Part shown: piece after piece, positions 1-64,000 of the stretch
Numbering within the stretch: the stretch's first letter is position 1
How the letters are laid out: every line of letters starts with the position of its first letter
The notes under the pieces: model-generated
The model's database searches: none
Seen by the model: the letters and a program-made list of their open reading frames with translations, nothing else
What the model was told of the DNA's origin: nothing
Made by a program: the position numbers and the translations under genes
Source of the DNA: Salinigranum marinum
Lineage (GTDB): Archaea > Halobacteriota > Halobacteria > Halobacteriales > Haloferacaceae
Assembly (NCBI RefSeq): GCF_024228675.1
Contig: NZ_CP100461.1
Span: forward strand, 992,001 to 1,056,000
Length of the DNA stretch: 64,000 bases
Reading direction: 5' to 3'

Positions 1-2527
1 CCGGCTTTCGCTCGGCAACGCGGGTGGCGTACTCCGCGGCGACCTCGCCGTGTTCGCCGATCCGGTCGTCGGCCATGAGCTGTCCCACCACGGCCGCGTC
101 CGGGTCGGCCGCGCGGGCCAGTTCGTACGCCCGGTACTTCCACGGCTGGGCGACCACGATCTCGATCCGTTCCGGTGCGTCGATCCCGACCACGTCCGTG
201 ATCCCGCGGACGTCGTCGAGGGTCCGCCGGACGAGCTGACGCTCGACCCGGTGGTCGGTGACCGCCCGGAGCGGCTCGGGCCACCGCGCCTCCGCGACTA
301 AACCCTCTTCCCCGAGCATGCTCCACAGCTCCTCGCCGAGGAACGGGGTGATCGGGGCGACAAAGCGGGCCAGCGCCCGGAGACCGCGCTCGTAGGGGTA
401 CTTGTACGGCGTGTCGTACGCGCGGTAGCGCCGGAGCAGCCGCGTCAGCCCGTGGATCTCGCTCACTACCCGGTGGAACCGGAAGCGCTCGTAGTCGGCG
501 GTGACCGCGGCGATCGTGCGGTCGAGCTCGCGTTCGAGGTACGTGTCGTGTGGGGCGTGTTCGTCGCGGGCCGCTTCCTCGTCGCGCTCCGTGTACTCCT
601 GGACCAGTCGGTAGACCGTCTGCTGGAGATCGTACGCCGTCGAGACCTTCTTGGCGGTCCACTCGAAGTCCTGTTCGGGGTGCGCGGCCGACAGCACGAA
701 CAGCCGGGTGGTCTCGGCACCGTACTCGTGGGGGGCGATGGCGTTGCCCTTCGACTTCGACATCTTCTCGCCGTCGTAGAGGACGGTCCCCTGGTTCACG
801 AGTCGCTCGACGGGTTCGCGCACGTCGAGGAGACCGAGATCACAGAGCGCCCGCGCGAAAAACCGGATGTACAGCAGGTGCAACACGGCGTGTTCGTCGC
901 CGCCGACGTAGACGTCGACGGGCAGGAGCTCGTTCGCCCCCTCGGTGTCGAACGGTGCCGTCTCCAGGTCGGGCGAGAGAAAACGCAGGAAGTACCACGA
1001 GGAGTCGACGAACGTGTCCATCGTGTCTGTCTCCCGCCGCGCCGGGCGGCCGCAGTCGGGACAGGTCGTCTCGACGAACTCCTCGCTCGCGTCGAGCGGG
1101 TTGCCGGTCGTCTTGACGAACGCGGGGAGTTCGACCGGGAGCTCCTCGTCCGGGACGAGCACGTGCCCGCAGTCGTCGCAGTGCACGACGGGGATCGGCG
1201 TCCCCCAGTAGCGCTGGCGGGAGATGAGCCAGTCGCGCAGGCGGTACGTCACCGACGACTCGACCGCGGGCTCGTCGAGGAGTCGGTCGCGCGCGGCCGC
1301 GCTCGCGAGCCCGTCGTACGCGCCGCTGTCGGTGAGCATCCCGTCGCCGGTGAAGGGCTCGTCGGGGAGGTTCGTCCCCGAACCGTCGACGGGTTCGACG
1401 GCCTGGGTGACGGGGATGTCGTGCGCGCGGGCGAAGGCGTGGTCGCGCTCGTTGTGCGCCGGGACGCCCAGCACCGCGCCCGTCCCCACGTCGTCGAGGA
1501 CGTACGCGGCGACGTAGACGGGGAGTTCCTCGCCGGTGAGGGGGTGGGTCGCGCGGAGCCCGGTGTCGACGCCCGACGTCCCCTCCGTGTCGGCGTGACC
1601 GCGGACCATGTCGACGTACTGCGCGACGGTCTCGTCCTCGGCGGCGACCGCTCGAGAGAGATCGTGACCCGGTGCGAGTGCGACGAACGTCCCGCCGTAC
1701 ACCGTGTCGAGCCTGGTCGTGAACACGTCGACCGTCGCGTCGCGGTCGACCACGTCGAGCGTGACCCGCGCCCCCTCCCGTCGCCCGATCCAGTTGCGCT
1801 GGATCTCGCGGACGCCCTCCGACCAGCCGTCGAGCTCTTCCAGCCCGGCGTGGAGCTCCTCCGCGTAGTCGGTGATCCCGAAGAACCACTGGTCGAGGTC
1901 GCGCCGCCCGACAGGCGTCTCACACCGCCAGCAGACGTCGACCGTCTCCCTCCCGCCGTCGTGGGTGGCGTGTTCGTCCCCAGTCGATCCGTCCGTCGCC
2001 GGCGCGCGCTCGCGCGTCTCGACCTGCGCGTCCGCCAAGACGGTCTCGCAGTCGGGACACCAGTTGACCGTCGCAGCCTCGTACTCGACGAGGTCCTCCT
2101 CGTAGAAGCGTTTGAACAGCCACTGGTTCCAGCGGTAGTAGTCGGGCTCACAGGTCGTGACCTCCCGCGACCAGTCGTAGCCGAAACCCATCGTCTCCAT
2201 CTCCTCGCGCATCTGCGTGATGCACGTCTCCGTCCACGATCGGGGGTCGGTGTTGCGGTCGTACGCCGCGTTCTCGGCGGGGAGACCGAACGCGTCCCAG
2301 CCCATCGGGTGGAGCACGTCGTCGCCCTGCATCCGCCGGTAACGGGCGTACGCGTCCGTGATCGTGTAGTTCCGGACGTGACCCATGTGGAGCTCGCCCG
2401 ACGTGTACGGAAACATTCCCAGTACGTAGGTCGGGTCGGCCGCGTCGTCGACGCGGTAGACGCCCTCCCGCTCCCAGACGGACTGCCAGTACTCCTGCAC
2501 CCGACCGTGGCTGTATCCCCGAGACAT
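1..2527 (-). CDS. leuS: Leucyl-tRNA synthetase, bacterial type (C-terminus beyond window edge)
   Basis: Charges tRNA-Leu with leucine in the cytoplasm. The ATG at 2527 opens 842 codons that run off the left edge, so only the last part of the C-terminal region is missing. Visible are the class I HIGH-type motif HMGH followed by VRNYTI (about residues 47-56), WDAFGLPAENAA, FGYDWSRE, the zinc-site VNWCP region, and KMSKSKGN (about residues 583-590). The arrangement and wording of these motifs follow bacterial LeuRS such as E. coli rather than the usual archaeal form. A possible TATA box lies at 2561-2570. Identification is very secure; the bacterial affinity is read from motif similarity. Confidence 0.96.
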   Translation of the reverse strand, partial: MSRGYSHGRVQEYWQSVWEREGVYRVDDAADPTYVLGMFPYTSGELHMGHVRNYTITDAYARYRRMQGDDVLHPMGWDAFGLPAENAAYDRNTDPRSWTETCITQMREEMETMGFGYDWSREVTTCEPDYYRWNQWLFKRFYEEDLVEYEAATVNWCPDCETVLADAQVETRERAPATDGSTGDEHATHDGGRETVDVCWRCETPVGRRDLDQWFFGITDYAEELHAGLEELDGWSEGVREIQRNWIGRREGARVTLDVVDRDATVDVFTTRLDTVYGGTFVALAPGHDLSRAVAAEDETVAQYVDMVRGHADTEGTSGVDTGLRATHPLTGEELPVYVAAYVLDDVGTGAVLGVPAHNERDHAFARAHDIPVTQAVEPVDGSGTNLPDEPFTGDGMLTDSGAYDGLASAAARDRLLDEPAVESSVTYRLRDWLISRQRYWGTPIPVVHCDDCGHVLVPDEELPVELPAFVKTTGNPLDASEEFVETTCPDCGRPARRETDTMDTFVDSSWYFLRFLSPDLETAPFDTEGANELLPVDVYVGGDEHAVLHLLYIRFFARALCDLGLLDVREPVERLVNQGTVLYDGEKMSKSKGNAIAPHEYGAETTRLFVLSAAHPEQDFEWTAKKVSTAYDLQQTVYRLVQEYTERDEEAARDEHAPHDTYLERELDRTIAAVTADYERFRFHRVVSEIHGLTRLLRRYRAYDTPYKYPYERGLRALARFVAPITPFLGEELWSMLGEEGLVAEARWPEPLRAVTDHRVERQLVRRTLDDVRGITDVVGIDAPERIEIVVAQPWKYRAYELARAADPDAAVVGQLMADDRIGEHGEVAAEYATRVAERKP

Positions 2528-2841
2528 GATAGAACGACCTTGGGAGCCCTGCGGCGCGGAGGGATATGATTGTTCGGGCGGAGGCGGTCTGTGGACGCGG
2601 CCGGACGGCCGATCGACGAGCCGCGCGAGGGGATCGACGTGGCGCCTCGGGTGGAGCTGTCGAACCACAGCCGGACGGCGAACCGTCGGTCCGCCCGTCC
2701 GGACGCGCCGGCTGTATAAGAACGGTACTTATATGCTTCGACCGTTGCGGGCGAAACGGTCAGTTACGATTCACTTACCGAGCCTGCAACAGCGAGAACG
2801 GGCTCCTCAGGTTATTACCACGCATAGTACAGTTGAACTGG
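2528..2841. other. Intergenic region between leuS and the DUF7344 gene, with divergent promoters
   Basis: No convincing gene is seen here. An AT-rich box reading ACTTATATGC at about 2727-2736 is a good TATA candidate for rightward transcription. A weaker one, GTTATTACC at about 2811-2819, is about 27 bases before the ATG at 2842 and would give a leaderless start. The open frame running through this stretch into the downstream gene is read as accidental. Confidence 0.5.
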
Positions 2842-3492
2842 ATGTCAGTCGACGCGACGAATACCACGTTCGAACACCCACCCACGGACCGCCCACACGA
2901 GCGCCCAACCGGCTCCGAGGACGAGGAGTTCGGACCGGACGACGTCTTTCACCTCCTCCAGAACCAGCGGCGGCGACGCGTGCTCAGGTGCCTCCGCGGC
3001 GTCGAGGGGACCGTCTCCATGTCCGACCTCACCGAACAGGTCGCCGCCTGGGAACACGGCACGACGGTCGAGGCGCTCACGTCGACACAGCGCCAGCGCG
3101 TCTACATCGCGCTCTACCAGCGACACCTCCCCAAACTCGACGACATGGACGTCCTCGACTACAACCAGAGTCGGGGGTTCGTGACGCCACGCGTCCGTGC
3201 CGAACGGATCGTCGACTACCTCGACATGGCGACCGAGAGCGGGCTCGTCGGCGCAGGCGGTCCTTCGGCCGACACCTCCGAGGACGCCGGAGGGGAGAGG
3301 ACGAACGGCGAGACGGACGACACGGACGCCCGGTGGCGGCGGTACTCGCTCGCGTTCGCCATCGTCGGGGCCGCCGTGCTCGCGATGGCGGCCCTCGACG
3401 TCCCCCTCCTCGCCTCGGTATCGGAACTCGGCGTGGCCGTCGTGGTGGTGGTGGGGTTCGTGCTTCTCTCGGTCGGACGGTGGTGTACGTAA
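2842..3492 (+). CDS. DUF7344 domain protein with C-terminal membrane segments
   Basis: 216 residues. The N-terminal half (about residues 32-125) has the DUF7344 pattern: a helix with FHLLQNQRRRRVLRCL, then YQRHLPKLDDMDVLDYN and GFVTPR. This looks like a winged-helix fold and is very common in haloarchaea. A charged acidic linker follows, then two hydrophobic stretches at about residues 172-212. It may be a membrane-tethered DNA-binding or regulatory protein; the family's function is unknown to me. The start at 2842 was chosen because the conserved region begins shortly after it; the frame stays open upstream. It is divergent from leuS, with no operon partner. Confidence 0.8.
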   Translation: MSVDATNTTFEHPPTDRPHERPTGSEDEEFGPDDVFHLLQNQRRRRVLRCLRGVEGTVSMSDLTEQVAAWEHGTTVEALTSTQRQRVYIALYQRHLPKLDDMDVLDYNQSRGFVTPRVRAERIVDYLDMATESGLVGAGGPSADTSEDAGGERTNGETDDTDARWRRYSLAFAIVGAAVLAMAALDVPLLASVSELGVAVVVVVGFVLLSVGRWCT

Positions 3493-3728
3493 CGGGCCGT
3501 GCTCGGGCCGTCGTCGCCCCCGACCGCTCGTCCCGAACGTGTTTCTCCGACGGAGCGGTGGGGCTGGCTCTCGCGGTTTCACGAAGCGCCGAAGCACCGG
3601 ACCGCCGGACCGCCGGAACGCCTGGACCGCGTCGCGTGGCCGGGGTGGATCGCGAACGGATCACAATACGGCGGTGCGGGGATCACCCCCATGGAGCCGG
3701 CACTCGCGCGCTACCGCCGCCGGCTCGA

Positions 3729-4448
3729 TCACGCCGGTCGATCCCGGTCGCCGCCGAGGACGGCGACGAGTTCACCGAGCCCGTCGAGCACGTAGTCGGG
3801 TTCCCGGCCGCCGGGCCACGCCGCCTCGCCCCGCCGGTACGCCGCCGCTGTCTCGTCGTCCGCGGGACACCACGCGACCCGGAGCCCCGCGCGGCGTGCC
3901 CCGACGACGTCGTGTTCGACCGAGTCGCCGACGTAGAGCGCCGATCCGGGGGCGACGGCGAGCGACTCCAGCGCGCGGTCGAACGGGTCCCGATAGGGTT
4001 TCCGACGCGGGAGGTCGCCGGCGTAGACGACCACGTCGAACGCCGCCGCGAGTCCGAGCGCGTCGAGTTTGACCGACTGCCGGGACGACGGCCCGTTCGT
4101 GACGAGTCCGATCTGAGCGCGGTCGCGCGCGGCGGCGAGCGCCTGTTCCGCGCCGGGGCAAAACGAGACCGCACGGTAGTCGACAGTTTCGAGAAACCCC
4201 GCGGCGAGCGCGTCCGCGTCGACGCTGACGCCGTGCCGGTCGGCGATCTGTCCGAACCCGTCGGCGAGGTAGCCCGCGGCGTCGCGGGGTGGGGGATCGC
4301 CGTCGAGTGCGCGCCAGAGCTCCTCGGGGGCACCGAACGGATCGACACCCGCGTACTCGAACGCCCCGCGGTAGATCGTCTCGGCGGACTGCTCGTGGCG
4401 GCAGAGCGTGTTGTCGAGATCGAACAGGATCGCGTCGAACCGTCTCAC
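3729..4448 (-). CDS. HAD-superfamily hydrolase
   Basis: 239 residues from a GTG at 4448. It has the four HAD motifs in order: FDLDNTL with the nucleophile Asp near the N-terminus, VTNGPSS (motif II), RRKPYRDPFD with the motif III lysine, and YVGDSVEHDVVGA (motif IV). A helical cap lies between motifs I and II, as in subfamily I phosphatases (phosphoglycolate-phosphatase-like). The substrate cannot be told. The frame stays open upstream, but FDAILFDLDNT normally sits at the very N-terminus of this family, which favours the GTG. It lies 89 bases downstream of the large HTH_10 regulator in the same direction. Confidence 0.88.
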   Translation of the reverse strand: MRRFDAILFDLDNTLCRHEQSAETIYRGAFEYAGVDPFGAPEELWRALDGDPPPRDAAGYLADGFGQIADRHGVSVDADALAAGFLETVDYRAVSFCPGAEQALAAARDRAQIGLVTNGPSSRQSVKLDALGLAAAFDVVVYAGDLPRRKPYRDPFDRALESLAVAPGSALYVGDSVEHDVVGARRAGLRVAWCPADDETAAAYRRGEAAWPGGREPDYVLDGLGELVAVLGGDRDRPA

Positions 4449-4537
4449 GGTCTCCGTAGGCGCGCGGACGACAAAAGCCCGTGCTCGCCATCGTGCCGCG
4501 ACGAGGTCTCGGAGACGACCTCCGGCGTGGATGTCGG

Positions 4538-7500
4538 TCAGTCCCGGGCGTCCCGCGCGTCGTCGAACGTCGCGCTGAGCAGTTTCCGCTGTGCGATCCG
4601 GAGGTGCTGGTGGAGCGTCGGGGGCGAGATCCCGATCGCGTCGGCCACGTCCTCCCCGTTTTGCTCCCGGGGCCACTCGAAGAAGCCGCCGAAGTACGCC
4701 GCTTCGAGCGCCGACCGCTGCCGGTCGGTCAGTTCCTCCGCGAGCACGCGCTTCAGCGAGTCGACGCTGTCGGGTGTGCGGGTGACGTGACGCTTCGCGA
4801 CGAACTCGGCGCTGGGGTACGACTCCCGGACGACCTCGGAGATCCGTCGGGGCTCAACCCCCGGCGGCAGGTGGAACTCGATCCGGTAGTCGCCGTCCTC
4901 GATGACCGCCTGATCGACGTACCCCCCGTGGGAAGCAACTTCGGAGACGACCGGCGGCTCCGACAGCTGGACCTCGAACCGCACCGTCCCGGACCCCTCG
5001 GTCAGCCGCGTCACCGTCGTCCACGTCGGGACGGTGTCGGCCAGCGCGAGCACCGTCTCGAAGGCGTGCGCCGAGGTGCTCCCGTACAGGAGGTACTCGT
5101 CGTTCCCGGCGGGAACGACCTGGTCGAGCCTGATCGTCTCCGCCGTGGCCGGCGCGTCGAACACGTCGAAGCAGTCCCGGATCCGGTACTCGATCGACAA
5201 CACCTCGTCGCTCATGAGCGCGCGCTTGCGCTCGATGCTCGCGATGGCGTGTCCCATCACCTCGCCGAGCTGGCTGACGACCGCCCGCTCGTCGCCCTCG
5301 AAGCCGTTCGGCCGGCTAGCGTACACGTTCAGGACCCCGTATAGCGTCCCCTCGTGCGTGATCGGAATCGCCGCCGAGGACCGAAAGCCGTGCGCGCGGA
5401 CGTGCTCGCGCCACTGCTCGTAGTCAGGGTTCCCCCGGACGTCCTGGGTGACCTGCGTCTCGCCCGTCCGGAGCGCCCGCCCGGTCGCGCCCTGCGAGCG
5501 GGGATTGTCGGGATCGATCGAGACCGTGACGTCGTCGAGGTAGCCGTCGACGCCGGCCTCCGTCCGAACTCGAACGGTCTGGGAGTGTGAGTCCACGTCA
5601 CCGATCCACGCGAACAGATACGAGTCGGCGGCGGCCAGCCGCTCGCAGACGGCCCGTTCGATCTCCTCGCGGGTCGACCGGTCGATCACCGCCTCGACGA
5701 TCCCGTTGACGATCTCGTTGAGGTTGTTCACCGCGGCGAGCTGTTCGCGCTGGCGGCGCAGCTGCTGTTCGTTCCGCTGGCGATCGATCGCGTTGGCGAG
5801 GATGGTCGCGACCGACTGCACGAAGTCCACGTCGTGGTCTGCGAACTCCCTCACCCGTCGGTCGTGGACGCCGAGGACCCCCCACGGCTCGTCGACGGGA
5901 CCGACGACGGTCGTGACGCCGCTGCGGACGCCGTGGCTCGCGAGCAGGTCGGGTCCGCTGAACCGTGATTCGGTCGCGAGGTCGGTGACGACGACGGGGG
6001 CGTCCGACCCCAGCGTGTACGCCGCCTGCGACTCGGCTTCGACCGACGAGACCGTTTCCGAGCCGACGAGGCCGTCGTCCCAGCCGACGCCCTGGCGGAG
6101 CAGAAGCTCCTCTGCCTCCGCGTCGAGGTCGAGCATCTTGCAGTAGTCGGTGTCGAGGGTGTCGGCGACCAGCTCGGCCGCCTCGGCCATCAGCGCGTCG
6201 AGCCCCTCGCCTTCGAGCGCCCGGTGACCGAGTTCGGTGACGACCTCCTGCTGGCGGACCCGTCGTTCGAGTTCGCGCTCGCGTTCGACGCGCTCTGTGA
6301 CGTCCCGGACCACGCCACATCGGCCGCGGCCGTCGTCGAGGTCGATCGGCCCGAGACGGCTCTCGGCCGGGACGGATGTACCGTCTGCCCGATGGATGTC
6401 GAGTTCGACGTTCGCTACCTTCCGCTCACCGGCGTCGACCTCGGCGACGAGTGTGGCGGCCTTCGGCGTGATCTCGTCGCCGTGGACCGTGGTCGCGTGT
6501 GCGCCGAGTAACTCCGCGCGGCCGTAGCCGGTCAGCTCGCAGAAGGCGTCGTTGACCAGGATGAACCGCGCGTCGGCGTCGACCGCGTAGATGCCGTCGT
6601 CGACGGTCTCGACGATGGTGGCGTAGCGTTCGAGTTCCCGTTCGCGTCGCTTCCGCTCCGTCACGTCGCGGACGACACCCACGGTCCCCTGGAACGTCCC
6701 GTCGTCGCTCGGGAGCGGCGTGAACTTGCTTTCGGCCGGGAGCGCGTCGCCGTCGGCTCGCTGGATCTCCGCCTCGATCGTGGCGTGATCGCCGTCGCCG
6801 GCCACCATCGCCTCCGAGAACGCCGCGGCCCGCTCGGAGATCCCCTCGCCCACGACGAGCGAGCAGTGCGACCCGAGCAACTCCGTCCGGTCGTAGCCGG
6901 TCATCTCGGCGTACGCGTCGTTCATCTGGACGAACTCGTAATCGTCGTCGAGGACGTACACGCCGTCGTCGATCGTCTCGACGATCGTCTCGTAGCGCTC
7001 CAGTTCGGCCTCACGTTCCTTCCGTTCCGTGACGTCGCGGAAGTGGACCGACAGCCCCGTCTCAGACGGATACGCCCGGACGTCGAACCAGGCGTCGAGC
7101 GTCGAGTAGTACTCCTCGAACGTGACCGTCTCCCGGGCGTCGATCGCTCCCTCGACCCCACGGAACGTCGAGGCGATCGCGTCGGGGACCCCCTCACGGA
7201 TCGACCGCCCGACCAGTTCGTCGGCGGATCGACCGAGGAGCCGCTCGGCCCGTGTGTTGAGGTACGTGACGCGCCAGTCGTCGTCGAGCGCGAGCACGGC
7301 GTCGTCGATGCGCTCGAACACCTCGCCGAGTTCGTGCTGGAGGTCGTCTCGGTGGCGCTCCAGCCGCCGCTGTCGTGACTTCAGCGGCGTGACGTCGTAG
7401 AGGGTGACGACGACCTGCTCGACGCCGCCGTCGTCGCACGTCAGCGGGGCCGCCGTGACAGAGACCCACCGCTCGGTGTCCGGCCTGTCGACGCGAGCCT

Positions 7501-8401
7501 CCCAGTCGCCCACCCGCTCGCCGGTCTCAAAGACGCGTGCGACGGGGCGATCATCCCCGGGGATCGGCTCGCCGGCCTCGTCGACGAGCGGCCACTCGCT
7601 CGCGGGCACGCCGGCGGGGTGGACGCCGAGTAGGTCCCTCGCGCGCTCGTTCGTCTCCTCGACCGTCCCGTCCGCGTCGATCAGGACGACCCCGGCCGTG
7701 CTGGTCTCGAACAGCTTCCGGACGAGGTCCCGCTGTCGGCGGAGCCGCGTCTCGTACTCCCGGTGGTCGGTCATGTCCCGGGTCACTTTCACGTATCCCT
7801 GGAGCGTGCCGTCGTCGTCACGGACGGCTGTGAGCGTCGCGTTCGCCCAGAAGCGCGAGCCGTCCGCGCGCACGCGCCACCCCGTCAGCTCGACCGAGCC
7901 CTGCGCTGCCGCCTGTTCGAGGTTCCGCTCCGGGACGCCGTTTTCGGCCGCTGCCTCCGTGTAGAAGCTGCCGTAATGATCGCCGACGATCTCCTCGCGC
8001 CGGTAACCCTTGATCCGTCTCGCCCCGTCGTTCCAGGTGACGACGGCGCCGTCGGTGTCGAGCATGAAAATGGCGTACTCGTCGACGGCCCCGACGAGCG
8101 ACCGGAACTCCACCCCGCGTTCGTCTCCCGCCAGCGTCTCTCCGGGACCGTCCGTTCCGACGCCGTCTTCGGACTCGGTGCCGGACGTGCGCCACCAGAT
8201 CCGGCCACGCGCGCCGACTTTCTTCGTCGCCAGCGCGCCACGGTCGACGAGTTCGTCGAGTCGGTTGTACGCGGCACGGCGCGAACAGTCGGTGGCGTCC
8301 GCCACCTCGCTCGTGGTGAGGGGAGTGAAGCTGGACGAGGGCCGGTCGAAAGCCGAGAGCGTCTCGCTCAGTCGCTCCGACAGCGGGCCTGCAGAGGACA
8401 T
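4538..8401 (-). CDS. Bacterio-opsin-activator-like regulator with N-terminal HTH, five PAS, two GAF and HTH_10 domains
   Basis: 1287 residues from the ATG at 8401, about 27 bases downstream of a strong TATA box. Rough domain order: winged-helix HTH (25-75), five PAS domains in series (about 95-710, several closing with DVTERK-type linkers), two GAF domains (about 715-1040), a Bat-specific domain, and a C-terminal HTH_10 (LTDRQRSALEAAYFGGFFEW, then EDVADAIGISPPTLHQHLR). This is a one-component sensor and transcription factor; PAS and GAF domains may bind haem, flavin or small ligands, but none can be assigned. It is unusually long for the Bat family and has DNA-binding folds at both ends. The target genes are unknown. 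Confidence 0.9.
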   Translation of the reverse strand: MSSAGPLSERLSETLSAFDRPSSSFTPLTTSEVADATDCSRRAAYNRLDELVDRGALATKKVGARGRIWWRTSGTESEDGVGTDGPGETLAGDERGVEFRSLVGAVDEYAIFMLDTDGAVVTWNDGARRIKGYRREEIVGDHYGSFYTEAAAENGVPERNLEQAAAQGSVELTGWRVRADGSRFWANATLTAVRDDDGTLQGYVKVTRDMTDHREYETRLRRQRDLVRKLFETSTAGVVLIDADGTVEETNERARDLLGVHPAGVPASEWPLVDEAGEPIPGDDRPVARVFETGERVGDWEARVDRPDTERWVSVTAAPLTCDDGGVEQVVVTLYDVTPLKSRQRRLERHRDDLQHELGEVFERIDDAVLALDDDWRVTYLNTRAERLLGRSADELVGRSIREGVPDAIASTFRGVEGAIDARETVTFEEYYSTLDAWFDVRAYPSETGLSVHFRDVTERKEREAELERYETIVETIDDGVYVLDDDYEFVQMNDAYAEMTGYDRTELLGSHCSLVVGEGISERAAAFSEAMVAGDGDHATIEAEIQRADGDALPAESKFTPLPSDDGTFQGTVGVVRDVTERKRRERELERYATIVETVDDGIYAVDADARFILVNDAFCELTGYGRAELLGAHATTVHGDEITPKAATLVAEVDAGERKVANVELDIHRADGTSVPAESRLGPIDLDDGRGRCGVVRDVTERVERERELERRVRQQEVVTELGHRALEGEGLDALMAEAAELVADTLDTDYCKMLDLDAEAEELLLRQGVGWDDGLVGSETVSSVEAESQAAYTLGSDAPVVVTDLATESRFSGPDLLASHGVRSGVTTVVGPVDEPWGVLGVHDRRVREFADHDVDFVQSVATILANAIDRQRNEQQLRRQREQLAAVNNLNEIVNGIVEAVIDRSTREEIERAVCERLAAADSYLFAWIGDVDSHSQTVRVRTEAGVDGYLDDVTVSIDPDNPRSQGATGRALRTGETQVTQDVRGNPDYEQWREHVRAHGFRSSAAIPITHEGTLYGVLNVYASRPNGFEGDERAVVSQLGEVMGHAIASIERKRALMSDEVLSIEYRIRDCFDVFDAPATAETIRLDQVVPAGNDEYLLYGSTSAHAFETVLALADTVPTWTTVTRLTEGSGTVRFEVQLSEPPVVSEVASHGGYVDQAVIEDGDYRIEFHLPPGVEPRRISEVVRESYPSAEFVAKRHVTRTPDSVDSLKRVLAEELTDRQRSALEAAYFGGFFEWPREQNGEDVADAIGISPPTLHQHLRIAQRKLLSATFDDARDARD

Positions 8402-8424
8402 CCCGTCGGGGTACGATCTCCTGA

Positions 8425-8434
8425 TATAAATATA
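8425..8434 (-). promoter_or_regulatory. TATA box of the large HTH_10 regulator
   Basis: The run TATAAATATA (TATATTTATA on the coding strand) is centred about 28 bases before the ATG at 8401, the normal archaeal spacing for a leaderless transcript. It decides the start codon against a longer upstream open frame. Confidence 0.75.
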
Positions 8435-8681
8435 CCGTTGACGGAATTCGGTGTGGGGAGACCGAACTATGTCGGCCGAACTGGTGCCCTCTGCGACGGC
8501 CAGATCGGTCCGTCGCGGCGTCGTGTCGGCGTGGCCCGCTCCGACGAACGAACCGCTCTCTGATCGCGGATGTCCGGGGCCCTGTCCCGTCATCGGCCGC
8601 AGTAGAGCCTAATATGTTTGGCTCAACCGGTATGTGGCGGGGGTTCGTTCGTCTACTCGCGGTGGGGGGAAAACGAGGGAA

Positions 8682-8771
8682 AGACGAACTGGGGGGAACC
8701 CAAGAAGGGGGAGACGAACTGGGGAGAACCCAAGAAGGGGGAGACGAACTGGGGAGAACCCAAGAAGGGGG
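8682..8771. repeat. Three head-to-tail copies of a 30-bp unit
   Basis: Three adjacent 30-base units (8682-8711, 8712-8741, 8742-8771). Copies 2 and 3 are identical and copy 1 differs by one base. Each contains AGACGAACTGGGG and ends in AAGAAGGGGG. The unit length is a multiple of three, so every frame shows a decapeptide repeat. It is a young minisatellite-like expansion. Confidence 0.9.
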
Positions 8772-9050
8772 AGAGGCTGCGGACCGCGACGGGCGGTTCG
8801 CGCAGCCGAGTAGGTCACCCTGGCCAGCACTTGACGTCGTGTCGGCTCGTGGAACTCCGCGAGCCGCCTCGGACGATCGGTGATTCGGCCCTCGCCGGAA
8901 CGGTCCGGGACGCCGAGAGCGACGTTTACCGGATGACTCTCGGCGCCGCGGGCAGACGTTCACTACCCGAACCCAGCCTCGTCACACCGGCCTCCGTGGC
9001 GTTGACCCGGCGAAACGTCGCGTATTCACGGCCCCGCGTTGGATTAACGA

Positions 9051-9094
9051 GCGACAGTACTGCCCTTTACGAGCAGCAGTACCGCCCTTCACGA
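9051..9094. repeat. Two imperfect 22-bp direct repeats
   Basis: 9051-9072 and 9073-9094 match at 18 of 22 positions and share the core CAGTAC.GCCCTT.ACGA. A third, much more diverged copy may follow at 9095. They lie just downstream of the thiolase stop codon. Confidence 0.6.
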
Positions 9095-9142
9095 CCCACA
9101 GTTCTGCGGCCCTCCGGCGGAGCGGCGTCCCGTTCGGGAGGC

Positions 9143-10321
9143 TCACCGCCGTCGCCACAGCGACATGACCGCGCCGCCCCCGCCGACGCTCATCCCGACG
9201 AGGCCGTATTCGAGACCTTCCTCGACGAACTGGTACGCCAGCGACGTCGCCAACATCCCTCCGGACGCGCCGATCGGGTGCCCGAACGCGACTGCGCCGC
9301 CGCGTGGGTTCAGTTTCTCGCGTGGGATCCCGAGCCGCTCCATCACGTACACCGACTGGGCGGCGAACGCTTCGTTCACCCAGCAGGCGTCGACGTCGTC
9401 GATCCCGAGGTCGTTGGCCGCCAACAGCTTCTCGATCACGTCGCCGACGGCCTCGTTGAACTCGTCGGATGCCCGGTAGACGACGGCGTCGTCGACGAGG
9501 CGGAGCATCGGATCCAGCCCCGCGTCCGCCGCGGCGTCGGCGTCGGCAAGGAGCACGACCCCGGCACCGTCGGAGAGCTTCGAGGCGTTCGCGGGCGTGA
9601 TCGTCCCGTCGGATCGGAACGCCGGCGTGAGGCGTGCGAGGTCGTCCATAGTCGACTCCGGGCGTGGTCCCTCGTCCGGGGTGACCGTCCCCGCCCCGGT
9701 GTCGACGGGGACGAGTTCCGCGTCGAACCGCCCGTCGGCGGTCGCCGCCGCGGCCCGCCGGTGGCTCTCTAACGCGTAGCGGTCCTGTGCCTCCCGCGAG
9801 AGGTCGTACTCGTCGCCGAACCGATCGACGAGTCGCTCGGTGATCTCGCCCATGTGGACGTCCAGGGTGACGTCCCAGAGGGAATCGAGCAGCATCGAGT
9901 CCTTCAGCGTGACGTCGCCGTGTCGTTTTCCGCCCCGCATGCCGGGGAGGACCCACGGCGCGTTCGTCATCGACTCGAATCCTCCGGCGACCGCGAACGA
10001 CGCCCGTCCCGCGGCGATGCGATCGGCCGCGAGCGTGATCGCCCGCACGCCCGACCCCGAGGCCTCGTTGATCGTCGTCGCCGGCGTCGTCTCCGGGAGC
10101 CGCGACTCGACGACCACCTGTCGGCCCGGTACCTGACCGATCCCCGCCTGGATGGCGTTGCCGAGAACCGCGTGGTCGACCCGGTTCGGAGCGAGGTCGA
10201 TCCGATCGAGCAGTCCGTCGAGGGCGACGCGCCCGAGTTCGACGGGGCCGACGCCGGCCAGCGAGCCGAGGAGCGTCCCGTGGGGAGTCCGCGCGCCGTC
10301 GACGAGGACGACTTCGTTCAT
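9143..10321 (-). CDS. Thiolase-family protein (acetyl-CoA acetyltransferase-like) with both catalytic cysteines replaced by serine
   Basis: 392 residues from the ATG at 10321 (MNEVVLVDGARTP). The full thiolase fold is evident: NEAFAAQ, RGGAVAFGHPIGASG with the conserved His, and a C-terminal glycine-rich VGGGGAV. In the position of the acyl-accepting Cys (usually N-x-x-C-G-S-G) the sequence reads NEASGSG, giving Ser88. The C-terminal catalytic Cys (usually C-I/V-GGG) is Ser378. The family condenses or cleaves acyl-CoA thioesters in beta-oxidation or polyhydroxyalkanoate synthesis. No OB-fold (DUF35) partner gene is adjacent. It could be a Ser-dependent thiolase or a binding protein without thiolase activity. 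Confidence 0.9.
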   Translation of the reverse strand: MNEVVLVDGARTPHGTLLGSLAGVGPVELGRVALDGLLDRIDLAPNRVDHAVLGNAIQAGIGQVPGRQVVVESRLPETTPATTINEASGSGVRAITLAADRIAAGRASFAVAGGFESMTNAPWVLPGMRGGKRHGDVTLKDSMLLDSLWDVTLDVHMGEITERLVDRFGDEYDLSREAQDRYALESHRRAAAATADGRFDAELVPVDTGAGTVTPDEGPRPESTMDDLARLTPAFRSDGTITPANASKLSDGAGVVLLADADAAADAGLDPMLRLVDDAVVYRASDEFNEAVGDVIEKLLAANDLGIDDVDACWVNEAFAAQSVYVMERLGIPREKLNPRGGAVAFGHPIGASGGMLATSLAYQFVEEGLEYGLVGMSVGGGGAVMSLWRRR

Positions 10322-10459
10322 GTGTCTGTGTGTCATCGACACGACGTATCAGTGTTACCCGGCGGGGCGTCCCGGCCGCCCCGCCGACCCGTCGCGCGGG
10401 GATCGAAGCGGATTCCGGTCGCCGGCCTCGCGACGCTCTGTGGATAACGGGAAGAGAAG

Positions 10460-10468
10460 TGCTCCGTC
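10460..10468 (+). other. Possible left attachment-site remnant (9-bp copy of the tRNA-Glu 3' end)
   Basis: TGCTCCGTC here is identical and in direct orientation to 18746-18754, which is the discriminator, acceptor strand and first T-stem base of tRNA-Glu. It lies at the boundary between the GC-rich thiolase gene and the AT-richer island, next to the truncated hydantoinase stop. A 9-base match is short, so this is only suggestive. Confidence 0.35.
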
Positions 10469-10475
10469 TCGCCGC

Positions 10476-11448
10476 TCACTCGTCAGTGTCGTCAGCGTCC
10501 GGTTCGAGCGGTATTCGATCCAGTCCGACCGTGTCGTAGTCTTGTTCGCTCGAGAGAACGACGTCATCGGGCGTCCGGAGTGGTGGTGCGATCATCGGGA
10601 GCAGCCCTTGCTCCTCGTAGTCGGTCCTGTCGAGTGTCGTACAGTGGACACACGTCTCAGCGCGGATCTGCGACTTATCCGTCTGTGCTGCTTCGATGGC
10701 TTCAGCGGCCGCCCAGCACGACGTATGGATGACGTAATATTTGATCTCGACTCCCTGCGCCAACCGAACGGCGTCGTCGGCTACCTTCGCCTCGGCATGG
10801 GGAGGGCGCGAGTCAAGGTAGTCGGTCGGCACACCCCTCCCCTCAGTGCGCATCCGTCTCCCGTGTCGAGCACACGCTGTCGTCCTCCGTGTGGGGGACA
10901 GCGAGCCCGTCAGCCGCTTCGATACCTTCGAGGGCTCGTTCTATGAACCCGTTTCGGAGCCTGAAGTCGTAGGTGGTGAAGATCTTGAACGAGACAGTCC
11001 CGCTCTCCACCAGATCCGCGATTTCGTCTAGGACCGTTGGGGTCCTCCCCGGTAATCGTCCCGTGGAAACCGAAATCGACGAGCGAGGACTCTCCAGCGG
11101 ACCGCTGGCGCTCGACCGCCTCGTGCAGCGTCCTGTCACTCGTACACAGTGAGTCCACTCCGTCCCGTCCCTGCCAGGCGAAGGTTAGGAGAGTCGTCGG
11201 GCCACCCAACGCCGCGGCTTGACCTCCTGTTCGAGAGGAGTCGATCAACCATGGCCCCTCGAGATGGACGTGAGGGTCGACGACTCCCGGGAGAACTAGC
11301 CGATCGGACACGTCGACTGTAGCCGCGCTTTCGATGTCGGTACCGTTTTTTCACGATCCCTGCGATCCGGCCCCCTCTCAACGAGGAGATCGGCAGCAAT
11401 CGTACCGTCAGCTGTGACGAGTGTCCCGTCTTTGACGACGAGGTCCAT
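10476..11448 (-). pseudogene. Hydantoinase/dihydropyrimidinase-like amidohydrolase, frameshifted and truncated
   Basis: Four consecutive pieces in changing frames read like one cyclic amidohydrolase. They are the N-terminal MDLVVKDGTLVTADGTIAAD from 11448; LVLPGVVDPHVHLEGPW with the metal-binding HVH; TVSFKIFTTYDF and VPHTED (metal-binding His); and AETCVHCTTLD with MIAPPLRTPDDV. Frame changes fall near 11310-11370, 11035 and 10850. The C-terminal quarter of the family is absent: translation stops at 10476, at the island edge. The intact enzyme would hydrolyse cyclic amides such as hydantoins or dihydropyrimidines. It is the last member of the transporter/CoA-transferase cluster and is almost certainly inactive. 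Confidence 0.85.
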
Positions 11449-11812
11449 GTCGAGGACGCATTTGAGTTCGCGCGACGAGCCGTGGTTCGATACTCCGTGA
11501 CGCCCACGGAAACCCGCCACATACTCCATCAGTACATCAATCACCAATGTCTCAGAGTTCGGAAAATACGACCTATCAAGCGTTCCTCACCGAACTCATT
11601 GAAATACCCTGCCCCGTTGAGATCCACATCAGTTGATAGAGATCGCCTGCTGAATACAGAGGCTGTACGCAGCACTCGTCGCTCCTCTCGCTTGCTTACC
11701 GACATGTGGTCGGTCAGTACCAGAGGTCGTTGACCTGTACTCGACACTCGGACGCTGTTCCACTCGACACTCGGACGCTGTTCCACCTCACGCAGGGTGA
11801 GGTCGAGAAGCT
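11449..11812. other. Disturbed spacer between hydantoinase pseudogene and CoA-transferase, with a 23-bp tandem duplication
   Basis: No intact gene is seen. A perfect 23-base tandem duplication occupies 11739-11761 and 11762-11784. A leftward frame of about 90 codons crosses the region (11541-11816) but I do not recognise it, and the duplication lies inside it. It may be a scar from a lost insertion element. Confidence 0.45.
11739..11784. repeat. Perfect 23-bp tandem duplication
   Basis: Two identical adjacent copies, each beginning ACTCGACACTCGG, at 11739-11761 and 11762-11784. They lie 28 bases beyond the stop codon of the CoA-transferase gene. Confidence 0.9.
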
Positions 11813-13123
11813 TCACAGTACGCCCGCCTCTCGGAGTCTCTCGATCTCTCCCTCGTCGTAGCCGAGTGCCTCGAGGACGGGAGTGGTGTCCTCACCAAGC
11901 GATGGCGGGTCCGTTGACTCGACCCGGTCGAAGCCCGTCGAGCGCGCGGGGAACCGTGGCGTCCGGATCCGGCCGCCCTCACCTTCGGTAGCATTGACTT
12001 CAGCGAGGGCCTCCGTCACCTCGAGATGCGGGTCGTCTCGGACGTCGCCCATATCGTTCACCGGGGCGACCGGAACGCCCCCGTCCTGAAGTCGCTCGAC
12101 GAGCTCGTCTCTCGTGTACTGTTTGCAGGTCGCCTCCACGATGCCGTGGAGTTCCGTGCGGTTTTTCAAGCGGTTCTTGAGTTCGGCAAACCGTTCGTCG
12201 TCACCGATGTCGAGGTCGAGAACGTCACAGAACTGCCGCCACTGCCGGTCGGAGGACGGTCCGATGAACACCCACTCGTCGTCGGCAGACTGAAACACGT
12301 CGTACGGCGCCCAACCGGGGTGACTCGCGCCCATCGGATCGGGGATGTCGTCGTACGCCTGTGTGTACGCGAGCCAGTATCCCATGAGTGCGACCGTGCT
12401 CTCGAACAGCGGGACAGTGAGGTGCTGGCCGGTCCCCGTCTCCTGGCGCTGACGCATGGCACCGAGGACTGTCACGGCGGCGTACAACGACGCCGCCATG
12501 TCCGAAAGGCTCGTGCCTGACCGGACTGGCGGCTGACCGGGATGGCCAGTCACGCTCATGACCCCCGAGAGCGCTTCGGCGACCGGGTCGAGCGCTGGGA
12601 AGCGCTCGTATGGGCCCTGGTTGAACCCCTTGATCGAGCAGTACACTAGTTCCTCGTTGGCGGTCTTGAGGTCGTCGTAGCCGACGCCGAGGCGGTCGGT
12701 CGTCCCGGCGGCGAAGTTTTCGACCAACACATCTGCGTTCGCGACGAGTTCCCTGAAGATGGCTTGGCCATCGTCAGACTTCAGGTCGAGCGTGACACTG
12801 AGTTTGTTCCGATTTACGTAGTTGAACGAACTGTTCCCGATCGGGCTGGAGTCGCGGATGGCGTCGCCTCCGCCCGGTGACTCGACCTTGATGACTTCCG
12901 CGCCGAGATCGGCGAGGATCATCGAGCAGAACGGGCCAGCGATGATGTGCCCGAGTTCAAGGACCGTCACGTCCGATAGTGGCCGCCCCTCGCCGCCCGG
13001 AAGCATCGATGGCGTGACGCGCCCACCGTCGGTCATAACCGACGTCACGTTCTCGGGTCCGTCTTCTCTGCCTCGCGCTTCGGAGCTCGTTCGCGCTCCG
13101 TGTGTCGGTGAATCGTGTGTCAT
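11813..13123 (-). CDS. Class III CoA-transferase (CaiB/BaiF family)
   Basis: 436 residues. These enzymes move CoA between carboxylic acids through an aspartyl-CoA mixed anhydride. After a poorly conserved leader of about 45 residues come VLELGHIIAGPFCSMILADL and GAEVIKVESPGGGD, NRNKLSVTLDLKS, and RSGTSLSDMAASLYAA with the expected catalytic Asp. VPVAPVNDMGDVRDDPH marks the C-terminal domain. The length is typical. It starts 26 bases after the ABC ATPase stop, so it probably belongs to that operon and activates the imported acid, or an acid derived from it, for catabolism. Donor and acceptor are unknown. Confidence 0.92.
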   Translation of the reverse strand: MTHDSPTHGARTSSEARGREDGPENVTSVMTDGGRVTPSMLPGGEGRPLSDVTVLELGHIIAGPFCSMILADLGAEVIKVESPGGGDAIRDSSPIGNSSFNYVNRNKLSVTLDLKSDDGQAIFRELVANADVLVENFAAGTTDRLGVGYDDLKTANEELVYCSIKGFNQGPYERFPALDPVAEALSGVMSVTGHPGQPPVRSGTSLSDMAASLYAAVTVLGAMRQRQETGTGQHLTVPLFESTVALMGYWLAYTQAYDDIPDPMGASHPGWAPYDVFQSADDEWVFIGPSSDRQWRQFCDVLDLDIGDDERFAELKNRLKNRTELHGIVEATCKQYTRDELVERLQDGGVPVAPVNDMGDVRDDPHLEVTEALAEVNATEGEGGRIRTPRFPARSTGFDRVESTDPPSLGEDTTPVLEALGYDEGEIERLREAGVL

Positions 13124-13149
13124 GAGATGGATGATCGAAACATGGGTGG

Positions 13150-14280
13150 TCAGCTCGGCTGTGAGAGGTTCTCTTGGACGAGGTCCGGACCGTGACAGAT
13201 GGTCTGCCCGTTGGCGTCGAAGACAAACAGGTCGCTCGCCTCGAAGGACAGGTTGAGTTCGTCGCCATTGGTGACGTCTCCGAAGGTGGCGGACACGGCG
13301 TCGACGGCCGTGCCGTCGTTCGTGTAGCCGTGGACGACGAACTCGGTGCCGAGCTGTTCGATGACTTCGGCGGTGACGTCGAGGTCGTACGTGCCACCGT
13401 CCGCCGAGAGATACTGGGGGCGGATGCCGACCGTGACGCGCTCGCCGACACGATTCGCGAACTGTTCGGCCCGCACGACGACATCGAACGCCGGTGCGCT
13501 GAGGACGTACTCGTCTGTGGACGCTTCGACGGTCGCCGCCAGGAGGTTCGTCGACGGTGTGCCGATAAACTCCGCGACGTACGCGGAGACTGGCCGGTCG
13601 AACAACTCGCCTGGTGGTGCGAACTGCTCCAGCCGCCCCTCGTTCAGGAGGATCACCTGATCACTCATCGTCATCGCCTCGGTCTGGTCGTGTGTGACGT
13701 AGACGACCGTTGCGTCGAGCTCTTGATGAAGGCGCTGGACCTCAACGCGAAGCTCGGCTTTGAGCTTCGCGTCCAAGTCACTCATCGGTTCGTCCAGCAG
13801 GAGAACGTCGGGGTCTTGGACGAAAGCTGATCCGAGCGCCACGCGCTGCTGTTGGCCACCCGAAAGCTCCGCCGGCATCTTCTCAAGTTGCTCGGTAATC
13901 TGGAGTGTAGCCGCCGCCTCGTCGATGAGCTCGTCGCGTTCGGCTTTCGGAACCCCTTGGATCTTGAGACCGTATCCGATATTCTCGCGGACGGTCATGT
14001 GGGGGTAGAGCGCGATCGACTGGAACACCATCGCGCAGTTACGCTCCTGTGGCGACTGATCGGTGACGTCCTCGTCACCGAACGCGATGCGGCCGCTCGA
14101 CGGCGTCTCCAGCCCCGCAATCATGCGGAGCGTGGTCGTCTTTCCGCAGCCGGACGGCCCGACGAGCGTTGTGAACGAGCCCTCCGGAATCGACAGTGTG
14201 AGGTCGTTGACGGCGACATGGACCGTGCCGGCTGTGTTGTACTCTTTACGTACCGTATCGAAGTGGATTGGTCGTGCCAT
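13150..14280 (-). CDS. ABC transporter ATP-binding protein, MalK/UgpC type
   Basis: 376 residues. It energises the importer encoded just upstream. It has Walker A GPSGCGKT, the Q-loop region MVFQSIALYPHMTVREN, signature LSGGQQQRVALGSAFVQDP, Walker B VLLLDEPMSDLDAKLK, and switch THDQTEA. A C-terminal TOBE/OB regulatory domain follows (about residues 240-376), as in sugar and polyol importers. The stretch after the signature (GSAFVQDP) departs from the usual ARALVRDP. The ATG at 14280 overlaps the preceding permease stop by one base (TAATG), indicating translational coupling. Confidence 0.95.
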   Translation of the reverse strand: MARPIHFDTVRKEYNTAGTVHVAVNDLTLSIPEGSFTTLVGPSGCGKTTTLRMIAGLETPSSGRIAFGDEDVTDQSPQERNCAMVFQSIALYPHMTVRENIGYGLKIQGVPKAERDELIDEAAATLQITEQLEKMPAELSGGQQQRVALGSAFVQDPDVLLLDEPMSDLDAKLKAELRVEVQRLHQELDATVVYVTHDQTEAMTMSDQVILLNEGRLEQFAPPGELFDRPVSAYVAEFIGTPSTNLLAATVEASTDEYVLSAPAFDVVVRAEQFANRVGERVTVGIRPQYLSADGGTYDLDVTAEVIEQLGTEFVVHGYTNDGTAVDAVSATFGDVTNGDELNLSFEASDLFVFDANGQTICHGPDLVQENLSQPS

Positions 14281-15152
14281 TATTCGAGCCCTCCAACGTT
14301 GAAGCCCTGCAGCAAGTAGTTCTGAAGGAACAGTGCAATGAGGAACGGCGGAATGCAGATGAGAAGCGACACCGCCATTGTCTCCCCCCAGCCGATGCTG
14401 ACGCGGTCGAGGAACAGACTCGCTCCGACGGTAATCGTGTACATCTCGTCTTGGCTCATCACGACGCGTGCCATCGTGTAGTCGTTCCACGCAACGGCGA
14501 ACGAAAAGATCGCTGCGGAAACGTACCCTGGCCGCGCGACCGGGAGCACGACGTCCCAGAGCGTCCGGGTGCGACTCGCACCGCGAACCCACGCCGATTC
14601 CTCGAGCGAGATCGGTACAGTCTGGAAGTACTGCCACATCAACCAGATCGTGAACGGTGCCGAGATGCCCGTCAGTGCCAGCGTCAGCGCAAAGTAACTG
14701 TTCAGCATGCCAAGCGTGAAGAAGATGACGTACAGCGGAATCGCGAGTACGATCGGGCTGAACATATACGAGAACAACACCGCACGTGCCGCCATCGTCT
14801 TCCCTCTGAAGTCGAAGCGTGTGAGGCCGTAACCGGCCGCCACCGCAAGCGATGTCGAGAGGATGGTCGAAGAGACCGTCACGATTAGACTGTTCGTGAA
14901 GTACTGGACGGTCGCGGTTTCTTCGAACAGGACCGCGAAGTTCCGAAACGTGACCGAGTCGACGAGGAGATTCACGTCACCGCCGGCGAATACCGTCTGG
15001 GGTGCTTGGACCGCAACAGCCACCATCACGTACACGGGGATAGTCACGAAGATGGCGACCAGTACCGCGACCACGACGAGCGAGACACGTTTAACCCGCG
15101 CCTGGACACGTTGGGGGACGTACGACCCTGCCGCGCCTTCGCCGAGGGCCAT
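14280..15152 (-). CDS. ABC transporter permease, MalG/UgpE type
   Basis: 290 residues with about six hydrophobic segments, the first at about residues 22-48. The cytoplasmic EAA loop reads LEESAWVRGASRTRTLWDVV (about residues 190-209), where the ATPase docks. The C-terminus LLQGFNVGGLE resembles the MalG-type ending. It is coupled to both neighbours: its ATG overlaps the upstream permease stop (TGATG at 15150-15154) and its stop overlaps the ATPase start. It forms the inner-membrane pore together with the other permease. Confidence 0.93.
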   Translation of the reverse strand: MALGEGAAGSYVPQRVQARVKRVSLVVVAVLVAIFVTIPVYVMVAVAVQAPQTVFAGGDVNLLVDSVTFRNFAVLFEETATVQYFTNSLIVTVSSTILSTSLAVAAGYGLTRFDFRGKTMAARAVLFSYMFSPIVLAIPLYVIFFTLGMLNSYFALTLALTGISAPFTIWLMWQYFQTVPISLEESAWVRGASRTRTLWDVVLPVARPGYVSAAIFSFAVAWNDYTMARVVMSQDEMYTITVGASLFLDRVSIGWGETMAVSLLICIPPFLIALFLQNYLLQGFNVGGLE

Positions 15153-16063
15153 CAGGCCGCCACCTCCTCCTCGGGAGTGAAGAGTCTAAAGTAGACGACA
15201 GCGACCATCGCGAGCAGGAAGAACATGATCCCTGCCAATGCGGTGGCGCCCCCGAAGTTCACCTCGTTGAACGCGAGTTCGTACACGCGAATCGGGAGCG
15301 TGGTCGTTGCGTCGAGCGGACCACCTCTGGTGGCGAGGTAGATGATATCGAACTTGTTGAACATCCAAATCCCGCGGACGAGGAGGATGATGAGGATGGC
15401 CCCGCGGAGGTGCGGAATCGTGATATCACGGAACGATTGCCACGACGACGCACCCTCAACGCGGGCGCGCTCGTAGAGGTTCGGATCAATCGCTTGGAGA
15501 CGTGCGAGCAGGATGAAGAACGCGAACGAACCAAACTTCCAGACGCTCGTGATTGCGACGGCCGGCATCGCCCACTGGAGTGTCGAGAAGAACGCGATGG
15601 GTTCGTCGATGACACCGAAGTCAAGCAGCCACTGGTTAATGACGCCGAGGTTCGGGTCGAAGAGGAACTGCCAGATGAAGATGACGACGAGCGTCGGCAG
15701 GAGGTACGGGAAAATCATCATCGTCCGAAGGACGTTCCCACCCTTAATCTGCTGATTGACGACCAACGCGAGCGCGAGTCCGAGCAGGAGACTGAACACC
15801 GTTGTCGAGACGGCGTAGACGACGCTGTTCCAGAGGAACGTCAGGAAGTCCGGTGCGGTCAAGATTTCGGCGTAGTTCTCCAGCCCGACGAAGACGCTCG
15901 CGCCGGTCGGGTCGGTGAACAGGCTCATCCCGAGCGCGTAGAGTATCGGAACCGCCCACACGACGATGAAGAACGTTACGAGGGGGACGAACGTCGCTAA
16001 CAGCAGCAGGCGACGCTCGTCGATGTCTGCGAGCCGTGTCGAAAGAGACGTCGAGGTACTCAT
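15152..16063 (-). CDS. ABC transporter permease, MalF/UgpA type
   Basis: 303 residues, about six membrane spans, with a first long helix at about residues 19-48. The EAA motif is present as DPNLYERARVEGASSWQSFR with IPHLRG following. SLFTDPTG and FVGLENYAEILTAPDF match the MalF/UgpA periplasmic pattern. It starts 18 bases after the solute-binding protein gene and overlaps the next permease. The sugar-ABC (CUT1) class is clear; the substrate is not. Confidence 0.93.
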   Translation of the reverse strand: MSTSTSLSTRLADIDERRLLLLATFVPLVTFFIVVWAVPILYALGMSLFTDPTGASVFVGLENYAEILTAPDFLTFLWNSVVYAVSTTVFSLLLGLALALVVNQQIKGGNVLRTMMIFPYLLPTLVVIFIWQFLFDPNLGVINQWLLDFGVIDEPIAFFSTLQWAMPAVAITSVWKFGSFAFFILLARLQAIDPNLYERARVEGASSWQSFRDITIPHLRGAILIILLVRGIWMFNKFDIIYLATRGGPLDATTTLPIRVYELAFNEVNFGGATALAGIMFFLLAMVAVVYFRLFTPEEEVAA

Positions 16064-16081
16064 TGCGGAGAGATACCTGAG

Positions 16082-17473
16082 TTAGCCCTGGAGTGCCCGG
16101 AGTTCCTCCGCGAGCCAGTCGACAGTCTCACTTGGCGAGAGCCCGCCGACGAGTAGTTGGTCGGCGGCTTCGCCGAACTTCTGCTGACCGTAGGCGTCCG
16201 CGGCAACGATGTTCGGAGCGTTGTCGTCACCGGTCGCGAGAACGGTCGTGAACGCATCCCAGTTCTCGCGAACCAGGTCCATGACCTCGGAGTTGTTCTG
16301 AACTGTTTCGTTGGTGGTGTACGCCTCACTGTCGAGTCCCTCGCGCGTCGGCGGGAACTGGAACAGCGGTGCGGAGAGCAGGAAGTCCATGAACCTGTCT
16401 GACTCGTTGAAGAATTTGACGAACTCGCGAGCGCCGTCGGTCGCCTCGCCATCGGCCCAGACGACGTGGCCCTCCATGTACGCCCACCATTTGTCCTGTT
16501 CTTTGCCGTCAGGGACGGGGAACGCGGTCGGAGACAGTCTCTCAGCGAGGTCGGGACGGTTCCCCATGATGGTGAGAATCGGGAGCCCACCGACGCTCAT
16601 TGCGGCGGCGGCGTTCTCCTGCTGGAGGGCGGAGATCGCATCGCCCCACTCCCAGCCCGAGCCGTTCGGCGCGTATTCGGCCATCGACGCGAGCCACTCG
16701 AACGTCTCGACCGCGCGAGTCCGGTTTTCTCCTTGATCGATAGTGACCTCGATATCGCCTTCTGGACCGCTGTAGATGTCGACATCGTTCTGCCAGAGCG
16801 TCTGTGTGACCGAGGTATCGGCGTTGTTCGTGTTCCCGGACTGGACGACGTAGCCATTGATGTCCTCCTCCTCGCTCGCGCGCTGGGCCTCGGAAAGCCA
16901 GTTCTCCCAGGTCGTCGGGTTCTCCTCGTAGATGTCGTTCCGGTACCACCCCATCAAGGGTTCGACCATCGTCGGGACGAAGTACGATTCGCCGCCGACG
17001 TTCACGGGGTCCGGAAGGCCGGTTCCCTGGACGGCGTCCGTGACTGGTGCGGCATTGCCGTCACGCTGGTAGCGGTACGCGTCTGAAGCGGTGTCGAAGA
17101 CGATGTCCGGCGGGTTGTTCGCGGCCCGCATTTTCTGTAACTGCTCGTCGGTCGATGTCCCTTTTGCGGTGTACGTGACGTCGACTGTGTAGTCGTACTC
17201 GTCTTCGAACTCCGAGATGATTTGGTCAATGACGTCCTTCGAGTCCCCGCGGTCCGAGAGGTAAGTGATGGTGCTCGAGGTGTCGCTCCCGCCGCCTCCA
17301 CCGCCCCCTCCATCGCTCTCTCCACCGCTCTCTCCATCGCTGCTCCCACCGCCGCTGGTATCCCCACCGCCACCGTCGCTGCTACCGTTGCCAAGACATC
17401 CTGCAAGGCCGATTGTCGCTGTGGTGCCCGCTGCTGTGAGGAACGCACGCCGAGACCGGTGTCTCCGAGACAT
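16082..17473 (-). CDS. Tat-exported solute-binding lipoprotein of the ABC importer
   Basis: 463 residues. The N-terminus has a twin-arginine signal (SRRAFL, residues 7-12), a hydrophobic stretch, and lipobox LAGC with Cys26, followed by a Gly/Ser/Asp-rich linker to about residue 66. The mature part is a family 1 extracellular solute-binding protein, with PPDIVFDTASDAYRYQ, PTMVEPLMGWYRND and VWADGEATDGAREFVKFF. It is probably exported folded through Tat and lipid-anchored outside the membrane to feed the two permeases. The substrate is unknown. The gene is AT-richer than chromosome neighbours and is preceded by a TATA box and a palindrome. Confidence 0.93.
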   Translation of the reverse strand: MSRRHRSRRAFLTAAGTTATIGLAGCLGNGSSDGGGGDTSGGGSSDGESGGESDGGGGGGGGSDTSSTITYLSDRGDSKDVIDQIISEFEDEYDYTVDVTYTAKGTSTDEQLQKMRAANNPPDIVFDTASDAYRYQRDGNAAPVTDAVQGTGLPDPVNVGGESYFVPTMVEPLMGWYRNDIYEENPTTWENWLSEAQRASEEEDINGYVVQSGNTNNADTSVTQTLWQNDVDIYSGPEGDIEVTIDQGENRTRAVETFEWLASMAEYAPNGSGWEWGDAISALQQENAAAAMSVGGLPILTIMGNRPDLAERLSPTAFPVPDGKEQDKWWAYMEGHVVWADGEATDGAREFVKFFNESDRFMDFLLSAPLFQFPPTREGLDSEAYTTNETVQNNSEVMDLVRENWDAFTTVLATGDDNAPNIVAADAYGQQKFGEAADQLLVGGLSPSETVDWLAEELRALQG

Positions 17474-17510
17474 AACCTCTACTTTTCCACTTAATCATGA
17501 ACGTCTTTGG

Positions 17511-17524
17511 CCTACATGTGTAGG
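17511..17524. promoter_or_regulatory. Palindrome between TATA box and start of the ABC cluster (candidate operator)
   Basis: CCTACATGTGTAGG has 6-base perfect arms around TG. It sits between a TATA-like box (GTTAAATAGG, 17528-17537; CCTATTTAAC on the coding strand) and the ATG at 17473, close to the predicted transcription start. The adjacent HTH_10 regulator is a natural candidate to bind here. Confidence 0.45.
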
Positions 17525-17611
17525 TCAGTTAAATAGGGTCGGCTGCTCCAGAACCATTGCCAGTTGCCGTGCCAGCAGGTGTGTGACTCGACGCCATGGT
17601 GAGCCGGATAG

Positions 17612-18286
17612 CTAACTCTCAAGAGACGAGGAGGTATGCAACCCCCCGTCACTGTTCGTGCCACTTCGCTGTTCACCCTCGAGTGCGCTGGCTAGGAGCT
17701 GGGCCTCCGCCTTCCGTAGGTGCTCGAGGAATGTCGAGTGCGCGATATCAAGCTCTGCCGCGAGCGTTTCGGCATCTGCCGCTCGGGGCCAATCGTAGTA
17801 TCCCTCTGCGAGCGCGAGCGTGACGACCTCGGTCTGTCGGTCTGACAGCAGCGTCTCTGACGAGTTGTACGGTAACAACTGCATGACCTCGACCGATCCG
17901 AACTCTCGAAGCTCTTGGACGATGTTCCGAAGGTCGTCCCGACGATAGACGACGATATCGAAGATGCGCTCTGTCCCGTTCACGCGGTCCCACCACTGCA
18001 TCATCCCATGGTTATTCCGGATAATCGGCAGCGCACCACACGAGCGCTTCGTGAGTTTCACGTGGGTTCCACCGACCCGGTCGACGGTGCGGACCTGCTC
18101 CGATGCCTCGAACAACCGCACGAACTCGTCGACGTTGTCCCCGGCATCGATAACAAACTTGATGTGCTCGTCGTCAATCACCTCCTCGTAGTTGACCGTG
18201 AACGCTGTATCCCAGCGGGCAGTCACCTCACTTAGGATACAGTCCGTCTCCATATCGAGGTAGAGTTTCGCACGAAGCATTCGCAT
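17612..18286 (-). CDS. HTH_10 (bacterio-opsin activator family) transcriptional regulator of the ABC cluster
   Basis: 224 residues. The N-terminal domain of about 150 residues is of the short Bat-family kind, without PAS or GAF domains. The C-terminal HTH_10 reads LLSDRQTEVVTLALAEGYYD then ETLAAELDIAHSTFLEHLRK (about residues 147-200). It lies directly upstream of, and in the same direction as, the transporter genes, with 138 bases between, so it probably controls them in response to the substrate. The ATG at 18286 is used; a second Met two codons on is equally possible. Confidence 0.9.
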   Translation of the reverse strand: MRMLRAKLYLDMETDCILSEVTARWDTAFTVNYEEVIDDEHIKFVIDAGDNVDEFVRLFEASEQVRTVDRVGGTHVKLTKRSCGALPIIRNNHGMMQWWDRVNGTERIFDIVVYRRDDLRNIVQELREFGSVEVMQLLPYNSSETLLSDRQTEVVTLALAEGYYDWPRAADAETLAAELDIAHSTFLEHLRKAEAQLLASALEGEQRSGTNSDGGLHTSSSLES

Positions 18287-18329
18287 ACGCTGGACGCCGA
18301 ACGCAAATGAGTGTTTCCAGAAACGTCGA

Positions 18330-18653
18330 GGTTCGACCTCGAAGACTTACCATCCAACTGTCCTGGGACTTGGCGCTATCCTGAACTGGAATTCGGAGTA
18401 CACTGTTTTTTGTGTCGACCCAGTCGACCGAGGCCTTGCCGACTTCGACCAGTCGGAGTTCGGCATCCAAACTGGTCCAAACCAACGAAGGCACTTTCCA
18501 ACTATTCGCGCGCTCCCAATCTGTCCGAGTAACCTCGGACTTCGGCCTCTCGAACCGTTGGGCGAGATACTGCTTCCATCGGTCGCGTTCACTGGGAGTT
18601 ACGTTCGAGTTGAGGTCCCCTGGCAATACTGCTAACCGCCAGACAGCGGTCTA
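18330..18653 (-). pseudogene. Tyrosine-type integrase (phage/XerD-like) fragment
   Basis: About 105 codons read like the start of the catalytic domain of haloarchaeal integrases: PSERDRWKQYLAQRF, WERANSWKVPSLVWTSLDA, ELRLVEV with the first catalytic Arg, then VLRIPVQDSAKSQDSWMVSL. The N-terminal core-binding domain is cut by an in-frame TAG just before 18653, and the C-terminal part with the His-x-x-Arg and Tyr residues is missing. Its position 92 bases from the 3' end of tRNA-Glu fits a tRNA-targeting element. Confidence 0.82.
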
Positions 18654-18745
18654 TTCTCCAGCTCTTCCGAATCCACTTGCCCTGTGCCATCGGTGGATAT
18701 GACCATCGGTCACAGTCGAAACCCGGAGACGGCGGCAGGAAGGGA

Positions 18746-18820
18746 TGCTCCGTCAGGGATTCGAACCCTGGTCCTTGCCGTGAGAGGGCAAGATGATTGG
18801 CCGGACTACACCAACGGAGC
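18746..18820 (-). tRNA. tRNA-Glu (anticodon CTC)
   Basis: 75 nucleotides. Acceptor stem GCTCCGT pairs with ACGGAGC, followed by discriminator A at 18746. The anticodon stem TTGCC/GGCAA encloses loop CTCTCAC, giving anticodon CTC. The T arm contains GGTTCGAATCC. CCA is not encoded. A T-rich box (GGTTTTACC region, about 18845-18853) lies at promoter distance upstream. Its 3' end borders the integrase relic. Confidence 0.95.
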
Positions 18821-19372
18821 GTATCTGAAAAATACGTTGAGACAGGTAAAACAGTTCCGTTTCATCGCCACCGTGCGGCGGTTTGACGCACCGGCGGTGG
18901 ACTCCTCGCACGCGAATCACCGGGCGTCCTCACCACGCCGGCTCAGTCGCGGCGACGGGGGGCGACGCCCGGCAGGATCGCTTCCCTGTGGCGCGTGTAC
19001 GGCGTCGCGTAGTCGGTTCGCCTCGGCGGCGCACACCCCGCGTCCGTCGTCGATGGTGTCGGTCCGTCGCGGGTCGCGGGGGTCCTGTCGGGCAAGATCG
19101 GGACCAGGGGCTGAACGTCGGTCGTCGGGCGATTCATCCCGGTGTCGGTCGGCTCGAAACTCATGTGTTCGGTGGGTTGTCGTCGGTCGGTCGAAGTCGG
19201 TGCGTATCGGCCGGAGTGGCACACGTCCGGGGTCGAGAACTAGTCGCGTCCCGATACGGACTCGGTCATCGTGAGTCGTCCAACGTCCCGAACCCACATC
19301 AATCTTAATGATCGTTCATGATATGCGACGCGCGTGGGAGAACCTGAAGTACCCCGCGCGTGAGGCGGTGAT
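18821..19372. other. Intergenic region between tRNA-Glu and the SDR gene
   Basis: About 550 bases. A leftward frame from 19164 (73 codons, Pro/Thr/Arg-rich) has no promoter box at the expected distance and no recognisable family, so it is not annotated. At about 19300-19312 an ATCTTAATG box could drive the SDR gene, giving a leader of about 40 bases. Confidence 0.4.
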
Positions 19373-20104
19373 GTGCACGATCTATCGACACGAACGGTCC
19401 TGGTGACCGGCGCGAGTTCGGGTATCGGCGAGGCGACGGCACACGCGTTCGCCCGCGAGGGCGCGTCGGTCGCGCTGGCGGCCCGACGCGCGGGCCGCCT
19501 CGAGGAGATCGCCGCCGACCTCGCGGCGTACGACGTCGAGACGCTCGTCGTGCCGACCGACGTGCGCGACGAGAGCCAGGTGGCGACGATGATCGACCGG
19601 ACCGTCGACGCGTTCGGCACGCTCGACGTCCTCGTGAACAACGCCGGCCTCGGACGGGGGTCGGACGTGGAGTCGCTGTCGACCGACCAGTACCGCCAGA
19701 TGATGGACACTAACGTCGACGGCTGCTTCTTCGCGACGCGCGCGGCGCTTCCGCACCTCCGCGACGCCGACGGCACGCTCGTCTTCGTGGGGAGTTTCGC
19801 CGGTCAGTACCCCCGCGGTTTCAACCCGGTGTACGCGGCGAGCAAGTGGTGGCTCCGCGGCTTCGCCCACAGCGTCGCCGCCCAGGTGGGCGAGTTGGGC
19901 GTTGGCGTCACGGTCGTCAACCCCAGCGAGGTCCGCACGGAGTTCGGGAGCGAGGACGGCGACCCGTTCGAAGAGCGGTTCGACGCCGGGGAGGTCACAG
20001 AACCCGAGGAGGTTGCAGACGCCATCCTCTTCGCCGCGCGCCAGGACGGCTCGACGGTCCAGGAACTCGACATCTACCGTCGCGACAAGTTCAGCGAGAT
20101 CTAA
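19373..20104 (+). CDS. Short-chain dehydrogenase/reductase
   Basis: 243 residues. Classical SDR: the nucleotide-binding TGASSGIGEATA at residues 11-22, RRAG (NADP preference is possible), DVLVNNAGLGRG, catalytic Ser in FVGSFAG, and YAASK with the catalytic Tyr and Lys. It ends with the typical PEEVADAILFAA. The substrate is unknown. The sequence before the ATG, GAGGCGGTG, could act as a Shine-Dalgarno site, in contrast to the many leaderless genes here. It stands alone and is convergent with the MOSC gene. Confidence 0.93.
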   Translation: MHDLSTRTVLVTGASSGIGEATAHAFAREGASVALAARRAGRLEEIAADLAAYDVETLVVPTDVRDESQVATMIDRTVDAFGTLDVLVNNAGLGRGSDVESLSTDQYRQMMDTNVDGCFFATRAALPHLRDADGTLVFVGSFAGQYPRGFNPVYAASKWWLRGFAHSVAAQVGELGVGVTVVNPSEVRTEFGSEDGDPFEERFDAGEVTEPEEVADAILFAARQDGSTVQELDIYRRDKFSEI

Positions 20105-20167
20105 TCTGAGCTGATCTGCGCCCTGAGCTGATCTGATCTGTGCCCGCCCGACGACGCCTCGCGACCG

Positions 20168-21004
20168 CTACCCGTCGATGGCCCGCGTCTCGCCGACCGT
20201 GACCGGGTCGCCGACGACCAGTTCCCGGGTTTCGGCGTCACCGTCGACGCACGTGTTGACCATCAGCCGGAACTGGTGGTCGAACCAGTCCCCGCCGCTC
20301 CACGGCGGCATCGTCTCCCGGCGACGCTCGACGAACCGTTCGCGGAAACCGTCGGTCTCCGCGCCGGTGTCGGGGTCGCGGGAGGGGACGACGCAGCGCT
20401 GACACGGGTTCACGCCCGCGAACTCGACGCCGCCGATCGAGAAGGAGACGACGTGGTCGCGGTCGGCGAAGAGCCGGTCCTCCCAGAACGCCGGCACGCC
20501 GCCGAGTTCGAGGTTCGCACGGAGCCGTCGCCGCATCCCCTCGGCGGTGATCGACGGGAACCACGAGGCCACCTCTTCGATCGTCGCCGTCGAGACCACG
20601 GTCGGGCCCGCGGCCGCGGTGTCGTCGGGGAAGCCGCCCGCGTCGTCCCGCCGGAGGGAGACGGGGTAGCCGAAGTACGCCGAGAGCCACTCCGTGATAT
20701 CGTCGCGGTCGCCGGCGTTTGCATCCTCGTTCCCGTCCGCACCGAGCGCGAACGTCCGTTCCGTCCGATCGGGAGCCGACAGCCGAAGCGTTCGCCGATC
20801 GGGGTCGAACGCGCTGTCGAGCCGGTGGATCGCCCGTTCGCGCTTGCCGTTGACGTACGCGCCGTCGGCGTCGACGAGCGCGTACTCGCGGTCGAGTTCG
20901 AGCCCCTCACCCGCGAAGCCGGTGCGGTCGCGTTCGAGCCCGTCGAGCGACTTGACCGGGTAGACGGTGATGCGGGCGAGGTGTGGGTCGCCGTCGGCGG
21001 TCAC
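20168..21004 (-). CDS. MOSC domain protein with MOSC N-terminal beta-barrel (mARC/YcbX-like)
   Basis: 278 residues from a GTG at 21004. The N-terminal part ITVYPVKSLDGLERDR with LELDREYALVDADG is the MOSC_N barrel. The C-terminal MOSC domain carries FAGVNPCQRCVVPSRDPDTG, whose cysteine would ligate a molybdenum cofactor, and ends in a beta-rich tail. Relatives reduce N-hydroxylated compounds or transfer sulfur to molybdenum cofactor; the activity here is inferred only. The GTG overlaps the proteasome alpha stop codon (GTGA), so the two genes are co-translated. Confidence 0.88.
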   Translation of the reverse strand: MTADGDPHLARITVYPVKSLDGLERDRTGFAGEGLELDREYALVDADGAYVNGKRERAIHRLDSAFDPDRRTLRLSAPDRTERTFALGADGNEDANAGDRDDITEWLSAYFGYPVSLRRDDAGGFPDDTAAAGPTVVSTATIEEVASWFPSITAEGMRRRLRANLELGGVPAFWEDRLFADRDHVVSFSIGGVEFAGVNPCQRCVVPSRDPDTGAETDGFRERFVERRRETMPPWSGGDWFDHQFRLMVNTCVDGDAETRELVVGDPVTVGETRAIDG

Positions 21005-21732
21005 TCGCTGTCGGCGTCGTCGGGCTGGAGTTCGGCGAGCACGTCGCCCACCTCCTCGACGGAGAGGTGCCGGTAACCCTCGCTCGTCACGACGGCGACG
21101 CTGGCCTCCTCGGGAGCGAGGGAGTCGACGCCGGTGAGCAACGCCTCGATGGCGAGCGTCACGGCGTCGTCGACGGAGAGTTCGGTCGTCCACTCGTCTT
21201 CGAGGAACTCCTGAATCTCGCCTCGGGAGCCGCCGATGGCGACCGCCTTCCACTCCTGGGGCGTGCCGGAGGGGTCGGTCGCGAACAGCCCCGCCTCGTC
21301 GCCGTCCATCCCGCCGATGAGCAGCGACGCGCCGTACGGCCGGGTGCCGCCGAACTGCGTGCTCTCTTGGATGTCGTCGGTGAGCGCCTTGGTGAGCGTC
21401 TCCAGCCCGATCGGTTCGCCGTAGCGCAGGCGGTTGGTCTGACACTCCAGTCGCGCGTCGTCGACGAGCTGGCGGGCGTCGGCGACGTGGCCGGCGCTGG
21501 CGGCCCCGATCCGGTCGTCGAGTTTGTGGAGCTTCTCGACGCTCTCGGTCTCCATGAGCGACGAACTCGTCCGAGTCTGTGCGGCGAGAACGACCCCGTC
21601 GGACGCGCGAACGCCGACGGCGGGTGCGCCACGCTTGACTGCCTCGCGCGCGTACTCGACCTGGTAGATCCGGCCGTCCGGCGAGAACAGCGACGTCCCC
21701 CGGTCGTACGCCTGCTGGTCGTTGCGCTTCAT
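21001..21732 (-). CDS. Proteasome alpha subunit (alpha-2-like)
   Basis: 243 residues from the ATG at 21732. The alpha-type N-terminal helix is present (QQAYDRGTSLFSPDGRIYQV, then EYAREAVKRG), with SAGHVADARQLVDDAR and LRYGEPIGLETLTK. It lacks the N-terminal threonine of beta subunits, so it forms the outer gate ring of the 20S proteasome. The start MKRNDQQAYDRGTSLFSP looks more like the second alpha subunit (PsmA2/PsmC) of haloarchaea than alpha-1. The C-terminal ADSE tail is acidic. The MOSC gene follows with overlapping codons. Confidence 0.92.
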   Translation of the reverse strand: MKRNDQQAYDRGTSLFSPDGRIYQVEYAREAVKRGAPAVGVRASDGVVLAAQTRTSSSLMETESVEKLHKLDDRIGAASAGHVADARQLVDDARLECQTNRLRYGEPIGLETLTKALTDDIQESTQFGGTRPYGASLLIGGMDGDEAGLFATDPSGTPQEWKAVAIGGSRGEIQEFLEDEWTTELSVDDAVTLAIEALLTGVDSLAPEEASVAVVTSEGYRHLSVEEVGDVLAELQPDDADSE

Positions 21733-21918
21733 TACCATCCTTTCGGCCCTACGCACGGATAAAGGCTCCCGAGGCGGCGGCGGTACCCGTCTCCGACGGC
21801 GTTTAATCCCTGCACCAGCCTCACGACCGCCACCCCCCGCACGAGGCCTGTCGTCAGTCAGTGCCGGCTGTCGCCTCCCGGGGCGGCGACGACCAGCACA
21901 CGGTGACGACAGACCGTC

Positions 21919-22110
21919 TCAGCCGTCGTCGAGGACGGTCACCTCGGCGTCCGGCGCGTTCTGCTTGACGCTCTCGAGCCCCTGCCGCGCCTTCTGTCTA
22001 GACGCGTACCCCTCGCCACAGTCGGCGAGCACGTTGCCGTTGTCGTGGACGAGCCGCCAGCGGTGGTCGCCGGCGCGGTCGACGTACAGTTCGAACCTCG
22101 CCTTGCTCAT
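21919..22110 (-). CDS. Small YegP/HVO_2922-type protein (DUF1508-like)
   Basis: 63 residues from the ATG at 22110: KARFELYVDRAGDHRWRLVH, then GNVLADCGEGYASRQKA and a terminal VTVLDD. This is one copy of the DUF1508 beta-beta-alpha unit. The family is abundant in haloarchaea, of unknown function, and forms dimers in bacterial relatives. It is divergent from sufB; the intervening 173 bases hold a GTATAT box at about 22220. Confidence 0.85.
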   Translation of the reverse strand: MSKARFELYVDRAGDHRWRLVHDNGNVLADCGEGYASRQKARQGLESVKQNAPDAEVTVLDDG

Positions 22111-22283
22111 GCCCGCCGTTCGACACGAACGCTGAAAAGGCCTCCTGCCACGCTCCCCGAGGTGCGAGGTCGCGGCGGCCCAGCCGGCGCTCTGGCTCAC
22201 GATACGTTCACGGTTCGTTCGTATATCTCCTCTCGAATCACGAATCCAGATAAGGTGATAAGCTCTCGGCACCGAGTGGGAGC

Positions 22284-23717
22284 ATGAGTACCCGCAAGGA
22301 GGAACACTTCAAAGAGACGGACGCACAGGCGCGCTTCGAGTTCAGAAAGGAACAGCGCGCGGCGTTCGTCGCCGACAAGGGGCTGACCGAGGAGACGGTG
22401 CGCCTCATCTCCGCGGACAAGGGCGAACCGGAGTGGATGCTCCAGCGCCGCCTGCGCGCGCTGCGGACGTTCGACGCCATGCCGATGCCTACCGGGTGGC
22501 CGAACCAGCCCGACCTCTCGGACGTCGACGTCGACGCCATCGTCCCGTACATCCGGCCCGACGTCGAGGTCCGCGGCGGCGTCCGCGACTGGAACGACCT
22601 CCCGGAAGACATCAAGGACACGTTCGACAAACTGGGGATCCCCGAGGCAGAGAAGAACGCGCTCTCGGGGGTCGGCGCACAGTACGAGTCCGAGATCGTC
22701 TACCAGAACATGCGCGAGGAGTGGGAGTCGCTCGGCGTGGTGTTCATGGACATGGACAGGGCGGTCAGGGAACACCCGGAACTCGTCGAGGAGTACTTCA
22801 TGACGAAGTGCGTCCCGCCCACCGACAACAAGTTCGCCGCCCTCCACGGCGCGATCTGGTCGGGCGGGTCGTTCGTCTACGTCCCCGAGGGGGTCCACCT
22901 TGACATGCCCATCCAGGCGTACTTCCGGATGAACTCGGCGGGCATGGGCCAGTTCGAGCACACGCTCATCGTCGCCGAGGAGGGGAGCGAGGTCCACTAC
23001 ATCGAGGGTTGTTCCGCGCCCAAGTACTCCGCGTTCAACCTTCACTCCGGCTGCGTGGAGGTGTTCGTGAAGGAGGACGCTCACGTCCAGTACTCGACAG
23101 TGCAGAATTGGTCGAAGAACACGTACAACCTCAACACCAAGCGCGCCATCGTCGGGAAGAACGGACGGATGGAGTGGATCTCGGGCTCGATGGGCTCGAA
23201 GGCCACCATGCTCTACCCGGCGACGATCCTCAACGGGCGCGGTGCCTCGGACAACCACATCACAATCGCGTTCGCCTCGCGCGGGCAGGACATCGACACG
23301 GGTGCGAAAGTGTACCACAACGCTCCCGAGACGAAGTCGACGATCGTCTCGAAGTCGATCGCACGCGAGGGGGGCCGTACGAACTACCGGGGCCTGGTCC
23401 GCATCGCCGACGGCGCACACGACTCGTCGTGCACCGTCGAGTGTGACGCGCTGATGTTCGACAACGACTCGCTCTCGGATACGATGCCCCACATCGAGAT
23501 CATGGAAGAGCGCGTCGACGTGGCCCACGAGGCCACCGTGGGCAAGATCGGCGACGAAGACGTCTTCTACCTCCAGTCGCGCGGGCTGGGCGACGACGAC
23601 GCCAAGCAGCTGATCGTCTCGGGCTTCATCGAGCCCATCACGAGGGAGCTCCCGATCGAGTACGCGGTCGAACTCAATCGGCTGGTGGAACTGGAGATGG
23701 AAGGCAGCCTCGGCTGA
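22284..23717 (+). CDS. sufB: Fe-S cluster assembly scaffold SufB
   Basis: 477 residues, the usual length. SufB is the scaffold on which the SufBCD complex builds iron-sulfur clusters. The N-terminal WMLQRRLRALRTFDAMP, AIWSGGSFVYVPEGV, and beta-helix TNYRGLVRIADGA are typical. The expected active-site Cys is present in TVECDALMF (Cys387), and the later conserved His in VAHEATVGKIG. Neither SufC nor SufD lies in the surrounding sequence, although these are usually neighbours. It may be a separate copy, or this lineage may have split the operon. Confidence 0.95.
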   Translation: MSTRKEEHFKETDAQARFEFRKEQRAAFVADKGLTEETVRLISADKGEPEWMLQRRLRALRTFDAMPMPTGWPNQPDLSDVDVDAIVPYIRPDVEVRGGVRDWNDLPEDIKDTFDKLGIPEAEKNALSGVGAQYESEIVYQNMREEWESLGVVFMDMDRAVREHPELVEEYFMTKCVPPTDNKFAALHGAIWSGGSFVYVPEGVHLDMPIQAYFRMNSAGMGQFEHTLIVAEEGSEVHYIEGCSAPKYSAFNLHSGCVEVFVKEDAHVQYSTVQNWSKNTYNLNTKRAIVGKNGRMEWISGSMGSKATMLYPATILNGRGASDNHITIAFASRGQDIDTGAKVYHNAPETKSTIVSKSIAREGGRTNYRGLVRIADGAHDSSCTVECDALMFDNDSLSDTMPHIEIMEERVDVAHEATVGKIGDEDVFYLQSRGLGDDDAKQLIVSGFIEPITRELPIEYAVELNRLVELEMEGSLG

Positions 23718-23732
23718 TTCCGCAGGTCAACG

Positions 23733-26120
23733 TCAACCCTCGAAGAAGGCGTCGACGAGCTTTCCTTCGGCCGCACGGAGGTGCTGGTGGTAGGTGGCGG
23801 GGGCCACGCCGAGCGCCTCGGCGAGTTCCTGTGCCGTACTCCCGCGGCGCGGCCAGTCGTAGTAACCGCCCGCCCGGGCCGCCCGGAGCGCGGCGAGCTG
23901 TTTCTCGGTGAGCGGGCGGGCCGTGTCGCCGCCGGCGTCGGCGACCCGATCGCCGATGGCTCCGTTCGTCCCGCCCGACCGGCGTTCCTGCAGTTTGCGG
24001 ACGAGCGTCGTCTCGGGGTAGTCGTCGCTCACCCTGGCGACGAGCCGTCGCACGTCCGACTCCGTCGGCAGTTCGACAACGAGCCGCCCCTTGCCGTCGG
24101 CCGACGACAGCGTGCGGACGTGAGTGCCCTGTCGTTCGAGGACGAGCGCGGGCGAACTGTCCGCGACGCGCACCTCCAGCCGGAGCGCGTCGTTCGTCGA
24201 GACGACCCGACAGCCGTCGACGGCGTCGACGGCCTCGACGGTCCGCCGAACCTCGTCGTGATCCCAGTCGTCGCGCTCGTCGTCCGGCTCCGTCACGGTG
24301 AGATAACAGGTGTGTCGCCCGTCGGACAGCGGGACGAGCGTCGTCACGGTCACCGTCGCCGAGAGCGCCCGGCTCAGTTCGTTGAACACGTCGTCGGCGT
24401 CGCCGACAGTGAACTCCAGCGAGACCACCTCGTCGACGTGGAGGAGCCGACGGGCCGTCACGGCCGTGATCGCCTTCCCGACCGTCTCGCCGAGGTCGTC
24501 GAGGATATGCTGTTCGCCGCCGACGAGCACCGGCGACCCGTCGGTCCGGTCCGCACCGACGAGCAACACGCCGTGGACCATCCCGGCGTACGCCAGGGGG
24601 AAACAGCCGAAGACGCCGACGTCGACGCCCTCGTGTTCGGACTGAGCGTCCCGCAGGTCCTCCGGCGGCGGGGCGACGACTGACGTCACGCGCCGGGCGG
24701 CGGTGATGAGTTCCCGTTCGAACGTCCCGACGACCGTGGTGGCCGCGGTCGCCGAAAGCCCGGCCGCCGCGGTGACCTCGAACCGCCCGCCGGTCGTCTC
24801 GGTGGCGACGATCGCGTGACGGTAGACGTCGGCGGCGACGAGCCGCTGGCAGACGTCCGAGAGCACCTCTGTCCGGGTGTCCGCGCCGACGATCGCTCGA
24901 TTCACCTCTCGGACGAGGCGGTTGATGTGCGCCAGATGCGCGAGTTCGTCCCGCTGAATCTCGAGCTGACGCTCCCGCTCGACGCGCTCTGTGATGTCGC
25001 GGAGGATCGAGAGATGCTCCCCCGGCCGGATGTTCGCCTGCGCCGAGAAATCCGTGATCCGCACCTCTCCGTCCGGTCGGACGAGTTCGAACTCCCCGCG
25101 CATCGATCCGACGTCGAGGAAGGCATCCCACGCCGCGTCGAAGTCGAACTCCTGGGGGGCGAAATCCCCCGCCGTCTTGCCGAGGAGTTCCTCACGGGGG
25201 AGCCCGTACAGCTCACAGGCCGCGGGGTTGACGTCGAGATACCGCCCGTCGTCGTCGGCGAGCACGAGCGCGTCGAGCGTCCCCTCGAACAGCGCGCGGA
25301 ACCGCGACTCGATTTCCGCGTGCGATCGCTTGCGCTCGACGCGCGCCGAGATGTCGCGGAAGTACACGGAGAGTCCGGTCTCCGAGGGGTACGCACGCGC
25401 CTCGTACCAGCGGTCCTGCGGCTCGAAGTACGTCTCGTACGACACCGGCTCCCCAGTCTGGAGCGCCTCCGGGAAGGCGGAGAACGACTCAGTCGACTCG
25501 GGGGCAGGCGAAAAGTCCCAGAGCCGACTGCCGACGAGCTCCGATCGGGGGGTGCCGAACATCTCGACCGCGTGGTCGTTGGCAGAACTGATCCTGAACT
25601 CGGTGTCGAGCTCGATGAAGCCGTCCGTGATCCGGTCGAGCATTTCGTCGAGTTCGCGCTCCAGCCGCTCGACCTCGGTGACGTCGCGGCAGGCGTACAA
25701 CAGCGCCGCTCGTCCCCGCTCGTCTTCATCCCCGCTCTCGCCGTCGGCCGCGCTCGCGTCCGCCGGCTCGGCGCGATCGGCGGTGTCGCGTCCGGGCGTC
25801 AGTCGCCGCACCGTCACGAGCAGGTGACGCTCGACGCCGTCGGCGTCGGTGACGACCGCGGGGTGGTCGTCGAGGCGTTCCTCGCTCGGGGCGAGCGGGG
25901 CGACCAGTTCGGGACCGAACAGCGACGCGACGGTCTCCGTCTCGCAGACGGTCGCCGCGTCCCGCCCGAGGAGTTCGGCGACGTTCGGCGACACCCACCG
26001 GACGCTCCCGTCGCGCGTCGCCACGAACGCGGTGTCGGGGAGCGACTCCATCGCGAGTCGGTACACGGAGGCCTCGGGGAACGACCCGGGGTCTGTGCCC
26101 GGACCGGAGGGCGAGGTCAT
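23733..26120 (-). CDS. PAS/GAF sensor regulator with HTH_10 (bacterio-opsin activator family)
   Basis: 795 residues from the ATG at 26120. Rough layout: PAS (about 20-115, interrupted by an acidic low-complexity insert), PAS (160-275, ending YPSETGLSVYFRDI), PAS (285-400, with YLDVNPAACELYGLPREELL), GAF (about 415-580), Bat-specific domain, and C-terminal HTH_10 (LTEKQLAALRAARAGGYYDW then AEALGVAPATYHQHLR). It is a one-component sensory transcription factor of the same general design as the 1287-residue protein at 4538-8401. It runs convergently into sufB, 15 bases apart. Ligand and targets are unknown. Confidence 0.9.
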   Translation of the reverse strand: MTSPSGPGTDPGSFPEASVYRLAMESLPDTAFVATRDGSVRWVSPNVAELLGRDAATVCETETVASLFGPELVAPLAPSEERLDDHPAVVTDADGVERHLLVTVRRLTPGRDTADRAEPADASAADGESGDEDERGRAALLYACRDVTEVERLERELDEMLDRITDGFIELDTEFRISSANDHAVEMFGTPRSELVGSRLWDFSPAPESTESFSAFPEALQTGEPVSYETYFEPQDRWYEARAYPSETGLSVYFRDISARVERKRSHAEIESRFRALFEGTLDALVLADDDGRYLDVNPAACELYGLPREELLGKTAGDFAPQEFDFDAAWDAFLDVGSMRGEFELVRPDGEVRITDFSAQANIRPGEHLSILRDITERVERERQLEIQRDELAHLAHINRLVREVNRAIVGADTRTEVLSDVCQRLVAADVYRHAIVATETTGGRFEVTAAAGLSATAATTVVGTFERELITAARRVTSVVAPPPEDLRDAQSEHEGVDVGVFGCFPLAYAGMVHGVLLVGADRTDGSPVLVGGEQHILDDLGETVGKAITAVTARRLLHVDEVVSLEFTVGDADDVFNELSRALSATVTVTTLVPLSDGRHTCYLTVTEPDDERDDWDHDEVRRTVEAVDAVDGCRVVSTNDALRLEVRVADSSPALVLERQGTHVRTLSSADGKGRLVVELPTESDVRRLVARVSDDYPETTLVRKLQERRSGGTNGAIGDRVADAGGDTARPLTEKQLAALRAARAGGYYDWPRRGSTAQELAEALGVAPATYHQHLRAAEGKLVDAFFEG

Positions 26121-26200
26121 GCTCCCCGTTCGCCGCCGATGGGGATACGTCTTCCACCGAAGTGTGTCGGTACCGACGACCGGAACCGCCGAGAACACCG

Positions 26201-27637
26201 TTACTCGTCGGTACGGCGACCTGTTGTCGTCGCGGTGGCGGTCGTGACGGTCGGCTGTGGGGTGGCGGTCGTGACGGTCGGTTGCGGCGCCACGGTCGGT
26301 TGTGGCGTCGTGGTCTCGTTGTCGGCGCTCGTCGGGGGGTCGCTCTCCGTCCCCGCGGGGCTAGCGTCGTGCCACGCAGGCGGCTGTACCGTGGTCGTCC
26401 CGAAGTCGGTGTAGCGGATCGTCACGACGGCCGAAACGTTCCCCTCGTCGGGGTGGTCGTACCGTCGTCTGATCTCGTGGACGACGCCGTCCTCGTCGAC
26501 GACCGCGCTCCCCGTGGAGTTCGCCACGCCCGGGTAGGGGTCGCTCCCGAGGCGGATCCAGTAGTAGCTGGTGCCGCCGCGCTCGAAGCTGTCGATGATC
26601 GCCGACTCCGAGACCGAGAGATACCACTCGACGTACCGTTCCACGCGGTCGGCGTACCGTCCCTCGTCACTGCGGATGCCGCGGACCGGCGTCACGTCGA
26701 CCGTGCCCGCCGGCTCGACCTCGCCGGCGACGACGCGGCGTTCGTACCGGGTCCCGCCGTCGGCGAACGCTTCGACGCCCGAGACGACGAGGTCGGGACG
26801 GCGGAGTTCGCCGGCCCCGTCCAGTTCGGTGCGGTACTCGGTCGGCGAGGCGACGAACACCGTCTCGCGGCGGTAGGCGTTCGGTCGGCCGCTGACGTAC
26901 TCGCGGTGGGTGATCGTCAGCCGGTACGATCGCCCCGTCACCGCCGCGGCGTGGCTGTCCGCGAGGATCGCCTCGTCGTCGACGCCGCCCGGGCCGATCC
27001 CCGGGGGGAACGTCGTGGACTCGAACGAGGCTGACTCGGTCCCGAGCGGCGTTCGGGTCGTCGGCGGGTCGGCCGTCTCGACCACGTCGCTCGCGTCGCT
27101 CCCGGCCGAGTCGGGAGCCCCGAACACCGCCGCGTCGTCGGTGTAGACCGCCGAGCCGCCGAAGACACCGGCGACGATCAGGACGATCCCGAGCAGCCCC
27201 ACGACGAGCGGCGCCGAGGACTCGGGCACGCGGACCGCGATCGATCGGTCGGGGGGGCCCGCGGCCGACAGCGGCCAGTCGAAGAACCGCCGGCAGAGGT
27301 CGTCGGCCGCCGACCGCGACACGGCGTACAACAGCATCGCGTGGAGGTCGTCCGCGTCGACGACTCTGCCGGGGTGTTCGTCGACTCCTCGCACTTCCGA
27401 CGCCGGCCGCGAGAGCACCAGTACGTCCGTGTCGGCCGCGTCGGACGGGGCCCGCCGCCCGGTGACGGCTCTGAGCGTCTCGACGCGCCCGTCGTGCCGT
27501 GCCTCGACGGTACGGTCCCCACGAACCGCCGTCTCGACCCCGCGGGCGGCCCAGAGCGCGTCGACGAACGCGACGAACCGCGCGTCGGAGAGGCGGCGCA
27601 GCTGGCGCCGGACCGCCGCGGGGGAGACAAGGGCCAT
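26201..27637 (-). CDS. Membrane-anchored protein: Mrr-like N-terminal domain, one transmembrane helix, extracellular domain, Thr/Pro tail
   Basis: 478 residues. Residues 1-120 resemble the Mrr/restriction-endonuclease-like fold of haloarchaeal membrane proteins (FVAFVDALWAARGVETAV; GRVVDADDLHAMLLYAVSR), but the usual catalytic D-(Q/E)-x-K pattern is not visible. A hydrophobic helix lies at about 143-165. The outer part (210-425) has beta-rich segments such as SYRLTITHREYVSG and RRETVFVASPTEYRTELDG, resembling haloarchaeal DUF7537-type outer domains. The last 45 residues are a Thr/Pro/Gln repeat (PQPTV). Inside-to-outside sensing is possible but not shown. It is the gene immediately upstream of the HTH_10 regulator in the same direction. 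Confidence 0.7.
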   Translation of the reverse strand: MALVSPAAVRRQLRRLSDARFVAFVDALWAARGVETAVRGDRTVEARHDGRVETLRAVTGRRAPSDAADTDVLVLSRPASEVRGVDEHPGRVVDADDLHAMLLYAVSRSAADDLCRRFFDWPLSAAGPPDRSIAVRVPESSAPLVVGLLGIVLIVAGVFGGSAVYTDDAAVFGAPDSAGSDASDVVETADPPTTRTPLGTESASFESTTFPPGIGPGGVDDEAILADSHAAAVTGRSYRLTITHREYVSGRPNAYRRETVFVASPTEYRTELDGAGELRRPDLVVSGVEAFADGGTRYERRVVAGEVEPAGTVDVTPVRGIRSDEGRYADRVERYVEWYLSVSESAIIDSFERGGTSYYWIRLGSDPYPGVANSTGSAVVDEDGVVHEIRRRYDHPDEGNVSAVVTIRYTDFGTTTVQPPAWHDASPAGTESDPPTSADNETTTPQPTVAPQPTVTTATPQPTVTTATATTTGRRTDE

Positions 27638-27690
27638 GCCACTGGTTGTCGGGGGAGCGAATCAAACGTTTCGGCGGTGCACGCGCGCGA

Positions 27691-28209
27691 TCAGGCGCGC
27701 TCGTAGCTGACGAAGTCGAACCCGTCGTGTGGGTCGCGGTCGACCTCGATCCACTCGCCGGGGTCGTACACCGGAAAGACGGTGTCACCCTCGTACGCGT
27801 CGTGGAGTTCGGTGAGCACCAGCCCGTCGGCGAGCGGGAGGAACTGCTCGTACACCGTCTCCCCGCCGACGACGTACACCGTGTCGACGCCCATGCGCGC
27901 GGCGGCGCGTCCGGCCGCGCGACGCGCCGCGTCGACGGAGTCGACGACCGTCGCCCCCTCGGGGAGGTCGAGGTCGCGCGACGAGAGGACGACGCTGTGG
28001 CGCTCGGGGAGGGGGCCGTCGAGCTGTGCCGCGATGGAGTCGTACGTCCGTCGGCCCATCACCACCGGGTGGCCGGTCGTCGTCTCCTTGAAGTGTCGGA
28101 GGTCGGCCGGGAGGTGCCAGGGCATCTCTCCCCCCCGACCGATGACGCGGTTTTCGGCGACGGCCGCGACGAGGACGAACGTGACCCGTGTGTCGGTTGC
28201 GTCGCTCAT
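27691..28209 (-). CDS. folA: Dihydrofolate reductase
   Basis: 172 residues. It reduces dihydrofolate to tetrahydrofolate with NADPH. VLVAAVAENRVIGRGGEMPW has the conserved Trp region, followed by HLPADLRHFKETT, VVMGRRTYDSI, and VYVVGGETVYEQFLPLADGL. The family's acidic catalytic residue is expected at Asp in LPADL. It starts one base after the thymidylate synthase stop, forming a thyA-folA operon that recycles the dihydrofolate made by thymidylate synthesis. Confidence 0.95.
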   Translation of the reverse strand: MSDATDTRVTFVLVAAVAENRVIGRGGEMPWHLPADLRHFKETTTGHPVVMGRRTYDSIAAQLDGPLPERHSVVLSSRDLDLPEGATVVDSVDAARRAAGRAAARMGVDTVYVVGGETVYEQFLPLADGLVLTELHDAYEGDTVFPVYDPGEWIEVDRDPHDGFDFVSYERA

Positions 28210-28210
28210 C

Positions 28211-29212
28211 TCACTCGGCCACGGCGAAGCGGATCCCCGGTGCGGGGTCGTACCCTCGGAGCACGATGTCGTCGGCGGTCAGGTCGTCGAGCGGTTCGTC
28301 GGCGATGTCGAGAACCGGCCGCGACCGGGGCTCGCGCGCGCACTGTTCGAGCAGGCCGGGGACGTGATCGTACCGCGCTTCGCCTTCGGCCTCGGGCGGT
28401 GCCTCGGCCTCGACCCACTCGCGGACTGCTCGGTAGTCCTCGCGGGCGTCGATCGCGTCGAGCCGCGACTGCAGTCGGTCGAGGTTGTCGCCGTACCAGC
28501 GTCCCCGATCGCCCGCCCCGCAGTAGACGTGCGCGTCGACGATCGTGTGGCCGAACGTGCCGACCTCGAACCCCGTCTGCGCGGCGACCGCCTGCGTGAG
28601 CATCGCGTAGGCGGCGACGTTGAAGGGGATCCCGAGGGCGATGTCACCCGACCGCTGGGTGAGGTGGCAGTTCAGCTGGTCGCCCTGGACGTTGAACACG
28701 AAGGTGTAATGACACGGCGGGAGCGTCGAGACGGCGGCGTTGGCGGGGTGCCACGCGTTGACGACCAGTCGGCGGGAGTTGGGGCGCTCGTTCAGGCTGT
28801 CGACGACGTACTGGAGCTGGTCGAACTCGCCGTTCGAAACCCACCGGTGGGCGTCGTCGGGCCAGGACTCCCCCGGCAGCCGCTGGGAGTCGTCGGGGAC
28901 CGGGAACCGCCGCCAGAAGCGGCCGTAGGCGGTGTCGAGTCGGCCCTCCTCGTCCGCCCACGCGTCCCAAATACCCGTCTCTTTCCGGAGCTCACGGACG
29001 TGTTCTTCCCCCGAGAGGTACCACAGCACCTCGTGGACGAGCGAGTTCCACCGAAAGCCCGAGAGGTCCTTGGTCGTCAAGAGCGGAAAGCCCTCCCGGA
29101 GGTCGACGGTGTAGTGCCGGCTGAAGCCGGCGATTGTATCGACACCTGTTCGGTTGGGTTTGTACGTGCCCGACGAGAGGACGCCGGAGACGAGATCGAG
29201 ATACTGTTGCAT
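28211..29212 (-). CDS. thyA: Thymidylate synthase
   Basis: 333 residues. It methylates dUMP to dTMP with methylenetetrahydrofolate. It has the N-terminal NRTGVDTIAGFSRHYTVDLR, the catalytic Cys in LPPCHYTFVFN, QRSGDIALGIPFNVAAYAML (dUMP and folate contacts) and HIVDAHVY-type HTIVDAHVYCG. About 70 residues longer than E. coli ThyA, with an insertion around GRFWRRFPVPDDSQRLPGES and an acidic insert near the C-terminus, as usual in haloarchaea. Upstream partner of folA. Confidence 0.95.
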   Translation of the reverse strand: MQQYLDLVSGVLSSGTYKPNRTGVDTIAGFSRHYTVDLREGFPLLTTKDLSGFRWNSLVHEVLWYLSGEEHVRELRKETGIWDAWADEEGRLDTAYGRFWRRFPVPDDSQRLPGESWPDDAHRWVSNGEFDQLQYVVDSLNERPNSRRLVVNAWHPANAAVSTLPPCHYTFVFNVQGDQLNCHLTQRSGDIALGIPFNVAAYAMLTQAVAAQTGFEVGTFGHTIVDAHVYCGAGDRGRWYGDNLDRLQSRLDAIDAREDYRAVREWVEAEAPPEAEGEARYDHVPGLLEQCAREPRSRPVLDIADEPLDDLTADDIVLRGYDPAPGIRFAVAE

Positions 29213-29257
29213 CGTGTTCGTGATCGTGTGTGTCGGGTGTGTGTCGTGGCGGGAGCC

Positions 29258-31180
29258 TCAGGCGAGGAAGTCCGGCTCGGGCCGCTTTTCGGCCTCCTCG
29301 TCGCGGAGGTGGTCGCCGAAGGCCTCGACCGAGACGTCCTGTCGTTCGCGTTCTTTCCGGTCCCGGACGGAGATCGTCCCGGCCTCGGCCTCGTCGCTCC
29401 CGACGACGAGCATGTACGGGACTCGGTCCTCTTGGGCCTCGCGGATCTTCCGCCCGAGGGTCCACGAGCGGTCCTCGACGCCGACGCGGAACTCGCCGAG
29501 TTCGTGGCGGAGCTTCTTCGCGTAGCCGATCTGATCGTCGCTAATCGGCAGGATGCGGACCTGTTCGGGCGCGAGCCAGAACGGGAACTTTCCGTTGAAG
29601 TGCTCGGTCAGGACCATCAGGAACCGTTCGTAGCTCCCGTACAGCGCGCGGTGGATCATCACCGGCTGGTGCTCCTCGTTGTCCTCTCCGGTGTAGGAGA
29701 GATCGAACCGGTCGGGCATGTTGAAGTCGAGCTGGACCGTCGGCCCGTCCCAGTTTCTCCCCAGGGCGTCCTCGAACGCGAAGTCGATCTTCGGGCCGTA
29801 GAAGGCCCCGTCGCCCGCTTCGAGCTTGTAGTCCATGCCCTGGTCGTTCAGCACCGACTCCAGCTGGGACTCGGCGTGCTCCCAGATCTCGTCACTGCCC
29901 ACCGACTTCTCGGGCCGGGTCGCCAGCGCCACCTCGTAGTCGAGGTCGAACGTATCGAAGACGGTGAGGATCGAGTCGATGATGAGATTGATCTCGTCTT
30001 CGATCTGGTCGGGGCGACAGAAGATGTGGCCGTCGTCGATCGTGAAGGCCCACACCCGCGACAGCCCCGAGAGTTCCCCCCGCTGTTCCTTCCGGTACAC
30101 TTTACCATCCTCGAAGTAGCGGATGGGGAGGTCGCGGTAGCTCCAGTTCTTCTGGGCGAAGATGGTCGCGTGCCCTGGGCAGTTCATCGGCTTCAGCCCG
30201 TACTCCTCGTCGTTCACGTCGAGGAGGAACATGTCGTCGACGTAGTTGTCGTAGTGGCCCGAGCGCTTCCACAACTCGGTTCGAAAGAGGTGGGGCGTCT
30301 CGACGGGGTCGTAGCCGGCACCGAGGTTCAGCTCCTCGGCGTAGTTCGACAGCGCGTTGAGGATCCGCTTCCCGTTGGGATGATAGAGAGGGAGCCCGGG
30401 GCCCGTCACCTCGGCGATCGAGAAGAGGTCGAGCTCCTGGCCGATCTTGCGGTGGTCGCGCTCTTTGGCCTCCTCGCGCATCGCGAGGAACTCCTCGAGT
30501 TCGGACTCGGCCTCGAACGCCGTCCCGTAGACGCGCGTGAGTTGCTCGTTGTCCTCGTCGCCGCGCCAGTACGCCGAGGAGATGTTTAGCAGGGTGAACG
30601 CGCCGATCTCGCCCGTCGACGAGACGTGCGGACCCTTACAGAGGTCCTGCCAGTCGTCCTGGACGTAAAACGAGAGGGGGTCCTCGTCGGCCGCCTCGGT
30701 GTCGAGGATCTCGCGCTTGTACGGGTTGTCCTCGTAGAGCGCGAGCGCCTCCTCCCGAGGGCGTTCGACGCGCTCGATCGGGTAGTCGGCGTCGACGACC
30801 TCCGCCATCTCCGCTTCGATCTCCCGGAGGTCGTCCTCGTCGAGATCGACACCCGCGACGTCGTAGTAGAAGCCGTCGTCCGTCGGCGGCCCGATCGCCA
30901 GCTTCGCCTCGGGGTGAAGTCGCTGGAGCGCCTGGGCGAAGACGTGCGCGGCGGAGTGTCTGAGCACCCGCAGGTACTCGTCGGACTGGTCGGTGACGAT
31001 GACGAGCCGCGCGCCGTCGTGTAACTCATCGGCCCTGTCGACGAGGTCGCCGTCGACCACACCCGCGACGGTGTCGTCGCCGAGCCCCGGTCCGATGGCG
31101 TACGCGGCGTCGTGCACCGTCGATCCCTCCTCGAGTTCCAGTTCGGAACCGTCCGGGAGGGTCACCACGATATCACTCAT
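29258..31180 (-). CDS. thrS: Threonyl-tRNA synthetase, bacterial type
   Basis: 640 residues from the ATG at 31180, about 27 bases after a CTTAAT box, so leaderless. Domain order: TGS (1-60), editing domain with HSAAH in [11 protein letters not shown] (about 75-220), class II catalytic core with LKPMNCPGH (zinc Cys), [20 protein letters not shown], and [11 protein letters not shown], and a C-terminal anticodon-binding domain ending in [12 protein letters not shown]. The TGS plus N2 editing arrangement is the bacterial one; many archaea use an unrelated N-terminal editing domain. Confidence 0.96.
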
Positions 31181-31203
31181 ACGTCGTGGAAAACGAGGCC
31201 GGA

Positions 31204-31210
31204 GATTAAG
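31204..31210 (-). promoter_or_regulatory. TATA box of thrS
   Basis: ATTAAGT (ACTTAAT on the coding strand) is centred about 27 bases before the thrS ATG at 31180, giving a leaderless start and ruling out an upstream open extension. Confidence 0.6.
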
Positions 31211-31341
31211 TGTTGTTGGAACCGACGCGCCCCCGACGTGTACGCGAGGCCGGCCGGAAGGCCGTCCGGGAGGCCGTCTGCGTGCGAAATAGTGTCGCTC
31301 CGTGTCACGACCCGTGCGATCGAGTACCACGACACGCCGAC

Positions 31342-31350
31342 GATTTATAT
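31342..31350 (+). promoter_or_regulatory. TATA box of the VanZ-like gene
   Basis: GATTTATAT ends 22 bases before the ATG at 31373, the standard spacing for a leaderless haloarchaeal transcript. It fixes the start of that gene. Confidence 0.7.
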
Positions 31351-31372
31351 CGTCGAGCGCCTCTGTGCCTCC

Positions 31373-31789
31373 ATGCGTGTCTTCCCCGCCGGGGACGGTC
31401 GTCCTCTCGGCGCGACGGTCGTCCTCGTGGCGGCCGCCGTCGTCCTCGTCGGCTCGCTCCTCCCCGCCCCGACGACCGCAAGCGAGGCATCAGTCGTCGC
31501 CCCGCTGGGGGTCGGGGCGGATAAGTGGGTTCACGCCGCCAGCTACGCAGTCGTCGCGGGGCTCGCGGCCGCGACGCGTGGCTGGGGCCGCCGCGTGCCC
31601 GCGCTGGTCGCCGTGGTGGTCGCCGTCGCCGTCTTCGGAGCCGGCGTCGAGGTGGCCCAGTCGTTTGTCCCCGGGCGGACCGCCTCCGGGGCCGACGCCG
31701 TAGCGAACGCCATCGGTGCCGCGGTCGGCGTCGCCGGCTGGTGGCTCCTCGCGCGCCGGCGCGCTCGCTTCCCGTCGGCGGAGTCGTAG
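31373..31789 (+). CDS. VanZ-like small membrane protein
   Basis: 138 residues with about four hydrophobic segments. It has the VanZ pattern [18 protein letters not shown] (Asp-Lys-x-x-His at the start of a helix) and [20 protein letters not shown] near the C-terminus. Relatives of VanZ occur in many archaea, where their role is unclear; teicoplanin resistance is not implied. The start is set by the TATA box. Monocistronic and convergent with the histidine kinase. Confidence 0.85.
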
Positions 31790-31832
31790 CGCGTCGCCCC
31801 CGTCGAAGCCCCACGAACGCGCAGTCGGGCGC

Positions 31833-33200
31833 TCATCGGGCGTCGACGCGGCGGAGCGCGACGCACGCGACGGCCCCGCCGCCGGCGTCCTCGAACCAGA
31901 CCCGGCCGCCGTACGACTCGACGAGCCGTCTGACGAGCGAGAGCCCCAGCCCGTCGCCGGGGCTGTCGCCGCGCTTCGTGGCCGGCTCGAAGACGCGCTC
32001 TTTCTGCTCGTCGGGGATGCCCGGGCCGTTGTCGGTCACGCGGACGACGACCTCGCTGGGACCGCTCTCGACCGCGACGCTGATCTCGACCGTCTCGGTG
32101 TCGCCGTGGCGGACCGCGTTCGAGAGCAGGTTCGCGAACACCGAGGGCAGCATCCCGCCGGCGACCACCTCGACCGTCGACGGCGGCGCGTCGAGATCGA
32201 CCGTCACCCGTTGTGTCGTCGACGCGTGGGCCCGCTCGATGGCGTCGACCTCCGTCCGGAGGATCGGTCCCAGCGCCAGCGCCTCCGTTTCGAGGTCGTG
32301 GCCCGCCTCGATCAGCTTCGTGAGATCGCGGCTGTTCTCGACGAGTTCCGTGATCCGCTGGCCGCCGCGGAGCACGCGTTCGAGTGCCTCGACCCCGTCG
32401 GGGGAGACCTCCCCGCGGAGCACCTCTCCCCACCCGGTGACGACCGTCGCGGCGTTCGCGATGTCGTGTCTGAGCACCTGCGCGAGCAACGAGAGCTGCT
32501 CGTGGCGGCGGTCGAGTTCGGACGCCTGCCGTCTGAGACCGAGGTAGGCCCGGACGCGCCGGTCGAGCAGCGCCGGTTCGACCGGCGTCGTGATGACGTC
32601 GTCGACGAGGTGACTCCGTTCGTGCCCCTGCTCCGCCGCGAAGAACCGGCGTCCGGCGGCTTCGGACGCGAGCAGCAGGCACGGAAGCGGGAGTGGACGG
32701 TCCCGTTCGATGCGTCGCTCCAACTGCGCCCCGTAGCGTCCGAGCGCGGCGAAGTCGACCAGACAGAGATCGACGGTCGCCTCGCCGAGTGCGGTGATCA
32801 TTTTCGTGCTCCCGGGCTCGGCGGCGTCCCTACCGGGCCCGGCGGCGTCCCCGCTGTCGCTGTCACCGCCGTCACCGTCGGACCGCTGCCACTCCGGGGG
32901 GACGCCGCTGTTCGATCTTGCAGCCGACGTGCCCGATCCCGAGCCGTTGGGAGCTGTCTCGTCGGACGCACCCGCGGGCCCGTCGCCGAGTGCGGCGATC
33001 CCGTCGACGACGTCGTATCTCGGACTGTCGTCGAACCAGTCGGCGAGCAGGGTCCGGTTCCGGTCGTGGGCCACGAGTAGGAGGATCCGGGAGACGGGCG
33101 TGGCCCTCGACACGGGCGCGAAGTCGTCGACCGGCGGTGGCGAGGCCTGTTCGTGTTCCGCGTCCCCGGCCTGCCACGTCCGCCCGGGCGAGCCCCACAC
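31833..33200 (-). CDS. Histidine kinase with N-terminal receiver-like domain
   Basis: 455 residues. The N-terminal part (about 36-220) looks like a split receiver domain: ILLLVAHDRNRTLLADWF, an acidic low-complexity insert of about 60 residues, then VDLCLVDFAALGRYG and a C-terminal TPVEPALLDRRV. HisKA follows, with the phosphoacceptor His in AQVLRHDIANAAT, then an HATPase domain with NLLSNAVRHGD (N box), DNGPGIP (G1) and GLGLSLVRRLVE (G2). No membrane span is seen, so it is probably cytoplasmic. The start is the furthest upstream Met; a later one near VSRILLLV is possible. Signal and partner are unknown. Confidence 0.85.
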   Translation of the reverse strand: MWGSPGRTWQAGDAEHEQASPPPVDDFAPVSRATPVSRILLLVAHDRNRTLLADWFDDSPRYDVVDGIAALGDGPAGASDETAPNGSGSGTSAARSNSGVPPEWQRSDGDGGDSDSGDAAGPGRDAAEPGSTKMITALGEATVDLCLVDFAALGRYGAQLERRIERDRPLPLPCLLLASEAAGRRFFAAEQGHERSHLVDDVITTPVEPALLDRRVRAYLGLRRQASELDRRHEQLSLLAQVLRHDIANAATVVTGWGEVLRGEVSPDGVEALERVLRGGQRITELVENSRDLTKLIEAGHDLETEALALGPILRTEVDAIERAHASTTQRVTVDLDAPPSTVEVVAGGMLPSVFANLLSNAVRHGDTETVEISVAVESGPSEVVVRVTDNGPGIPDEQKERVFEPATKRGDSPGDGLGLSLVRRLVESYGGRVWFEDAGGGAVACVALRRVDAR

Positions 33201-33283
33201 GTCTTACCTCCGACGGCCGCCCGGCGTCGAGTGACACCGGTCGCCTCGGACGCGCGAACACGCCGTCCACGCCTCTCGCACGC

Positions 33284-34837
33284 TCACAGCACCTCTTCAC
33301 GCTCGGGATCGGTGCCGACCCAGCGTGGGTCGCCGGTGAGCACGCCGGAGAGTCCCTCGAGTGGATCGCCGACGCTGACGCCGTACTCCGTGATCTCGAA
33401 CTGCCGGAGGCGGCGCTCGAAGTCGCTCGTCCGCTTTTTCAACACGCCGATGGCCCGGTGGATCTCGCCGCCGAACTCGACGTAGCGCATGAGGACGATG
33501 TTGTCCGCGATCGCCGTCTCGCCGGACTTCGTGGGGCGGAACTCCCCGACGACGTTCGGCATCTCGTCCGTCAGCACGACGGTGACGCCGCGCGCCGTCA
33601 GCAGGCTCGTGAGCGCCGACAGTTCCTCGAGGTCCGCCGAGCCGTTCGCGAGCTTCGCGAAGCCCTGGATCCCGTCGATCATCACGAACTGGGTGTCGTC
33701 GGTGAGGCCGGCCTGGACCCGACCGAGGAACTCGCCGACGGTCATCACGGCGGGCGTCACGTCCACGACGTCGAGCGATCCCCGGTCGATCATCTCGGCG
33801 ACCGGGACGTTGATCGACCGACATCGCTCGACGAACGTCCCGCGTTTCTCTTCGAGGAGATAGAGGATCGAGTGGTGTCCACGGCTGGCCGCCTCCTTCA
33901 GAAAGAGCGACCCGACCGTAGTCTTCCCGACGCCGGTCGGTCCGCTGAGGAGCGTCGTCGTCTCCCGCTCGACGCCGCCGTGGAGGAGCTCGTCGAGTTC
34001 GGGAACGCCCGACGAGGCGAGCCGACGGGTGAACGGCCGCCGCTCGCGTTCGGCCACCACCCGCGGATAGACGGTCATCCCGCCCCGGCCCACCGTCACG
34101 GTGTGGCCGCCCGCGGCCGTCTCCGACCCGCGGAACTTCGGGACGCGGAGCAGTCGGCCGCCGCCTCGCCGGCACAGTTCGATCACCCCGTCGCCGAGGA
34201 ACTGGAGGTCGTCGTCGGGGGTCTCCGAACACGCCTGCGAGGTGAAAAGCACCGTCGAGCCACGGTCCGTCAGCAGCCCCATGAGCGAGAGCAACTCGCG
34301 CCGGAACTGGTACTCGTCCGGCGACAGATACCGAAGCTGTGTCACGGGGTCGAGGAGCACGCGCCGGGGCTCCTCGGCGTCGATCCGTCCTCGGACCCGG
34401 TCGGTCAGCGACTCGTGTTCGACGGCCGCCGTGGTGAAGACGTCGTAGCCCTCGCCGGCGGCGAAGAGCCGCGACTCGGGGCTCAGATCCAAGATCGTGA
34501 CGGCGTCGAGATCGATTCCGAGCGACGCGGCGTTGCGCCTGATCTTCTCGGGGCGCTCTTCGAACGCGACGTAGAGCGCGTCCGCACCCCCCTCGGCGAC
34601 GAGGAAGTGCCAGCCGAGGACGGTCTTGCCGGCCCCCGGGCTCCCGCGAACCAGGTAGTGATAGCCCGCGAGAAAGCCCCCGTCGAGAACCGTATCCAGG
34701 CCGTCGATGCCGGTCGAGAGGCGGTCGGCTCCGCCCGCCGTCGGCTCCGCCCCGCCTCCGGGCTCGCTTCCATGCGGAGCCGCGCCCTTGTCGGGGGCCG
34801 CACGCTCGGCTCCACCGCTAGGTGGGTCCGTGTCCAT
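33284..34837 (-). CDS. Tandem KaiC/RadA-like ATPase
   Basis: 517 residues from the ATG at 34837; a GTATTACC box sits about 30 bases upstream. It has two RecA-like KaiC domains. Domain 1 has Walker A GSPGAGKT and an FEERPEKIRRNA KaiC signature; domain 2 has GPTGVGKTT, YLLEEKRGTFVERCR, and Walker B FVMIDGIQGF. Both start with the GIDGLD/GVPELDELL-GG pattern that precedes Walker A. Haloarchaeal KaiC relatives are thought to act in signalling rather than as a clock; KaiA and KaiB are not seen. It is followed in the same direction by the histidine kinase. Confidence 0.88.
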   Translation of the reverse strand: MDTDPPSGGAERAAPDKGAAPHGSEPGGGAEPTAGGADRLSTGIDGLDTVLDGGFLAGYHYLVRGSPGAGKTVLGWHFLVAEGGADALYVAFEERPEKIRRNAASLGIDLDAVTILDLSPESRLFAAGEGYDVFTTAAVEHESLTDRVRGRIDAEEPRRVLLDPVTQLRYLSPDEYQFRRELLSLMGLLTDRGSTVLFTSQACSETPDDDLQFLGDGVIELCRRGGGRLLRVPKFRGSETAAGGHTVTVGRGGMTVYPRVVAERERRPFTRRLASSGVPELDELLHGGVERETTTLLSGPTGVGKTTVGSLFLKEAASRGHHSILYLLEEKRGTFVERCRSINVPVAEMIDRGSLDVVDVTPAVMTVGEFLGRVQAGLTDDTQFVMIDGIQGFAKLANGSADLEELSALTSLLTARGVTVVLTDEMPNVVGEFRPTKSGETAIADNIVLMRYVEFGGEIHRAIGVLKKRTSDFERRLRQFEITEYGVSVGDPLEGLSGVLTGDPRWVGTDPEREEVL

Positions 34838-34982
34838 GGGGTCTCTGCGTACTCGCACTCCACCAGTGGGTAATACTGTTTCTCAGTCGACGGAGAATGT
34901 ACGGACGGCGAGAGTGTCGAGCGCGGACGGTCCAGCGGCCCGACCCCACACGCTTAATGTCGCGCGCTATCCACCCGGTGAC

Positions 34983-36449
34983 ATGAGATTCCAGCGGCAG
35001 GGTGGCGTCTTCTTGCACGTCACGTCACTTCCCGGCCCGCACGGCATCGGCGACCTCGGACGCGGCGCACGTGACTTCCTCGACTTCCTCGACCGTGCGA
35101 ACCAGTCGCTCTGGCAGTTCTGCCCGCTCGGGCCGACCTCGCAAGCCCACGGCAACTCTCCGTACCAGTCCTTCTCGGCGTTCGCGGGGAACCCGCTCCT
35201 CGTGAGCCTCGACCGCCTCGCCGACGACGGCCTGCTCACCGACGCGGAACTCACCGGCGAGGAGTTCGACGCACACAGTGTCGACTACGACCGCGTCGCG
35301 TCGTTCAAGCGCGACCGCCTCCGGACGGCGTTCGAGCGGTTCGAGCCCGGCGACGACTACCGCGCGTTCTGCGACCGCGAGGCCCACTGGCTGGACGGCT
35401 ACGCCCTGTTCATGTCGCTCAAACACGAGTTCGAGGGGTCGCTCTGGACGACGTGGCCGCACGAAGTGAAGACGCGTGACCCCGACGCCCTCGACCGCTA
35501 CCGCGACGAACTCGCCGAGGAGATCGCCTACCACGAGTTCGTCCAGTTCGTCTTCGACCGACAGTGGCACGCCCTCCGCGAGTACGCCGACGACCGCGGC
35601 GTCGGACTCGTCGGCGACCTCCCCATCTACGTCGCGCTCGACAGCGCCGACGTCTGGACCGCGCCCGACGCCTTCCGACTCGACGAGAACAACGAACCGA
35701 CGGTCGTCGCGGGCGTTCCACCGCAGAACGACGACGGCCAGCGCTGGGGCAACCCGCTGTACGACTGGGATCACCTCCGGGAGCAGGGGTACGACTGGTG
35801 GCTCGCCCGCCTCCGCCGGCTGTTCGACCTCGTCGACGTCACCCGAATCGACCACTTCAAGGGGTTTGACGAGTACTGGGCCATTCCAGCCGATTCCGAG
35901 TGGGCCGGCGACGGCCAGTGGGTCGACGCCCCCGGACACGACTTCTTCGAGACCGTCGAGCGCGAACTCGGCGAACTCCCGTTCGTCGTCGAGGACCTCG
36001 GCTTCCTCGACGAGGGCCTCGTCGAACTCCGCGACCGGTTCGAGTTCCCCGGCATGCGCGTCCCGCAGTACGCCGACTGGTGCCAGGCCGGTCACATGTA
36101 CCAGCCGATGCACTACCCCGACAACGTCGTCGGCTACACCTCGACGCACGACACCGACACCCTCGTCGGCTACTACGAGGACCTCGGGGAGCGCCAGCGG
36201 GAGTGTCTCCACTACAACCTCGGCGTCGACGGCTCGGAGATCCACTGGTCGGTGATCGAAGCCGTCTGGAACTCCGAGGCGGTCCTGGCGTTCACGACGA
36301 TGCAGGACCTCCTCGGCCTCGACTCACACGCCCGGTTCAACACGCCCGGCACGGCCGAAGGCAACTGGCGCTGGCGGGTCACCCGCGAGGGGTTCGCCGA
36401 CGACGTCGCCGACGAACTCGCGAGCCTCACGGACATCTACATCCGCTGA
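34983..36449 (+). CDS. malQ: 4-alpha-glucanotransferase (amylomaltase)
   Basis: 488 residues from the ATG at 34983, after a CGCTTAATG box at about 34950, so probably leaderless. GH77 family: RQGGVFLHVTSLPGPHGIGD at the N-terminus, GPTSQAHGNSPYQSFSAFAG, GDLPIYVALDSADVW, the nucleophile Asp in VTRIDHFKGF, the acid Glu in FVVEDLGFLD, and YTSTHDTDTLVGYY with the third carboxylate. It transfers alpha-1,4-glucan chains in the cytoplasm in glycogen or maltodextrin metabolism. No other starch-pathway gene is adjacent. Confidence 0.95.
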   Translation: MRFQRQGGVFLHVTSLPGPHGIGDLGRGARDFLDFLDRANQSLWQFCPLGPTSQAHGNSPYQSFSAFAGNPLLVSLDRLADDGLLTDAELTGEEFDAHSVDYDRVASFKRDRLRTAFERFEPGDDYRAFCDREAHWLDGYALFMSLKHEFEGSLWTTWPHEVKTRDPDALDRYRDELAEEIAYHEFVQFVFDRQWHALREYADDRGVGLVGDLPIYVALDSADVWTAPDAFRLDENNEPTVVAGVPPQNDDGQRWGNPLYDWDHLREQGYDWWLARLRRLFDLVDVTRIDHFKGFDEYWAIPADSEWAGDGQWVDAPGHDFFETVERELGELPFVVEDLGFLDEGLVELRDRFEFPGMRVPQYADWCQAGHMYQPMHYPDNVVGYTSTHDTDTLVGYYEDLGERQRECLHYNLGVDGSEIHWSVIEAVWNSEAVLAFTTMQDLLGLDSHARFNTPGTAEGNWRWRVTREGFADDVADELASLTDIYIR

Positions 36450-36632
36450 GGCGCACCGACGTCTGGACCGCACCCTGCCGACTCTTCGTGTCGTCGGTCG
36501 CCCCGGCACTTCCCTGCAGTGACGCGCCGTACTGTCGTCGAATCCAGTAATTCTTGAACTCACGACAGACGTTCGTTAACTCATCGCCCGGGCCACGTTA
36601 ATTGGTTACCAGTTATCATACTCTGCAACATA

Positions 36633-36641
36633 GGGTTATAT
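36633..36641 (+). promoter_or_regulatory. TATA box of the 42-residue protein gene
   Basis: GGTTATATAC is centred about 28 bases before the ATG at 36665. This strong, well-spaced box is the main evidence that the tiny gene is real. Confidence 0.65.
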
Positions 36642-36664
36642 ACGGTGTGAACCACACTCGTAGT

Positions 36665-36793
36665 ATGACCGCGAGTGCCACGATCGACCCGCCACGAACG
36701 GCCGTCAGAGAGCAGCTAGAGCGGGCGTTAGCCGAATCGACCGAACCCGAAGTCCGGTTCCACATCCGCCAAGCGCTCCAGATGGTCGTCTGA
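36665..36793 (+). CDS. 42-residue haloarchaeal small protein
   Basis: A short helical protein with PRTAVREQLERALAESTEPE then VRFHIRQALQMV at the C-terminus, preceded by a TATA box at leaderless distance. The amphipathic pattern and charged residues suggest a folded helix pair, and similar small proteins occur in haloarchaeal genomes to my recollection. No function can be assigned. The upstream frame extends to 36602 but is ignored because of the promoter position. Confidence 0.6.
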   Translation: MTASATIDPPRTAVREQLERALAESTEPEVRFHIRQALQMVV

Positions 36794-37002
36794 CTCGTTC
36801 GCCTCGGACCGATGTCGGATTCGAGAGTGATCGCCTCGCTTCGGCCGTCGGCGCCGTCCGGGGTTCCCCGCGAACGAACGAGTGTCCGTGACGGTCCGGT
36901 CCTCTCCGCAGTCGTCGCCGACCGCCTCCGCCCGGGGCGGACCGCGAGAGCCCCATCGACTCTGTCGGTACTGTTTTGACCCGCGCCCCCGACCTCCGCG
37001 CC

Positions 37003-37956
37003 GTGACCCGTCGACTGGGCTACGCCTCGCTCGCCGTCGCCGCGATCCTCGCGCTCGTGGCCGGCTACGTACAGGCCGCCCGTCCCTTCCCCAACCGCTT
37101 CCCCACGACGGCGCTCTCGACCGACGTCGTGCTGGTGAAGCTGCTGCTCGTCGCCGCGACCGCACTCGGCTTCTACGGGGTCTACGTCATCGTGATCCGC
37201 GTTCTCACCGACCGGTTCACGAAGCGGCGCGTCCACGACGTGCGGAACGTCCTCCGGCTGGTCCTCGGAGTGAGCGCGCTCGTCTCCGTGCTCGGCGTCA
37301 TCACGGAGCAGTGGGTCGGCGTCCTGCTCTCGCTCGGGGTGGTCGGCTTCGCGATCACGTTCGCCCTCCAGCAGCCCCTCCTTTCGCTCCTGGGCTGGGT
37401 GTACATCATGCTGAAGCGGCCGTACGCCGTCGGCGACCGGGTGAAGATCGAGGAGTCGAAGGGCGACGTCATCGAGGTCGACTTCCTCGTGACGACGCTC
37501 TGGGAGGTCAACGGCGACCTCGTCTCGACCCACCAGCCCTCCGGCCGGGTCGTCACCGTGCCGAACAGCGTCGTGCTCTCCTCACAGATCGTCAACTACA
37601 GCGCGCTCGTCCACCACGTCTGGAACGAACTCTCCATCCAGGTGGCGTACGAGACCGACCTCGCGTTCGCCCGCGAGACGATGATCGAGGTCGCCGACGA
37701 CTACCTCGGCGACGCGATGGCCCGCGAGATCGCCACCTACCGCAAGCGACTCGACGAGACCGCCGTCGAACTCGAAGTACAGGACCGTCCCACGGTGAAC
37801 GTCGTCCAGACCGAGTCCTGGGTCGAACTCCGCCTCCGCTATCTCGTCCACCCGCGGCGTGGCGCTCGAACCAGAAACGTCCTCTACGAACGCATCCTCG
37901 AACGGTTCAACGACGATCCCGACCGCGTGAAGTTCCCCGTCAGCCGCAACCGGTAG
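37003..37956 (+). CDS. MscS-family mechanosensitive channel
   Basis: 317 residues from a GTG at 37003; a TTG at 36976 is in frame and possible. Three hydrophobic segments occupy about residues 8-28, 45-65 and 78-120. The last resembles the pore helix (GVVGFAITFALQQPLLSLLG). The MscS beta domain follows with YIMLKRPYAVGDRVKIEESK and TVPNSVVLSSQIVNYS, then a C-terminal alpha/beta domain. It relieves turgor or lets ions out under osmotic downshock. It differs from the dacZ-linked channel at 59327-60100, which has more membrane segments and no long C-terminal domain. Confidence 0.9.
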   Translation: MTRRLGYASLAVAAILALVAGYVQAARPFPNRFPTTALSTDVVLVKLLLVAATALGFYGVYVIVIRVLTDRFTKRRVHDVRNVLRLVLGVSALVSVLGVITEQWVGVLLSLGVVGFAITFALQQPLLSLLGWVYIMLKRPYAVGDRVKIEESKGDVIEVDFLVTTLWEVNGDLVSTHQPSGRVVTVPNSVVLSSQIVNYSALVHHVWNELSIQVAYETDLAFARETMIEVADDYLGDAMAREIATYRKRLDETAVELEVQDRPTVNVVQTESWVELRLRYLVHPRRGARTRNVLYERILERFNDDPDRVKFPVSRNR

Positions 37957-37959
37957 GCG

Positions 37960-38295
37960 TCACGGGCCGTCGCGCCGCGCGTCGAGCGTCGCGGCGAGGA
38001 CCTCACGGTGACACCGGAGCCCCGGCCGGCGATCGGTCGCGAGCACGACCGGCCCCACCCGTGAGGCGAGGGCCGGGACCTGCTCTTTTGTCGAGCCGCT
38101 CCGCAAGCGCGCCCGGTAGCGGTCGTCGACAGCCAGTTCGGCCCACGCGGCGTTGTGTGCGCCCGCCTCGCAGAGTCCCTGCATCCGCAGCTCCCGCCGG
38201 CGGTCGTCGAGCGCCGCGCGCGTCTCCGCCGAGAGCCCGAGTTCCGGGCAGACGGCGTCGACCCTGCGGCGGAACCACCCGGGCGGCGACCGCAC
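37960..38295 (-). CDS. Short DUF488-like protein, start uncertain
   Basis: 111 residues if the GTG at 38295 is used. The C-terminal VGPVVLATDRRPGLRCHREVL matches the end of DUF488 proteins, where an acidic or Cys/Asp strand is followed by CHR. The middle has HNAAWAELAVDDRYRARL. The N-terminal part of typical DUF488 proteins is missing. The frame is open only a few codons further upstream (a TGA lies near 38315), so it is either a short family member or a truncated gene. The stop is 3 bases from the convergent MscS stop. Confidence 0.5.
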   Translation of the reverse strand: MRSPPGWFRRRVDAVCPELGLSAETRAALDDRRRELRMQGLCEAGAHNAAWAELAVDDRYRARLRSGSTKEQVPALASRVGPVVLATDRRPGLRCHREVLAATLDARRDGP

Positions 38296-38482
38296 GACTC
38301 CGATCCACGCTCGTCACCACCCGGGTCGCGCTCGCGGACCGCCATCGCGTGTGCCGTCTCGACGGACATGGGCTCACCTCGTATGGCCACGTGCCTGACT
38401 CTTTCCCAGACCTGCCCCCAGCGGTGGTCGCACTGGTCGCGGCCGGAGCGTTCTCACCCTTACGGACTGTCCGGACCGAGGT

Positions 38483-38490
38483 TATATCGC
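38483..38490 (+). promoter_or_regulatory. TATA box of the APC-family transporter gene
   Basis: TATATCGC within GGTTATATCG is centred about 28 bases before the ATG at 38513, the spacing of a leaderless promoter. Confidence 0.6.
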
Positions 38491-38512
38491 CCCGGGAGCC
38501 GTCGCCCCGCGC

Positions 38513-39922
38513 ATGGCTGGCAGACACCGCCGGCTGTCGATGCGTCACGCGCTCGCCGTCGTGGCGGGGGCGTTGCTCGGGGTGGGCGCGCTGTACGTCC
38601 CCGATCGGGTCGAGAACCTCGCCGGCCCGGCGACGCCGCTCGCGTTCCTCCTCGCTGCCGCCGGCGGACTCGCGCTGAGCGTCGGCTACGCGGTCTTCCT
38701 CTCGGGGCCGCTCGGCGACAGCGGTGGCGGCGGCTACCTCCACCTCTCGCGGACGTGGCGCTCGCGCGCGCTCGGCTTCCTCGCCATCTGGCCCAAACCA
38801 GCCGCCTACGCCGCCCTCGTCGCGCTCCTGGCGGAGTACCTCGCCGGCTTCGTTCCGTTGCCCGCGCCGGACGGCGTCGTCGCGCTCGCGCTCCTCGGCG
38901 GCCTCCTCGTCGTCCACCTCGTCGGGCCGGTCGCCGTCGGCCGGCTCGGCCTCGTCCTCTCGGCGGGCTTTACTCTCTTTCTCGTCGTCCTCGTGGCGGC
39001 GGGGCTGACTGCGGTCGTGCTGGGCAACTTCTTCCCCCTCCTGCCGACCCCGACCTTGCGCGAACGCCCGGTGCTGTCGGTAGGGCGGGCGACGCTCGTC
39101 GCGCTGTTCGGCTTCGTCGGGTTCGAGGCCATCGCGGCGCTGGCCGGCGAGGTCCGCTCCCCCAGGACGACGCTCCCCCGTGCCCTCGTCTCGGGGGTCG
39201 CCGCCGCGGGACTGCTCGCCACCGCGATGGCGTTCGTCACCCTCGGTGTCATCCCCTGGCCCCGACTCGTCTTCGCGCAGGCCCCGTTCGTCGACGCGGC
39301 CGCCTCGGGGCTCGGCGTCGCCACCGCCCTGCTCCTCCCACCCGGTATCGTCGCCGGTACGCTCGCCGCCCTCGTCACGCTCTCGTGGCCCGCGACACGC
39401 GCGCTGGCCGGGCTCGGCGAGGTGATCCCACCCCTCGCACACACCAACCGTTTCGGCGCACCCGACCTCGCGTGCGTGGTCGTCTTCGGGCTCGCCGCGG
39501 GGCTCGTCGCCGCCGACGCCGCCTTCGTCGCGCTCTACCTCGCCGTCCCCGGCCTGCTCGCCCTCTACGTCGCCCACGGGCTGACGACGGCCGCCCTCCC
39601 GGTCGTCAACCCGGAGCTGTACGCCGCCAGCGAGTTCCGGCCCCCACCGCGCCTGCTGGCGCTGACCGGACTCACCGGTGCCGGACTCGCGGGGCTGTTG
39701 CTCTGGCAGTCGCTCACGCTCGACCCCGCGGTCGTCCTCGGCTACACCCGCGTGGGACCCACCGTGGCCGGCCCGGCGGCCGATCCGCTCGTGGTCGACC
39801 CGCTGCGGAGCGTCGTCCCGGCGCTCGTCGGCTGGGAGACGGTCGGGGTGCTCGTCTACGTCGCCGCTCGCGACTACCGCGAGGAGGTCGGCGTGGAACT
39901 GGAGCCGCTGACGCGGTTCTGA
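38513..39922 (+). CDS. APC-superfamily permease (amino-acid transporter-like)
   Basis: 469 residues with about twelve hydrophobic helices. It keeps the APC layout: GALLGVGALYVPDRVENLAG in helix 1, a long run of Ala/Leu/Val helices, and FGFVGFEAIAALAGEVRSPR with TLPRALVSG after helix 6, the region where amino-acid permeases carry E-x-x-x-P-x-R. A likely secondary carrier in the cytoplasmic membrane. The substrate is unknown; very rich in Ala, Leu and Gly. It stands alone behind its own TATA box. Confidence 0.8.
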   Translation: MAGRHRRLSMRHALAVVAGALLGVGALYVPDRVENLAGPATPLAFLLAAAGGLALSVGYAVFLSGPLGDSGGGGYLHLSRTWRSRALGFLAIWPKPAAYAALVALLAEYLAGFVPLPAPDGVVALALLGGLLVVHLVGPVAVGRLGLVLSAGFTLFLVVLVAAGLTAVVLGNFFPLLPTPTLRERPVLSVGRATLVALFGFVGFEAIAALAGEVRSPRTTLPRALVSGVAAAGLLATAMAFVTLGVIPWPRLVFAQAPFVDAAASGLGVATALLLPPGIVAGTLAALVTLSWPATRALAGLGEVIPPLAHTNRFGAPDLACVVVFGLAAGLVAADAAFVALYLAVPGLLALYVAHGLTTAALPVVNPELYAASEFRPPPRLLALTGLTGAGLAGLLLWQSLTLDPAVVLGYTRVGPTVAGPAADPLVVDPLRSVVPALVGWETVGVLVYVAARDYREEVGVELEPLTRF

Positions 39923-40202
39923 CGCCCCCTGCGCCGGGGCCGGATTCGTTCGTCCGCGACGCGCGGTCTACAGTGGCCCGGCCTCGCCCGCCGCCCGCGA
40001 CGGTCGCGGTGGCGCGTGGCGTCGCGCTCCCGGTGAACGCGACCCGCCCGTGAAGCTCTCGTCGCTCTCGGGTCCTCCGACGCCGACGTTACCGCGGCTG
40101 TTCGGAGCCGCTCGGTCTCGCACGTTCGCCGGCGGGACGCTCTCCCGGGCCCTCCGGTGTGGACCGAAACCGACAACAGCCCACACTCCCTCGCTTCCGC
40201 CG

Positions 40203-41144
40203 ATGGAAGGCGAGTCCGCCACGTTCGAAACGGGAGCGATCCCGCTCTCGGAGGTCGGCCTGTTCGACCTGCAGGCGACGCTGGAGAGCGGCCAGTCGTA
40301 CCTCTGGGACCGCGCCGACGGCGGCATGTACGATTCGCTGCACGCCCACGGCGGCGACGCCTGGTACGAGACGTGCGTCCCGCCCATCGACGGCGTGAGC
40401 GAGGAGCGCATGGTCGTTCGAGTCCGCCAGCACGACGGGGCACTGGAGTGGGAGGCGACGACGGATCCCGTCCCGGTGCTGACCCACCTCCTCCGCCTCG
40501 ACGACGACCTCGACGCGATCCTCGACGCCACGCCGGAGCTGCCGCTCCTCCGGCGGGCGTACGACCGCTACCGCGGAATGCGGCTCGTGCGCGATCCGCC
40601 GTTCGCCTGTCTGATCTCGTTCATCTGCTCGGCGCAGATGCGCGTCGCGCGCATCCACGGGATGCAGCGGCGACTCGCCCGCGCGTTCGGCGACACCGTC
40701 GCGGTCGACGGACGCACGTACCACGCGTTTCCGACGCCCGACCAGCTCGCGGCCGCCACGGAGGCCGACCTCCGCGAACTGAAGCTGGGCTACCGCGCGC
40801 CCTACGTCCAGCGGACGGCCGAGATGGTCGCCGAGGGCGAGGCCGACCCGGCGACGGCCGCCGGCCACGAGTACGAGGCGGCCCGCGAGTACCTCACCCG
40901 GTTCGTCGGCGTCGGAGACAAGGTGGCCGACTGCGTCCTCCTCTTCTCGCTGGGCTTTCTCGAAGCGGTCCCGCTCGACACGTGGATCCAGACCGCGATC
41001 GCCGACTACTACCCCGACTGCGACCGCGGCTCCTACGCCGACACGTCGCGTGCGATCCGCGAGCGGTTCGGCGGCAGCTACGCCGGCTACGCGCAGACGT
41101 ACGTCTTCTACTACCTCCGTGCCGAGGGCGACCTTTCGGCCTGA
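40203..41144 (+). CDS. ogg: 8-oxoguanine DNA glycosylase (OGG1 family)
   Basis: 313 residues from the ATG at 40203; the frame is open upstream but the conserved N-terminal OGG domain begins with LFDLQATLESGQSYLW just after it. The helix-hairpin-helix contains VGVGDKVADCVLLFSLG with the catalytic Lys240, and VPLDTWIQTA supplies Asp259. The 19-residue spacing equals human OGG1 (Lys249/Asp268). FICSAQMRVARIHGMQRRLA matches the family's DNA-binding helix. A bifunctional glycosylase/lyase removing oxidised guanine is expected. AlkA-type alkylation repair is less likely because the Lys is present. Confidence 0.88.
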   Translation: MEGESATFETGAIPLSEVGLFDLQATLESGQSYLWDRADGGMYDSLHAHGGDAWYETCVPPIDGVSEERMVVRVRQHDGALEWEATTDPVPVLTHLLRLDDDLDAILDATPELPLLRRAYDRYRGMRLVRDPPFACLISFICSAQMRVARIHGMQRRLARAFGDTVAVDGRTYHAFPTPDQLAAATEADLRELKLGYRAPYVQRTAEMVAEGEADPATAAGHEYEAAREYLTRFVGVGDKVADCVLLFSLGFLEAVPLDTWIQTAIADYYPDCDRGSYADTSRAIRERFGGSYAGYAQTYVFYYLRAEGDLSA

Positions 41145-41231
41145 GCGACGCGCTCGGCCGCCTCGTCCCCGGCTTCGCCCGACCCTCCGCCCCGGGAGAA
41201 CCTTCTTGAAGACGGAGCGACACTATCCGAT

Positions 41232-41690
41232 ATGGATTGTAGAGTCGTCGTCGAGGCCGCCGTTCCGGTGTACGACGTCGAGACGGAAGACGAGGCGATC
41301 CGGATCGCCATCTCGAAGACCGGTGACATGCTCAACCCCGACCTCAACTACGTCGAGATCGAGATGGGCTCACGGACGTCGCCGTCGGGCGAGACGATGC
41401 CGCCCGCGTTCATCGCCGCCGACGAAGCGCTCGTCGCGCTCGAACTCGAGATGCGCGTCTTCAACGTCGAACGGGAGGAACACGCCGCCCGGATCGCCCG
41501 CAAGGAGATCGGGACGCGACTCCAGAACATTCCGCTAAAGATCCTCCGCGTCGATCCGCTCCCCGACGAGTCCGAGGACGAGACGGCGCAGGAGTCGACC
41601 GCCGAGAGCGGCGGGTCGAATGAGGACGGGAACGAGAGCGGGGAAGACGACCTCATCCCCGAGTTCGAGGACCTCGTCGAGGACAACTGA
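41232..41690 (+). CDS. DUF555/UPF0212 family protein
   Basis: 152 residues. MDCRVVVEAAVPVYDVETED, then AIRIAISKTGDMLNP and VEIEMGSR are typical of this archaeal family, which is conserved in methanogens and haloarchaea. Residues 1-110 form the family domain; the last 40 residues are a strongly acidic Glu/Ser tail. Function is unknown to me. It starts 88 bases after ogg in the same direction and has a weak AT-rich box at about 41205. Confidence 0.85.
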   Translation: MDCRVVVEAAVPVYDVETEDEAIRIAISKTGDMLNPDLNYVEIEMGSRTSPSGETMPPAFIAADEALVALELEMRVFNVEREEHAARIARKEIGTRLQNIPLKILRVDPLPDESEDETAQESTAESGGSNEDGNESGEDDLIPEFEDLVEDN

Positions 41691-41782
41691 GTCCAGGCCC
41701 CGAACTGGGTGTGGGCGACCGCGCTGCCGCTGACTGGGCGGTCTTGATAGCGGTCGAATCACAGGGGATTTCGAGAAGTCGT

Positions 41783-42019
41783 TCAGTCGGCCCTTGGGGC
41801 CACGCGGTCGGGTTCTGCTTCTTCCATCGCGGTCGTGATCCCGTTCGCGATCTCGAACACGGCCGCCTTGTGATCTGTCTTCGAGCGGTGGATCGATGTC
41901 GGTCTGACACCCATCGTCTCGTACTCGGAAACGTCCAGTTCGGTGCTCTCCCATGCCTCCATCTGCGTTCGTACCTCGGATAGCAGACCGTGCAGGTGGA
42001 TGAGCTCCTGTTTCTTCAT
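41783..42019 (-). CDS. UPF0058 family small protein
   Basis: 78 residues from the ATG at 42019: KKQELIHLHGLLSEVRTQME, then VRPTSIHRSKTDHKAAVFEI and a helical C-terminus. This is a small helical, metal-binding-type family found throughout euryarchaea; function unknown. The start is fixed by a strong AT-rich TATA region about 29 bases upstream. It is divergent from the aIF2-beta gene. Confidence 0.85.
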   Translation of the reverse strand: MKKQELIHLHGLLSEVRTQMEAWESTELDVSEYETMGVRPTSIHRSKTDHKAAVFEIANGITTAMEEAEPDRVAPRAD

Positions 42020-42042
42020 GAGCAAACCCACGTTACCACCGA

Positions 42043-42056
42043 GGGATTATATTATT
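42043..42056 (-). promoter_or_regulatory. TATA box of the UPF0058 gene
   Basis: The AT-only run TTATATTATTATC (GATAATAATATAA on the coding strand) is about 29 bases before the ATG at 42019. It is part of a 155-base AT-rich divergent promoter region. Confidence 0.7.
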
Positions 42057-42067
42057 ATCTTGAGTCG

Positions 42068-42119
42068 CGTTAACATACAGTTGGTGCACCCCGTTAACAC
42101 GACCATCAGGAACCGTTAA
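42068..42119. repeat. Three CGTTAA direct repeats in the divergent promoter region
   Basis: CGTTAA occurs at 42068-42073, 42092-42097 and 42114-42119, the first two as CGTTAAC. Spacings are 24 and 22 bases. The repeats lie between the UPF0058 and aIF2-beta promoters. Confidence 0.5.
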
Positions 42120-42187
42120 AAAAACCGACTGACACGTCCTCCGGCGCGGTCGTGAACATTTTTGTCCTCGCTCACTCCCCGTGGGAT

Positions 42188-42595
42188 ATGGACTACGATG
42201 ACGCACTCGACCGCGGGCTCGACCGAGCACCCGACATCGGGGACGCCGGCTCCCGGTACGAGGTGCCGGAGCCGGACGTCCGGCCGGAAGGGAACGTCAC
42301 CGTCTACGAGAACTTCCAGGCGACGCTCGACCGCCTCGACCGCGACGGGACGCACGTCTTGAAGTTCCTCCAGTCCGAGCTCGGGACGGCCGCGCGGATC
42401 GACGAGAGCGGTCGTGCCCGGCTCACCGGCTCGTTCAAACAGTCCCGCATCGCGGACGCACTCGACGCGTACGTCGACGGCTTCGTCCGCTGTTCGGAGT
42501 GTGGGCTCCCGGACACGCGGCTCGTCGACGAGAACGGCGCGGCGATGCTGAAGTGTGACGCGTGCGGCGCGCTCTCGACGGTCCCGGACAACTGA
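42188..42595 (+). CDS. eif2b: Translation initiation factor 2 subunit beta
   Basis: 135 residues, the usual archaeal length. MDYDDALDRGLDRAPDI precedes the aIF2-beta core with TVYENFQATLDRLDRD and VLKFLQSELGTAARIDES. The C-terminal C4 zinc ribbon is CSECGLPDTRL...CDACGA. It forms the heterotrimeric aIF2 with alpha and gamma to bring initiator tRNA to the ribosome. The ATG at 42188 is chosen because the family starts there; a T-rich box (ACATTTTTG, about 42157) sits at leaderless distance. Confidence 0.95.
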   Translation: MDYDDALDRGLDRAPDIGDAGSRYEVPEPDVRPEGNVTVYENFQATLDRLDRDGTHVLKFLQSELGTAARIDESGRARLTGSFKQSRIADALDAYVDGFVRCSECGLPDTRLVDENGAAMLKCDACGALSTVPDN

Positions 42596-42620
42596 TCCGC
42601 TCGGCACCGAACCGAGGCCC

Positions 42621-42800
42621 CTACCGCAACTGCTTCAGAGTGTCCAGGTCGTACTCCGTTCGCATGAACTCCGCCAGTCGCCGCGTGGCGTGACAGCCGG
42701 GACAGGAGAAGTTCTGCCGCAGACCGGGGAGGTCGGTCGGTTTCGTCTCCCAGTCCTTCTTGCACTCCGGGCATAGCAGTCGAACGAAGGCCTCGACCAT
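42621..42800 (-). CDS. 59-residue zinc-ribbon protein
   Basis: Starts at an ATG at 42800, about 27 bases after a CTTTATTC box, so probably leaderless. It encodes MVEAFVRLLCPECKKDWETK, then a central NFSCPGCHATRRLAEFMR and a C-terminal helix DLDTLKQLR. Two CxxC pairs form one likely zinc knuckle. Small proteins of this kind are frequent and conserved in haloarchaea; the function is unknown. It lies between eif2b and tfb, convergent with eif2b. Confidence 0.8.
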   Translation of the reverse strand: MVEAFVRLLCPECKKDWETKPTDLPGLRQNFSCPGCHATRRLAEFMRTEYDLDTLKQLR

Positions 42801-42904
42801 GGGTTTCTATGTCACAGTACGGGTGAATAAAGGTTGTGTGGGGCCGTTGCGTGGGCCCACTCCGAGCGGCGCGTGGCGGGGCGGGAGTGGTCGGGGTGCT
42901 CGGC

Positions 42905-43888
42905 TCAGGCGAGGACGCCGGCATCCTCGGCGTCGAGCAGTTCCTTGTACCGGTTGCGGATCGTCACCTCGGAGATGTTCGCGACCTCCGACACCTGCGA
43001 CTGGGTGACCTTCTCGTTGGTCAACAGCGCGGCGGCGTACACCGCGGCGGCGGCGAGTCCCACCGGGGATTTACCCGAGTGAAGCCCCTCGCCCTTGGCG
43101 TTCCGGAGGAGTTCGCGCGCGCGCCGTTCGGCCTCGTCGGAGAGGCCGAGGTCGCTGGCGAACCGCGGGACGTACTGCTCGGGGTCGGCGGGCTCGATCT
43201 CGAGTTTGAGCTCGCGGACGATGTAGCGGTACGTCCGGGTGAGCTCCATCTTGTCGACGCGCGAGACCACCTCGAGTTCGTCGAGCGAGCGGGGGGTGCC
43301 GGCCTGTCGGGCCGCGGCGTACAGCGACGCCGTCGCGACGCCCTCGATCGAGCGACCGGGGAGGAGATCCTCACCGAGCGCTCGGCGGTAGATCACCGAC
43401 GCGGTCTCGCGGACCGTCTCCGGGAGTCCCAGCGCCGAGGCCATGCGGTCGATCTCGCCGAGCGCCTGCTTGAGGTTTCGCTCTTTCGAGTCGCGCGTGC
43501 GGAAGCGCTCGTTCCAGGTGCGAAGCCGTTGCATCTGCTCGCGCTGGCTGGACGACAGGGAGTTGCCGTAGGCGTCCTTGTTCTGCCAGCCGATGTTCGT
43601 CGACAGCCCCCGGTCGTGCATCATGTTCGTCGTGGGGGCACCGACGCGTGACTTCTGGTCTTTCTCCGTCGAGTCGAACGCCCGCCACTCGGGGCCGTGA
43701 TCGATGTTAGTCTCCTCGACGACGAGGCCGCACTCGGCACACACGGTCTCGCCGTCGTCGAATCGGAGGCTACCGCCACATTCGGGGCAGACTCGCGTCT
43801 GTTCGTCCTCTCGTTCGCCCTCGCCTGCGGCGACGTCGAGGTCGGTCTCGTGATCCGTACTGAAGGTTCGGAGTGTGGTATCGCTCAT
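42905..43888 (-). CDS. tfb: Transcription initiation factor TFB
   Basis: 327 residues. It recruits RNA polymerase to TBP-bound promoters. The N-terminal zinc ribbon is CPECGGSLRFDDGETVCAEC, then a B-reader/linker region (HGPEWRAFDSTEKDQKSRVG), and two cyclin folds (about 130-220 and 225-320), each with a typical SIEGVATASLYAAARQ or SPVGLAAAAVYAAALL helix. Haloarchaea carry several tfb copies; which one this is cannot be told. The leader is about 65 bases and a perfect palindrome overlaps the predicted transcription start. Confidence 0.96.
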   Translation of the reverse strand: MSDTTLRTFSTDHETDLDVAAGEGEREDEQTRVCPECGGSLRFDDGETVCAECGLVVEETNIDHGPEWRAFDSTEKDQKSRVGAPTTNMMHDRGLSTNIGWQNKDAYGNSLSSSQREQMQRLRTWNERFRTRDSKERNLKQALGEIDRMASALGLPETVRETASVIYRRALGEDLLPGRSIEGVATASLYAAARQAGTPRSLDELEVVSRVDKMELTRTYRYIVRELKLEIEPADPEQYVPRFASDLGLSDEAERRARELLRNAKGEGLHSGKSPVGLAAAAVYAAALLTNEKVTQSQVSEVANISEVTIRNRYKELLDAEDAGVLA

Positions 43889-43953
43889 GTTGGGGTGGGT
43901 ACTGGGACGGGCTCGGCCGGGAGAGAGATAACGCGAGATCCGGGGACCGTCTC

Positions 43954-43968
43954 CTTACCATTGGTAAG
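43954..43968. promoter_or_regulatory. Palindrome over the predicted tfb transcription start (candidate operator)
   Basis: CTTACCATTGGTAAG has perfect 7-base arms around one T. It lies 11-25 bases downstream of the tfb TATA box and would cover the transcription start, a position suited to repression. Confidence 0.55.
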
Positions 43969-43978
43969 TTCCGAAAGT

Positions 43979-43986
43979 ATATAAAC
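43979..43986 (-). promoter_or_regulatory. TATA box of tfb
   Basis: TATATAAA (TTTATATA on the coding strand) predicts a start near 43956, about 65 bases before the ATG. This is one of the few clearly leadered genes in the window. Confidence 0.75.
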
Positions 43987-44107
43987 CTTTGCTCGATGTG
44001 TGTGGAGGAAACCGAAGCACGGCAGCGGAGCGTTCGCGTCTGGGTCTCGTGTCACTGGCGTTGGGCCGAAGCGGAAGCGCGTTATATCTGTTTCGCCGAC
44101 GGCGACT

Positions 44108-44230
44108 CACGGTGAAGGGGCGGTCAGCGCGGAGCTGACAGCGATCGGGGTAGTGTCTCCGGTGCGCCTCCGCACGTAGATTTGAGTGAACACTAAAGAG
44201 GATTTGCCGAACTCTCACCCAAATCTTCCC
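44108..44230 (+). ncRNA. Candidate structured non-coding RNA
   Basis: A good TATA box (GTTATATC, about 44081-44089) points right into a stretch with no coding frame of quality. About 25 bases later come three hairpins: GTCAGC/GCTGAC (44123-44128 with 44134-44139), GTGCG/CGCAC around CCTC (44162-44175), and a longer stem GATTTG-A-GTGA with TCAC-C-CAAATC (44179-44189 with 44215-44225; one A-C mismatch). It does not look like RNase P, SRP RNA or tRNA. Strand and ends are inferred from the box. Confidence 0.35.
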
Positions 44231-44249
44231 GGACTCCCGAGCGCGGTGG

Positions 44250-45230
44250 TCACAGCCACCGCTCCTGGCGGAAGTAGACGAGCAGGACGAGCGTGACCGA
44301 GGCCATCCCGATCATGACCGCGGGGTAGCCGAACCGCCAGCCGAGTTCGGGCATGTTGTACGGCCCGGCGGAGAAGTTCATGCCGTAGACGCCGACGACG
44401 AACGTGAGCGGGAGCAGGAGCGTCGCGACGACCGTCAGCGTCTTCATCACCTCGTTGGTCGACTGCGAGAGGGAATTGAGGTAGATGTCACGCGCCCCCC
44501 GGGCGAGCTCACGGTACGTCTCGGTGAGGTCGACGAGCTGGACGAGGTGGTCGTAGACGTCGCGGTAGTACTTCTCGGTGGGCTCGCGGACGTAGTCGGG
44601 GTCGCCACGCGCCAACACGGCGGCGGCCTCCCGGGTCGGCCACAGTACCTTCCGGATTGAGAGGAGGTCGCGTCTGACGTCGTTCAGCGAGATCAAAACG
44701 TCTTCGCTCGGTCCCGCGAGCACGCCGTCTTCGACCTCCTCGATGAGGTCTTCGGTCTCGTCGAGCACCACGAAGTAGTCGTCGACGATCCGGTCGAGGA
44801 CGCGGTACGCCGCGAAATCGGGACCGAGTCGCAGCACGCGCGCGTCCTCGCGTTCGACGGCCTCCCAGACGCGCTCGACCGCGTCGACCTCCCGCGTCGA
44901 CATCGTCACGAGCCAGTCCCGCCCGACGAACAGGCCGACCTGCTGTGTCGTGATCTCCTCACCGAACGTCGTCTCGCCGCCGCTGAACGCCGCGGTCTTC
45001 ACCAGCACGAACGTGTGCGAGGGGAACTCCTCGGTCTTGGGTCGGACGTCACCTCGAACGTCCTCGATCGAGAGCGGGTGGATCCCGAATATCGACGCGA
45101 CCCGGTCGAGTTCCGCCGGGGAGGCGGCCGACGCGCGAACCCACGTCGTGCCGTCGGCGTCGCGGGCCGCCTGGAGGTCGTCGTAGGCGTCGACGCCCTC
45201 GGGCGCGTAGACGACTGCTCCGACCGTCAC
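44250..45230 (-). CDS. corA: CorA-type magnesium/divalent-cation channel
   Basis: 326 residues from a GTG at 45230. A long soluble N-terminal funnel domain (1-260) with the helical stalk TREVDAVERVWEAVEREDAR and many charged residues is followed by two transmembrane helices. The signature YGMNF lies at the end of the first (about residues 289-293). It takes up Mg2+ or Co2+, or releases them, driven by membrane potential. The GTG overlaps the stop of the small membrane protein gene upstream (GTGA), so the two are co-translated. Confidence 0.93.
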   Translation of the reverse strand: MTVGAVVYAPEGVDAYDDLQAARDADGTTWVRASAASPAELDRVASIFGIHPLSIEDVRGDVRPKTEEFPSHTFVLVKTAAFSGGETTFGEEITTQQVGLFVGRDWLVTMSTREVDAVERVWEAVEREDARVLRLGPDFAAYRVLDRIVDDYFVVLDETEDLIEEVEDGVLAGPSEDVLISLNDVRRDLLSIRKVLWPTREAAAVLARGDPDYVREPTEKYYRDVYDHLVQLVDLTETYRELARGARDIYLNSLSQSTNEVMKTLTVVATLLLPLTFVVGVYGMNFSAGPYNMPELGWRFGYPAVMIGMASVTLVLLVYFRQERWL

Positions 45231-45382
45231 CGGAACACACCCCCGACCGCGAGGAGCGTGATCCCGACCATCACGCCCGCGACACTGAATCCTCGGCCCG
45301 GATACGACGCGAGGACGCCGATCACGTAGCCGGCGACACCCGCGATCAAGAGGAGCGCTCCGGCCGCCTGCACGTGGTTCAT
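45227..45382 (-). CDS. 51-residue membrane protein coupled to corA
   Basis: Begins MNHVQAAGALLLIAGVAGYV and contains a second hydrophobic stretch, VAGVMVGITLLAVGGV; two membrane helices joined by a short ASYPGRG loop. The ATG at 45382 is about 27 bases after a T-rich box (GCTTTTTCATC). Its stop overlaps the corA GTG, so it may be a small partner of the channel, but no family is recognised. Confidence 0.65.
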   Translation of the reverse strand: MNHVQAAGALLLIAGVAGYVIGVLASYPGRGFSVAGVMVGITLLAVGGVFR

Positions 45383-45458
45383 GCTCGGTACCACCGGAGC
45401 GGGATGAAAAAGCGTTGCCCGCGTCCGTCGTGTCGGAACGCCGCGTCCCGCCCGGCGG

Positions 45459-46112
45459 TCACGCCTCGGCGGGATGCTCGATCGCCCGCAGGAGCGTCGT
45501 GATCTCCGCTCGCTGCTCCCGCGCTCGGGGGTAAACGCCGATCCCGACGAGGAAGTCGTCGCCGTCACGGAGCCTCGTCACGTGGACGAAGACGGGGACC
45601 TCCTGCCCCCGCGCCGTCGTCGTCGCGGCGTACGTCGTCACGGTCGTCTCGGTCCCGCGAACGACGACCTGGCGTGAACGCACCCGTTCGAGGCCCGAGA
45701 ACGACCCGAACCGGTCCGTGACGAGGTCGACGAGTCGGTCGTTCGAGTACTCCCCGATCGGGTTGAACGTCTGCCCGGCGACTTCGACTGCAGGCGTCGA
45801 GATGACGCTGAAGATGCCGAGCCGAACACTTCCCAAGCGCGGGATCTCGAGCGGCTTCTCGTACGTCGTGACCTTGCTGACCACGCGCACCGTCTTCGAG
45901 GCACTCTCGGGGCCCAGTTGCCGTGTCACGACGCTGTCGCGCGTCCCGTTCCGCTCGAACCCCGTCTCGGCGGCGGCCCCGTCACCGACGTCCGCCGGTG
46001 CCGCCTCGAACGTCGTCACACCGGCGGAGAACACGCCGAGACAGCCGCTCGTGGTGGCGAGACAGACGAGGACCAGCGCCAGTCCGCGGCGTTGGTGTAG
46101 CCTCACTGTCAC
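45459..46112 (-). CDS. Haloarchaeal lipoprotein (DUF6517-like)
   Basis: 217 residues from a GTG. The N-terminus has a basic start (RLHQRRG), hydrophobic core LALVLVCLATT and lipobox SGC at about Cys24. The mature part has repeated beta strands such as VRVVSKVTTYEKPLEIPRLG, FSVISTPAVEVAGQTFNPIG and VVVRGTETTVTTYAATT. It is a surface lipoprotein of a family restricted, as far as I recall, to haloarchaea; function unknown. Confidence 0.75.
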   Translation of the reverse strand: MTVRLHQRRGLALVLVCLATTSGCLGVFSAGVTTFEAAPADVGDGAAAETGFERNGTRDSVVTRQLGPESASKTVRVVSKVTTYEKPLEIPRLGSVRLGIFSVISTPAVEVAGQTFNPIGEYSNDRLVDLVTDRFGSFSGLERVRSRQVVVRGTETTVTTYAATTTARGQEVPVFVHVTRLRDGDDFLVGIGVYPRAREQRAEITTLLRAIEHPAEA

Positions 46113-46148
46113 TACTCGGCCCGCTGGGAAGAAAACAGTACCGCCCGG

Positions 46149-46613
46149 TCACGCGGGGTCGGCGTCGTCGATGTTGTCGGCGTCGGTTCCGTCGGTTCCG
46201 TCGGTTCCGCCGGTTCCGTCGGTCTCGATCCCCTGCCGTCGCTTCCGACGCTCGTTCTCGCGGCTGACGATCCGACCGCTGTACACGTAGTACAGCGGCG
46301 CGACGAGCGGGAACACGAGCGTCGCGGCGAACCACACGTGCCGCGAGAGCCCCCACTCGACGCCCTGTTTGCGGATGGAGTTGATGTCCTGGCGGACCAG
46401 TCCGGCGAGGAACAGGTGTGAGATGAGCACGACCCACAGCGTGGTCGCCGCGGCGTTGCTGAACAGCGTCATCACGAACGCGATGACGACGCCGATGGCC
46501 CAGACGACGATGATGATCGGCCGGTACAGCGGGCTCACCGCCGGCTGGCGCTGTTGTCGCTCTTCCACCTCGCGACCACGGCTGTACTCGTCGCCGGTGG
46601 TGTTCGTACTCAC
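46149..46613 (-). CDS. Membrane protein of unknown function with Gly/Thr/Asp repeat tail
   Basis: 154 residues from a GTG at 46613. Three to four hydrophobic segments: PIIIVVWAIGVVIAFVMTLF, ATTLWVVLISHLFLAGLV and HVWFAATLVFPLVAPLYYVY. The C-terminal tail has GTDGT repeats encoded by 9-base units (about 46178-46215). It is possibly a sensor or assembly factor; no family is recognised. It is separated by only 32 bases from the gene upstream in the same direction. Confidence 0.6.
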   Translation of the reverse strand: MSTNTTGDEYSRGREVEERQQRQPAVSPLYRPIIIVVWAIGVVIAFVMTLFSNAAATTLWVVLISHLFLAGLVRQDINSIRKQGVEWGLSRHVWFAATLVFPLVAPLYYVYSGRIVSRENERRKRRQGIETDGTGGTDGTDGTDADNIDDADPA

Positions 46614-46645
46614 GCCCCTACCGAAACGACGGATGGACAAAAGCC

Positions 46646-47113
46646 CTACTCACGCTGGCCGTCGAGATACTTCACCGTGACCGCGTGACTCGCCGCGGCC
46701 GTCTCGACGGTCACCTGCTCCACGAGCGCCTCCCGGACGGTCTCCCGCCACGACTCGACCACGTCCGCGTGGAACGCCCGGTGGTCGTCGACCGAGTACT
46801 CGCCGCGCGCTCGGAGCTCGTCCGCCGTCTCGTCGACCGTCGGGACCGACGACACGTCGGGGTCGACGAACCGCTCCGGCCGGAAGTGAATCGGTTCGGC
46901 CCCGCCGTCGGACGCGCCCTCACCACTGACGACGTGCAGGCGTGCGCGCATCCGCCCGGCGAACGGCGGCGTCACGCGGAGCACCGCCTCCGTATCCCCT
47001 CGCTGGCGAGCCTCCAGCGCCGTCACGACGTCGTCGACGGTGACGGCGATGCTCCGGATCGCCCCCGGATCGTCGCTTCCGTGTTCGGTCCGCCTGTCGA
47101 AGCCCGTCGTCAT
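46646..47113 (-). CDS. Conserved-looking hypothetical protein
   Basis: 155 residues. IRSIAVTVDDVVTALEAR and TEAVLRVTPPFAGRMRARLH form an N-terminal beta-alpha region, and YSVDDHRAFHADVVESWRET a helical C-terminal half ending in VTVKYLDGQRE. No membrane span or metal site is seen. It looks like a genuine haloarchaeal soluble protein, but I do not recognise a function. The membrane protein gene follows 32 bases downstream. Confidence 0.65.
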   Translation of the reverse strand: MTTGFDRRTEHGSDDPGAIRSIAVTVDDVVTALEARQRGDTEAVLRVTPPFAGRMRARLHVVSGEGASDGGAEPIHFRPERFVDPDVSSVPTVDETADELRARGEYSVDDHRAFHADVVESWRETVREALVEQVTVETAAASHAVTVKYLDGQRE

Positions 47114-47190
47114 ACGCGTAGCTCAGGACCTCCGACGCAAGTAACCTGTCGATCCGATCGGATCACACCGTGTGGGCCGCCGATCGGGGG

Positions 47191-47349
47191 TCACACACGG
47201 TCGTTCGGTGTTACGGTCGTCCGCTCGTGGCTGCCAGCGTATGCTTTGGGCCGGAGCGTGCCGCCACACTCTGGACACGTAGCCCGGTACGATCCGGAGC
47301 TCACGGGTGCCTCACACTCTCGACACACGTACGACGGCCGTTCGGACAT
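47191..47349 (-). CDS. Rubrerythrin-like zinc-ribbon small protein (DUF7129-like)
   Basis: 52 residues from the ATG at 47349. It has two CxxC pairs: YVCRECEAPVSSG and ATCPECGGTLRPK, the rubredoxin-like knuckle found at the end of rubrerythrins. An ACTTAACATAG box at about 47370-47380 gives leaderless spacing. It probably binds zinc or iron; the role is unknown. The gene is short and stands alone. Confidence 0.8.
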   Translation of the reverse strand: MSERPSYVCRECEAPVSSGSYRATCPECGGTLRPKAYAGSHERTTVTPNDRV

Positions 47350-47405
47350 CGTTCTCACATACGGGAGTGTCTATGTTAAGTGTTGTCACGAGTCGTGATA
47401 TTCAG

Positions 47406-49172
47406 TTACCCACCGAAGCGTGACACGATCCGATGGGTGGCGGTCCGAGCGTCCTCCGACCACCGGGTCAGTGTTCCCTGACTCCGTGTCCAATCGACGT
47501 TCGCCTCGCGTTTCGGCGAGCGCGGGTCGGGAGTCGGTGGAACGACTCCGGTACCGCCGATGGCGACGACGCCGTTACAGTGTGAGATGGTGCGCACTCC
47601 ACCTTCGATCGGTGACTCCTCGCCGGGGGACAGGCTGTAACACGTCTCCTCCTCGAACGTCTCCTCAGACAGTTCGGTTATTCGGTTCACCGTGATGGCG
47701 CTTCCAGGAGACGCATAGTCCCGCGCGGGCCTGTACACCTGCCCTGCTTCGATCCACGGCTTCCCCGCGGGCCGCGAACCCCGGACGTCGGTCTTGACCG
47801 GGTTGTTCTCGTGTGGCCGCCACGCTCCGAACAGCGTCTCCGCCGACCAGACGTACAGGTTCGTGTCCGGGAGCGCGTTCCGTTTCGTGAAGAACAGCCA
47901 CCATCTGTCGGCGTGTCTGAACAGCGTGGGGGCGACTCCCCGTGTGCCCGGAACCAGCGTCTTCACGAACTCCCACTGGCCGGGTTCCACCGCTTCGTAC
48001 AGGTGGATCCCGTCTCGGCCACGCGTCTCGGAGACGACGAAGTGCCTCCCGTCAACTTGGAGGACGTACGGGTAGGAAACGTCACCCTCGCCCTCGAAGG
48101 CGTGGTGGACGTCCGAGAGAATCGCTCCGTCCTCGTATTTGCAGTACGATATCCTCCCGCCGGCATCCGGGTGAGTGTAGTCCGTGAAGAAGACGACGAC
48201 GTCGTCGCCGATCTCGGTCACGAACGGATCCCCCACGGATCCGTCCCCAGACCGAGCGGGGAACCACTGGAGGTCTGCTAGCCCACGTTCCCCGATCGTC
48301 TCCACCTCCGTGTCGGTCAGTCCGATCGTCCGACGCTCGTTCGTCTTGAACCGGGATCGTAGGTACCACCCCGCCCGCTTCAGGTGGTATCCGAGCAACT
48401 GATGCGGGTTCGGAGCCGTGTAGATCGGTGCGTCGGTGTTCGATTGCTCCCCGCCAGTGGCGTCCACGTTCCCGTTCAGGATGTCGGTCGCTACCTGCGC
48501 AGGCCAGCCGGCGGTCGCGTACAACAGTTTGTTCAGGTTCTGCTCTCTCGACTGCGGTATCGTCTTGAAACGACCGCGTTTCAGGACGACGCCACCGTCG
48601 AGTTCGTCCGTCAACCGCTGCAGGATCGCCCCGGTGACGGGGTCGTCGTTGTATATCTCCCAGAAGCCGGCCGGACTCCCCCGGTATCTCCGTTCGTCAC
48701 CGTGGTGAAACGACCACACCCCGTACGTGGGGACCGTCAGGATCCGACCTCGTATGATCCCGAACGAGAACCGCAAGACGAAATCCAAGTCGTACCGTTC
48801 GATGGACTCGATGTCGTCCGGCGGGAAGTACTCCGAGAAGCCCTCCCGCTCCACCGTACAGTGGACCCTGTCCACGCCGTCGAGGAGCCGCGTCAGATCG
48901 ACTTTCCGTCTGGCCGGCGGACGACTGGTCAGGTAGTCCTGGTGGATCTGCCAGACGGCTTTCGAGACCGCAGTCGGTGCTCCGGAACGAGACACCGCGT
49001 CCAGAAACCGCGAGACGTTCCCTCTCGGATCCCGGCCGTCGACGATCAAGAGGCGGAGGTTGACGCCTTCCATCTCCAACAGCCGACCGATGCACTTCGC
49101 TTGCCAGTCCTGAAAGACGTCCCCGCCGCACATGATCCCGAAGTCGAGCGGTGAATCCGAGCGTTCTGCCAT
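47406..49172 (-). CDS. Formyltransferase-like domain fused to a five-bladed beta-propeller domain
   Basis: 588 residues. The N-terminal half (1-240) reads like a methionyl-tRNA/sugar formyltransferase: FGIIRGRILTVPTYGVWSFH with HHGDERRYRGSPAGFWEIYN and LDGGVVLKRGRF. The C-terminal half (about 270-540) is a GH43/GINT1-type propeller, with repeated aromatic blades such as DVVVFFTDYTHPDAGG, VSYPYVLQVDGRHFVVSETR and RWWLFFTKRNALPDTNLYVW. Such fusions are known in surface-polysaccharide loci. It is alone here, AT-richer than its neighbours and preceded by AT-rich DNA, suggesting acquisition. N-formylation of an amino sugar is a guess. Confidence 0.75.
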   Translation of the reverse strand: MAERSDSPLDFGIMCGGDVFQDWQAKCIGRLLEMEGVNLRLLIVDGRDPRGNVSRFLDAVSRSGAPTAVSKAVWQIHQDYLTSRPPARRKVDLTRLLDGVDRVHCTVEREGFSEYFPPDDIESIERYDLDFVLRFSFGIIRGRILTVPTYGVWSFHHGDERRYRGSPAGFWEIYNDDPVTGAILQRLTDELDGGVVLKRGRFKTIPQSREQNLNKLLYATAGWPAQVATDILNGNVDATGGEQSNTDAPIYTAPNPHQLLGYHLKRAGWYLRSRFKTNERRTIGLTDTEVETIGERGLADLQWFPARSGDGSVGDPFVTEIGDDVVVFFTDYTHPDAGGRISYCKYEDGAILSDVHHAFEGEGDVSYPYVLQVDGRHFVVSETRGRDGIHLYEAVEPGQWEFVKTLVPGTRGVAPTLFRHADRWWLFFTKRNALPDTNLYVWSAETLFGAWRPHENNPVKTDVRGSRPAGKPWIEAGQVYRPARDYASPGSAITVNRITELSEETFEEETCYSLSPGEESPIEGGVRTISHCNGVVAIGGTGVVPPTPDPRSPKREANVDWTRSQGTLTRWSEDARTATHRIVSRFGG

Positions 49173-49519
49173 TTTTCTATAAGATGCGGTCTGAGGGCTA
49201 ATATGTTGTGTCTATTTTAATAAATAGCAGAAAAACTTGACAAATAAGTGCATGTGACTCTCAGAGAGCCCGTCGAATTCACCACGGAGTATCAGTCGGC
49301 ACGACCGGTCTATCTCGGTACGAGCGTCTTTCGTTCCCTGAGGGTGGTCCTGACACTCGTCGGTGGGCTAGACGAGCGCTCACTTGTGACCACCCCACTA
49401 CGGGAACCGTCTGGACCGCGACAGGCCGTTCCGAGGCCTCAACGCGGACTCCGTCGACCGACCGGCTCTCGGCCGCCAGTACCGGGACGGATTTACACGC
49501 GCGGGGAGAGACTCCACGT
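49173..49519. other. AT-rich region between the formyltransferase fusion and nop5
   Basis: The left 75 bases are very AT-rich and hold the leftward promoter; a TATA-like ACATATTAG (about 49196-49203) is at leaderless distance from 49172. A GATTTACAC box at about 49488-49496 serves nop5. A rightward frame from 49248 has no matching promoter or family and is not annotated. Confidence 0.5.
49212..49227. promoter_or_regulatory. Palindrome upstream of the formyltransferase-fusion promoter
   Basis: CTATTTTAATAAATAG has 6-base perfect arms and a TAAT spacer. It is centred about 20 bases upstream of the putative TATA box of the gene at 47406-49172, where an activator or BRE-proximal factor could bind. 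Confidence 0.4.
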
Positions 49520-50389
49520 ATGACTGACGAGACAGCCCCGAGGGGAGCGGGCTGGTTCGAGAACATCGATCGCGAGGATCTCGATGCCGCCGCCGCAGCG
49601 ATCTCGGACGGCGAAGCCGACGAACCCCGAAACTGGCCAGCGGTGGCCGTCGAGGCCGGATATGTCGACTCGGAAGAACAGTACTACGAGCGGCTTCACG
49701 AGGCGGCGATTCGCGCGACGGAGGCGGAAGTCAGAGAACGAGAAAGAGCAGATGACCAACAGTTGAAACACGCGATCCGCGCCATGAACGACGCCGCGCG
49801 AACGGCGAACGAACTCGCCGAACGGGTCGAGGAGTGGGCGGGCTCGCTGTTCGACGACGTCGGGACCGGCCTCGCGGGCGCGCGAGTTGTCGCCGCGCGC
49901 GACCCGGCGGATCCGACCGAAGAGCGGGTCGTCTCGCTCGCCGCGCGGGTCGTGGCGCTGGACGACGAACGCGCCGCGTTGCGGGCGTACGTCGAGACGC
50001 ACGCACCGACGGTCGCGCCGAACCTCGCCGAGATGGCCGGGGCCGTGCTGGCCGCTCGTCTCGTCGCCCTCGCCGGCGGGCTCGAACAGCTGGCGAAGAT
50101 GCCCGCCGGCACGGTGCAGGTGCTCGGTGCCGAGGACGCGCTGTTCGCGCATCTCCGCGGCCACGCCTCCTCACCCAAGCACGGCGTCATCTTCACCCAC
50201 GAGTTCGTTCGCGGCACCCGCCGCGCCGACAGGGGGTCGGCGGCGCGCGCGTTCGCCGCGAAGCTAGCGCTGGCCGCCCGAGCGGACCACTACGCCGGCG
50301 AGCGTCGAGAGTCGCTCCACGCCGACCTGGCGTCGCGGATGGAACGCATTCGGGCCCGCGCCGACGCCACGGAGGGTGACGACGCGTGA
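49520..50389 (+). CDS. nop5: Nop5/Nop56-family box C/D RNP core protein
   Basis: 289 residues. It bridges L7Ae-bound C/D guide RNA and fibrillarin for 2'-O-methylation of rRNA and tRNA. The coiled-coil region is DDERAALRAYVETHAPTVAP, then NLAEMAGAVLAARLVALAGG and LAKMPAGTVQVLGAEDALFAH; SSPKHGVIFTHEFVRGTRR is the NOP-domain RNA-binding end. The N-terminal fibrillarin-binding domain is short, as in haloarchaea. Its stop overlaps the GTG of the fibrillarin gene (GTGA), and a TATA box lies at leaderless distance upstream. Confidence 0.92.
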   Translation: MTDETAPRGAGWFENIDREDLDAAAAAISDGEADEPRNWPAVAVEAGYVDSEEQYYERLHEAAIRATEAEVRERERADDQQLKHAIRAMNDAARTANELAERVEEWAGSLFDDVGTGLAGARVVAARDPADPTEERVVSLAARVVALDDERAALRAYVETHAPTVAPNLAEMAGAVLAARLVALAGGLEQLAKMPAGTVQVLGAEDALFAHLRGHASSPKHGVIFTHEFVRGTRRADRGSAARAFAAKLALAARADHYAGERRESLHADLASRMERIRARADATEGDDA

Positions 50390-51015
50390 CCCTCCCGACC
50401 GGGGTTCAGCGGCGGACCGTCGACGGCCGGGAGCGACTCGTCACCCGCGGTGAACCGGTGTACGGCGAGCCCACGGACGGCGAGTGGCGCGTCTGGGACG
50501 CGGGCCGCTCGAAGCTCGGGGCGATGCTCGCACTCGGGATGGAGACGGGGATGGTGGGCGGGGGGTCCGTGCTGTATCTCGGGGCCGCCTCGGGGACGAC
50601 GGTCAGCCACGTCGCGGACGTCTGTGGGCCGACGTACGCCGTCGAGTTCGCCCCGCGGCCGACCCGAGACCTCCTGGACGTCGCCGCGGCCCGCCCGAAC
50701 CTCTTTCCCCTGCTCAAAGACGCCCGCCGCCCCGAGACGTACGCACACGTCGTCGAGTCCGGGGTGGATCTGCTCGTCCAGGACGTCGCCACGCGCGGGC
50801 AGGCCGACGTCGCGCTCCGGAACCGACGGTTCCTGCGCGACGACGGCCGGCTTCTCCTGGCGGTGAAAGCACGGAGCGAAGACGTCACGGCCGCCCCCGA
50901 GGACGTGTTCGGTCGGGTGCAGGAGGCGCTCGCCGAGGGGTACGAACTCTTGGCGACGCGACGGCTCGACCGGTACCACGAGGATCACCTCGCCGTCGTC
51001 GCACGCCCGCGGTGA
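50386..51015 (+). CDS. flpA: Fibrillarin-like rRNA/tRNA 2'-O-methyltransferase
   Basis: 209 residues from a GTG. The Rossmann methyltransferase motif is VLYLGAASGTTVSHVADVCG, followed by VYAVEFAPRPTRDLL-type acidic SAM-ribose contact (TYAVEFAPRPTR), DARRPETY, and VDLLVQDVATRGQADVALRN. Lys in the C-terminal LLLAVKARSEDV completes the family's catalytic set. It is the catalytic subunit of the box C/D RNP and partner of Nop5, with which it is translationally coupled. Confidence 0.95.
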   Translation: MTLPTGVQRRTVDGRERLVTRGEPVYGEPTDGEWRVWDAGRSKLGAMLALGMETGMVGGGSVLYLGAASGTTVSHVADVCGPTYAVEFAPRPTRDLLDVAAARPNLFPLLKDARRPETYAHVVESGVDLLVQDVATRGQADVALRNRRFLRDDGRLLLAVKARSEDVTAAPEDVFGRVQEALAEGYELLATRRLDRYHEDHLAVVARPR

Positions 51016-51161
51016 CCGTCGTCGCGAGCGACCGGTCGCCGCGCGACCGACTCGCGTCGGCCGATTCCCGTGTGGCGGTGCGGTCCGTCGAGGAGCGAAC
51101 GTACCCGACGCCCGCACGCGGTCCACGGTTTATTTAACAGACGGGAGCGAAGCCCGCTTCG

Positions 51162-52235
51162 ATGGATATCGGCTCGTCTGAGGCGTTCTCTCGGCTCGGG
51201 ACGCTCGGCGTCGAAGAGGAGTTCTACATCGTCGACGAGGCCGGACAGCCGACGTCGGGCATCGACGATCTGGTGTACGGTTCGACCCCTCCCGAACTGC
51301 TCGAAGACCGCCTCGACCACGAACTGTTCAAGTTCACCATCGAGACACAGACGCCGCTCATCGAGTCGGTCGACGCGGTCGGCGAGACGGTGCGGGCGAT
51401 CCGCGAGGCGCTCGTCGATCACGCCGAGGCCCACGGCTACCGCATCGCCGCCGCAGGGCTCCACCCGGCGGCGAAGTGGCGCGAACTCGATCACGCCGAG
51501 AAACCCCGGTATCGCGCGCAACTCGATCGGATCCAGTATCCGCAACACCGCAACACGACGGCCGGGCTGCACGTCCACGTCGGCGTCGACGACGCGGACA
51601 AGGCGACGTGGGTGGCGAACGAACTCCGGTGGTACCTCCCCCCGATCCTGGCCCTGTCGGCGAACTCGCCGTACTGGAACGGCTTCGACACCGGGCTCGA
51701 ATCGGCCCGCGCGAAGGTGTTCGAGGCGCTCCCCAACACGGGCATGCCGACCGCCTTCGACTCGTTCGACTCGTATCTCGATTTCGAGCGACAGATGGTC
51801 GAGACCGGTTCGATCAACGACCGCGGCGAGCTCTGGTACGACGTCCGGCCGCACACCGGCCACGGGACCGTCGAGGTCCGCACGCCGGACGGGCAGACCG
51901 ACCCCGCCCGCGTGACGGCCTTCACCGAGTACGTCCACGCGCTCGTGATCGATCTCGCCGAACGGTACGAGGACGGCGAAACCGGGACCGAGATCAGGCG
52001 GGAGCGCCTCGACGACAACAAGTGGCGGGCGATCCGCCACGGCCGCGATGCGTCGTTCGTCACCCCCGACGGCGAGGACGTGGTCGATCTCGTCACCCAC
52101 GTCGACGCCGAGTGCGACCGACTGGGCGTCTCCGGCCTCCGGGACGTGCTCGACGGCGAGTGCTGTTCGGCCCGACAGCGACGGATCCACGACGAGGAGG
52201 GGATGGCAGCCCTCCGTCGGTCGCTGTTGCTCTGA
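51162..52235 (+). CDS. gshA: Glutamate-cysteine ligase (GshA, GCS2/YbdK type)
   Basis: 357 residues from the ATG at 51162, about 30 bases after a TTTATTTAAC box. ATP-dependent ligation of Glu and Cys; haloarchaea use gamma-glutamylcysteine as their main thiol. [16 protein letters not shown] is the family start, then [27 protein letters not shown]-type [16 protein letters not shown] metal/nucleotide site, [12 protein letters not shown], and [16 protein letters not shown]. The length is typical. It is monocistronic. Confidence 0.93.
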
Positions 52236-52312
52236 CCGGCTCCCCCTGGTCGTCGACCTCGACCGACACAAAGGTTTTTCAGCCCGTAGTTTTGACCTTC
52301 GGACGAACACAG

Positions 52313-52882
52313 ATGCCGCCCGAGGATTTCGATCCCACCGACGACGAGCCCGAGGTGAAAGACGACCCCGACCTCGAGATGGAAGAGTTCGACGAGCCCG
52401 TGGTCGACGGTGCCGACGGGTCGCCGACGGCGAAAGCGAAGGCGGCGCGCGAACGGCTCGAAGCAGAGGCCGACCGCGCGGTCGAGGGGTTCGACGAGAA
52501 CGTGGTCGACCTCCTCGCGTGGCTGCTCGACACGGAGACGCGCGCACGGATCTACGTCTACCTCCGACAGCATCCGGCGTCGACGAGCGAGGAGGTCGCC
52601 GACGGGACCGGCCTCTATCCGAGCACGGTCCGGGAGGCGCTCGCGGAGCTCCACGACGAGGGGACGGTGACGCGCGGGAAGCGCGAGAGCGCCGGCGCGG
52701 GCAACAACCCCTACGAGTACGAGGCCATCGCGCCCTCGGAACTCGTCAACGGGGTCGTCGATCAGGTCCAAAACCAACTCAACACCGTGTTCAACCTCGA
52801 CCGACGGCTCGGCGGGGCCGACGTCGCCGGCGACGACTCGCCCGTGACGATCACCGTCGAGGACGAGAGCCAGACGGAGTGA
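52313..52882 (+). CDS. Winged-helix transcriptional regulator
   Basis: 189 residues from the ATG at 52313. A strongly acidic leader (1-75) precedes a winged helix: LLAWLLDTETRARIYVYLRQ, then STSEEVADGTGLYPSTVREA (recognition helix) and LAELHDEGTVTRGKRESA, with a C-terminal helical region LVNGVVDQVQNQLNTVFN that may dimerise. It resembles ArsR/TrmB-type archaeal regulators. The ligand is unknown; gshA upstream is a neighbour, but the 77-base gap contains its own AT-rich box, so co-regulation is not implied. Confidence 0.82.
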   Translation: MPPEDFDPTDDEPEVKDDPDLEMEEFDEPVVDGADGSPTAKAKAARERLEAEADRAVEGFDENVVDLLAWLLDTETRARIYVYLRQHPASTSEEVADGTGLYPSTVREALAELHDEGTVTRGKRESAGAGNNPYEYEAIAPSELVNGVVDQVQNQLNTVFNLDRRLGGADVAGDDSPVTITVEDESQTE

Positions 52883-52951
52883 GCTGACCCCGCCACCGAC
52901 CGGCCCTGGTGGAGCAGTCGATTTTAAGACGCGGCGCACCGACGCCCGGGT

Positions 52952-53458
52952 ATGCACGTCGCGCTGGGCGGGACGTTCGATCCGGTCCACGATGGGCACC
53001 GTGCCCTCTTCGAGCGCGCGTTTGAGCTCGGAGACGTTACGGTCGGGCTCACGAGCGACGAACTCGCGCCGGAGACCAGGAACGTCGACCGCTACGTCCG
53101 GCCGTTCGAGGAACGCAAGCGCGACCTCGAAGCCGAACTCGCCGTACTCGCCGACGAGTACGGCCGCGAGTTCGAGGTCAGGCGGCTGGACGAACCCACC
53201 GGCATCGCGACCGAATCCGGGTTCGACGCGCTCGTCGTCTCGCCCGAGACCGAGTCGGGTGCCGAGGCCGTCAACCGGATCAGGCGCGAGCGAGGGCTCG
53301 ACCCGCTGGAGGTGTCGGTCGTCGACCACGTCCCGGCCACCGACGGTGAGCGGATCTCCTCGACGCGCATCGTCCGCGGGGAGATCGACGAACACGGCAA
53401 CCCCACGCCCGAGCGCGACGGCCGCTCGGCGGTCCGCGGCTCCGAATCCGGCTCGTGA
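52952..53458 (+). CDS. coaD: Phosphopantetheine adenylyltransferase, archaeal type
   Basis: 168 residues. It makes dephospho-CoA from 4'-phosphopantetheine and ATP. The nucleotidyltransferase motif is GGTFDPVHDGH at the N-terminus (family G-x-F-D-P-x-H-x-G-H); RYVRPFEERKRDLEAEL and FDALVVSPETESGAEAVN are typical; ERISSTRIVRGEID carries the C-terminal S-S-T-x-I. A GATTTTAAG box is at leaderless distance upstream. It lies 69 bases after the regulator gene. Confidence 0.93.
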   Translation: MHVALGGTFDPVHDGHRALFERAFELGDVTVGLTSDELAPETRNVDRYVRPFEERKRDLEAELAVLADEYGREFEVRRLDEPTGIATESGFDALVVSPETESGAEAVNRIRRERGLDPLEVSVVDHVPATDGERISSTRIVRGEIDEHGNPTPERDGRSAVRGSESGS

Positions 53459-53564
53459 CCCGCAACGACCGCGGTCGATCCGGCCAGCGTGGTCAGTCCC
53501 ACGCCCGGGCTCTCGACCCCACACCGGCGAAACGCTCTCCCACCGGGTAGGCGTACAGGCACGT

Positions 53565-53792
53565 ATGCGTCCCAAAACCCTCGCCGCGACCGGGAGCGTC
53601 GTCGTCGGGCTCGCGGCGTTCGCGTTCGTGGGGTTCGGCGTCACGCACCTCCTGGCCCGACGGGCCGCGATCGGCGCGACCACGGACGCGTCACCGCTCA
53701 TCGGCGCGCCCGCAGGGGCGACCGCGGCCATCGTCAGCGGGCTGGTCACGTACTACGTGCTCTGGCGACAGCTGGGCGTGCGACGGGCCTGA
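53565..53792 (+). CDS. 75-residue two-span membrane protein
   Basis: Begins MRPKTLAATGSVVVGLAAFA and has a second helix AGATAAIVSGLVTYYVLW, ending in a charged RRA. A short membrane protein with two predicted helices and a hydrophilic loop; no family is recognised. It starts 106 bases after coaD and ends 39 bases before the convergent TFB-like gene. Confidence 0.6.
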   Translation: MRPKTLAATGSVVVGLAAFAFVGFGVTHLLARRAAIGATTDASPLIGAPAGATAAIVSGLVTYYVLWRQLGVRRA

Positions 53793-53831
53793 GCGTGCGA
53801 TCGACGACCGGCGGGCTACGGAGGCCGCGAC

Positions 53832-54140
53832 CTACCACTCCGGCGGCTGGAAGCCGGCGTCGCGGAGGAGTTCCTTCCAGCGCGTCTGCACGGCGAGCCG
53901 AGAGACCTCCATCGTCGTGGCGACGCGGGACTGCGAGCGTTCCTCCCCGACGATGAGGCTCCCGGCGTAGATGCTCGCCGCCGCGACCGCGGGCTTCGAC
54001 CGCTCGGCGTCGGGGACGTGCGAGAGGAACAGATCGACGGCGACGGAGCGAGCCTCGGTGCCGAGTTCGAGGCTGTCGGCCGCGCGGTCCATCCGCGCCA
54101 GCCACTCCTCGTTCTCCACACGGTCGCGTGCCCGGTACAT
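53832..54140 (-). CDS. TFB-like single cyclin-fold protein
   Basis: 102 residues from the ATG at 54140, which follows a strong GGTTTTTATCC box at 27 bases. The fold resembles one TFB cyclin repeat: VAVDLFLSHVPDAERSKPAV, then AAASIYAGSLIVGEERSQSR and VATTMEVSRLAVQTRWKELL. There is no zinc ribbon and no second repeat, so it cannot replace TFB as it stands; it could modulate initiation. It is upstream of and divergent from tRNA-Leu. Confidence 0.78.
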   Translation of the reverse strand: MYRARDRVENEEWLARMDRAADSLELGTEARSVAVDLFLSHVPDAERSKPAVAAASIYAGSLIVGEERSQSRVATTMEVSRLAVQTRWKELLRDAGFQPPEW

Positions 54141-54228
54141 GGGTCGCCCTTCGCCGCGGGCGGATAAAAACCAACCGTCGGCTTCGAAGCGATGGGTTGA
54201 ATTCTCGGCCGCGTGAAGCGGCGGGTGC

Positions 54229-54312
54229 GCGTGGGTAGCCAAGCCAGGAAACGGCGCAGCGCTTAGGACGCTGTCCCATAGGGGTCCGCCGGTTCAAATC
54301 CGGTCCCACGCA
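54229..54312 (+). tRNA. tRNA-Leu (anticodon TAG)
   Basis: 84 nucleotides. Acceptor stem GCGTGGG pairs with CCCACGC, then discriminator A. The anticodon stem CAGCG/CGCTG encloses CTTAGGA, giving anticodon TAG. A long variable arm (TCCCATAGGGG) marks a class II tRNA, and the T arm contains GGTTCAAATCC. CCA is not encoded. Confidence 0.95.
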
Positions 54313-54509
54313 CTCTCCTGCGAACGTCAGTGACCGGTGAGAGTGTTCCGTCCGGATTCGCCTCCGACGAGTCGCAGCCCGGGAAGCGAACGGAGTGAGC
54401 GACCCGGAACGTCTCGGCACGGTTCAGATCCGTTCACATCCGGTCATAGTTCTGCCCGAGCGACGGCGTAGCCAACGATCCGGATCCGGCCGCACGAGGC
54501 CACACGCCG

Positions 54510-55267
54510 TCACGTTGAGGCGGCGTACTCTCCGAGCCGGGCTTCGACCTGTTCGTCCAGCGCGTCGACGGCGCTCTCGACGTCGCGGCCGCGGGTCACG
54601 TCGACGTACGCCTCCTCGACCAGCGTGCGGACGGTGTCGAACGAGCCGATCCGTGCCCCCCGGGTCGCGGGGGTGTCGCGGGTGTCCATGAGCTGGCGGA
54701 CGGCCGTCGCGTAGCCAGGGTTGTCGTCGAACCAGCCCTCGCGGCGGAGGTCGTCGATCGCGGCCTCGTGGACGGGGAAGTAGCCCGTCTCGCGGTGCCA
54801 CCGGACCTGCTGTGCCGGCTGGGCGAGCCACGCGAGAAACCGGCCCGCGGCCTCCTGTTCGGCTCTGGGCAGGTCCGCCGGAACCCAGAGCGACGCCCCT
54901 CCGACGACGACGCCGCTGCGATCGTCGAGCACCGGGAAGTAGCCCATCGTCACGTCGAAGCCGCTCTCGGCGGCCCCGTCGACCACCGCCGTGCGCTTGG
55001 AGGTCGAGTCGATGAGCATGGCGACGTCGCCGTCGATGAAACACGACCGCGCCTCGCCGCGGGCCTCGACGCCGGGGTTGTGGTAGAGCCCGTCGCGCTC
55101 CAGTCGCCACCACTGCTCGAACAGTTCGTAGCCGACGTCGGACGCGAGCCGCGCCGTCGTCGGTGTGCCGCGTCGACCGTTGTCGGCGTCGACGAGCGGC
55201 TGATCGGCCTCCGCGAACCACTGTTCGACGAACCACGAGTAGTTCGCCCACGTCACGCCGGCGTCGA
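54510..55267 (-). pseudogene. C-terminal half of the split MCP-UgpB fusion: UgpB-like solute-binding domain
   Basis: About 250 codons (stop at 54510) that continue the solute-binding domain cut at 56422. It includes GVTWANYSWFVEQWFAEADQ, GGASLWVPADLPRAEQEA, then FLAWLAQPAQQVRWHRETGY and FPVHEA, very like E. coli UgpB (GGASLWV; WHQKTGYLP). It has no own start: the original gene began at 58200. Precise removal of 55270-56420 plus one TA joins GVV to IDAGVTW in frame, giving 845 residues. On its own this half is probably not translated. Confidence 0.85.
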
Positions 55268-55269
55268 TA

Positions 55270-56420
55270 GTGCCTAGTGGAAGTTATGAAGGTGGAATCT
55301 GATGTCTGAGGTATGTCTGGAGATCGCCGCAAAGAGATCGTCCGTCACCTCAGTGAGGACGATCTCGATCGACTCCTCACGGAGTCTACAGATGAAAAAC
55401 TCACTGAGCGGCTGATCTTCATCAAGCGGTTGTACAAGGGTGCGACCTTGGAGGACGCTGCCGACGATGTCGGCAGGTCCTCCGCAACAGGAACACGTTG
55501 GGCCCGCCGATGGAACAAGGGTGGCCTCGGACTTTTGATGCCGAACTTCGGGGGCGGCAGGCCCCCGAAGCTCGGCGAAGAACAACAGGAACGCCTCTTG
55601 GAACTGCTCCGTGAGGGCCAACCGTGGAAGAAACAGGAGATACAGCACCTCATCAACGAGGAGTTCGACGTTGAGTTTCACCCAGGCCACCTCACTACGT
55701 TCCTCGAAAAGCTCGGCCTCTCCTACGCAATTCCGCGGACTAAGCGTCCATCACGGCCAGAGGATGCCGAAGAGATCCTCGACGAACGCGTCGGCGACGC
55801 GTTCGACGAGGGATCTGATGAGCCGCACAACAAACGCGACGGAGACGACGAGGAAGGCTGGGTCGTTGACGAAGAGATCCGGACGGACGGTGGAACTGTG
55901 CTTGGATTTCTCGACACATCGCATCCACAACCGTGGGATAACTCACAGCGACTCTACACCGTCGACGACCCTCACATTACCCGACCGCTGGTTCGTCTAA
56001 CTTCACCAGCGGTCGGGTTCTATGCACTCTCTGGTGAGAGTGTACTCCAGTTCCCGACTACTCAGGAGAAAGAGCGAATCTGCGAGTGTCTCGAAGGGAT
56101 CCGCGAGCAGAATCCGAGCCAGCGGATTCTGCTCGTCTTGGATAACTTCTCTTCACACGTGTGCGAGTACACACGCAAACGAGCTCATCAGCTTGGGATT
56201 GACCTCGTGTTTCTCCCCGTTGGCTCACCGGATCTTAATCCGATCGAGCAGGTCTGGAAGAGTCTGAAATGGGAAGCGTCACCATTGATTGTGGAGAGCG
56301 CGGCAGAATACCGCGCTCTCCTCACCGAGCTCTTCGAGAAGCTCACGACCCAGCTAAGTTTCGCGGCCTCTTGGATCGACAATTATCTCGGCGGCTATCT
56401 TCAGAAGTTACGCTAAGTAC
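55270..56420 (+). mobile_element. IS630-family insertion sequence, complete
   Basis: 1151 bases, flanked by the TA target duplication expected for IS630 (55268-55269 and 56421-56422). Terminal inverted repeats begin GTGCCTAGTGG (left) and GTACTTAGCGT (right, other strand) and match at 16 of 22 positions. One intact transposase gene fills it. It is AT-richer than the host gene and has inserted in the middle of the MCP-UgpB fusion gene, opposite in direction. Confidence 0.92.
55313..56416 (+). CDS. IS630-family DDE transposase
   Basis: 367 residues. The N-terminal HTH region (about 20-130) has [20 protein letters not shown] and a winged helix with [20 protein letters not shown]. The DDE domain shows Asp in [14 protein letters not shown], Asp in [15 protein letters not shown], and Glu in [16 protein letters not shown], the usual IS630 arrangement. 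Both catalytic Asp and Glu are present and no stop interrupts it, so the element may be active. The stop codon lies within the right terminal repeat. Confidence 0.93.
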
Positions 56421-58200
56421 TAACGACGCCGGCGTCGACCAGCTGTTCGCTGGCGGCCGCCACCTCGGCGATCGTCTGGGGCGGCTCGTCGGGATCCAGC
56501 CCGGCGGTGCGGAACGCGTCGCGGTTGACGTACAGTACGGGGTTCGACGAGTTGAACGGGAGCGAGCAGAGCCGGCCGTCGTGGCGGTAGTAGTTGGCGA
56601 CGGGGTCGAGCAGGCTGTCGACCAGGTCGTCGGGCAGGATCGACTCGACGGCGACGAACGAGCCGCTGTCGAGTGCCCGCGTCGTCCCGATCTCGAACAG
56701 CTGTGCCACGGTCGGCGAGTCGTCGGAGCCGACCGCGTCCATCGTCGCGTTGAACGTGCCGCGGTAGCTCCCCTTCGAGACCATCTCGACCGGGACGCCG
56801 GTCTCGGCCTCGAACTCATCCGCCAGTTCCTCCAGGAGGAGCCCTTTTGCGCCACCCATCGCGTGCCACATCCGGACGGTCGTCTCCGCGTCGGCGGCCG
56901 CCCGCGACGACCGCACCCTGACGTCGCTCATCGACGAGTCCAGCGCGGCCGTCCGTTCCGAGAGGGTCTCGACGCTCGTCGCCGCCTCGACGAGCGAGGT
57001 CGTCTGTCCGCGCGCCGTCGCCGCCACGTCGTCGGCCGCGTCGGCGGTGTCGTCGCTGATCTCCCGGACGTCGTCGAGCATCTCGACGACCCCTTGGGAG
57101 GCGTCGGCTTGCGACTCGGTCGCGTCGGAGAGCTCCTCGATGCTGGCGCTGGCTCCTTCGAGGTCGTCGACGAGCCCCGCGATGGCGTCGAGCGCGTCGG
57201 TGATCGTCTCCGCACCGGACTCGACGCGCTGTCGCGTGTCGCGCATCTCGGAGACGGTCCGCTCGGTCCCCTCGCGGATGGTACCGATCGAGGCGGTGAT
57301 CTCGTCGGTCGCCCGCTGTGTCTCGCTCGCCAGTTCCTTCACCTCGTCCGCGACGACGGCGAAGCCGGCACCGTTTTGATCGGCGCGAGCCGCTTCGATG
57401 GAGGCGTTCAGCGAGAGCACGTGCGTCTGACTGGCCACGTCCGTGATGAACTCGACGACCGACTCGATCTCCTCGACGTCGTCTTCGAGGTCCTCGACGC
57501 GGTCGAGCGCCTCGGCCATCCGGTTGTCGATCTCGGCCAGCACCTTGACGGCCTCGGTGGCCGAGGCGTCGACTGTCTCCCCCCGGTCGGTCGCCTCCGC
57601 GGTCGCCTTCGTCAGGTCGTCGGCCGTCGCCGCGACCTCCTCGGTGGCGGCCGAGAGGTTCCGCATCTCGCCGGTGATGTCCTCGATGTGGTCGTGTTGT
57701 CGCCGCGCCCCGTCGGAGATGTCCTCGACCGCCCGCGCGACCGCCCGGCTCGCGTCCTTGGCCTCGTCCATCCCCGTCGCCACGCCCTCCGTCGCCCCGC
57801 GGACCTGCCCGCCGAACCGTTCGACCTCGGTGACGGTCTTGCTCCAGCGATCGACCAGTCGGTTGTACTCCCGCGCCACCGCACGCCGCTCGTCGGAGCC
57901 CCGTGACTCGTCCATCCGTCGGGTCAGGTCGCCGTCGGCGACCGCCGCGAGCAACTCCGCCACCTCGGACAGTGACTCGGTCTGCGGCGGCCCCTGTGCG
58001 GCGGTCCCGCCGTCCGTGGCCGGCGAAGTCGTCGACTGGTCTCTCTCACCCGCCTCGTCCCTGCCACCGGCGTCACGCACGTCCCGGTCCGCGGTCGTCG
58101 TACGGCCCGACGACGGCTCGCCCGTCCCTTCGCGTGGCTCGTTCCCCTCGCCGTCCGCGTCGTGGTTCGTTCCCCGCACGAAACGCCAGAGGTCTGTCAT
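56413..58200 (-). pseudogene. N-terminal half of the split MCP-UgpB fusion: cytoplasmic methyl-accepting transducer plus start of solute-binding domain
   Basis: 595 residues from the ATG at 58200, about 30 bases after a GTTAAATCG box. After an acidic leader, a HAMP-like stretch ([20 protein letters not shown]) and a long MCP coiled coil with the hairpin tip [20 protein letters not shown] then [19 protein letters not shown]. From about residue 450 it is UgpB-like: [53 protein letters not shown]. It enters the insertion sequence after AGVV and stops at 56413. The MCP part is intact and could still be made. No transmembrane helix is seen. Confidence 0.88.
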
Positions 58201-58508
58201 CGTACGCTCCAGCGTCCCATCGCGGCGATTTAACGTTTCACTGTCGGCTATCACTCCTGATTCTCGACACCGGACGACGCCGTCCCCGCGGGAGCGCTCC
58301 ACGGGAGGGGTGGCCAACGGGCGCGTTCGCCACCGACGCCACGGTGGACTCGCCGACTCGCCCGCGCGCACGCGAGACGGTCCTGGGTCGTGGCCGGCGG
58401 GACCGACGGGGGCCCTGGTCGAGTCCGGTCCGAACCGGGGTGAATTCGCACGACGGGCGCATGACGACGACGTAAACCCTTATCCCGCAGGGGGGCGAGT
58501 TACGACCA

Positions 58509-59324
58509 ATGGCGACCCTCTCGGAGATCCTCGATTACCTCATCACGGACGTGGACGGCGTGTTCCTCTTCTCGCCGAGCAGTTCGTTCTACGAGCAGGT
58601 CGCAGGCACCGACGCCGAAACCGAGGTCGTTGTCGTCGCGCCGCAGAACGCGGTCGACGCGGAGACGTACGTCGAACTCCCGCTGTCGTTCGAGAACGTG
58701 CGCGACCGCATTCGCTTCGGTGTCGAGGGGGCGATGGACCGCGGGATCGTCGCCGAGGGGGACGATCTGGCCTGTTCCGTCGCCGTCTTCGACGGCGATC
58801 CGGACTCGGTCGTCCGGGTGCGCGTCGACGAGTCGATGCACTCGGGGCTGTACGACCTCTTCACGCACTCGCGGGCCGAACCCGGCGTCATCCGCGACGT
58901 GTTCGAGGTGGCGATCGAACTGGGCAAGAAGGGACAGAAAGGCAAACCGGTCGGCGCGCTGTTCGTCGTCGGCGACGCCGGGAAGGTGATGAACAAGTCG
59001 CGGCCGCTGTCGTACAACCCGTTCGAGAAGTCTCACGTCCACGTGGGGGATCCGATCGTGAACGTCATGCTGAAGGAGTTCTCGCGGCTCGACGGCGCAT
59101 TTATCATCTCGGACTCGGGCAAGATCGTCTCGGCGTACCGCTACCTCGAACCGTCCGCGGAGGGCGTCGACATCCCGAAGGGACTCGGCGCACGGCACAT
59201 GGCCGGTGGGGCGATCACGCGCGATACGAACGCGACGGCCATCGTGCTCTCGGAGTCCGACGGGCTCGTTCGAGCGTTCAAAGGCGGTCAACTCGTTCTG
59301 GAGATCGATCCGGAGGACTACTGA
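58509..59324 (+). CDS. dacZ: Diadenylate cyclase DacZ (c-di-AMP synthase)
   Basis: 271 residues from the ATG at 58509, at leaderless distance from a CCCTTATCCC box. It condenses two ATP to c-di-AMP. The C-terminal DAC domain has the substrate motif SRLDGAFIISDSGKIVSAYR and GARHMAGGAITRDTNATAIV (family DGA and RH-x-x-A). The N-terminal 130 residues are of the archaeal DacZ type. The product controls osmotic balance in haloarchaea by family knowledge. The MscS gene follows after two bases. Confidence 0.93.
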   Translation: MATLSEILDYLITDVDGVFLFSPSSSFYEQVAGTDAETEVVVVAPQNAVDAETYVELPLSFENVRDRIRFGVEGAMDRGIVAEGDDLACSVAVFDGDPDSVVRVRVDESMHSGLYDLFTHSRAEPGVIRDVFEVAIELGKKGQKGKPVGALFVVGDAGKVMNKSRPLSYNPFEKSHVHVGDPIVNVMLKEFSRLDGAFIISDSGKIVSAYRYLEPSAEGVDIPKGLGARHMAGGAITRDTNATAIVLSESDGLVRAFKGGQLVLEIDPEDY

Positions 59325-59326
59325 CG

Positions 59327-60100
59327 ATGCAGACCGCTGCGGAGGTGGTCAACGCCGTCCCGACACAGGTGTGGGTCGCGCTCGCGTTCGTCGTGCTCGG
59401 CGTCCTCGTCGGCTATCTCGTGAGCGCGGTGCTCAGACGGCTCCTCGTCCGGGTGGGCGTCCCCGACGCCATCGAAGGCACTTCGTTCGAGCGAACCGCG
59501 CGTGACTTCGGGACGTCGACGGTCGTCATCCTCTCCCGACTCGCTCGCTACTTCGTCGTCGGCCTCGCCGTGCTCGTCGCGCTTTCGGTCGTCGGCATCG
59601 ACTACGTCGACCAACTCGGCGGTGCGGTCGCCGCCTTCTTCCCGCAACTGTTCGCTGCCGCCCTCATCCTCATCATCGGACTCGTCGTCGCCGACAAGGT
59701 CGAACTGCTGGTCGCCGAACAGCTCCGCGGCATCAAACTCGAACGAGTCGACGTCGTACCACTCGGGGCGAAGTACAGCGTCCTGTTCCTCGCGACGCTC
59801 ATCGCGCTCTCACAGATCGGGGTCGCGACCGGCGCGCTCGTGGTGTCGCTCGGGGCCTACTTCCTCGCGGTCATCGTCCTCACCGCGGTGGCGTTCAAAC
59901 AGATGCTCGCGTCGGGGGCGGCCGGGATCTACCTCCTCCTCCACCAGCCGTACGGCATCGGTGACGAGGTCCGCGTGGGCGACACCCGGGGAATCGTCTG
60001 TGAGATGGACCTGTTCGTCACCCACGTCGAGTCTGACGAGGAGGAGGTCATCCTCCCAAACGACAAAGTGTTCGAGCGTGGCGTCGCGCGGCTCCGATGA
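59327..60100 (+). CDS. Small MscS-family mechanosensitive channel linked to dacZ
   Basis: 257 residues from the ATG at 59327, two bases after the dacZ stop. Four to five hydrophobic helices (about 14-36, 65-90, 95-125, 140-195) are followed by the MscS beta domain with YLLLHQPYGIGDEVRVGDTR and VESDEEEVILPNDKVFERGV; it ends there, without the large C-terminal cage. The operon suggests osmotic control by c-di-AMP of, or together with, this channel. This is an inference; no ligand-binding domain is visible. Confidence 0.88.
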   Translation: MQTAAEVVNAVPTQVWVALAFVVLGVLVGYLVSAVLRRLLVRVGVPDAIEGTSFERTARDFGTSTVVILSRLARYFVVGLAVLVALSVVGIDYVDQLGGAVAAFFPQLFAAALILIIGLVVADKVELLVAEQLRGIKLERVDVVPLGAKYSVLFLATLIALSQIGVATGALVVSLGAYFLAVIVLTAVAFKQMLASGAAGIYLLLHQPYGIGDEVRVGDTRGIVCEMDLFVTHVESDEEEVILPNDKVFERGVARLR

Positions 60101-60353
60101 CGCCCACGCCAGATATTCGGGTGCAGTCTCCCGTTTCACGTCCCATTAACGAATCATCGCGAATATTCATTCAATCATAATCCATACACTCTATTGTACA
60201 ATACTGTATCGAAATACTGACTTTCAGATTAATATTACATTTCACACATTTTCACCCGTGATAGTTGGTGAGTTGAACTTATGTATCACCTCCCGAACGG
60301 TGTGAGTGACGACCCTGGCCGCAGGGGTCGCCTGGCACGCGAACTACCCACAC
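60101..60353. promoter_or_regulatory. AT-rich control region with palindromes upstream of the 249-residue protein
   Basis: About 170 bases here are far AT-richer than the surroundings. It contains the perfect palindrome TATTGTACAATA (60192-60203), GAATATTC (60161-60168), and an inverted pair GTGATA/TATCAC (60258-60263 and 60284-60289). A box AACTTATGTATC at 60276-60286 would put transcription start near 60306. No gene is seen. Confidence 0.55.
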
Positions 60354-61103
60354 ATGTCCGAATCTACCAACTCTCTGGCACGCGAACCCGTGCGGACGAC
60401 GACCGTCCGCCGCACCGACACGACGACCCACGACGCGCAGTCCCCGAGCGACGTCGCCGAGACGCTCCTGCGGGCCTTCTACGCCCAGGACGGACGGGAG
60501 GCACAGCTCCGAGCGGGCGACGCCACGGCCGCCGCCCGGGCGGCCGACACCGCCCGGGAACTGATGGGCGAGGCGTTCGTCGCCGAGTTCCCCCACGTCC
60601 CCAGCGCGCGGGCCCACCTCGCGGGCGTCCGCTTCGCCGAGGCGCTGTTCGTCCAAGACGAGATCGAGAACGCCGAGGCGTTCGCCTCGGCGGCCGCCGA
60701 GAGCGACCTCGACGAGACGCTGTTTCTCACCGACGCGACGGTCCACGAGGGGCCGGTTCTCGCCGACCCGCGGTGGGAACTCGTCGAGGCGTACCTCCGC
60801 GACGTCTGTGACCACGTCGACGTCGACCACGACTACGCGAGCGCCCAGACCCGCTTCTGGAAGCTCCACGGCCAGACGATGAACTGGATGGACGCCGCCG
60901 CGAGCGCCCACCGAATCAAACTCGATGCGATGCTCGACGGCACCGACGCGACCGCCGCCGACGTCGCTCGCCTTGCGGACTACTTCGTCGCCGGCGTCGC
61001 CGCCCACGACGAGTGGGGCGACGACGAGGTCGAGGCCGTCGGCGGCGTCGCCGGCCTCGTCACCAGCTACTACGAGGAACTGTTCGCCCTCCGCGCGGAC
61101 TGA
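60354..61103 (+). CDS. Soluble helical protein of unknown function
   Basis: 249 residues if the ATG at 60354 is used; a GTG at 60306 is in frame and would be leaderless. Rich in Ala and acidic residues, largely helical, without membrane spans or cysteines typical of metal sites. Distinct stretches are AQTRFWKLHGQTMNWMDAAA and VARLADYFVAGVAAHDEWGD. I do not recognise a family. Placed alone behind the AT-rich region above, it may be specially regulated. Confidence 0.6.
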   Translation: MSESTNSLAREPVRTTTVRRTDTTTHDAQSPSDVAETLLRAFYAQDGREAQLRAGDATAAARAADTARELMGEAFVAEFPHVPSARAHLAGVRFAEALFVQDEIENAEAFASAAAESDLDETLFLTDATVHEGPVLADPRWELVEAYLRDVCDHVDVDHDYASAQTRFWKLHGQTMNWMDAAASAHRIKLDAMLDGTDATAADVARLADYFVAGVAAHDEWGDDEVEAVGGVAGLVTSYYEELFALRAD

Positions 61104-61344
61104 GCCGAGCGCGACGGATGCCGCCGACCCCACGCGGTGACCGCACGAGACCCACCCGACGCACGAGACCTCCGTCCCGCCTGGCACGCACGGGACGCCG
61201 GACGCGACGACGAATCCTGTCGGCCGTGGGACGCCGCGGACCGATCCGAAACCGGTGAGTGTACTGTTAACCTGAGTTTCTTCCTGCGGTGTGTGTAGCG
61301 CACGCATTATACTCTCTCGGCGCAAACGGTCGGGCACGCGTCTC

Positions 61345-62406
61345 ATGTCTCCCCTGAGCGACTCAGTCTACGTCGAAGCTCTCCACAGCGCGGACACACC
61401 GATGCTTCTGACAGATCTGAACTTCCTCATCAGGGACGTCAACCGCGCCGGGCGGGCGTTCACGGGGTACGGACGCGACGAACTGATCGACGAACCGGTG
61501 TCGATCATCGCCGGGACGACGGACGTCATCGACGAGATCGTCGAGACGCTCGTCCGCGGCGAGCCCTGGCGGGGTGACTTCGCCCTGCAGACGAAGTTCG
61601 GGACGCGCGTCTACGGCCGGGGGTCGGCCGCCCCGGTCGTCGTCGACGGCAAGACGAGAGGGTACGTGGCGGTGTTCGTCGACACGACGAAACAGCGGCG
61701 CTACGCGAGCACGTCGCGGGTGCTGAGCCGACTCCTTCGCCACGACCTCCGGAACGAACTCAACCTGCTGTACGGCTACCTCGACACGGCCAGCGAGAAC
61801 ACTGACGATCCCGAGGCGCTCGCGGCGCTCACGGAGGCCAGAGACCAGGTCGAGCGTATCGTCGGCCGATCGGACCAGGTCCGGGACCTCCGGGACCTCC
61901 TGGAGCAGTCGTACGACGCCGAGAGCCGCCCGGTTCGGCTCGGGGAGCTGCTCGAAGAACGAGTCGTCGCGGCCCGAAAGCGGTTCCCCGACGCGGAGTT
62001 CGACCTCGGACGGACGCCCGGGGTCCGGGTGTACGCCGACGACCTCCTCCCGGCCGCGTTCGACGCGCTCCTCGAGAACGCCGTCGTCCACAACGACAAG
62101 GACGTTCCCCGGGTCGAGATCGAGGCGCTGGATCGTCAGACCGACGTCGTCGTCCGGATCAGCGACAACGGTCCCGGCGTCCCGCCGGGGCAGGAAGACC
62201 TCATCTTCGGCCGCGAGGACGTCGATGTCGTCCACCACGGGACCGGCCTGGGCCTGTTCCTCGTCGACAGCATCATCAGCAACTACGACGGCACCGTCTG
62301 GGTCGAGGAAAACGAGCCCGAAGGGGCGGTGTTCGCCGTCCGCCTCCAGCACGCCTCTGACACCACGCTCGGCGAGAACCTCTCCGAACCGGTCTCCGAG
62401 GGCTGA
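61345..62406 (+). CDS. PAS-domain histidine kinase
   Basis: 353 residues from the ATG at 61345. PAS domain at about 8-125 (TPMLLTDLNFLIRDVNRAGR, then FTGYGRDELIDEPVSII); HisKA with the phosphoacceptor in SRLLRHDLRNELNLLYGYLD; HATPase with AFDALLENAVVHND (N box), VRISDNGPGVPPGQED (G1) and GTGLGLFLVDSIISNYDGTV (G2). No membrane span, so cytoplasmic. A CATTATACTC box about 35 bases upstream gives a short leader. Signal unknown; no response regulator is adjacent. Confidence 0.88.
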   Translation: MSPLSDSVYVEALHSADTPMLLTDLNFLIRDVNRAGRAFTGYGRDELIDEPVSIIAGTTDVIDEIVETLVRGEPWRGDFALQTKFGTRVYGRGSAAPVVVDGKTRGYVAVFVDTTKQRRYASTSRVLSRLLRHDLRNELNLLYGYLDTASENTDDPEALAALTEARDQVERIVGRSDQVRDLRDLLEQSYDAESRPVRLGELLEERVVAARKRFPDAEFDLGRTPGVRVYADDLLPAAFDALLENAVVHNDKDVPRVEIEALDRQTDVVVRISDNGPGVPPGQEDLIFGREDVDVVHHGTGLGLFLVDSIISNYDGTVWVEENEPEGAVFAVRLQHASDTTLGENLSEPVSEG

Positions 62407-62496
62407 CCGGTTCGGGGCGATCCGGGCCACGAAGTCGAGTGGTGAACGGCCGGCCGGTAATGCTCGTCGGCCGTGTCGCTCGTTCGCGCCCCATCG

Positions 62497-63117
62497 TCAG
62501 TACCGTCCGTCCTCGCGGTCAACAGCACCGTCCTCGCCACCGCCGTTGTCGTCGCGCTCCACTGTCGACACCACCCGTGCCGGAACCCCCGCGACGGTCG
62601 CGCCCGCCGGAACGTCCCTGTCGACGAGCGAGTTCGCGGCCACCTGCGCGTCCGCGCCGATCCGAACACCAGGTAAAACGACTGCCCCCGCGCCGATCAT
62701 CGCCCGCTCGCCGACGTGGACCTCGCCCGTCCGGTACTCCTCCTGGAGGAACTCGTGACAGAGGAGCGTCGCGTCGTAGCCGACGATGGCGTCGTCCTCG
62801 ATGGTGACGAGTTCTGGCCAGAAGACGTCCGGCGTCGACTCCAACCCCCACGCAACCCCGTCGCCGACGGTCATGCCGAGCGCGCGGAAGAGGCGGTTTT
62901 TCAGGCGTAGGCTCGGTGAGACGCGCGCGAGGAGGACGACGGCGTAGTTCCGCGTGACGGCAACCGGCGACTTCGCGTCGGTCCACCGCATCAGCGAGTT
63001 CCCCCGCCCACCCGTCGGGTGGCGGGTGAGCCGGTCGTGGCGGCTATCGACCCTGCCGTGCTCGTCCGTCCCGTCACCCTCGCCGTCGCCGGTCGCGCCC
63101 GCGGCGTCGTCTGTCAC
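62497..63117 (-). CDS. Hexapeptide-repeat acyltransferase
   Basis: 206 residues from a GTG at 63117, which lies 28 bases from a GGTTTTTGCC box, so a leaderless GTG start. A disordered acidic leader (1-40) precedes the left-handed beta-helix: ALGMTVGDGVAWGLESTPD, ELVTIEDDAIVGYDATLLCH, VGERAMIGAGAVVLPGVRIG, and AQVAANSLVDRDVPAGATVA with the typical GVPARVV end. Relatives acetylate sugars, serine or xenobiotics from acetyl-CoA. The acceptor is unknown. Confidence 0.85.
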   Translation of the reverse strand: MTDDAAGATGDGEGDGTDEHGRVDSRHDRLTRHPTGGRGNSLMRWTDAKSPVAVTRNYAVVLLARVSPSLRLKNRLFRALGMTVGDGVAWGLESTPDVFWPELVTIEDDAIVGYDATLLCHEFLQEEYRTGEVHVGERAMIGAGAVVLPGVRIGADAQVAANSLVDRDVPAGATVAGVPARVVSTVERDDNGGGEDGAVDREDGRY

Positions 63118-63165
63118 GGCCGCGGCTTCGGCGGCGGCGGGCAAAAACCCCGGTGGGCCGCCCGT

Positions 63166-64000
63166 TCAGCCGCGCAGTCGGTTTACGTGGTCGATCCGTG
63201 CCTGGAGGAGGTCGTGCGTCCCGATGTCGTGGCGGATACGGAGGCCGTCGCCCGCGGCGGCGAGCGCGCCGTCGGCCACGCCCTCGGCCTGCTCGATGGT
63301 GTCGCCGACCCCGACGACGGCGAACGACCGCGAGGTGGTGGTGTAGATGCCGTCCTCGCGCTCATCGACCGAGGCGTAGAACAGGAGGGCGGTGCCGACG
63401 CTCTCCTCGTCCACCTTGATGCGCGCACCGGCGGCGGGGTCCGTCGGGTACCCCTCGGGAACGGCGTACTTACACACCGTCGCCTGCTCGTCGAAGTGCA
63501 GTTCAGGGAGGGAGTCGCCCTCGCGTGCGGCGGTCAGCACGTCGATGAACGGCGTGCGCAGGACGGGCAGGGTGTTCATCGCCTCCGGGTCGCCGAAGCG
63601 GGCGTTGAACTCCACGACCCTGGGGCCATCCGCGGTGAGCATGAACTGTCCGTAGAGGACACCTTTGTACTCCGGAAGGGCGTCGACGACGGCCTGGATG
63701 ATCTCGACGGCGGCGGCGTAGTCGCCCTCGGTCATGAACGGGAGGTGGAGCGACGCGTCGGAGTACGACCCCATCCCGCCCGTGTTGGGCCCCTCGTCGC
63801 CCTCGTAGGCGCGTTTGTGGTCCTGCACCGCGGGCGTCACGCGCACGTCGCCGTCCGCGACGAACGCCTGGACGGTGAACTCCTCGCCGACGAGGCGCTC
63901 TTCGAGGACGACCCGGTCGTACGCCTCCTCGCGGAGGTACGCCTTCGCCTCCGCCTCGGTGACCTGGTCGCCGATGACCTTGACGCCCTTGCCCCCGGTG
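63166..64000 (-). CDS. purD: Phosphoribosylamine-glycine ligase (GARS), N-terminus beyond window edge
   Basis: The last 277 codons of the gene are in the window. It ligates glycine to phosphoribosylamine in purine synthesis. At the edge the ATP-grasp loop TGGKGVKVIGD is visible, followed by VVLEERLVGEEFTVQAFVAD, GPNTGGMGSYSDASLHLPFM, FMLTADGPRVVEFNARFGDP (metal and ATP contacts) and EAMNTLPVL. The C-terminal domain ends HDLLQARIDHVNRLRG. The stop at 63166 is 48 bases from the acyltransferase GTG. Secure identification. Confidence 0.95.
   Translation of the reverse strand, partial: TGGKGVKVIGDQVTEAEAKAYLREEAYDRVVLEERLVGEEFTVQAFVADGDVRVTPAVQDHKRAYEGDEGPNTGGMGSYSDASLHLPFMTEGDYAAAVEIIQAVVDALPEYKGVLYGQFMLTADGPRVVEFNARFGDPEAMNTLPVLRTPFIDVLTAAREGDSLPELHFDEQATVCKYAVPEGYPTDPAAGARIKVDEESVGTALLFYASVDEREDGIYTTTSRSFAVVGVGDTIEQAEGVADGALAAAGDGLRIRHDIGTHDLLQARIDHVNRLRG

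Follow-up and report, generated by a model that had tools for sequence, protein, structure and literature searches.

Serine in place of both catalytic cysteines in a clade of haloarchaeal single-chain thiolase homologues

Background

Thiolases make or break carbon-carbon bonds in acyl-CoA substrates, and their acylated cysteine is regarded as the feature that defines them. A gene of Salinigranum marinum raises the question of what a thiolase-fold protein does when both of its reactive cysteines are serines. The gene lies in a 64,000-nucleotide stretch of the genome that we call the window. A first-pass annotation had read its product as an ordinary single-chain thiolase with serine at both catalytic cysteine positions, with the active-site histidine and the NEAF loop kept and with no OB-fold partner gene beside it, and had pointed to haloarchaeal two-subunit ketothiolases with a Ser-His-His site. 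Automatic annotation places such proteins in the thiolase family and in beta-oxidation; if this is wrong, as it may be, models of haloarchaeal metabolism and of PHA production would be misled. Here, we ask whether the double replacement is real and shared, where it came from, and which chemistry it might serve.

The gene and its protein

The gene occupies 9143..10321 on the minus strand (the strand is a correction to the first-pass annotation), as an uninterrupted frame running from M1 to R392 plus stop, and matches its own genome at 100 % identity (G000:C1:1001146-1002321). Translation could also begin at a GTG 21 bases further upstream (10342), but M1 at 10321 fits the alignment start of most orthologues. 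Pfam Thiolase_N (253 bits) and Thiolase_C (86 bits) span the full length of the protein, and its TIGR01930 score of 349 bits lies above the cut-off of 240.6 bits. In the HMMER alignment, S88 and S378 fall in the catalytic cysteine columns of solved thiolases. Ser88 (codon 10058..10060, minus strand), at the nucleophile position, stands in the motif NEASGSG (pattern match 10041-10069), and Ser378 (codon 9188..9190, minus strand), at the C-terminal proton-transfer position, in GMSVGGGG. Retained are His348 (codon 9278..9280, minus strand) within GHPIGASG (347-354), which is invariant in the alignment, the NEAF loop (316-319; 9365..9376, minus strand), whose Asn316 occupies the oxyanion-hole position, and the motifs HMG (156-158) and NAS (245-247). 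The sole cysteine, C313, is not conserved in the clade, and no cysteine is invariant across the aligned orthologues, so that no other cysteine takes over the active site.

The same fold, length and domain order are found in the single-chain thiolases of the type of PhaA, ACAT and bacterial BktB (TIGR01930), to which the protein is ~37-44 % identical and with which it shares the HMG, NAS, NEAF and GHPIGASG motifs, Asn316 and His348. It differs from them in the two Cys-to-Ser exchanges, in Glu for Lys or Arg at position 86, in the replacement of the VMG/Pro loop, and in Gly for Ala355. Judged by sequence, the protein and its orthologues are thus thiolase homologues, a variant of the single-chain type; since the cysteines that define thiolases are missing from them, we file them as a Ser/Ser variant clade and not as thiolases proper.

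Distribution and conservation of the Ser/Ser clade

Orthologues (matches above 560 bits) were found in 76 of the 392 sampled Halobacteriales genomes (~19 %). They are 54-85 % identical and come from the genus of the window, from its family and from outside that family within the order, with carriers such as Haloferax mediterranei (WP_004061064.1), Haladaptatus salinisoli, Halalkalicoccus sp. FCH27, Haloterrigena turkmenica, Natronorubrum bangense, Natrinema gelatinilyticum and Halosimplex carlsbadense. Below these follow one partial copy at 407 bits and then matches of at most 347 bits, of which those examined are Cys thiolases. The picture of an isolated oddity given by the first-pass annotation was therefore right about the two serines and incomplete in treating them as a single case.

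We compared 59 complete orthologues column by column with 42 single-chain Cys relatives. Both sites are serine in 59/59 of the former and cysteine in 42/42 of the latter. The serine codons vary (TCG, TCC, TCT or TCA at position 88; AGC, AGT or TCG at position 378), pairwise dN/dS is about 0.1-0.3, and the HMG, NAS, NEAF and GHPIG motifs are kept in nearly all orthologues, two of which have TAS for NAS. The fixed serines, the synonymous variation of their codons and the low dN/dS rule out a sequencing error at both codons as well as a decaying gene; with an open frame and nothing in the window copy that speaks for decay, the chance of either is vanishingly small, and the one damaged copy seen belongs to a relative.

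In that relative (G657:C1, locus L200, ~7001-9235 in locus coordinates), the gene is split: an N-terminal fragment of 252 aa is followed after about 1 kb by a C-terminal one, and the gap between them holds two minus-strand ORFs, possibly an insertion element.

No one-Cys intermediate occurred among the 79 non-haloarchaeal relatives retrieved or the 42 Cys relatives compared, and the sole protein of intermediate score (G572, locus L188) carries both cysteines.

Fold, phylogeny and a remodelled pocket

The AlphaFold model, built with 50 aligned sequences, has a mean pLDDT of 93.1, and the solved structures nearest to it, at TM 0.94-0.95, are those of single-chain thiolases, Ralstonia PhaA among them. 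In a quick-search tree of 79 proteins, in which support is SH-aLRT only, a branch with SH-aLRT 100 divides the Ser clade from all other proteins, and the clade groups with haloarchaeal single-chain Cys thiolases (SH-aLRT 96), in agreement with the single-chain assignment made earlier.

The two serines are part of a larger set of residues that set the clade apart from its relatives and show little or no variation within it: H14, L53, E86, A87, S88, G254, D277, Y282, R283, V292, D294, G355, G376, M377, S378 and G383. Several of these adjoin the two former cysteines, follow GHPIGASG, or sit in the segment of the VMG-type substrate loop, which is absent from the clade together with its following Pro. 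In its place, residues 282-294 (9440..9478, minus strand) carry a clade-specific Y-R-x(8)-V-x-D, with Y282 in 59/59 orthologues and V292 in 58/59, where Pro is found in 42/42 relatives. Glu86 (codon 10064..10066, minus strand) is invariant in the clade, the position being Lys or Arg in 41 of the 42 Cys thiolases. The best explanation is that both cysteines were replaced once, in the common ancestor of the clade, along with the other pocket residues. Such coordinated changes point to an altered reaction or substrate and not to mere loss, and Y282, R283, D294 and E86 in particular argue for a changed substrate.

Another reading is that the clade consists of non-catalytic, regulatory, binding or structural proteins. 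Inactive members of the fold are known, for instance the thiolase-like protein MsTLP1, which has no activity and has lost all catalytic residues (PMC3406046), and the Ser/Ser protein likewise lacks the catalytic cysteines. However, it has lost only its thiols, the rest of the active site being essentially invariant in the 59 sequences, and we consider a purely non-catalytic role improbable.

Relation to the two-subunit Ser-type ketothiolases

According to the accounts that reviews give of Hou et al. 2013 (PMC7137286, PMC9049629), BktB and PhaA of Hfx. mediterranei are two-subunit enzymes with a Ser-His-His site and an essential OB-fold subunit. The mention of such enzymes in the first-pass annotation is borne out: the genome to which the window belongs encodes an alpha subunit of this SCP2 type (L217, 1492-3021 in locus coordinates) with the motifs DQTSSSGG, HDMF and GHPLGASG and an OB partner directly downstream, and its homologue in Hfx. 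mediterranei (L230), 73 % identical, also has a serine nucleophile and a partner gene directly downstream.

As a separate observation, the N-terminal region of the OB-fold partner of L217 appears to be without the zinc-ribbon cysteines found in the partner of L230.

The Ser/Ser protein resembles BktB and PhaA in its haloarchaeal origin and in the serine at the nucleophile position. These, however, have Thiolase_C_1, HDxF and an obligate OB-fold partner, whereas the Ser/Ser protein has Thiolase_C and NEAF and is single-chain; the third catalytic position is filled by serine for Cys378 in the latter, while SCP2-type enzymes use the HDxF motif. Tree and domains thus rule out a common lineage with the BktB/PhaA alpha subunits; in the tree, the branch that separates the Ser clade from the five SCP2-type thiolases of this genome is about 4 changes per site long. 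Given this distance from the Ser-His-His enzymes, Cys-to-Ser replacement has arisen at least twice in haloarchaea, a second and separate origin that the original comparison, although correct in treating the two types as distinct, had missed along with the further pocket changes. No OB-fold gene adjoins the Ser/Ser gene. Furthermore, the search for a DUF35 partner elsewhere that had been proposed returned five PF01796 genes, and each of them has as its neighbour a different SCP2-type thiolase gene, of which the genome also holds five, so that none is left over and a hidden partner can be dismissed.

Across many haloarchaeal families, the clade does without either thiol in a scaffold of the ordinary single-chain kind, and it came to do so separately from the two-subunit Ser-type enzymes already known. 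Two questions thereby become testable: is Ser-His chemistry by itself enough for a thiolase, and what makes haloarchaea exchange cysteine for serine repeatedly?

Possible chemistry of a thiol-free active site

Both reactive cysteines being always serine, either the chemistry is altered or the reaction is a different one. We tentatively favour an active serine-based acyl-CoA enzyme that is most likely still thiolase-like, while rating this reading slightly below even. Ser88, activated by His348, would attack the carbonyl of a 3-ketoacyl-CoA to form an O-acyl enzyme, the oxyanions would be held by Asn316 and by amides of the backbone, and Ser378 together with His348 might relay the alpha-carbon proton. 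The acyl group would then pass to CoA, which would make the protein a thiol-free, degradative thiolase, presumably acting on a non-standard, possibly carboxylated, substrate.

Invariant serines under purifying constraint, retained motifs, a confidently modelled thiolase fold and a well-supported position among single-chain thiolases all favour this thiolase-like enzyme, with the clade-specific pocket residues arguing for its changed substrate. In addition, some loci of the clade contain genes for acyl-CoA dehydrogenase, hydratase, CoA-transferase and CoA ligase, and a CoA-transferase gene lies upstream in the window. That serine can serve in a haloarchaeal ketothiolase is indicated by the alpha subunits of BktB and PhaA, whose function is supported by knockout phenotypes as summarised in PMC7137286 and PMC6631277.

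Several points weigh against it. Serine is a poor base, and at the position of the second cysteine it shuttles protons badly. Transfer of the acyl group to CoA has to turn a serine ester into a thioester again, which is energetically uphill. The sequences of the solved thiolases 4o9c and 8jg2 carry serine at the nucleophile in the HMMER alignment; we take both to be trapping mutants, which suggests that serine slows the normal reaction. In the steroid aldolase Sal, Cys to Ser at the proton-transfer position abolished activity (PMC12329534). The chemistry of serine and this loss in Sal weaken the reading as a plain thiolase. Furthermore, the reviews state that a phaA/bktB double knockout of Hfx. 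mediterranei makes no PHA (PMC6631277), despite the Ser/Ser orthologue encoded there, and that of eight candidates only PhaA and BktB support PHA synthesis (PMC6631277); by these accounts, the orthologue does not replace them.

The uphill step would be avoided if the acyl group were passed from a Ser88-His348 dyad to water or to another acceptor instead of CoA, as in a serine-based acyl-CoA hydrolase or O-acyltransferase. A serine nucleophile with a conserved histidine and the general chemistry of ester hydrolysis are consistent with this. Yet we found no precedent for it in the thiolase fold, and the enolate-handling Asn316 and the Ser378 loop are conserved, with no obvious role in hydrolysis, so that we regard such an activity as unlikely, if a shade less so than a non-catalytic role.

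Gene neighbourhood and a possible C-C lyase

Upstream of the Ser/Ser gene, on the same strand, lie an ABC transporter and a class III CoA-transferase gene (11813..13123, minus strand), a possible functional neighbour whose product has mesaconate and glutarate CoA-transferases as nearest models, both below cut-off, and is 38-41 % identical to the CoA-transferases encoded close to other members of the clade. The neighbours differ from one clade member to another, and acidity-filtered clustering of neighbouring ORFs returned no gene conserved clade-wide.

Several Natrialbaceae, in contrast, have a same-strand group in which the Ser/Ser gene is accompanied by genes for an acyl-CoA dehydrogenase, a MaoC hydratase, a class III CoA-transferase and MmgE/PrpD, sometimes with an acyl-CoA ligase, and then by a dihydroorotate dehydrogenase gene (plasmid loci L156, 5570-12425, L158, L227 and L228). 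In the Natronorubrum loci, the MaoC protein is nearest to the NCBIfam model RipB/Ich (itaconyl-CoA hydratase; 177 bits, below the cut-off of 340), and the nearest models of the CoA-transferase are dicarboxylate transferases. The bacterial itaconate/methylsuccinate cluster consists of the same four families plus citramalyl-CoA lyase (PMC12290011), and neither a lyase nor a 3-hydroxyacyl-CoA dehydrogenase is annotated in the Natrialbaceae stretches, those of Natronorubrum included. The missing dehydrogenase speaks against a thiolase, and the resemblance of the group to the bacterial cluster minus its lyase leads to the main rival, namely a thiolase-fold C-C lyase that would cleave a 3-hydroxyacyl-CoA, for instance a citramalyl-CoA-like C5 dicarboxylyl-CoA, in a retro-aldol type reaction without covalent catalysis and thus without need of either thiol. 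The Natrialbaceae protein would then hold the place of citramalyl-CoA lyase.

Precedent exists in thiolase-fold aldolases that work without the nucleophile (Ltp2, Sal; PMC12329534); these steroid aldolases and SLP have lost the nucleophilic cysteine, as has the Ser/Ser protein, in which a carboxylate could be bound by Y282, which is invariant, and by R283, which is nearly so. However, Ltp2 and Sal have DUF35 partners and the motifs YDHF/YDCY, where the Ser/Ser protein has NEAF at that loop and no partner; the nucleophile position of Sal is Gly, not Ser (PMC12329534), and strict serine at both sites of the clade suggests that the hydroxyls matter. Moreover, the gene group is conserved only in some Natrialbaceae loci, with different neighbours elsewhere, and at genome level an Ich-like hydratase is not associated with the Ser/Ser gene (30/76 genomes with the gene vs 101/316 without, Fisher p 0.22). 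We therefore see the lyase as possible but rather doubtful, and its fuller form, a single-chain thiol-free enzyme that cleaves 3-hydroxy(dicarboxylyl)-CoA and replaces a citramalyl-CoA-type lyase in a haloarchaeal C5-dicarboxylate pathway, as more doubtful still. If true, a thiol-free C-C lyase would be new chemistry for class-I-like thiolases.

Of the remaining surroundings in the window, the interval between the Ser/Ser and CoA-transferase genes holds amidohydrolase gene fragments (10476..11311, minus strand), apparently a relic or pseudogene, which gave no Pfam match and are, over part of one fragment, ~50 % identical to haloarchaeal plasmid amidohydrolases. Directly downstream of the Ser/Ser gene lies a large PAS/GAF/Bat/HTH_10 regulator gene (4538-8593, minus strand). 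In a genome of the same genus (L190), the Ser/Ser gene is followed by a large ORF that falls into one cluster with this regulator; large ORFs follow the gene in L191 and L192 as well. Further away, at 47406-49172 on the minus strand, a protein of 588 residues matches GINT1_N (E 1.3e-23), the N-terminal domain of glucosamine inositolphosphorylceramide transferase 1, which is unexpected in an archaeon.

Follow-up and report, generated by a model that had tools for sequence, protein, structure and literature searches.

The window, a 64,000-nucleotide stretch of the Salinigranum marinum genome (contig NZ_CP100461.1, positions 992,001 to 1,056,000), holds a minus-strand gene that runs from position 58200 down to 54510 and is cut by an insertion element of the IS630 type. 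Read across the insertion, this single gene encodes 845 residues in which a methyl-accepting chemotaxis protein (MCP) is fused to a UgpB-like solute-binding domain. Both halves lie where the first-pass annotation had placed them: the upstream half carries the MCPsignal domain and, at 56423..56901, the first part of the binding domain, recognized by the Pfam profiles SBP_bac_8 and SBP_bac_1, and the downstream half at 54510..55269 carries the remainder of the same two profiles and the stop codon. Excision of 55270-56420 together with one TA copy restores the frame as had been claimed, giving 2,538 bases including the stop codon and 845 residues, open throughout with 0 internal stops. Of the right-hand ends that were tried, five leave the joined frame open, so the junction is set by the TA duplication and not by the frame alone. 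The junction loop of the rebuilt protein is one residue longer than in six fused relatives aligned alongside. Restoration of the frame by chance, or two adjacent genes being read as one, was ruled out by the uninterrupted fused relatives described below.

The insertion element is 1,151 bp long (55270..56420, plus strand), has imperfect terminal repeats, is flanked by TA target copies at 55268..55269 on the left and 56421..56422 on the right, and contains a plus-strand ORF for a 367 aa transposase (55313..56416) with DDE_3, HTH_32 and HTH_23 domains. A second copy in the same genome (G000:C1:1859239-1860389) is identical over 1,151 bp with TA on both sides, and both copies show the DDE transposase and TA target duplication expected of the IS630 family. 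As the two copies are identical, the insertion into the receptor gene is probably recent. The receptor of this Salinigranum marinum strain is probably inactive, since its first half stops inside the binding domain. It is hard to believe that the two halves still form a functional split receptor in this strain; both are open and the insertion is probably recent, but the break falls inside the binding domain and the second half has only an internal GTG start in the ORF list.

Searches for uninterrupted homologues bore out the fusion, as the relatives are fused and not separate genes: the fusion is present in 80 haloarchaeal genomes, 76 of which hold it as an uninterrupted ORF. When the binding half was used as query within the same family, 46 of 170 genomes, window included, had the fusion; apart from the window, these comprise 42 uninterrupted ORFs, one frame-broken copy (L074) and two copies truncated at contig ends (L079, L087); of the 42, L061 has its N-terminus beyond the edge of its contig, and L056 has an ambiguous start. 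Outside the family, all 34 long-frame matches from the 392 genomes of the order that were searched are fused; this search was run at E 1e-110 with at most 4 candidates scored per genome, therefore divergent fusions may be missed. Within their aligned parts, the uninterrupted ORFs of the first batch are 45-53% identical to the joined window protein, and the carriers include Haloarcula argentinensis, H. rara, Haloferax larsenii, H. mucosum, Halorubrum vacuolatum, Halohasta salina, Halonotius pteroides and Halobiforma nitratireducens. At E 1e-30 the binding half had no match in the other three genomes of this genus. In plasmid records, 20 of 218 tblastn rows were inspected and showed haloarchaeal matches at 41-48% identity, annotated as ABC binding proteins (one is unannotated); a search of viral folds yielded nothing of use.

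The layout of the fused proteins is an N-terminal acidic linker or coiled coil, a HAMP-like segment (in the window), the MCP domain, a linker of ~12 residues and a whole UgpB. In the window the HAMP-like segment spans residues 76-118 (57847..57975, minus strand; Pfam 18.7 bits, short of the 25 required), and the MCPsignal domain spans residues 218-380 (57061..57549, minus strand; 134.9 bits against a cut-off of 34.6), with a score in the relative L126 of 134.3 bits, also above the curated cut-off. The expected hairpin tip LNASIEAAR, the part through which MCPs make contact with CheW and CheA, lies within this domain at 57385-57411 (minus strand). Among 36 aligned relatives the tip motifs TN-LALNA-I and G-GF-VVA-E are invariant, and the window carries TH for TN and LSL for LAL at two of these otherwise invariant positions. 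The binding domain sits behind the signalling domain, as had been proposed; 15 further long MCPs, drawn from 5 genomes, have the reverse order, with a C-terminal signalling domain that ends 5-81 residues from the C-terminus. In known structures the MCP signalling domain folds as a hairpin, and its second helix returns to the input end; a C-terminal binding domain should therefore hang at the usual input end. A hydrophobic stretch at the N-terminus (19-residue mean > 1.55) is seen in 6 of the 76 uninterrupted fused proteins and may anchor these six to the membrane; all are of the glycerol-cluster type, and their binding domain is still C-terminal of the MCP domain. The first-pass term "cytoplasmic transducer" is thus apt for the position of the sensor but does not always hold for anchoring, given these six proteins.

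As the first-pass annotation had stated, the C-terminal domain is a sequence match to E. coli UgpB, with E 4.3e-54 to 4AQ4 and ~30% identity. A structure prediction, which had been suggested as a check, was made for the relative L126 (850 residues, 36 sequences, mean pLDDT 79, pTM 0.55), and its binding domain is mostly at pLDDT 90 or more. The four best PDB fold matches of the model are all UgpB, with TM-scores by target length of 0.84-0.91; E. coli UgpB W169S/W172S (6X84) leads with 0.91 and 0.90, followed by the glycerol-1-phosphate-bound UgpB of Phaeobacter with 0.86 and 4AQ4 with 0.84. The coil of the same model is one unbroken helix from 115 to 438 in which DSSP reveals no visible hairpin turn, and with its pTM of 0.55 the model therefore does not show the hairpin or the placement of the domains. 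The L126 domain scores 219.5 bits with the NCBIfam UgpB equivalog, below the cut-off of 411.

The descent of the domain was examined in a quick tree, with SH-aLRT support only, of 101 binding domains: 38 unfused haloarchaeal, 26 bacterial and 37 fused, the last being 36 relatives thinned at 88% identity and the window, out of 77. All 37 fused rows group in a single clade with an SH-aLRT of 100, inside a haloarchaeal UgpB group of 75 rows from which the 26 bacterial rows stand apart; in such a quick tree the clade is compatible with branching inside or beside the unfused haloarchaeal rows. The fusion most likely arose once. A bacterial origin was also considered and rejected on the best 80 of 531 loci of a genome-wide scan: the 15 fused ones are all haloarchaeal and the other 65 are unfused, though fusions elsewhere may lie beyond these 80.

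No 19-residue window between the MCP domain and the C-terminus exceeds a Kyte-Doolittle mean of 1.57 in any of the 76 fused proteins, which extends to the relatives the earlier observation that no membrane helix separates the MCP and binding domains. In the 85 residues before the binding domain, the 12-residue hydrophobic mean is 1.50-3.92 (median 2.73) in 64 unfused relatives, one further row being too short, and 0.44-1.48 (median 1.10) in the 76 fused proteins, of which nine are above 1.3. A twin-Arg and lipobox-like leader was recognized by eye in all 38 unfused haloarchaeal rows, 36 of which are different. As the fused proteins have neither the export signal typical of ordinary UgpBs nor a membrane-like segment, their binding domain is predicted to be cytoplasmic, in line with its apparently intracellular position in the first-pass annotation. 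Export of the C-terminal domain, or its action outside the cell as in ordinary binding-protein-assisted chemotaxis, would agree with the exported appearance of the unfused UgpB relatives examined and has a precedent in haloarchaeal transducers such as BasT and CosT, which are served by extracellular binding proteins; it is nevertheless very improbable, as none of the 76 proteins has a leader or a membrane-helix-like segment from the MCP domain onwards, and the MCP domain must itself be cytoplasmic to meet CheA and CheW.

A study on Phaeobacter UgpB describes phosphate contacts by Tyr64, Ser143, Ser266 and Tyr342, hydroxyl contacts by Glu88, Gly303 and Arg393, and a clamp formed by Trp188/191, in a protein that does not discriminate between glycerol-1-phosphate and glycerol-3-phosphate (PMC12718374). 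Mapped by spacing to E. coli mature numbering, these contacts are Y42, S121, S247, Y323, E66, G284, R374 and W169/W172. The UgpB ligand residues, flagged earlier as worth checking, proved to be well kept: the counterparts of eight of the nine (Y42, E66, S121, W172, S247, G284, Y323 and R374) are invariant in 76 of 76 fused proteins. They are also present in the window, all on the minus strand, as Y479 (56764-56766), E503 (56692-56694) and S552 (56545-56547) in the first part of the domain and as W605 (55233-55235), S681 (55005-55007), G717 (54897-54899), Y756 (54780-54782) and R807 (54627-54629) in the second. Invariance together with identity to the E. coli residue is seen in 44 of the 399 occupied columns, which puts the chance of such a result for eight of nine contacts at ~1e-7 (hypergeometric, columns taken as independent). 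The ninth residue, the first clamp tryptophan (W169), gives way to N in 64 of the 76 proteins and to T in the other 12, with Phe or Trp two residues before this column in the aligned rows displayed; due to this replacement the ligand could be larger or different. Seven other alignment rows, of which four are haloarchaeal UgpBs without a fusion and three are fusions that are broken or cut by a contig end, have the same W169 change and keep the same contacts, so the conservation points to a kept pocket and not to a new role.

The surroundings of the receptor gene provide a second line of information on the ligand. Using tblastn, glpK was found within 6 kb of the receptor at 31 of 76 loci, and a count of ORF clusters over 77 loci, window included, agrees, with 31 having glp genes (putative facilitator included) and 33 when dha or PTS genes are added; for non-redundant relatives the numbers are 16 and 18 of 36. 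No glpK was found by tblastn within 6 kb at the other 45 loci or in the window, although at 14 of the 45 the sequence extends less than 6 kb to one side or the other; HPr, EI and dha genes are present at two of these 14. According to the ORF caller, which overlooked some glpK genes that tblastn reveals (L127, L138, L154), a same-strand glpK directly follows the receptor at 17 loci (gap 69-212 bp, median 132 bp), a same-strand HPr gene does so at 11 loci (51-150 bp), and a divergent glpA stands beside it at 21 loci. In the Haloarcula type the receptor lies between divergent glpA and glpK, and most Haloarculaceae loci have glpC-glpB-glpA divergent from receptor-glpK-putative facilitator. Halohasta, Halonotius and their kin have the order glpK-facilitator-Orc-like-receptor-HPr, followed in several by EI and dhaMLK, and a looser layout is seen in G385 and Haloferax mucosum. 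No glp gene was found near the Halorubrum copies or near most of the Haloferax copies retrieved.

With one representative each, GlpA, GlpK, EI, DhaK, DhaL and DhaM score above their NCBIfam cut-offs, and HPr scores above its family cut-off and 3 bits under that of its haloarchaeal model. GlpB and GlpC were assigned from Pfam domains and position, and the neighbour that we presume to be a facilitator has no Pfam or NCBIfam match. Visual inspection of the 45 most frequent neighbour clusters revealed no Ugp permease or ATPase genes. Co-occurrence with glpK says little, as 143 of 170 genomes have this gene at the threshold used; the window's own genome has a glp cluster without the receptor (glpK at C1:1609692-1611200). 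Three receptor-bearing genomes (G057, G060, G159) gave no glpK match at E 1e-120, and in two of these part of glpK adjoins the receptor: in G057 it lies at the end of a contig, and in G060 the gene is truncated. Decay of the short glpK ORFs beside some receptors was rejected, these ORFs being cut by contig ends. As a control for location, 121 MCP matches were collected in 9 genomes besides that of the window; because these genomes were picked for glp-linked receptors, only 112 of the matches count, and by eye none of the 112 lies within 10 kb of the receptor-locus glpK, the nearest being 12 kb away in G048.

Based on the kept UgpB ligand residues and the glycerol-operon context, the gene likely encodes a chemoreceptor that senses intracellular glycerol-3-phosphate, possibly also sn-glycerol-1-phosphate, the latter being the archaeal lipid backbone. 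A different internal phosphorylated compound, such as sn-glycerol-1-phosphate, dihydroxyacetone phosphate or a glycerophosphodiester, would make the protein a reporter of lipid or triose-phosphate status; the loss of the first clamp tryptophan in 76 of 76 proteins and the dihydroxyacetone kinase and PTS genes at some loci would suit such a ligand, which we regard as a less probable though serious alternative, as the neighbours are mainly glpK and glpA, whose common metabolite is glycerol-3-phosphate, and the residues described as contacting hydroxyls and phosphate are kept. We consider it rather unlikely that the domain has ceased to bind any ligand and acts as a docking or structural module, or that the MCP controls an output other than swimming, for example glp transcription. 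MCP-type systems with non-motility outputs exist, and the same-strand glpK directly after the receptor at 17 loci would fit one of them; the invariance of the contacts in all 76 proteins, at the chance given above, and the conservation of the hairpin tip in the 36 relatives, less so in the window, speak against this reading.

The reading of the protein as a glycerol-3-phosphate receptor can be placed, with somewhat less assurance, in a wider setting: an importer's binding protein may have been internalized as a cytoplasmic metabolite sensor, often within a glycerol-use cluster, by which haloarchaea would find glycerol, a main algal osmolyte of brines, through internal glycerol-3-phosphate. A haloarchaeal UgpB would have lost its Tat/lipoprotein leader and, as a whole two-lobed protein, would have been fused once behind an MCP signalling domain. 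Glycerol kinase phosphorylates the glycerol that enters the cell and traps it as glycerol-3-phosphate; any sensor of this pool has to be intracellular. Glycerol-3-phosphate would then close the UgpB lobes and shift the coiled coil, with closure next to the HAMP-like end feeding the coil in the manner of an N-terminal sensor; the shift would change CheA activity and bias the archaellum, and the cells would swim towards glycerol according to the amount taken up and phosphorylated, a metabolism-based taxis. In this scheme we infer ligand binding, the sign of the response and the coupling to taxis. Glycerol made by Dunaliella can leak out for halophilic archaea, and glycerol is the preferred carbon source of Haloferax volcanii (PMC12366361).

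In comparison with UgpB of the Ugp ABC importer (E. coli 4AQ4 and 6X84; Phaeobacter 9LFF), the fused domain has the same two-lobed fold, ~30% identity and eight of nine ligand residues, but it has no leader, would lie inside the cell, is joined to a receptor and has its first clamp tryptophan replaced. Archaeal cytoplasmic chemoreceptors with a C-terminal ligand-binding or sensing region are known, and a 2022 census includes SBP_bac among the rare domains of archaeal MCPs; the main text of that census mentions SBP once and glycerol nowhere, and thus holds no UgpB or glycerol reading, although its supplement may list these proteins (PMC9680633). Those receptors share with the present protein an extra domain C-terminal of the MCP domain and the lack of export, whereas here the extra domain is an entire binding protein of an ABC importer, to which a metabolite can be assigned. 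A literature search, mostly outside subscription papers, found no archaeal receptor for glycerol or glycerol-3-phosphate and no statement that an MCP-fused domain is UgpB, sits in glycerol clusters or senses glycerol-3-phosphate. The fusion offers a candidate receptor, ligand and metabolic gate (glycerol kinase) for taxis by an internal metabolite, and suggests that the binding protein of an importer can take on a second role within the cell, as a signalling domain placed behind, and not before, the MCP domain. Car, the cytoplasmic arginine transducer of Halobacterium salinarum, is likewise a soluble haloarchaeal transducer that reads an internal metabolite, but its sensing region is different and is not known to contain UgpB. 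In the BasT/BasB and CosT/CosB pairs of H. salinarum, a solute-binding protein also gives the transducer its specificity; there it is a separate surface lipoprotein, whereas in the fused receptors it is part of the same chain and predicted to be internal.

In the window, the interrupted MCP-UgpB receptor gene is preceded by a gene for a DacZ-type diadenylate cyclase (58509-59321), which carries DACZ_N and DAC domains, and is followed a short distance downstream by a tRNA-Leu gene (54229-54313). The hairpin tip of the window receptor, encoded at 57385-57425, reads THVLSLNA, while the TN and LAL of this region are invariant in the 36 non-redundant fused relatives aligned with it; the changes at the tip are perhaps the outcome of relaxed selection, either before or after the insertion. 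At the N-terminus, six of the fused receptors (those of loci L064, L069, L071, L073, L076 and L078) possess a hydrophobic stretch, which may form a membrane hairpin that carries no extracellular domain. A second copy of the IS630-type element, identical to the one in the window, is present in the same genome at L090:7240-8390, approximately 3 kb from another MCP ORF (L090:11345-12937).

Among the 77 receptor loci, 25 have a gene for an Orc1/Cdc6-like ATPase close to the receptor (for example L156:12779-13951), mostly inside the cluster of glycerol (glp) genes; the ATPase scores 93 bits against TIGR02928, below the cut-off of 181. In genome G060, a single open frame of 2,402 residues (L056:10013-17218) starts with the first 156 residues of glpK and continues to where the receptor ends, reflecting either a deletion or an assembly error. 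Unfused Tat-type UgpBs with 53% identity to the fused domain of the window are seen at loci L093 and L272, and their respective genomes, G027 and G025, each contain the MCP-UgpB fusion as well.
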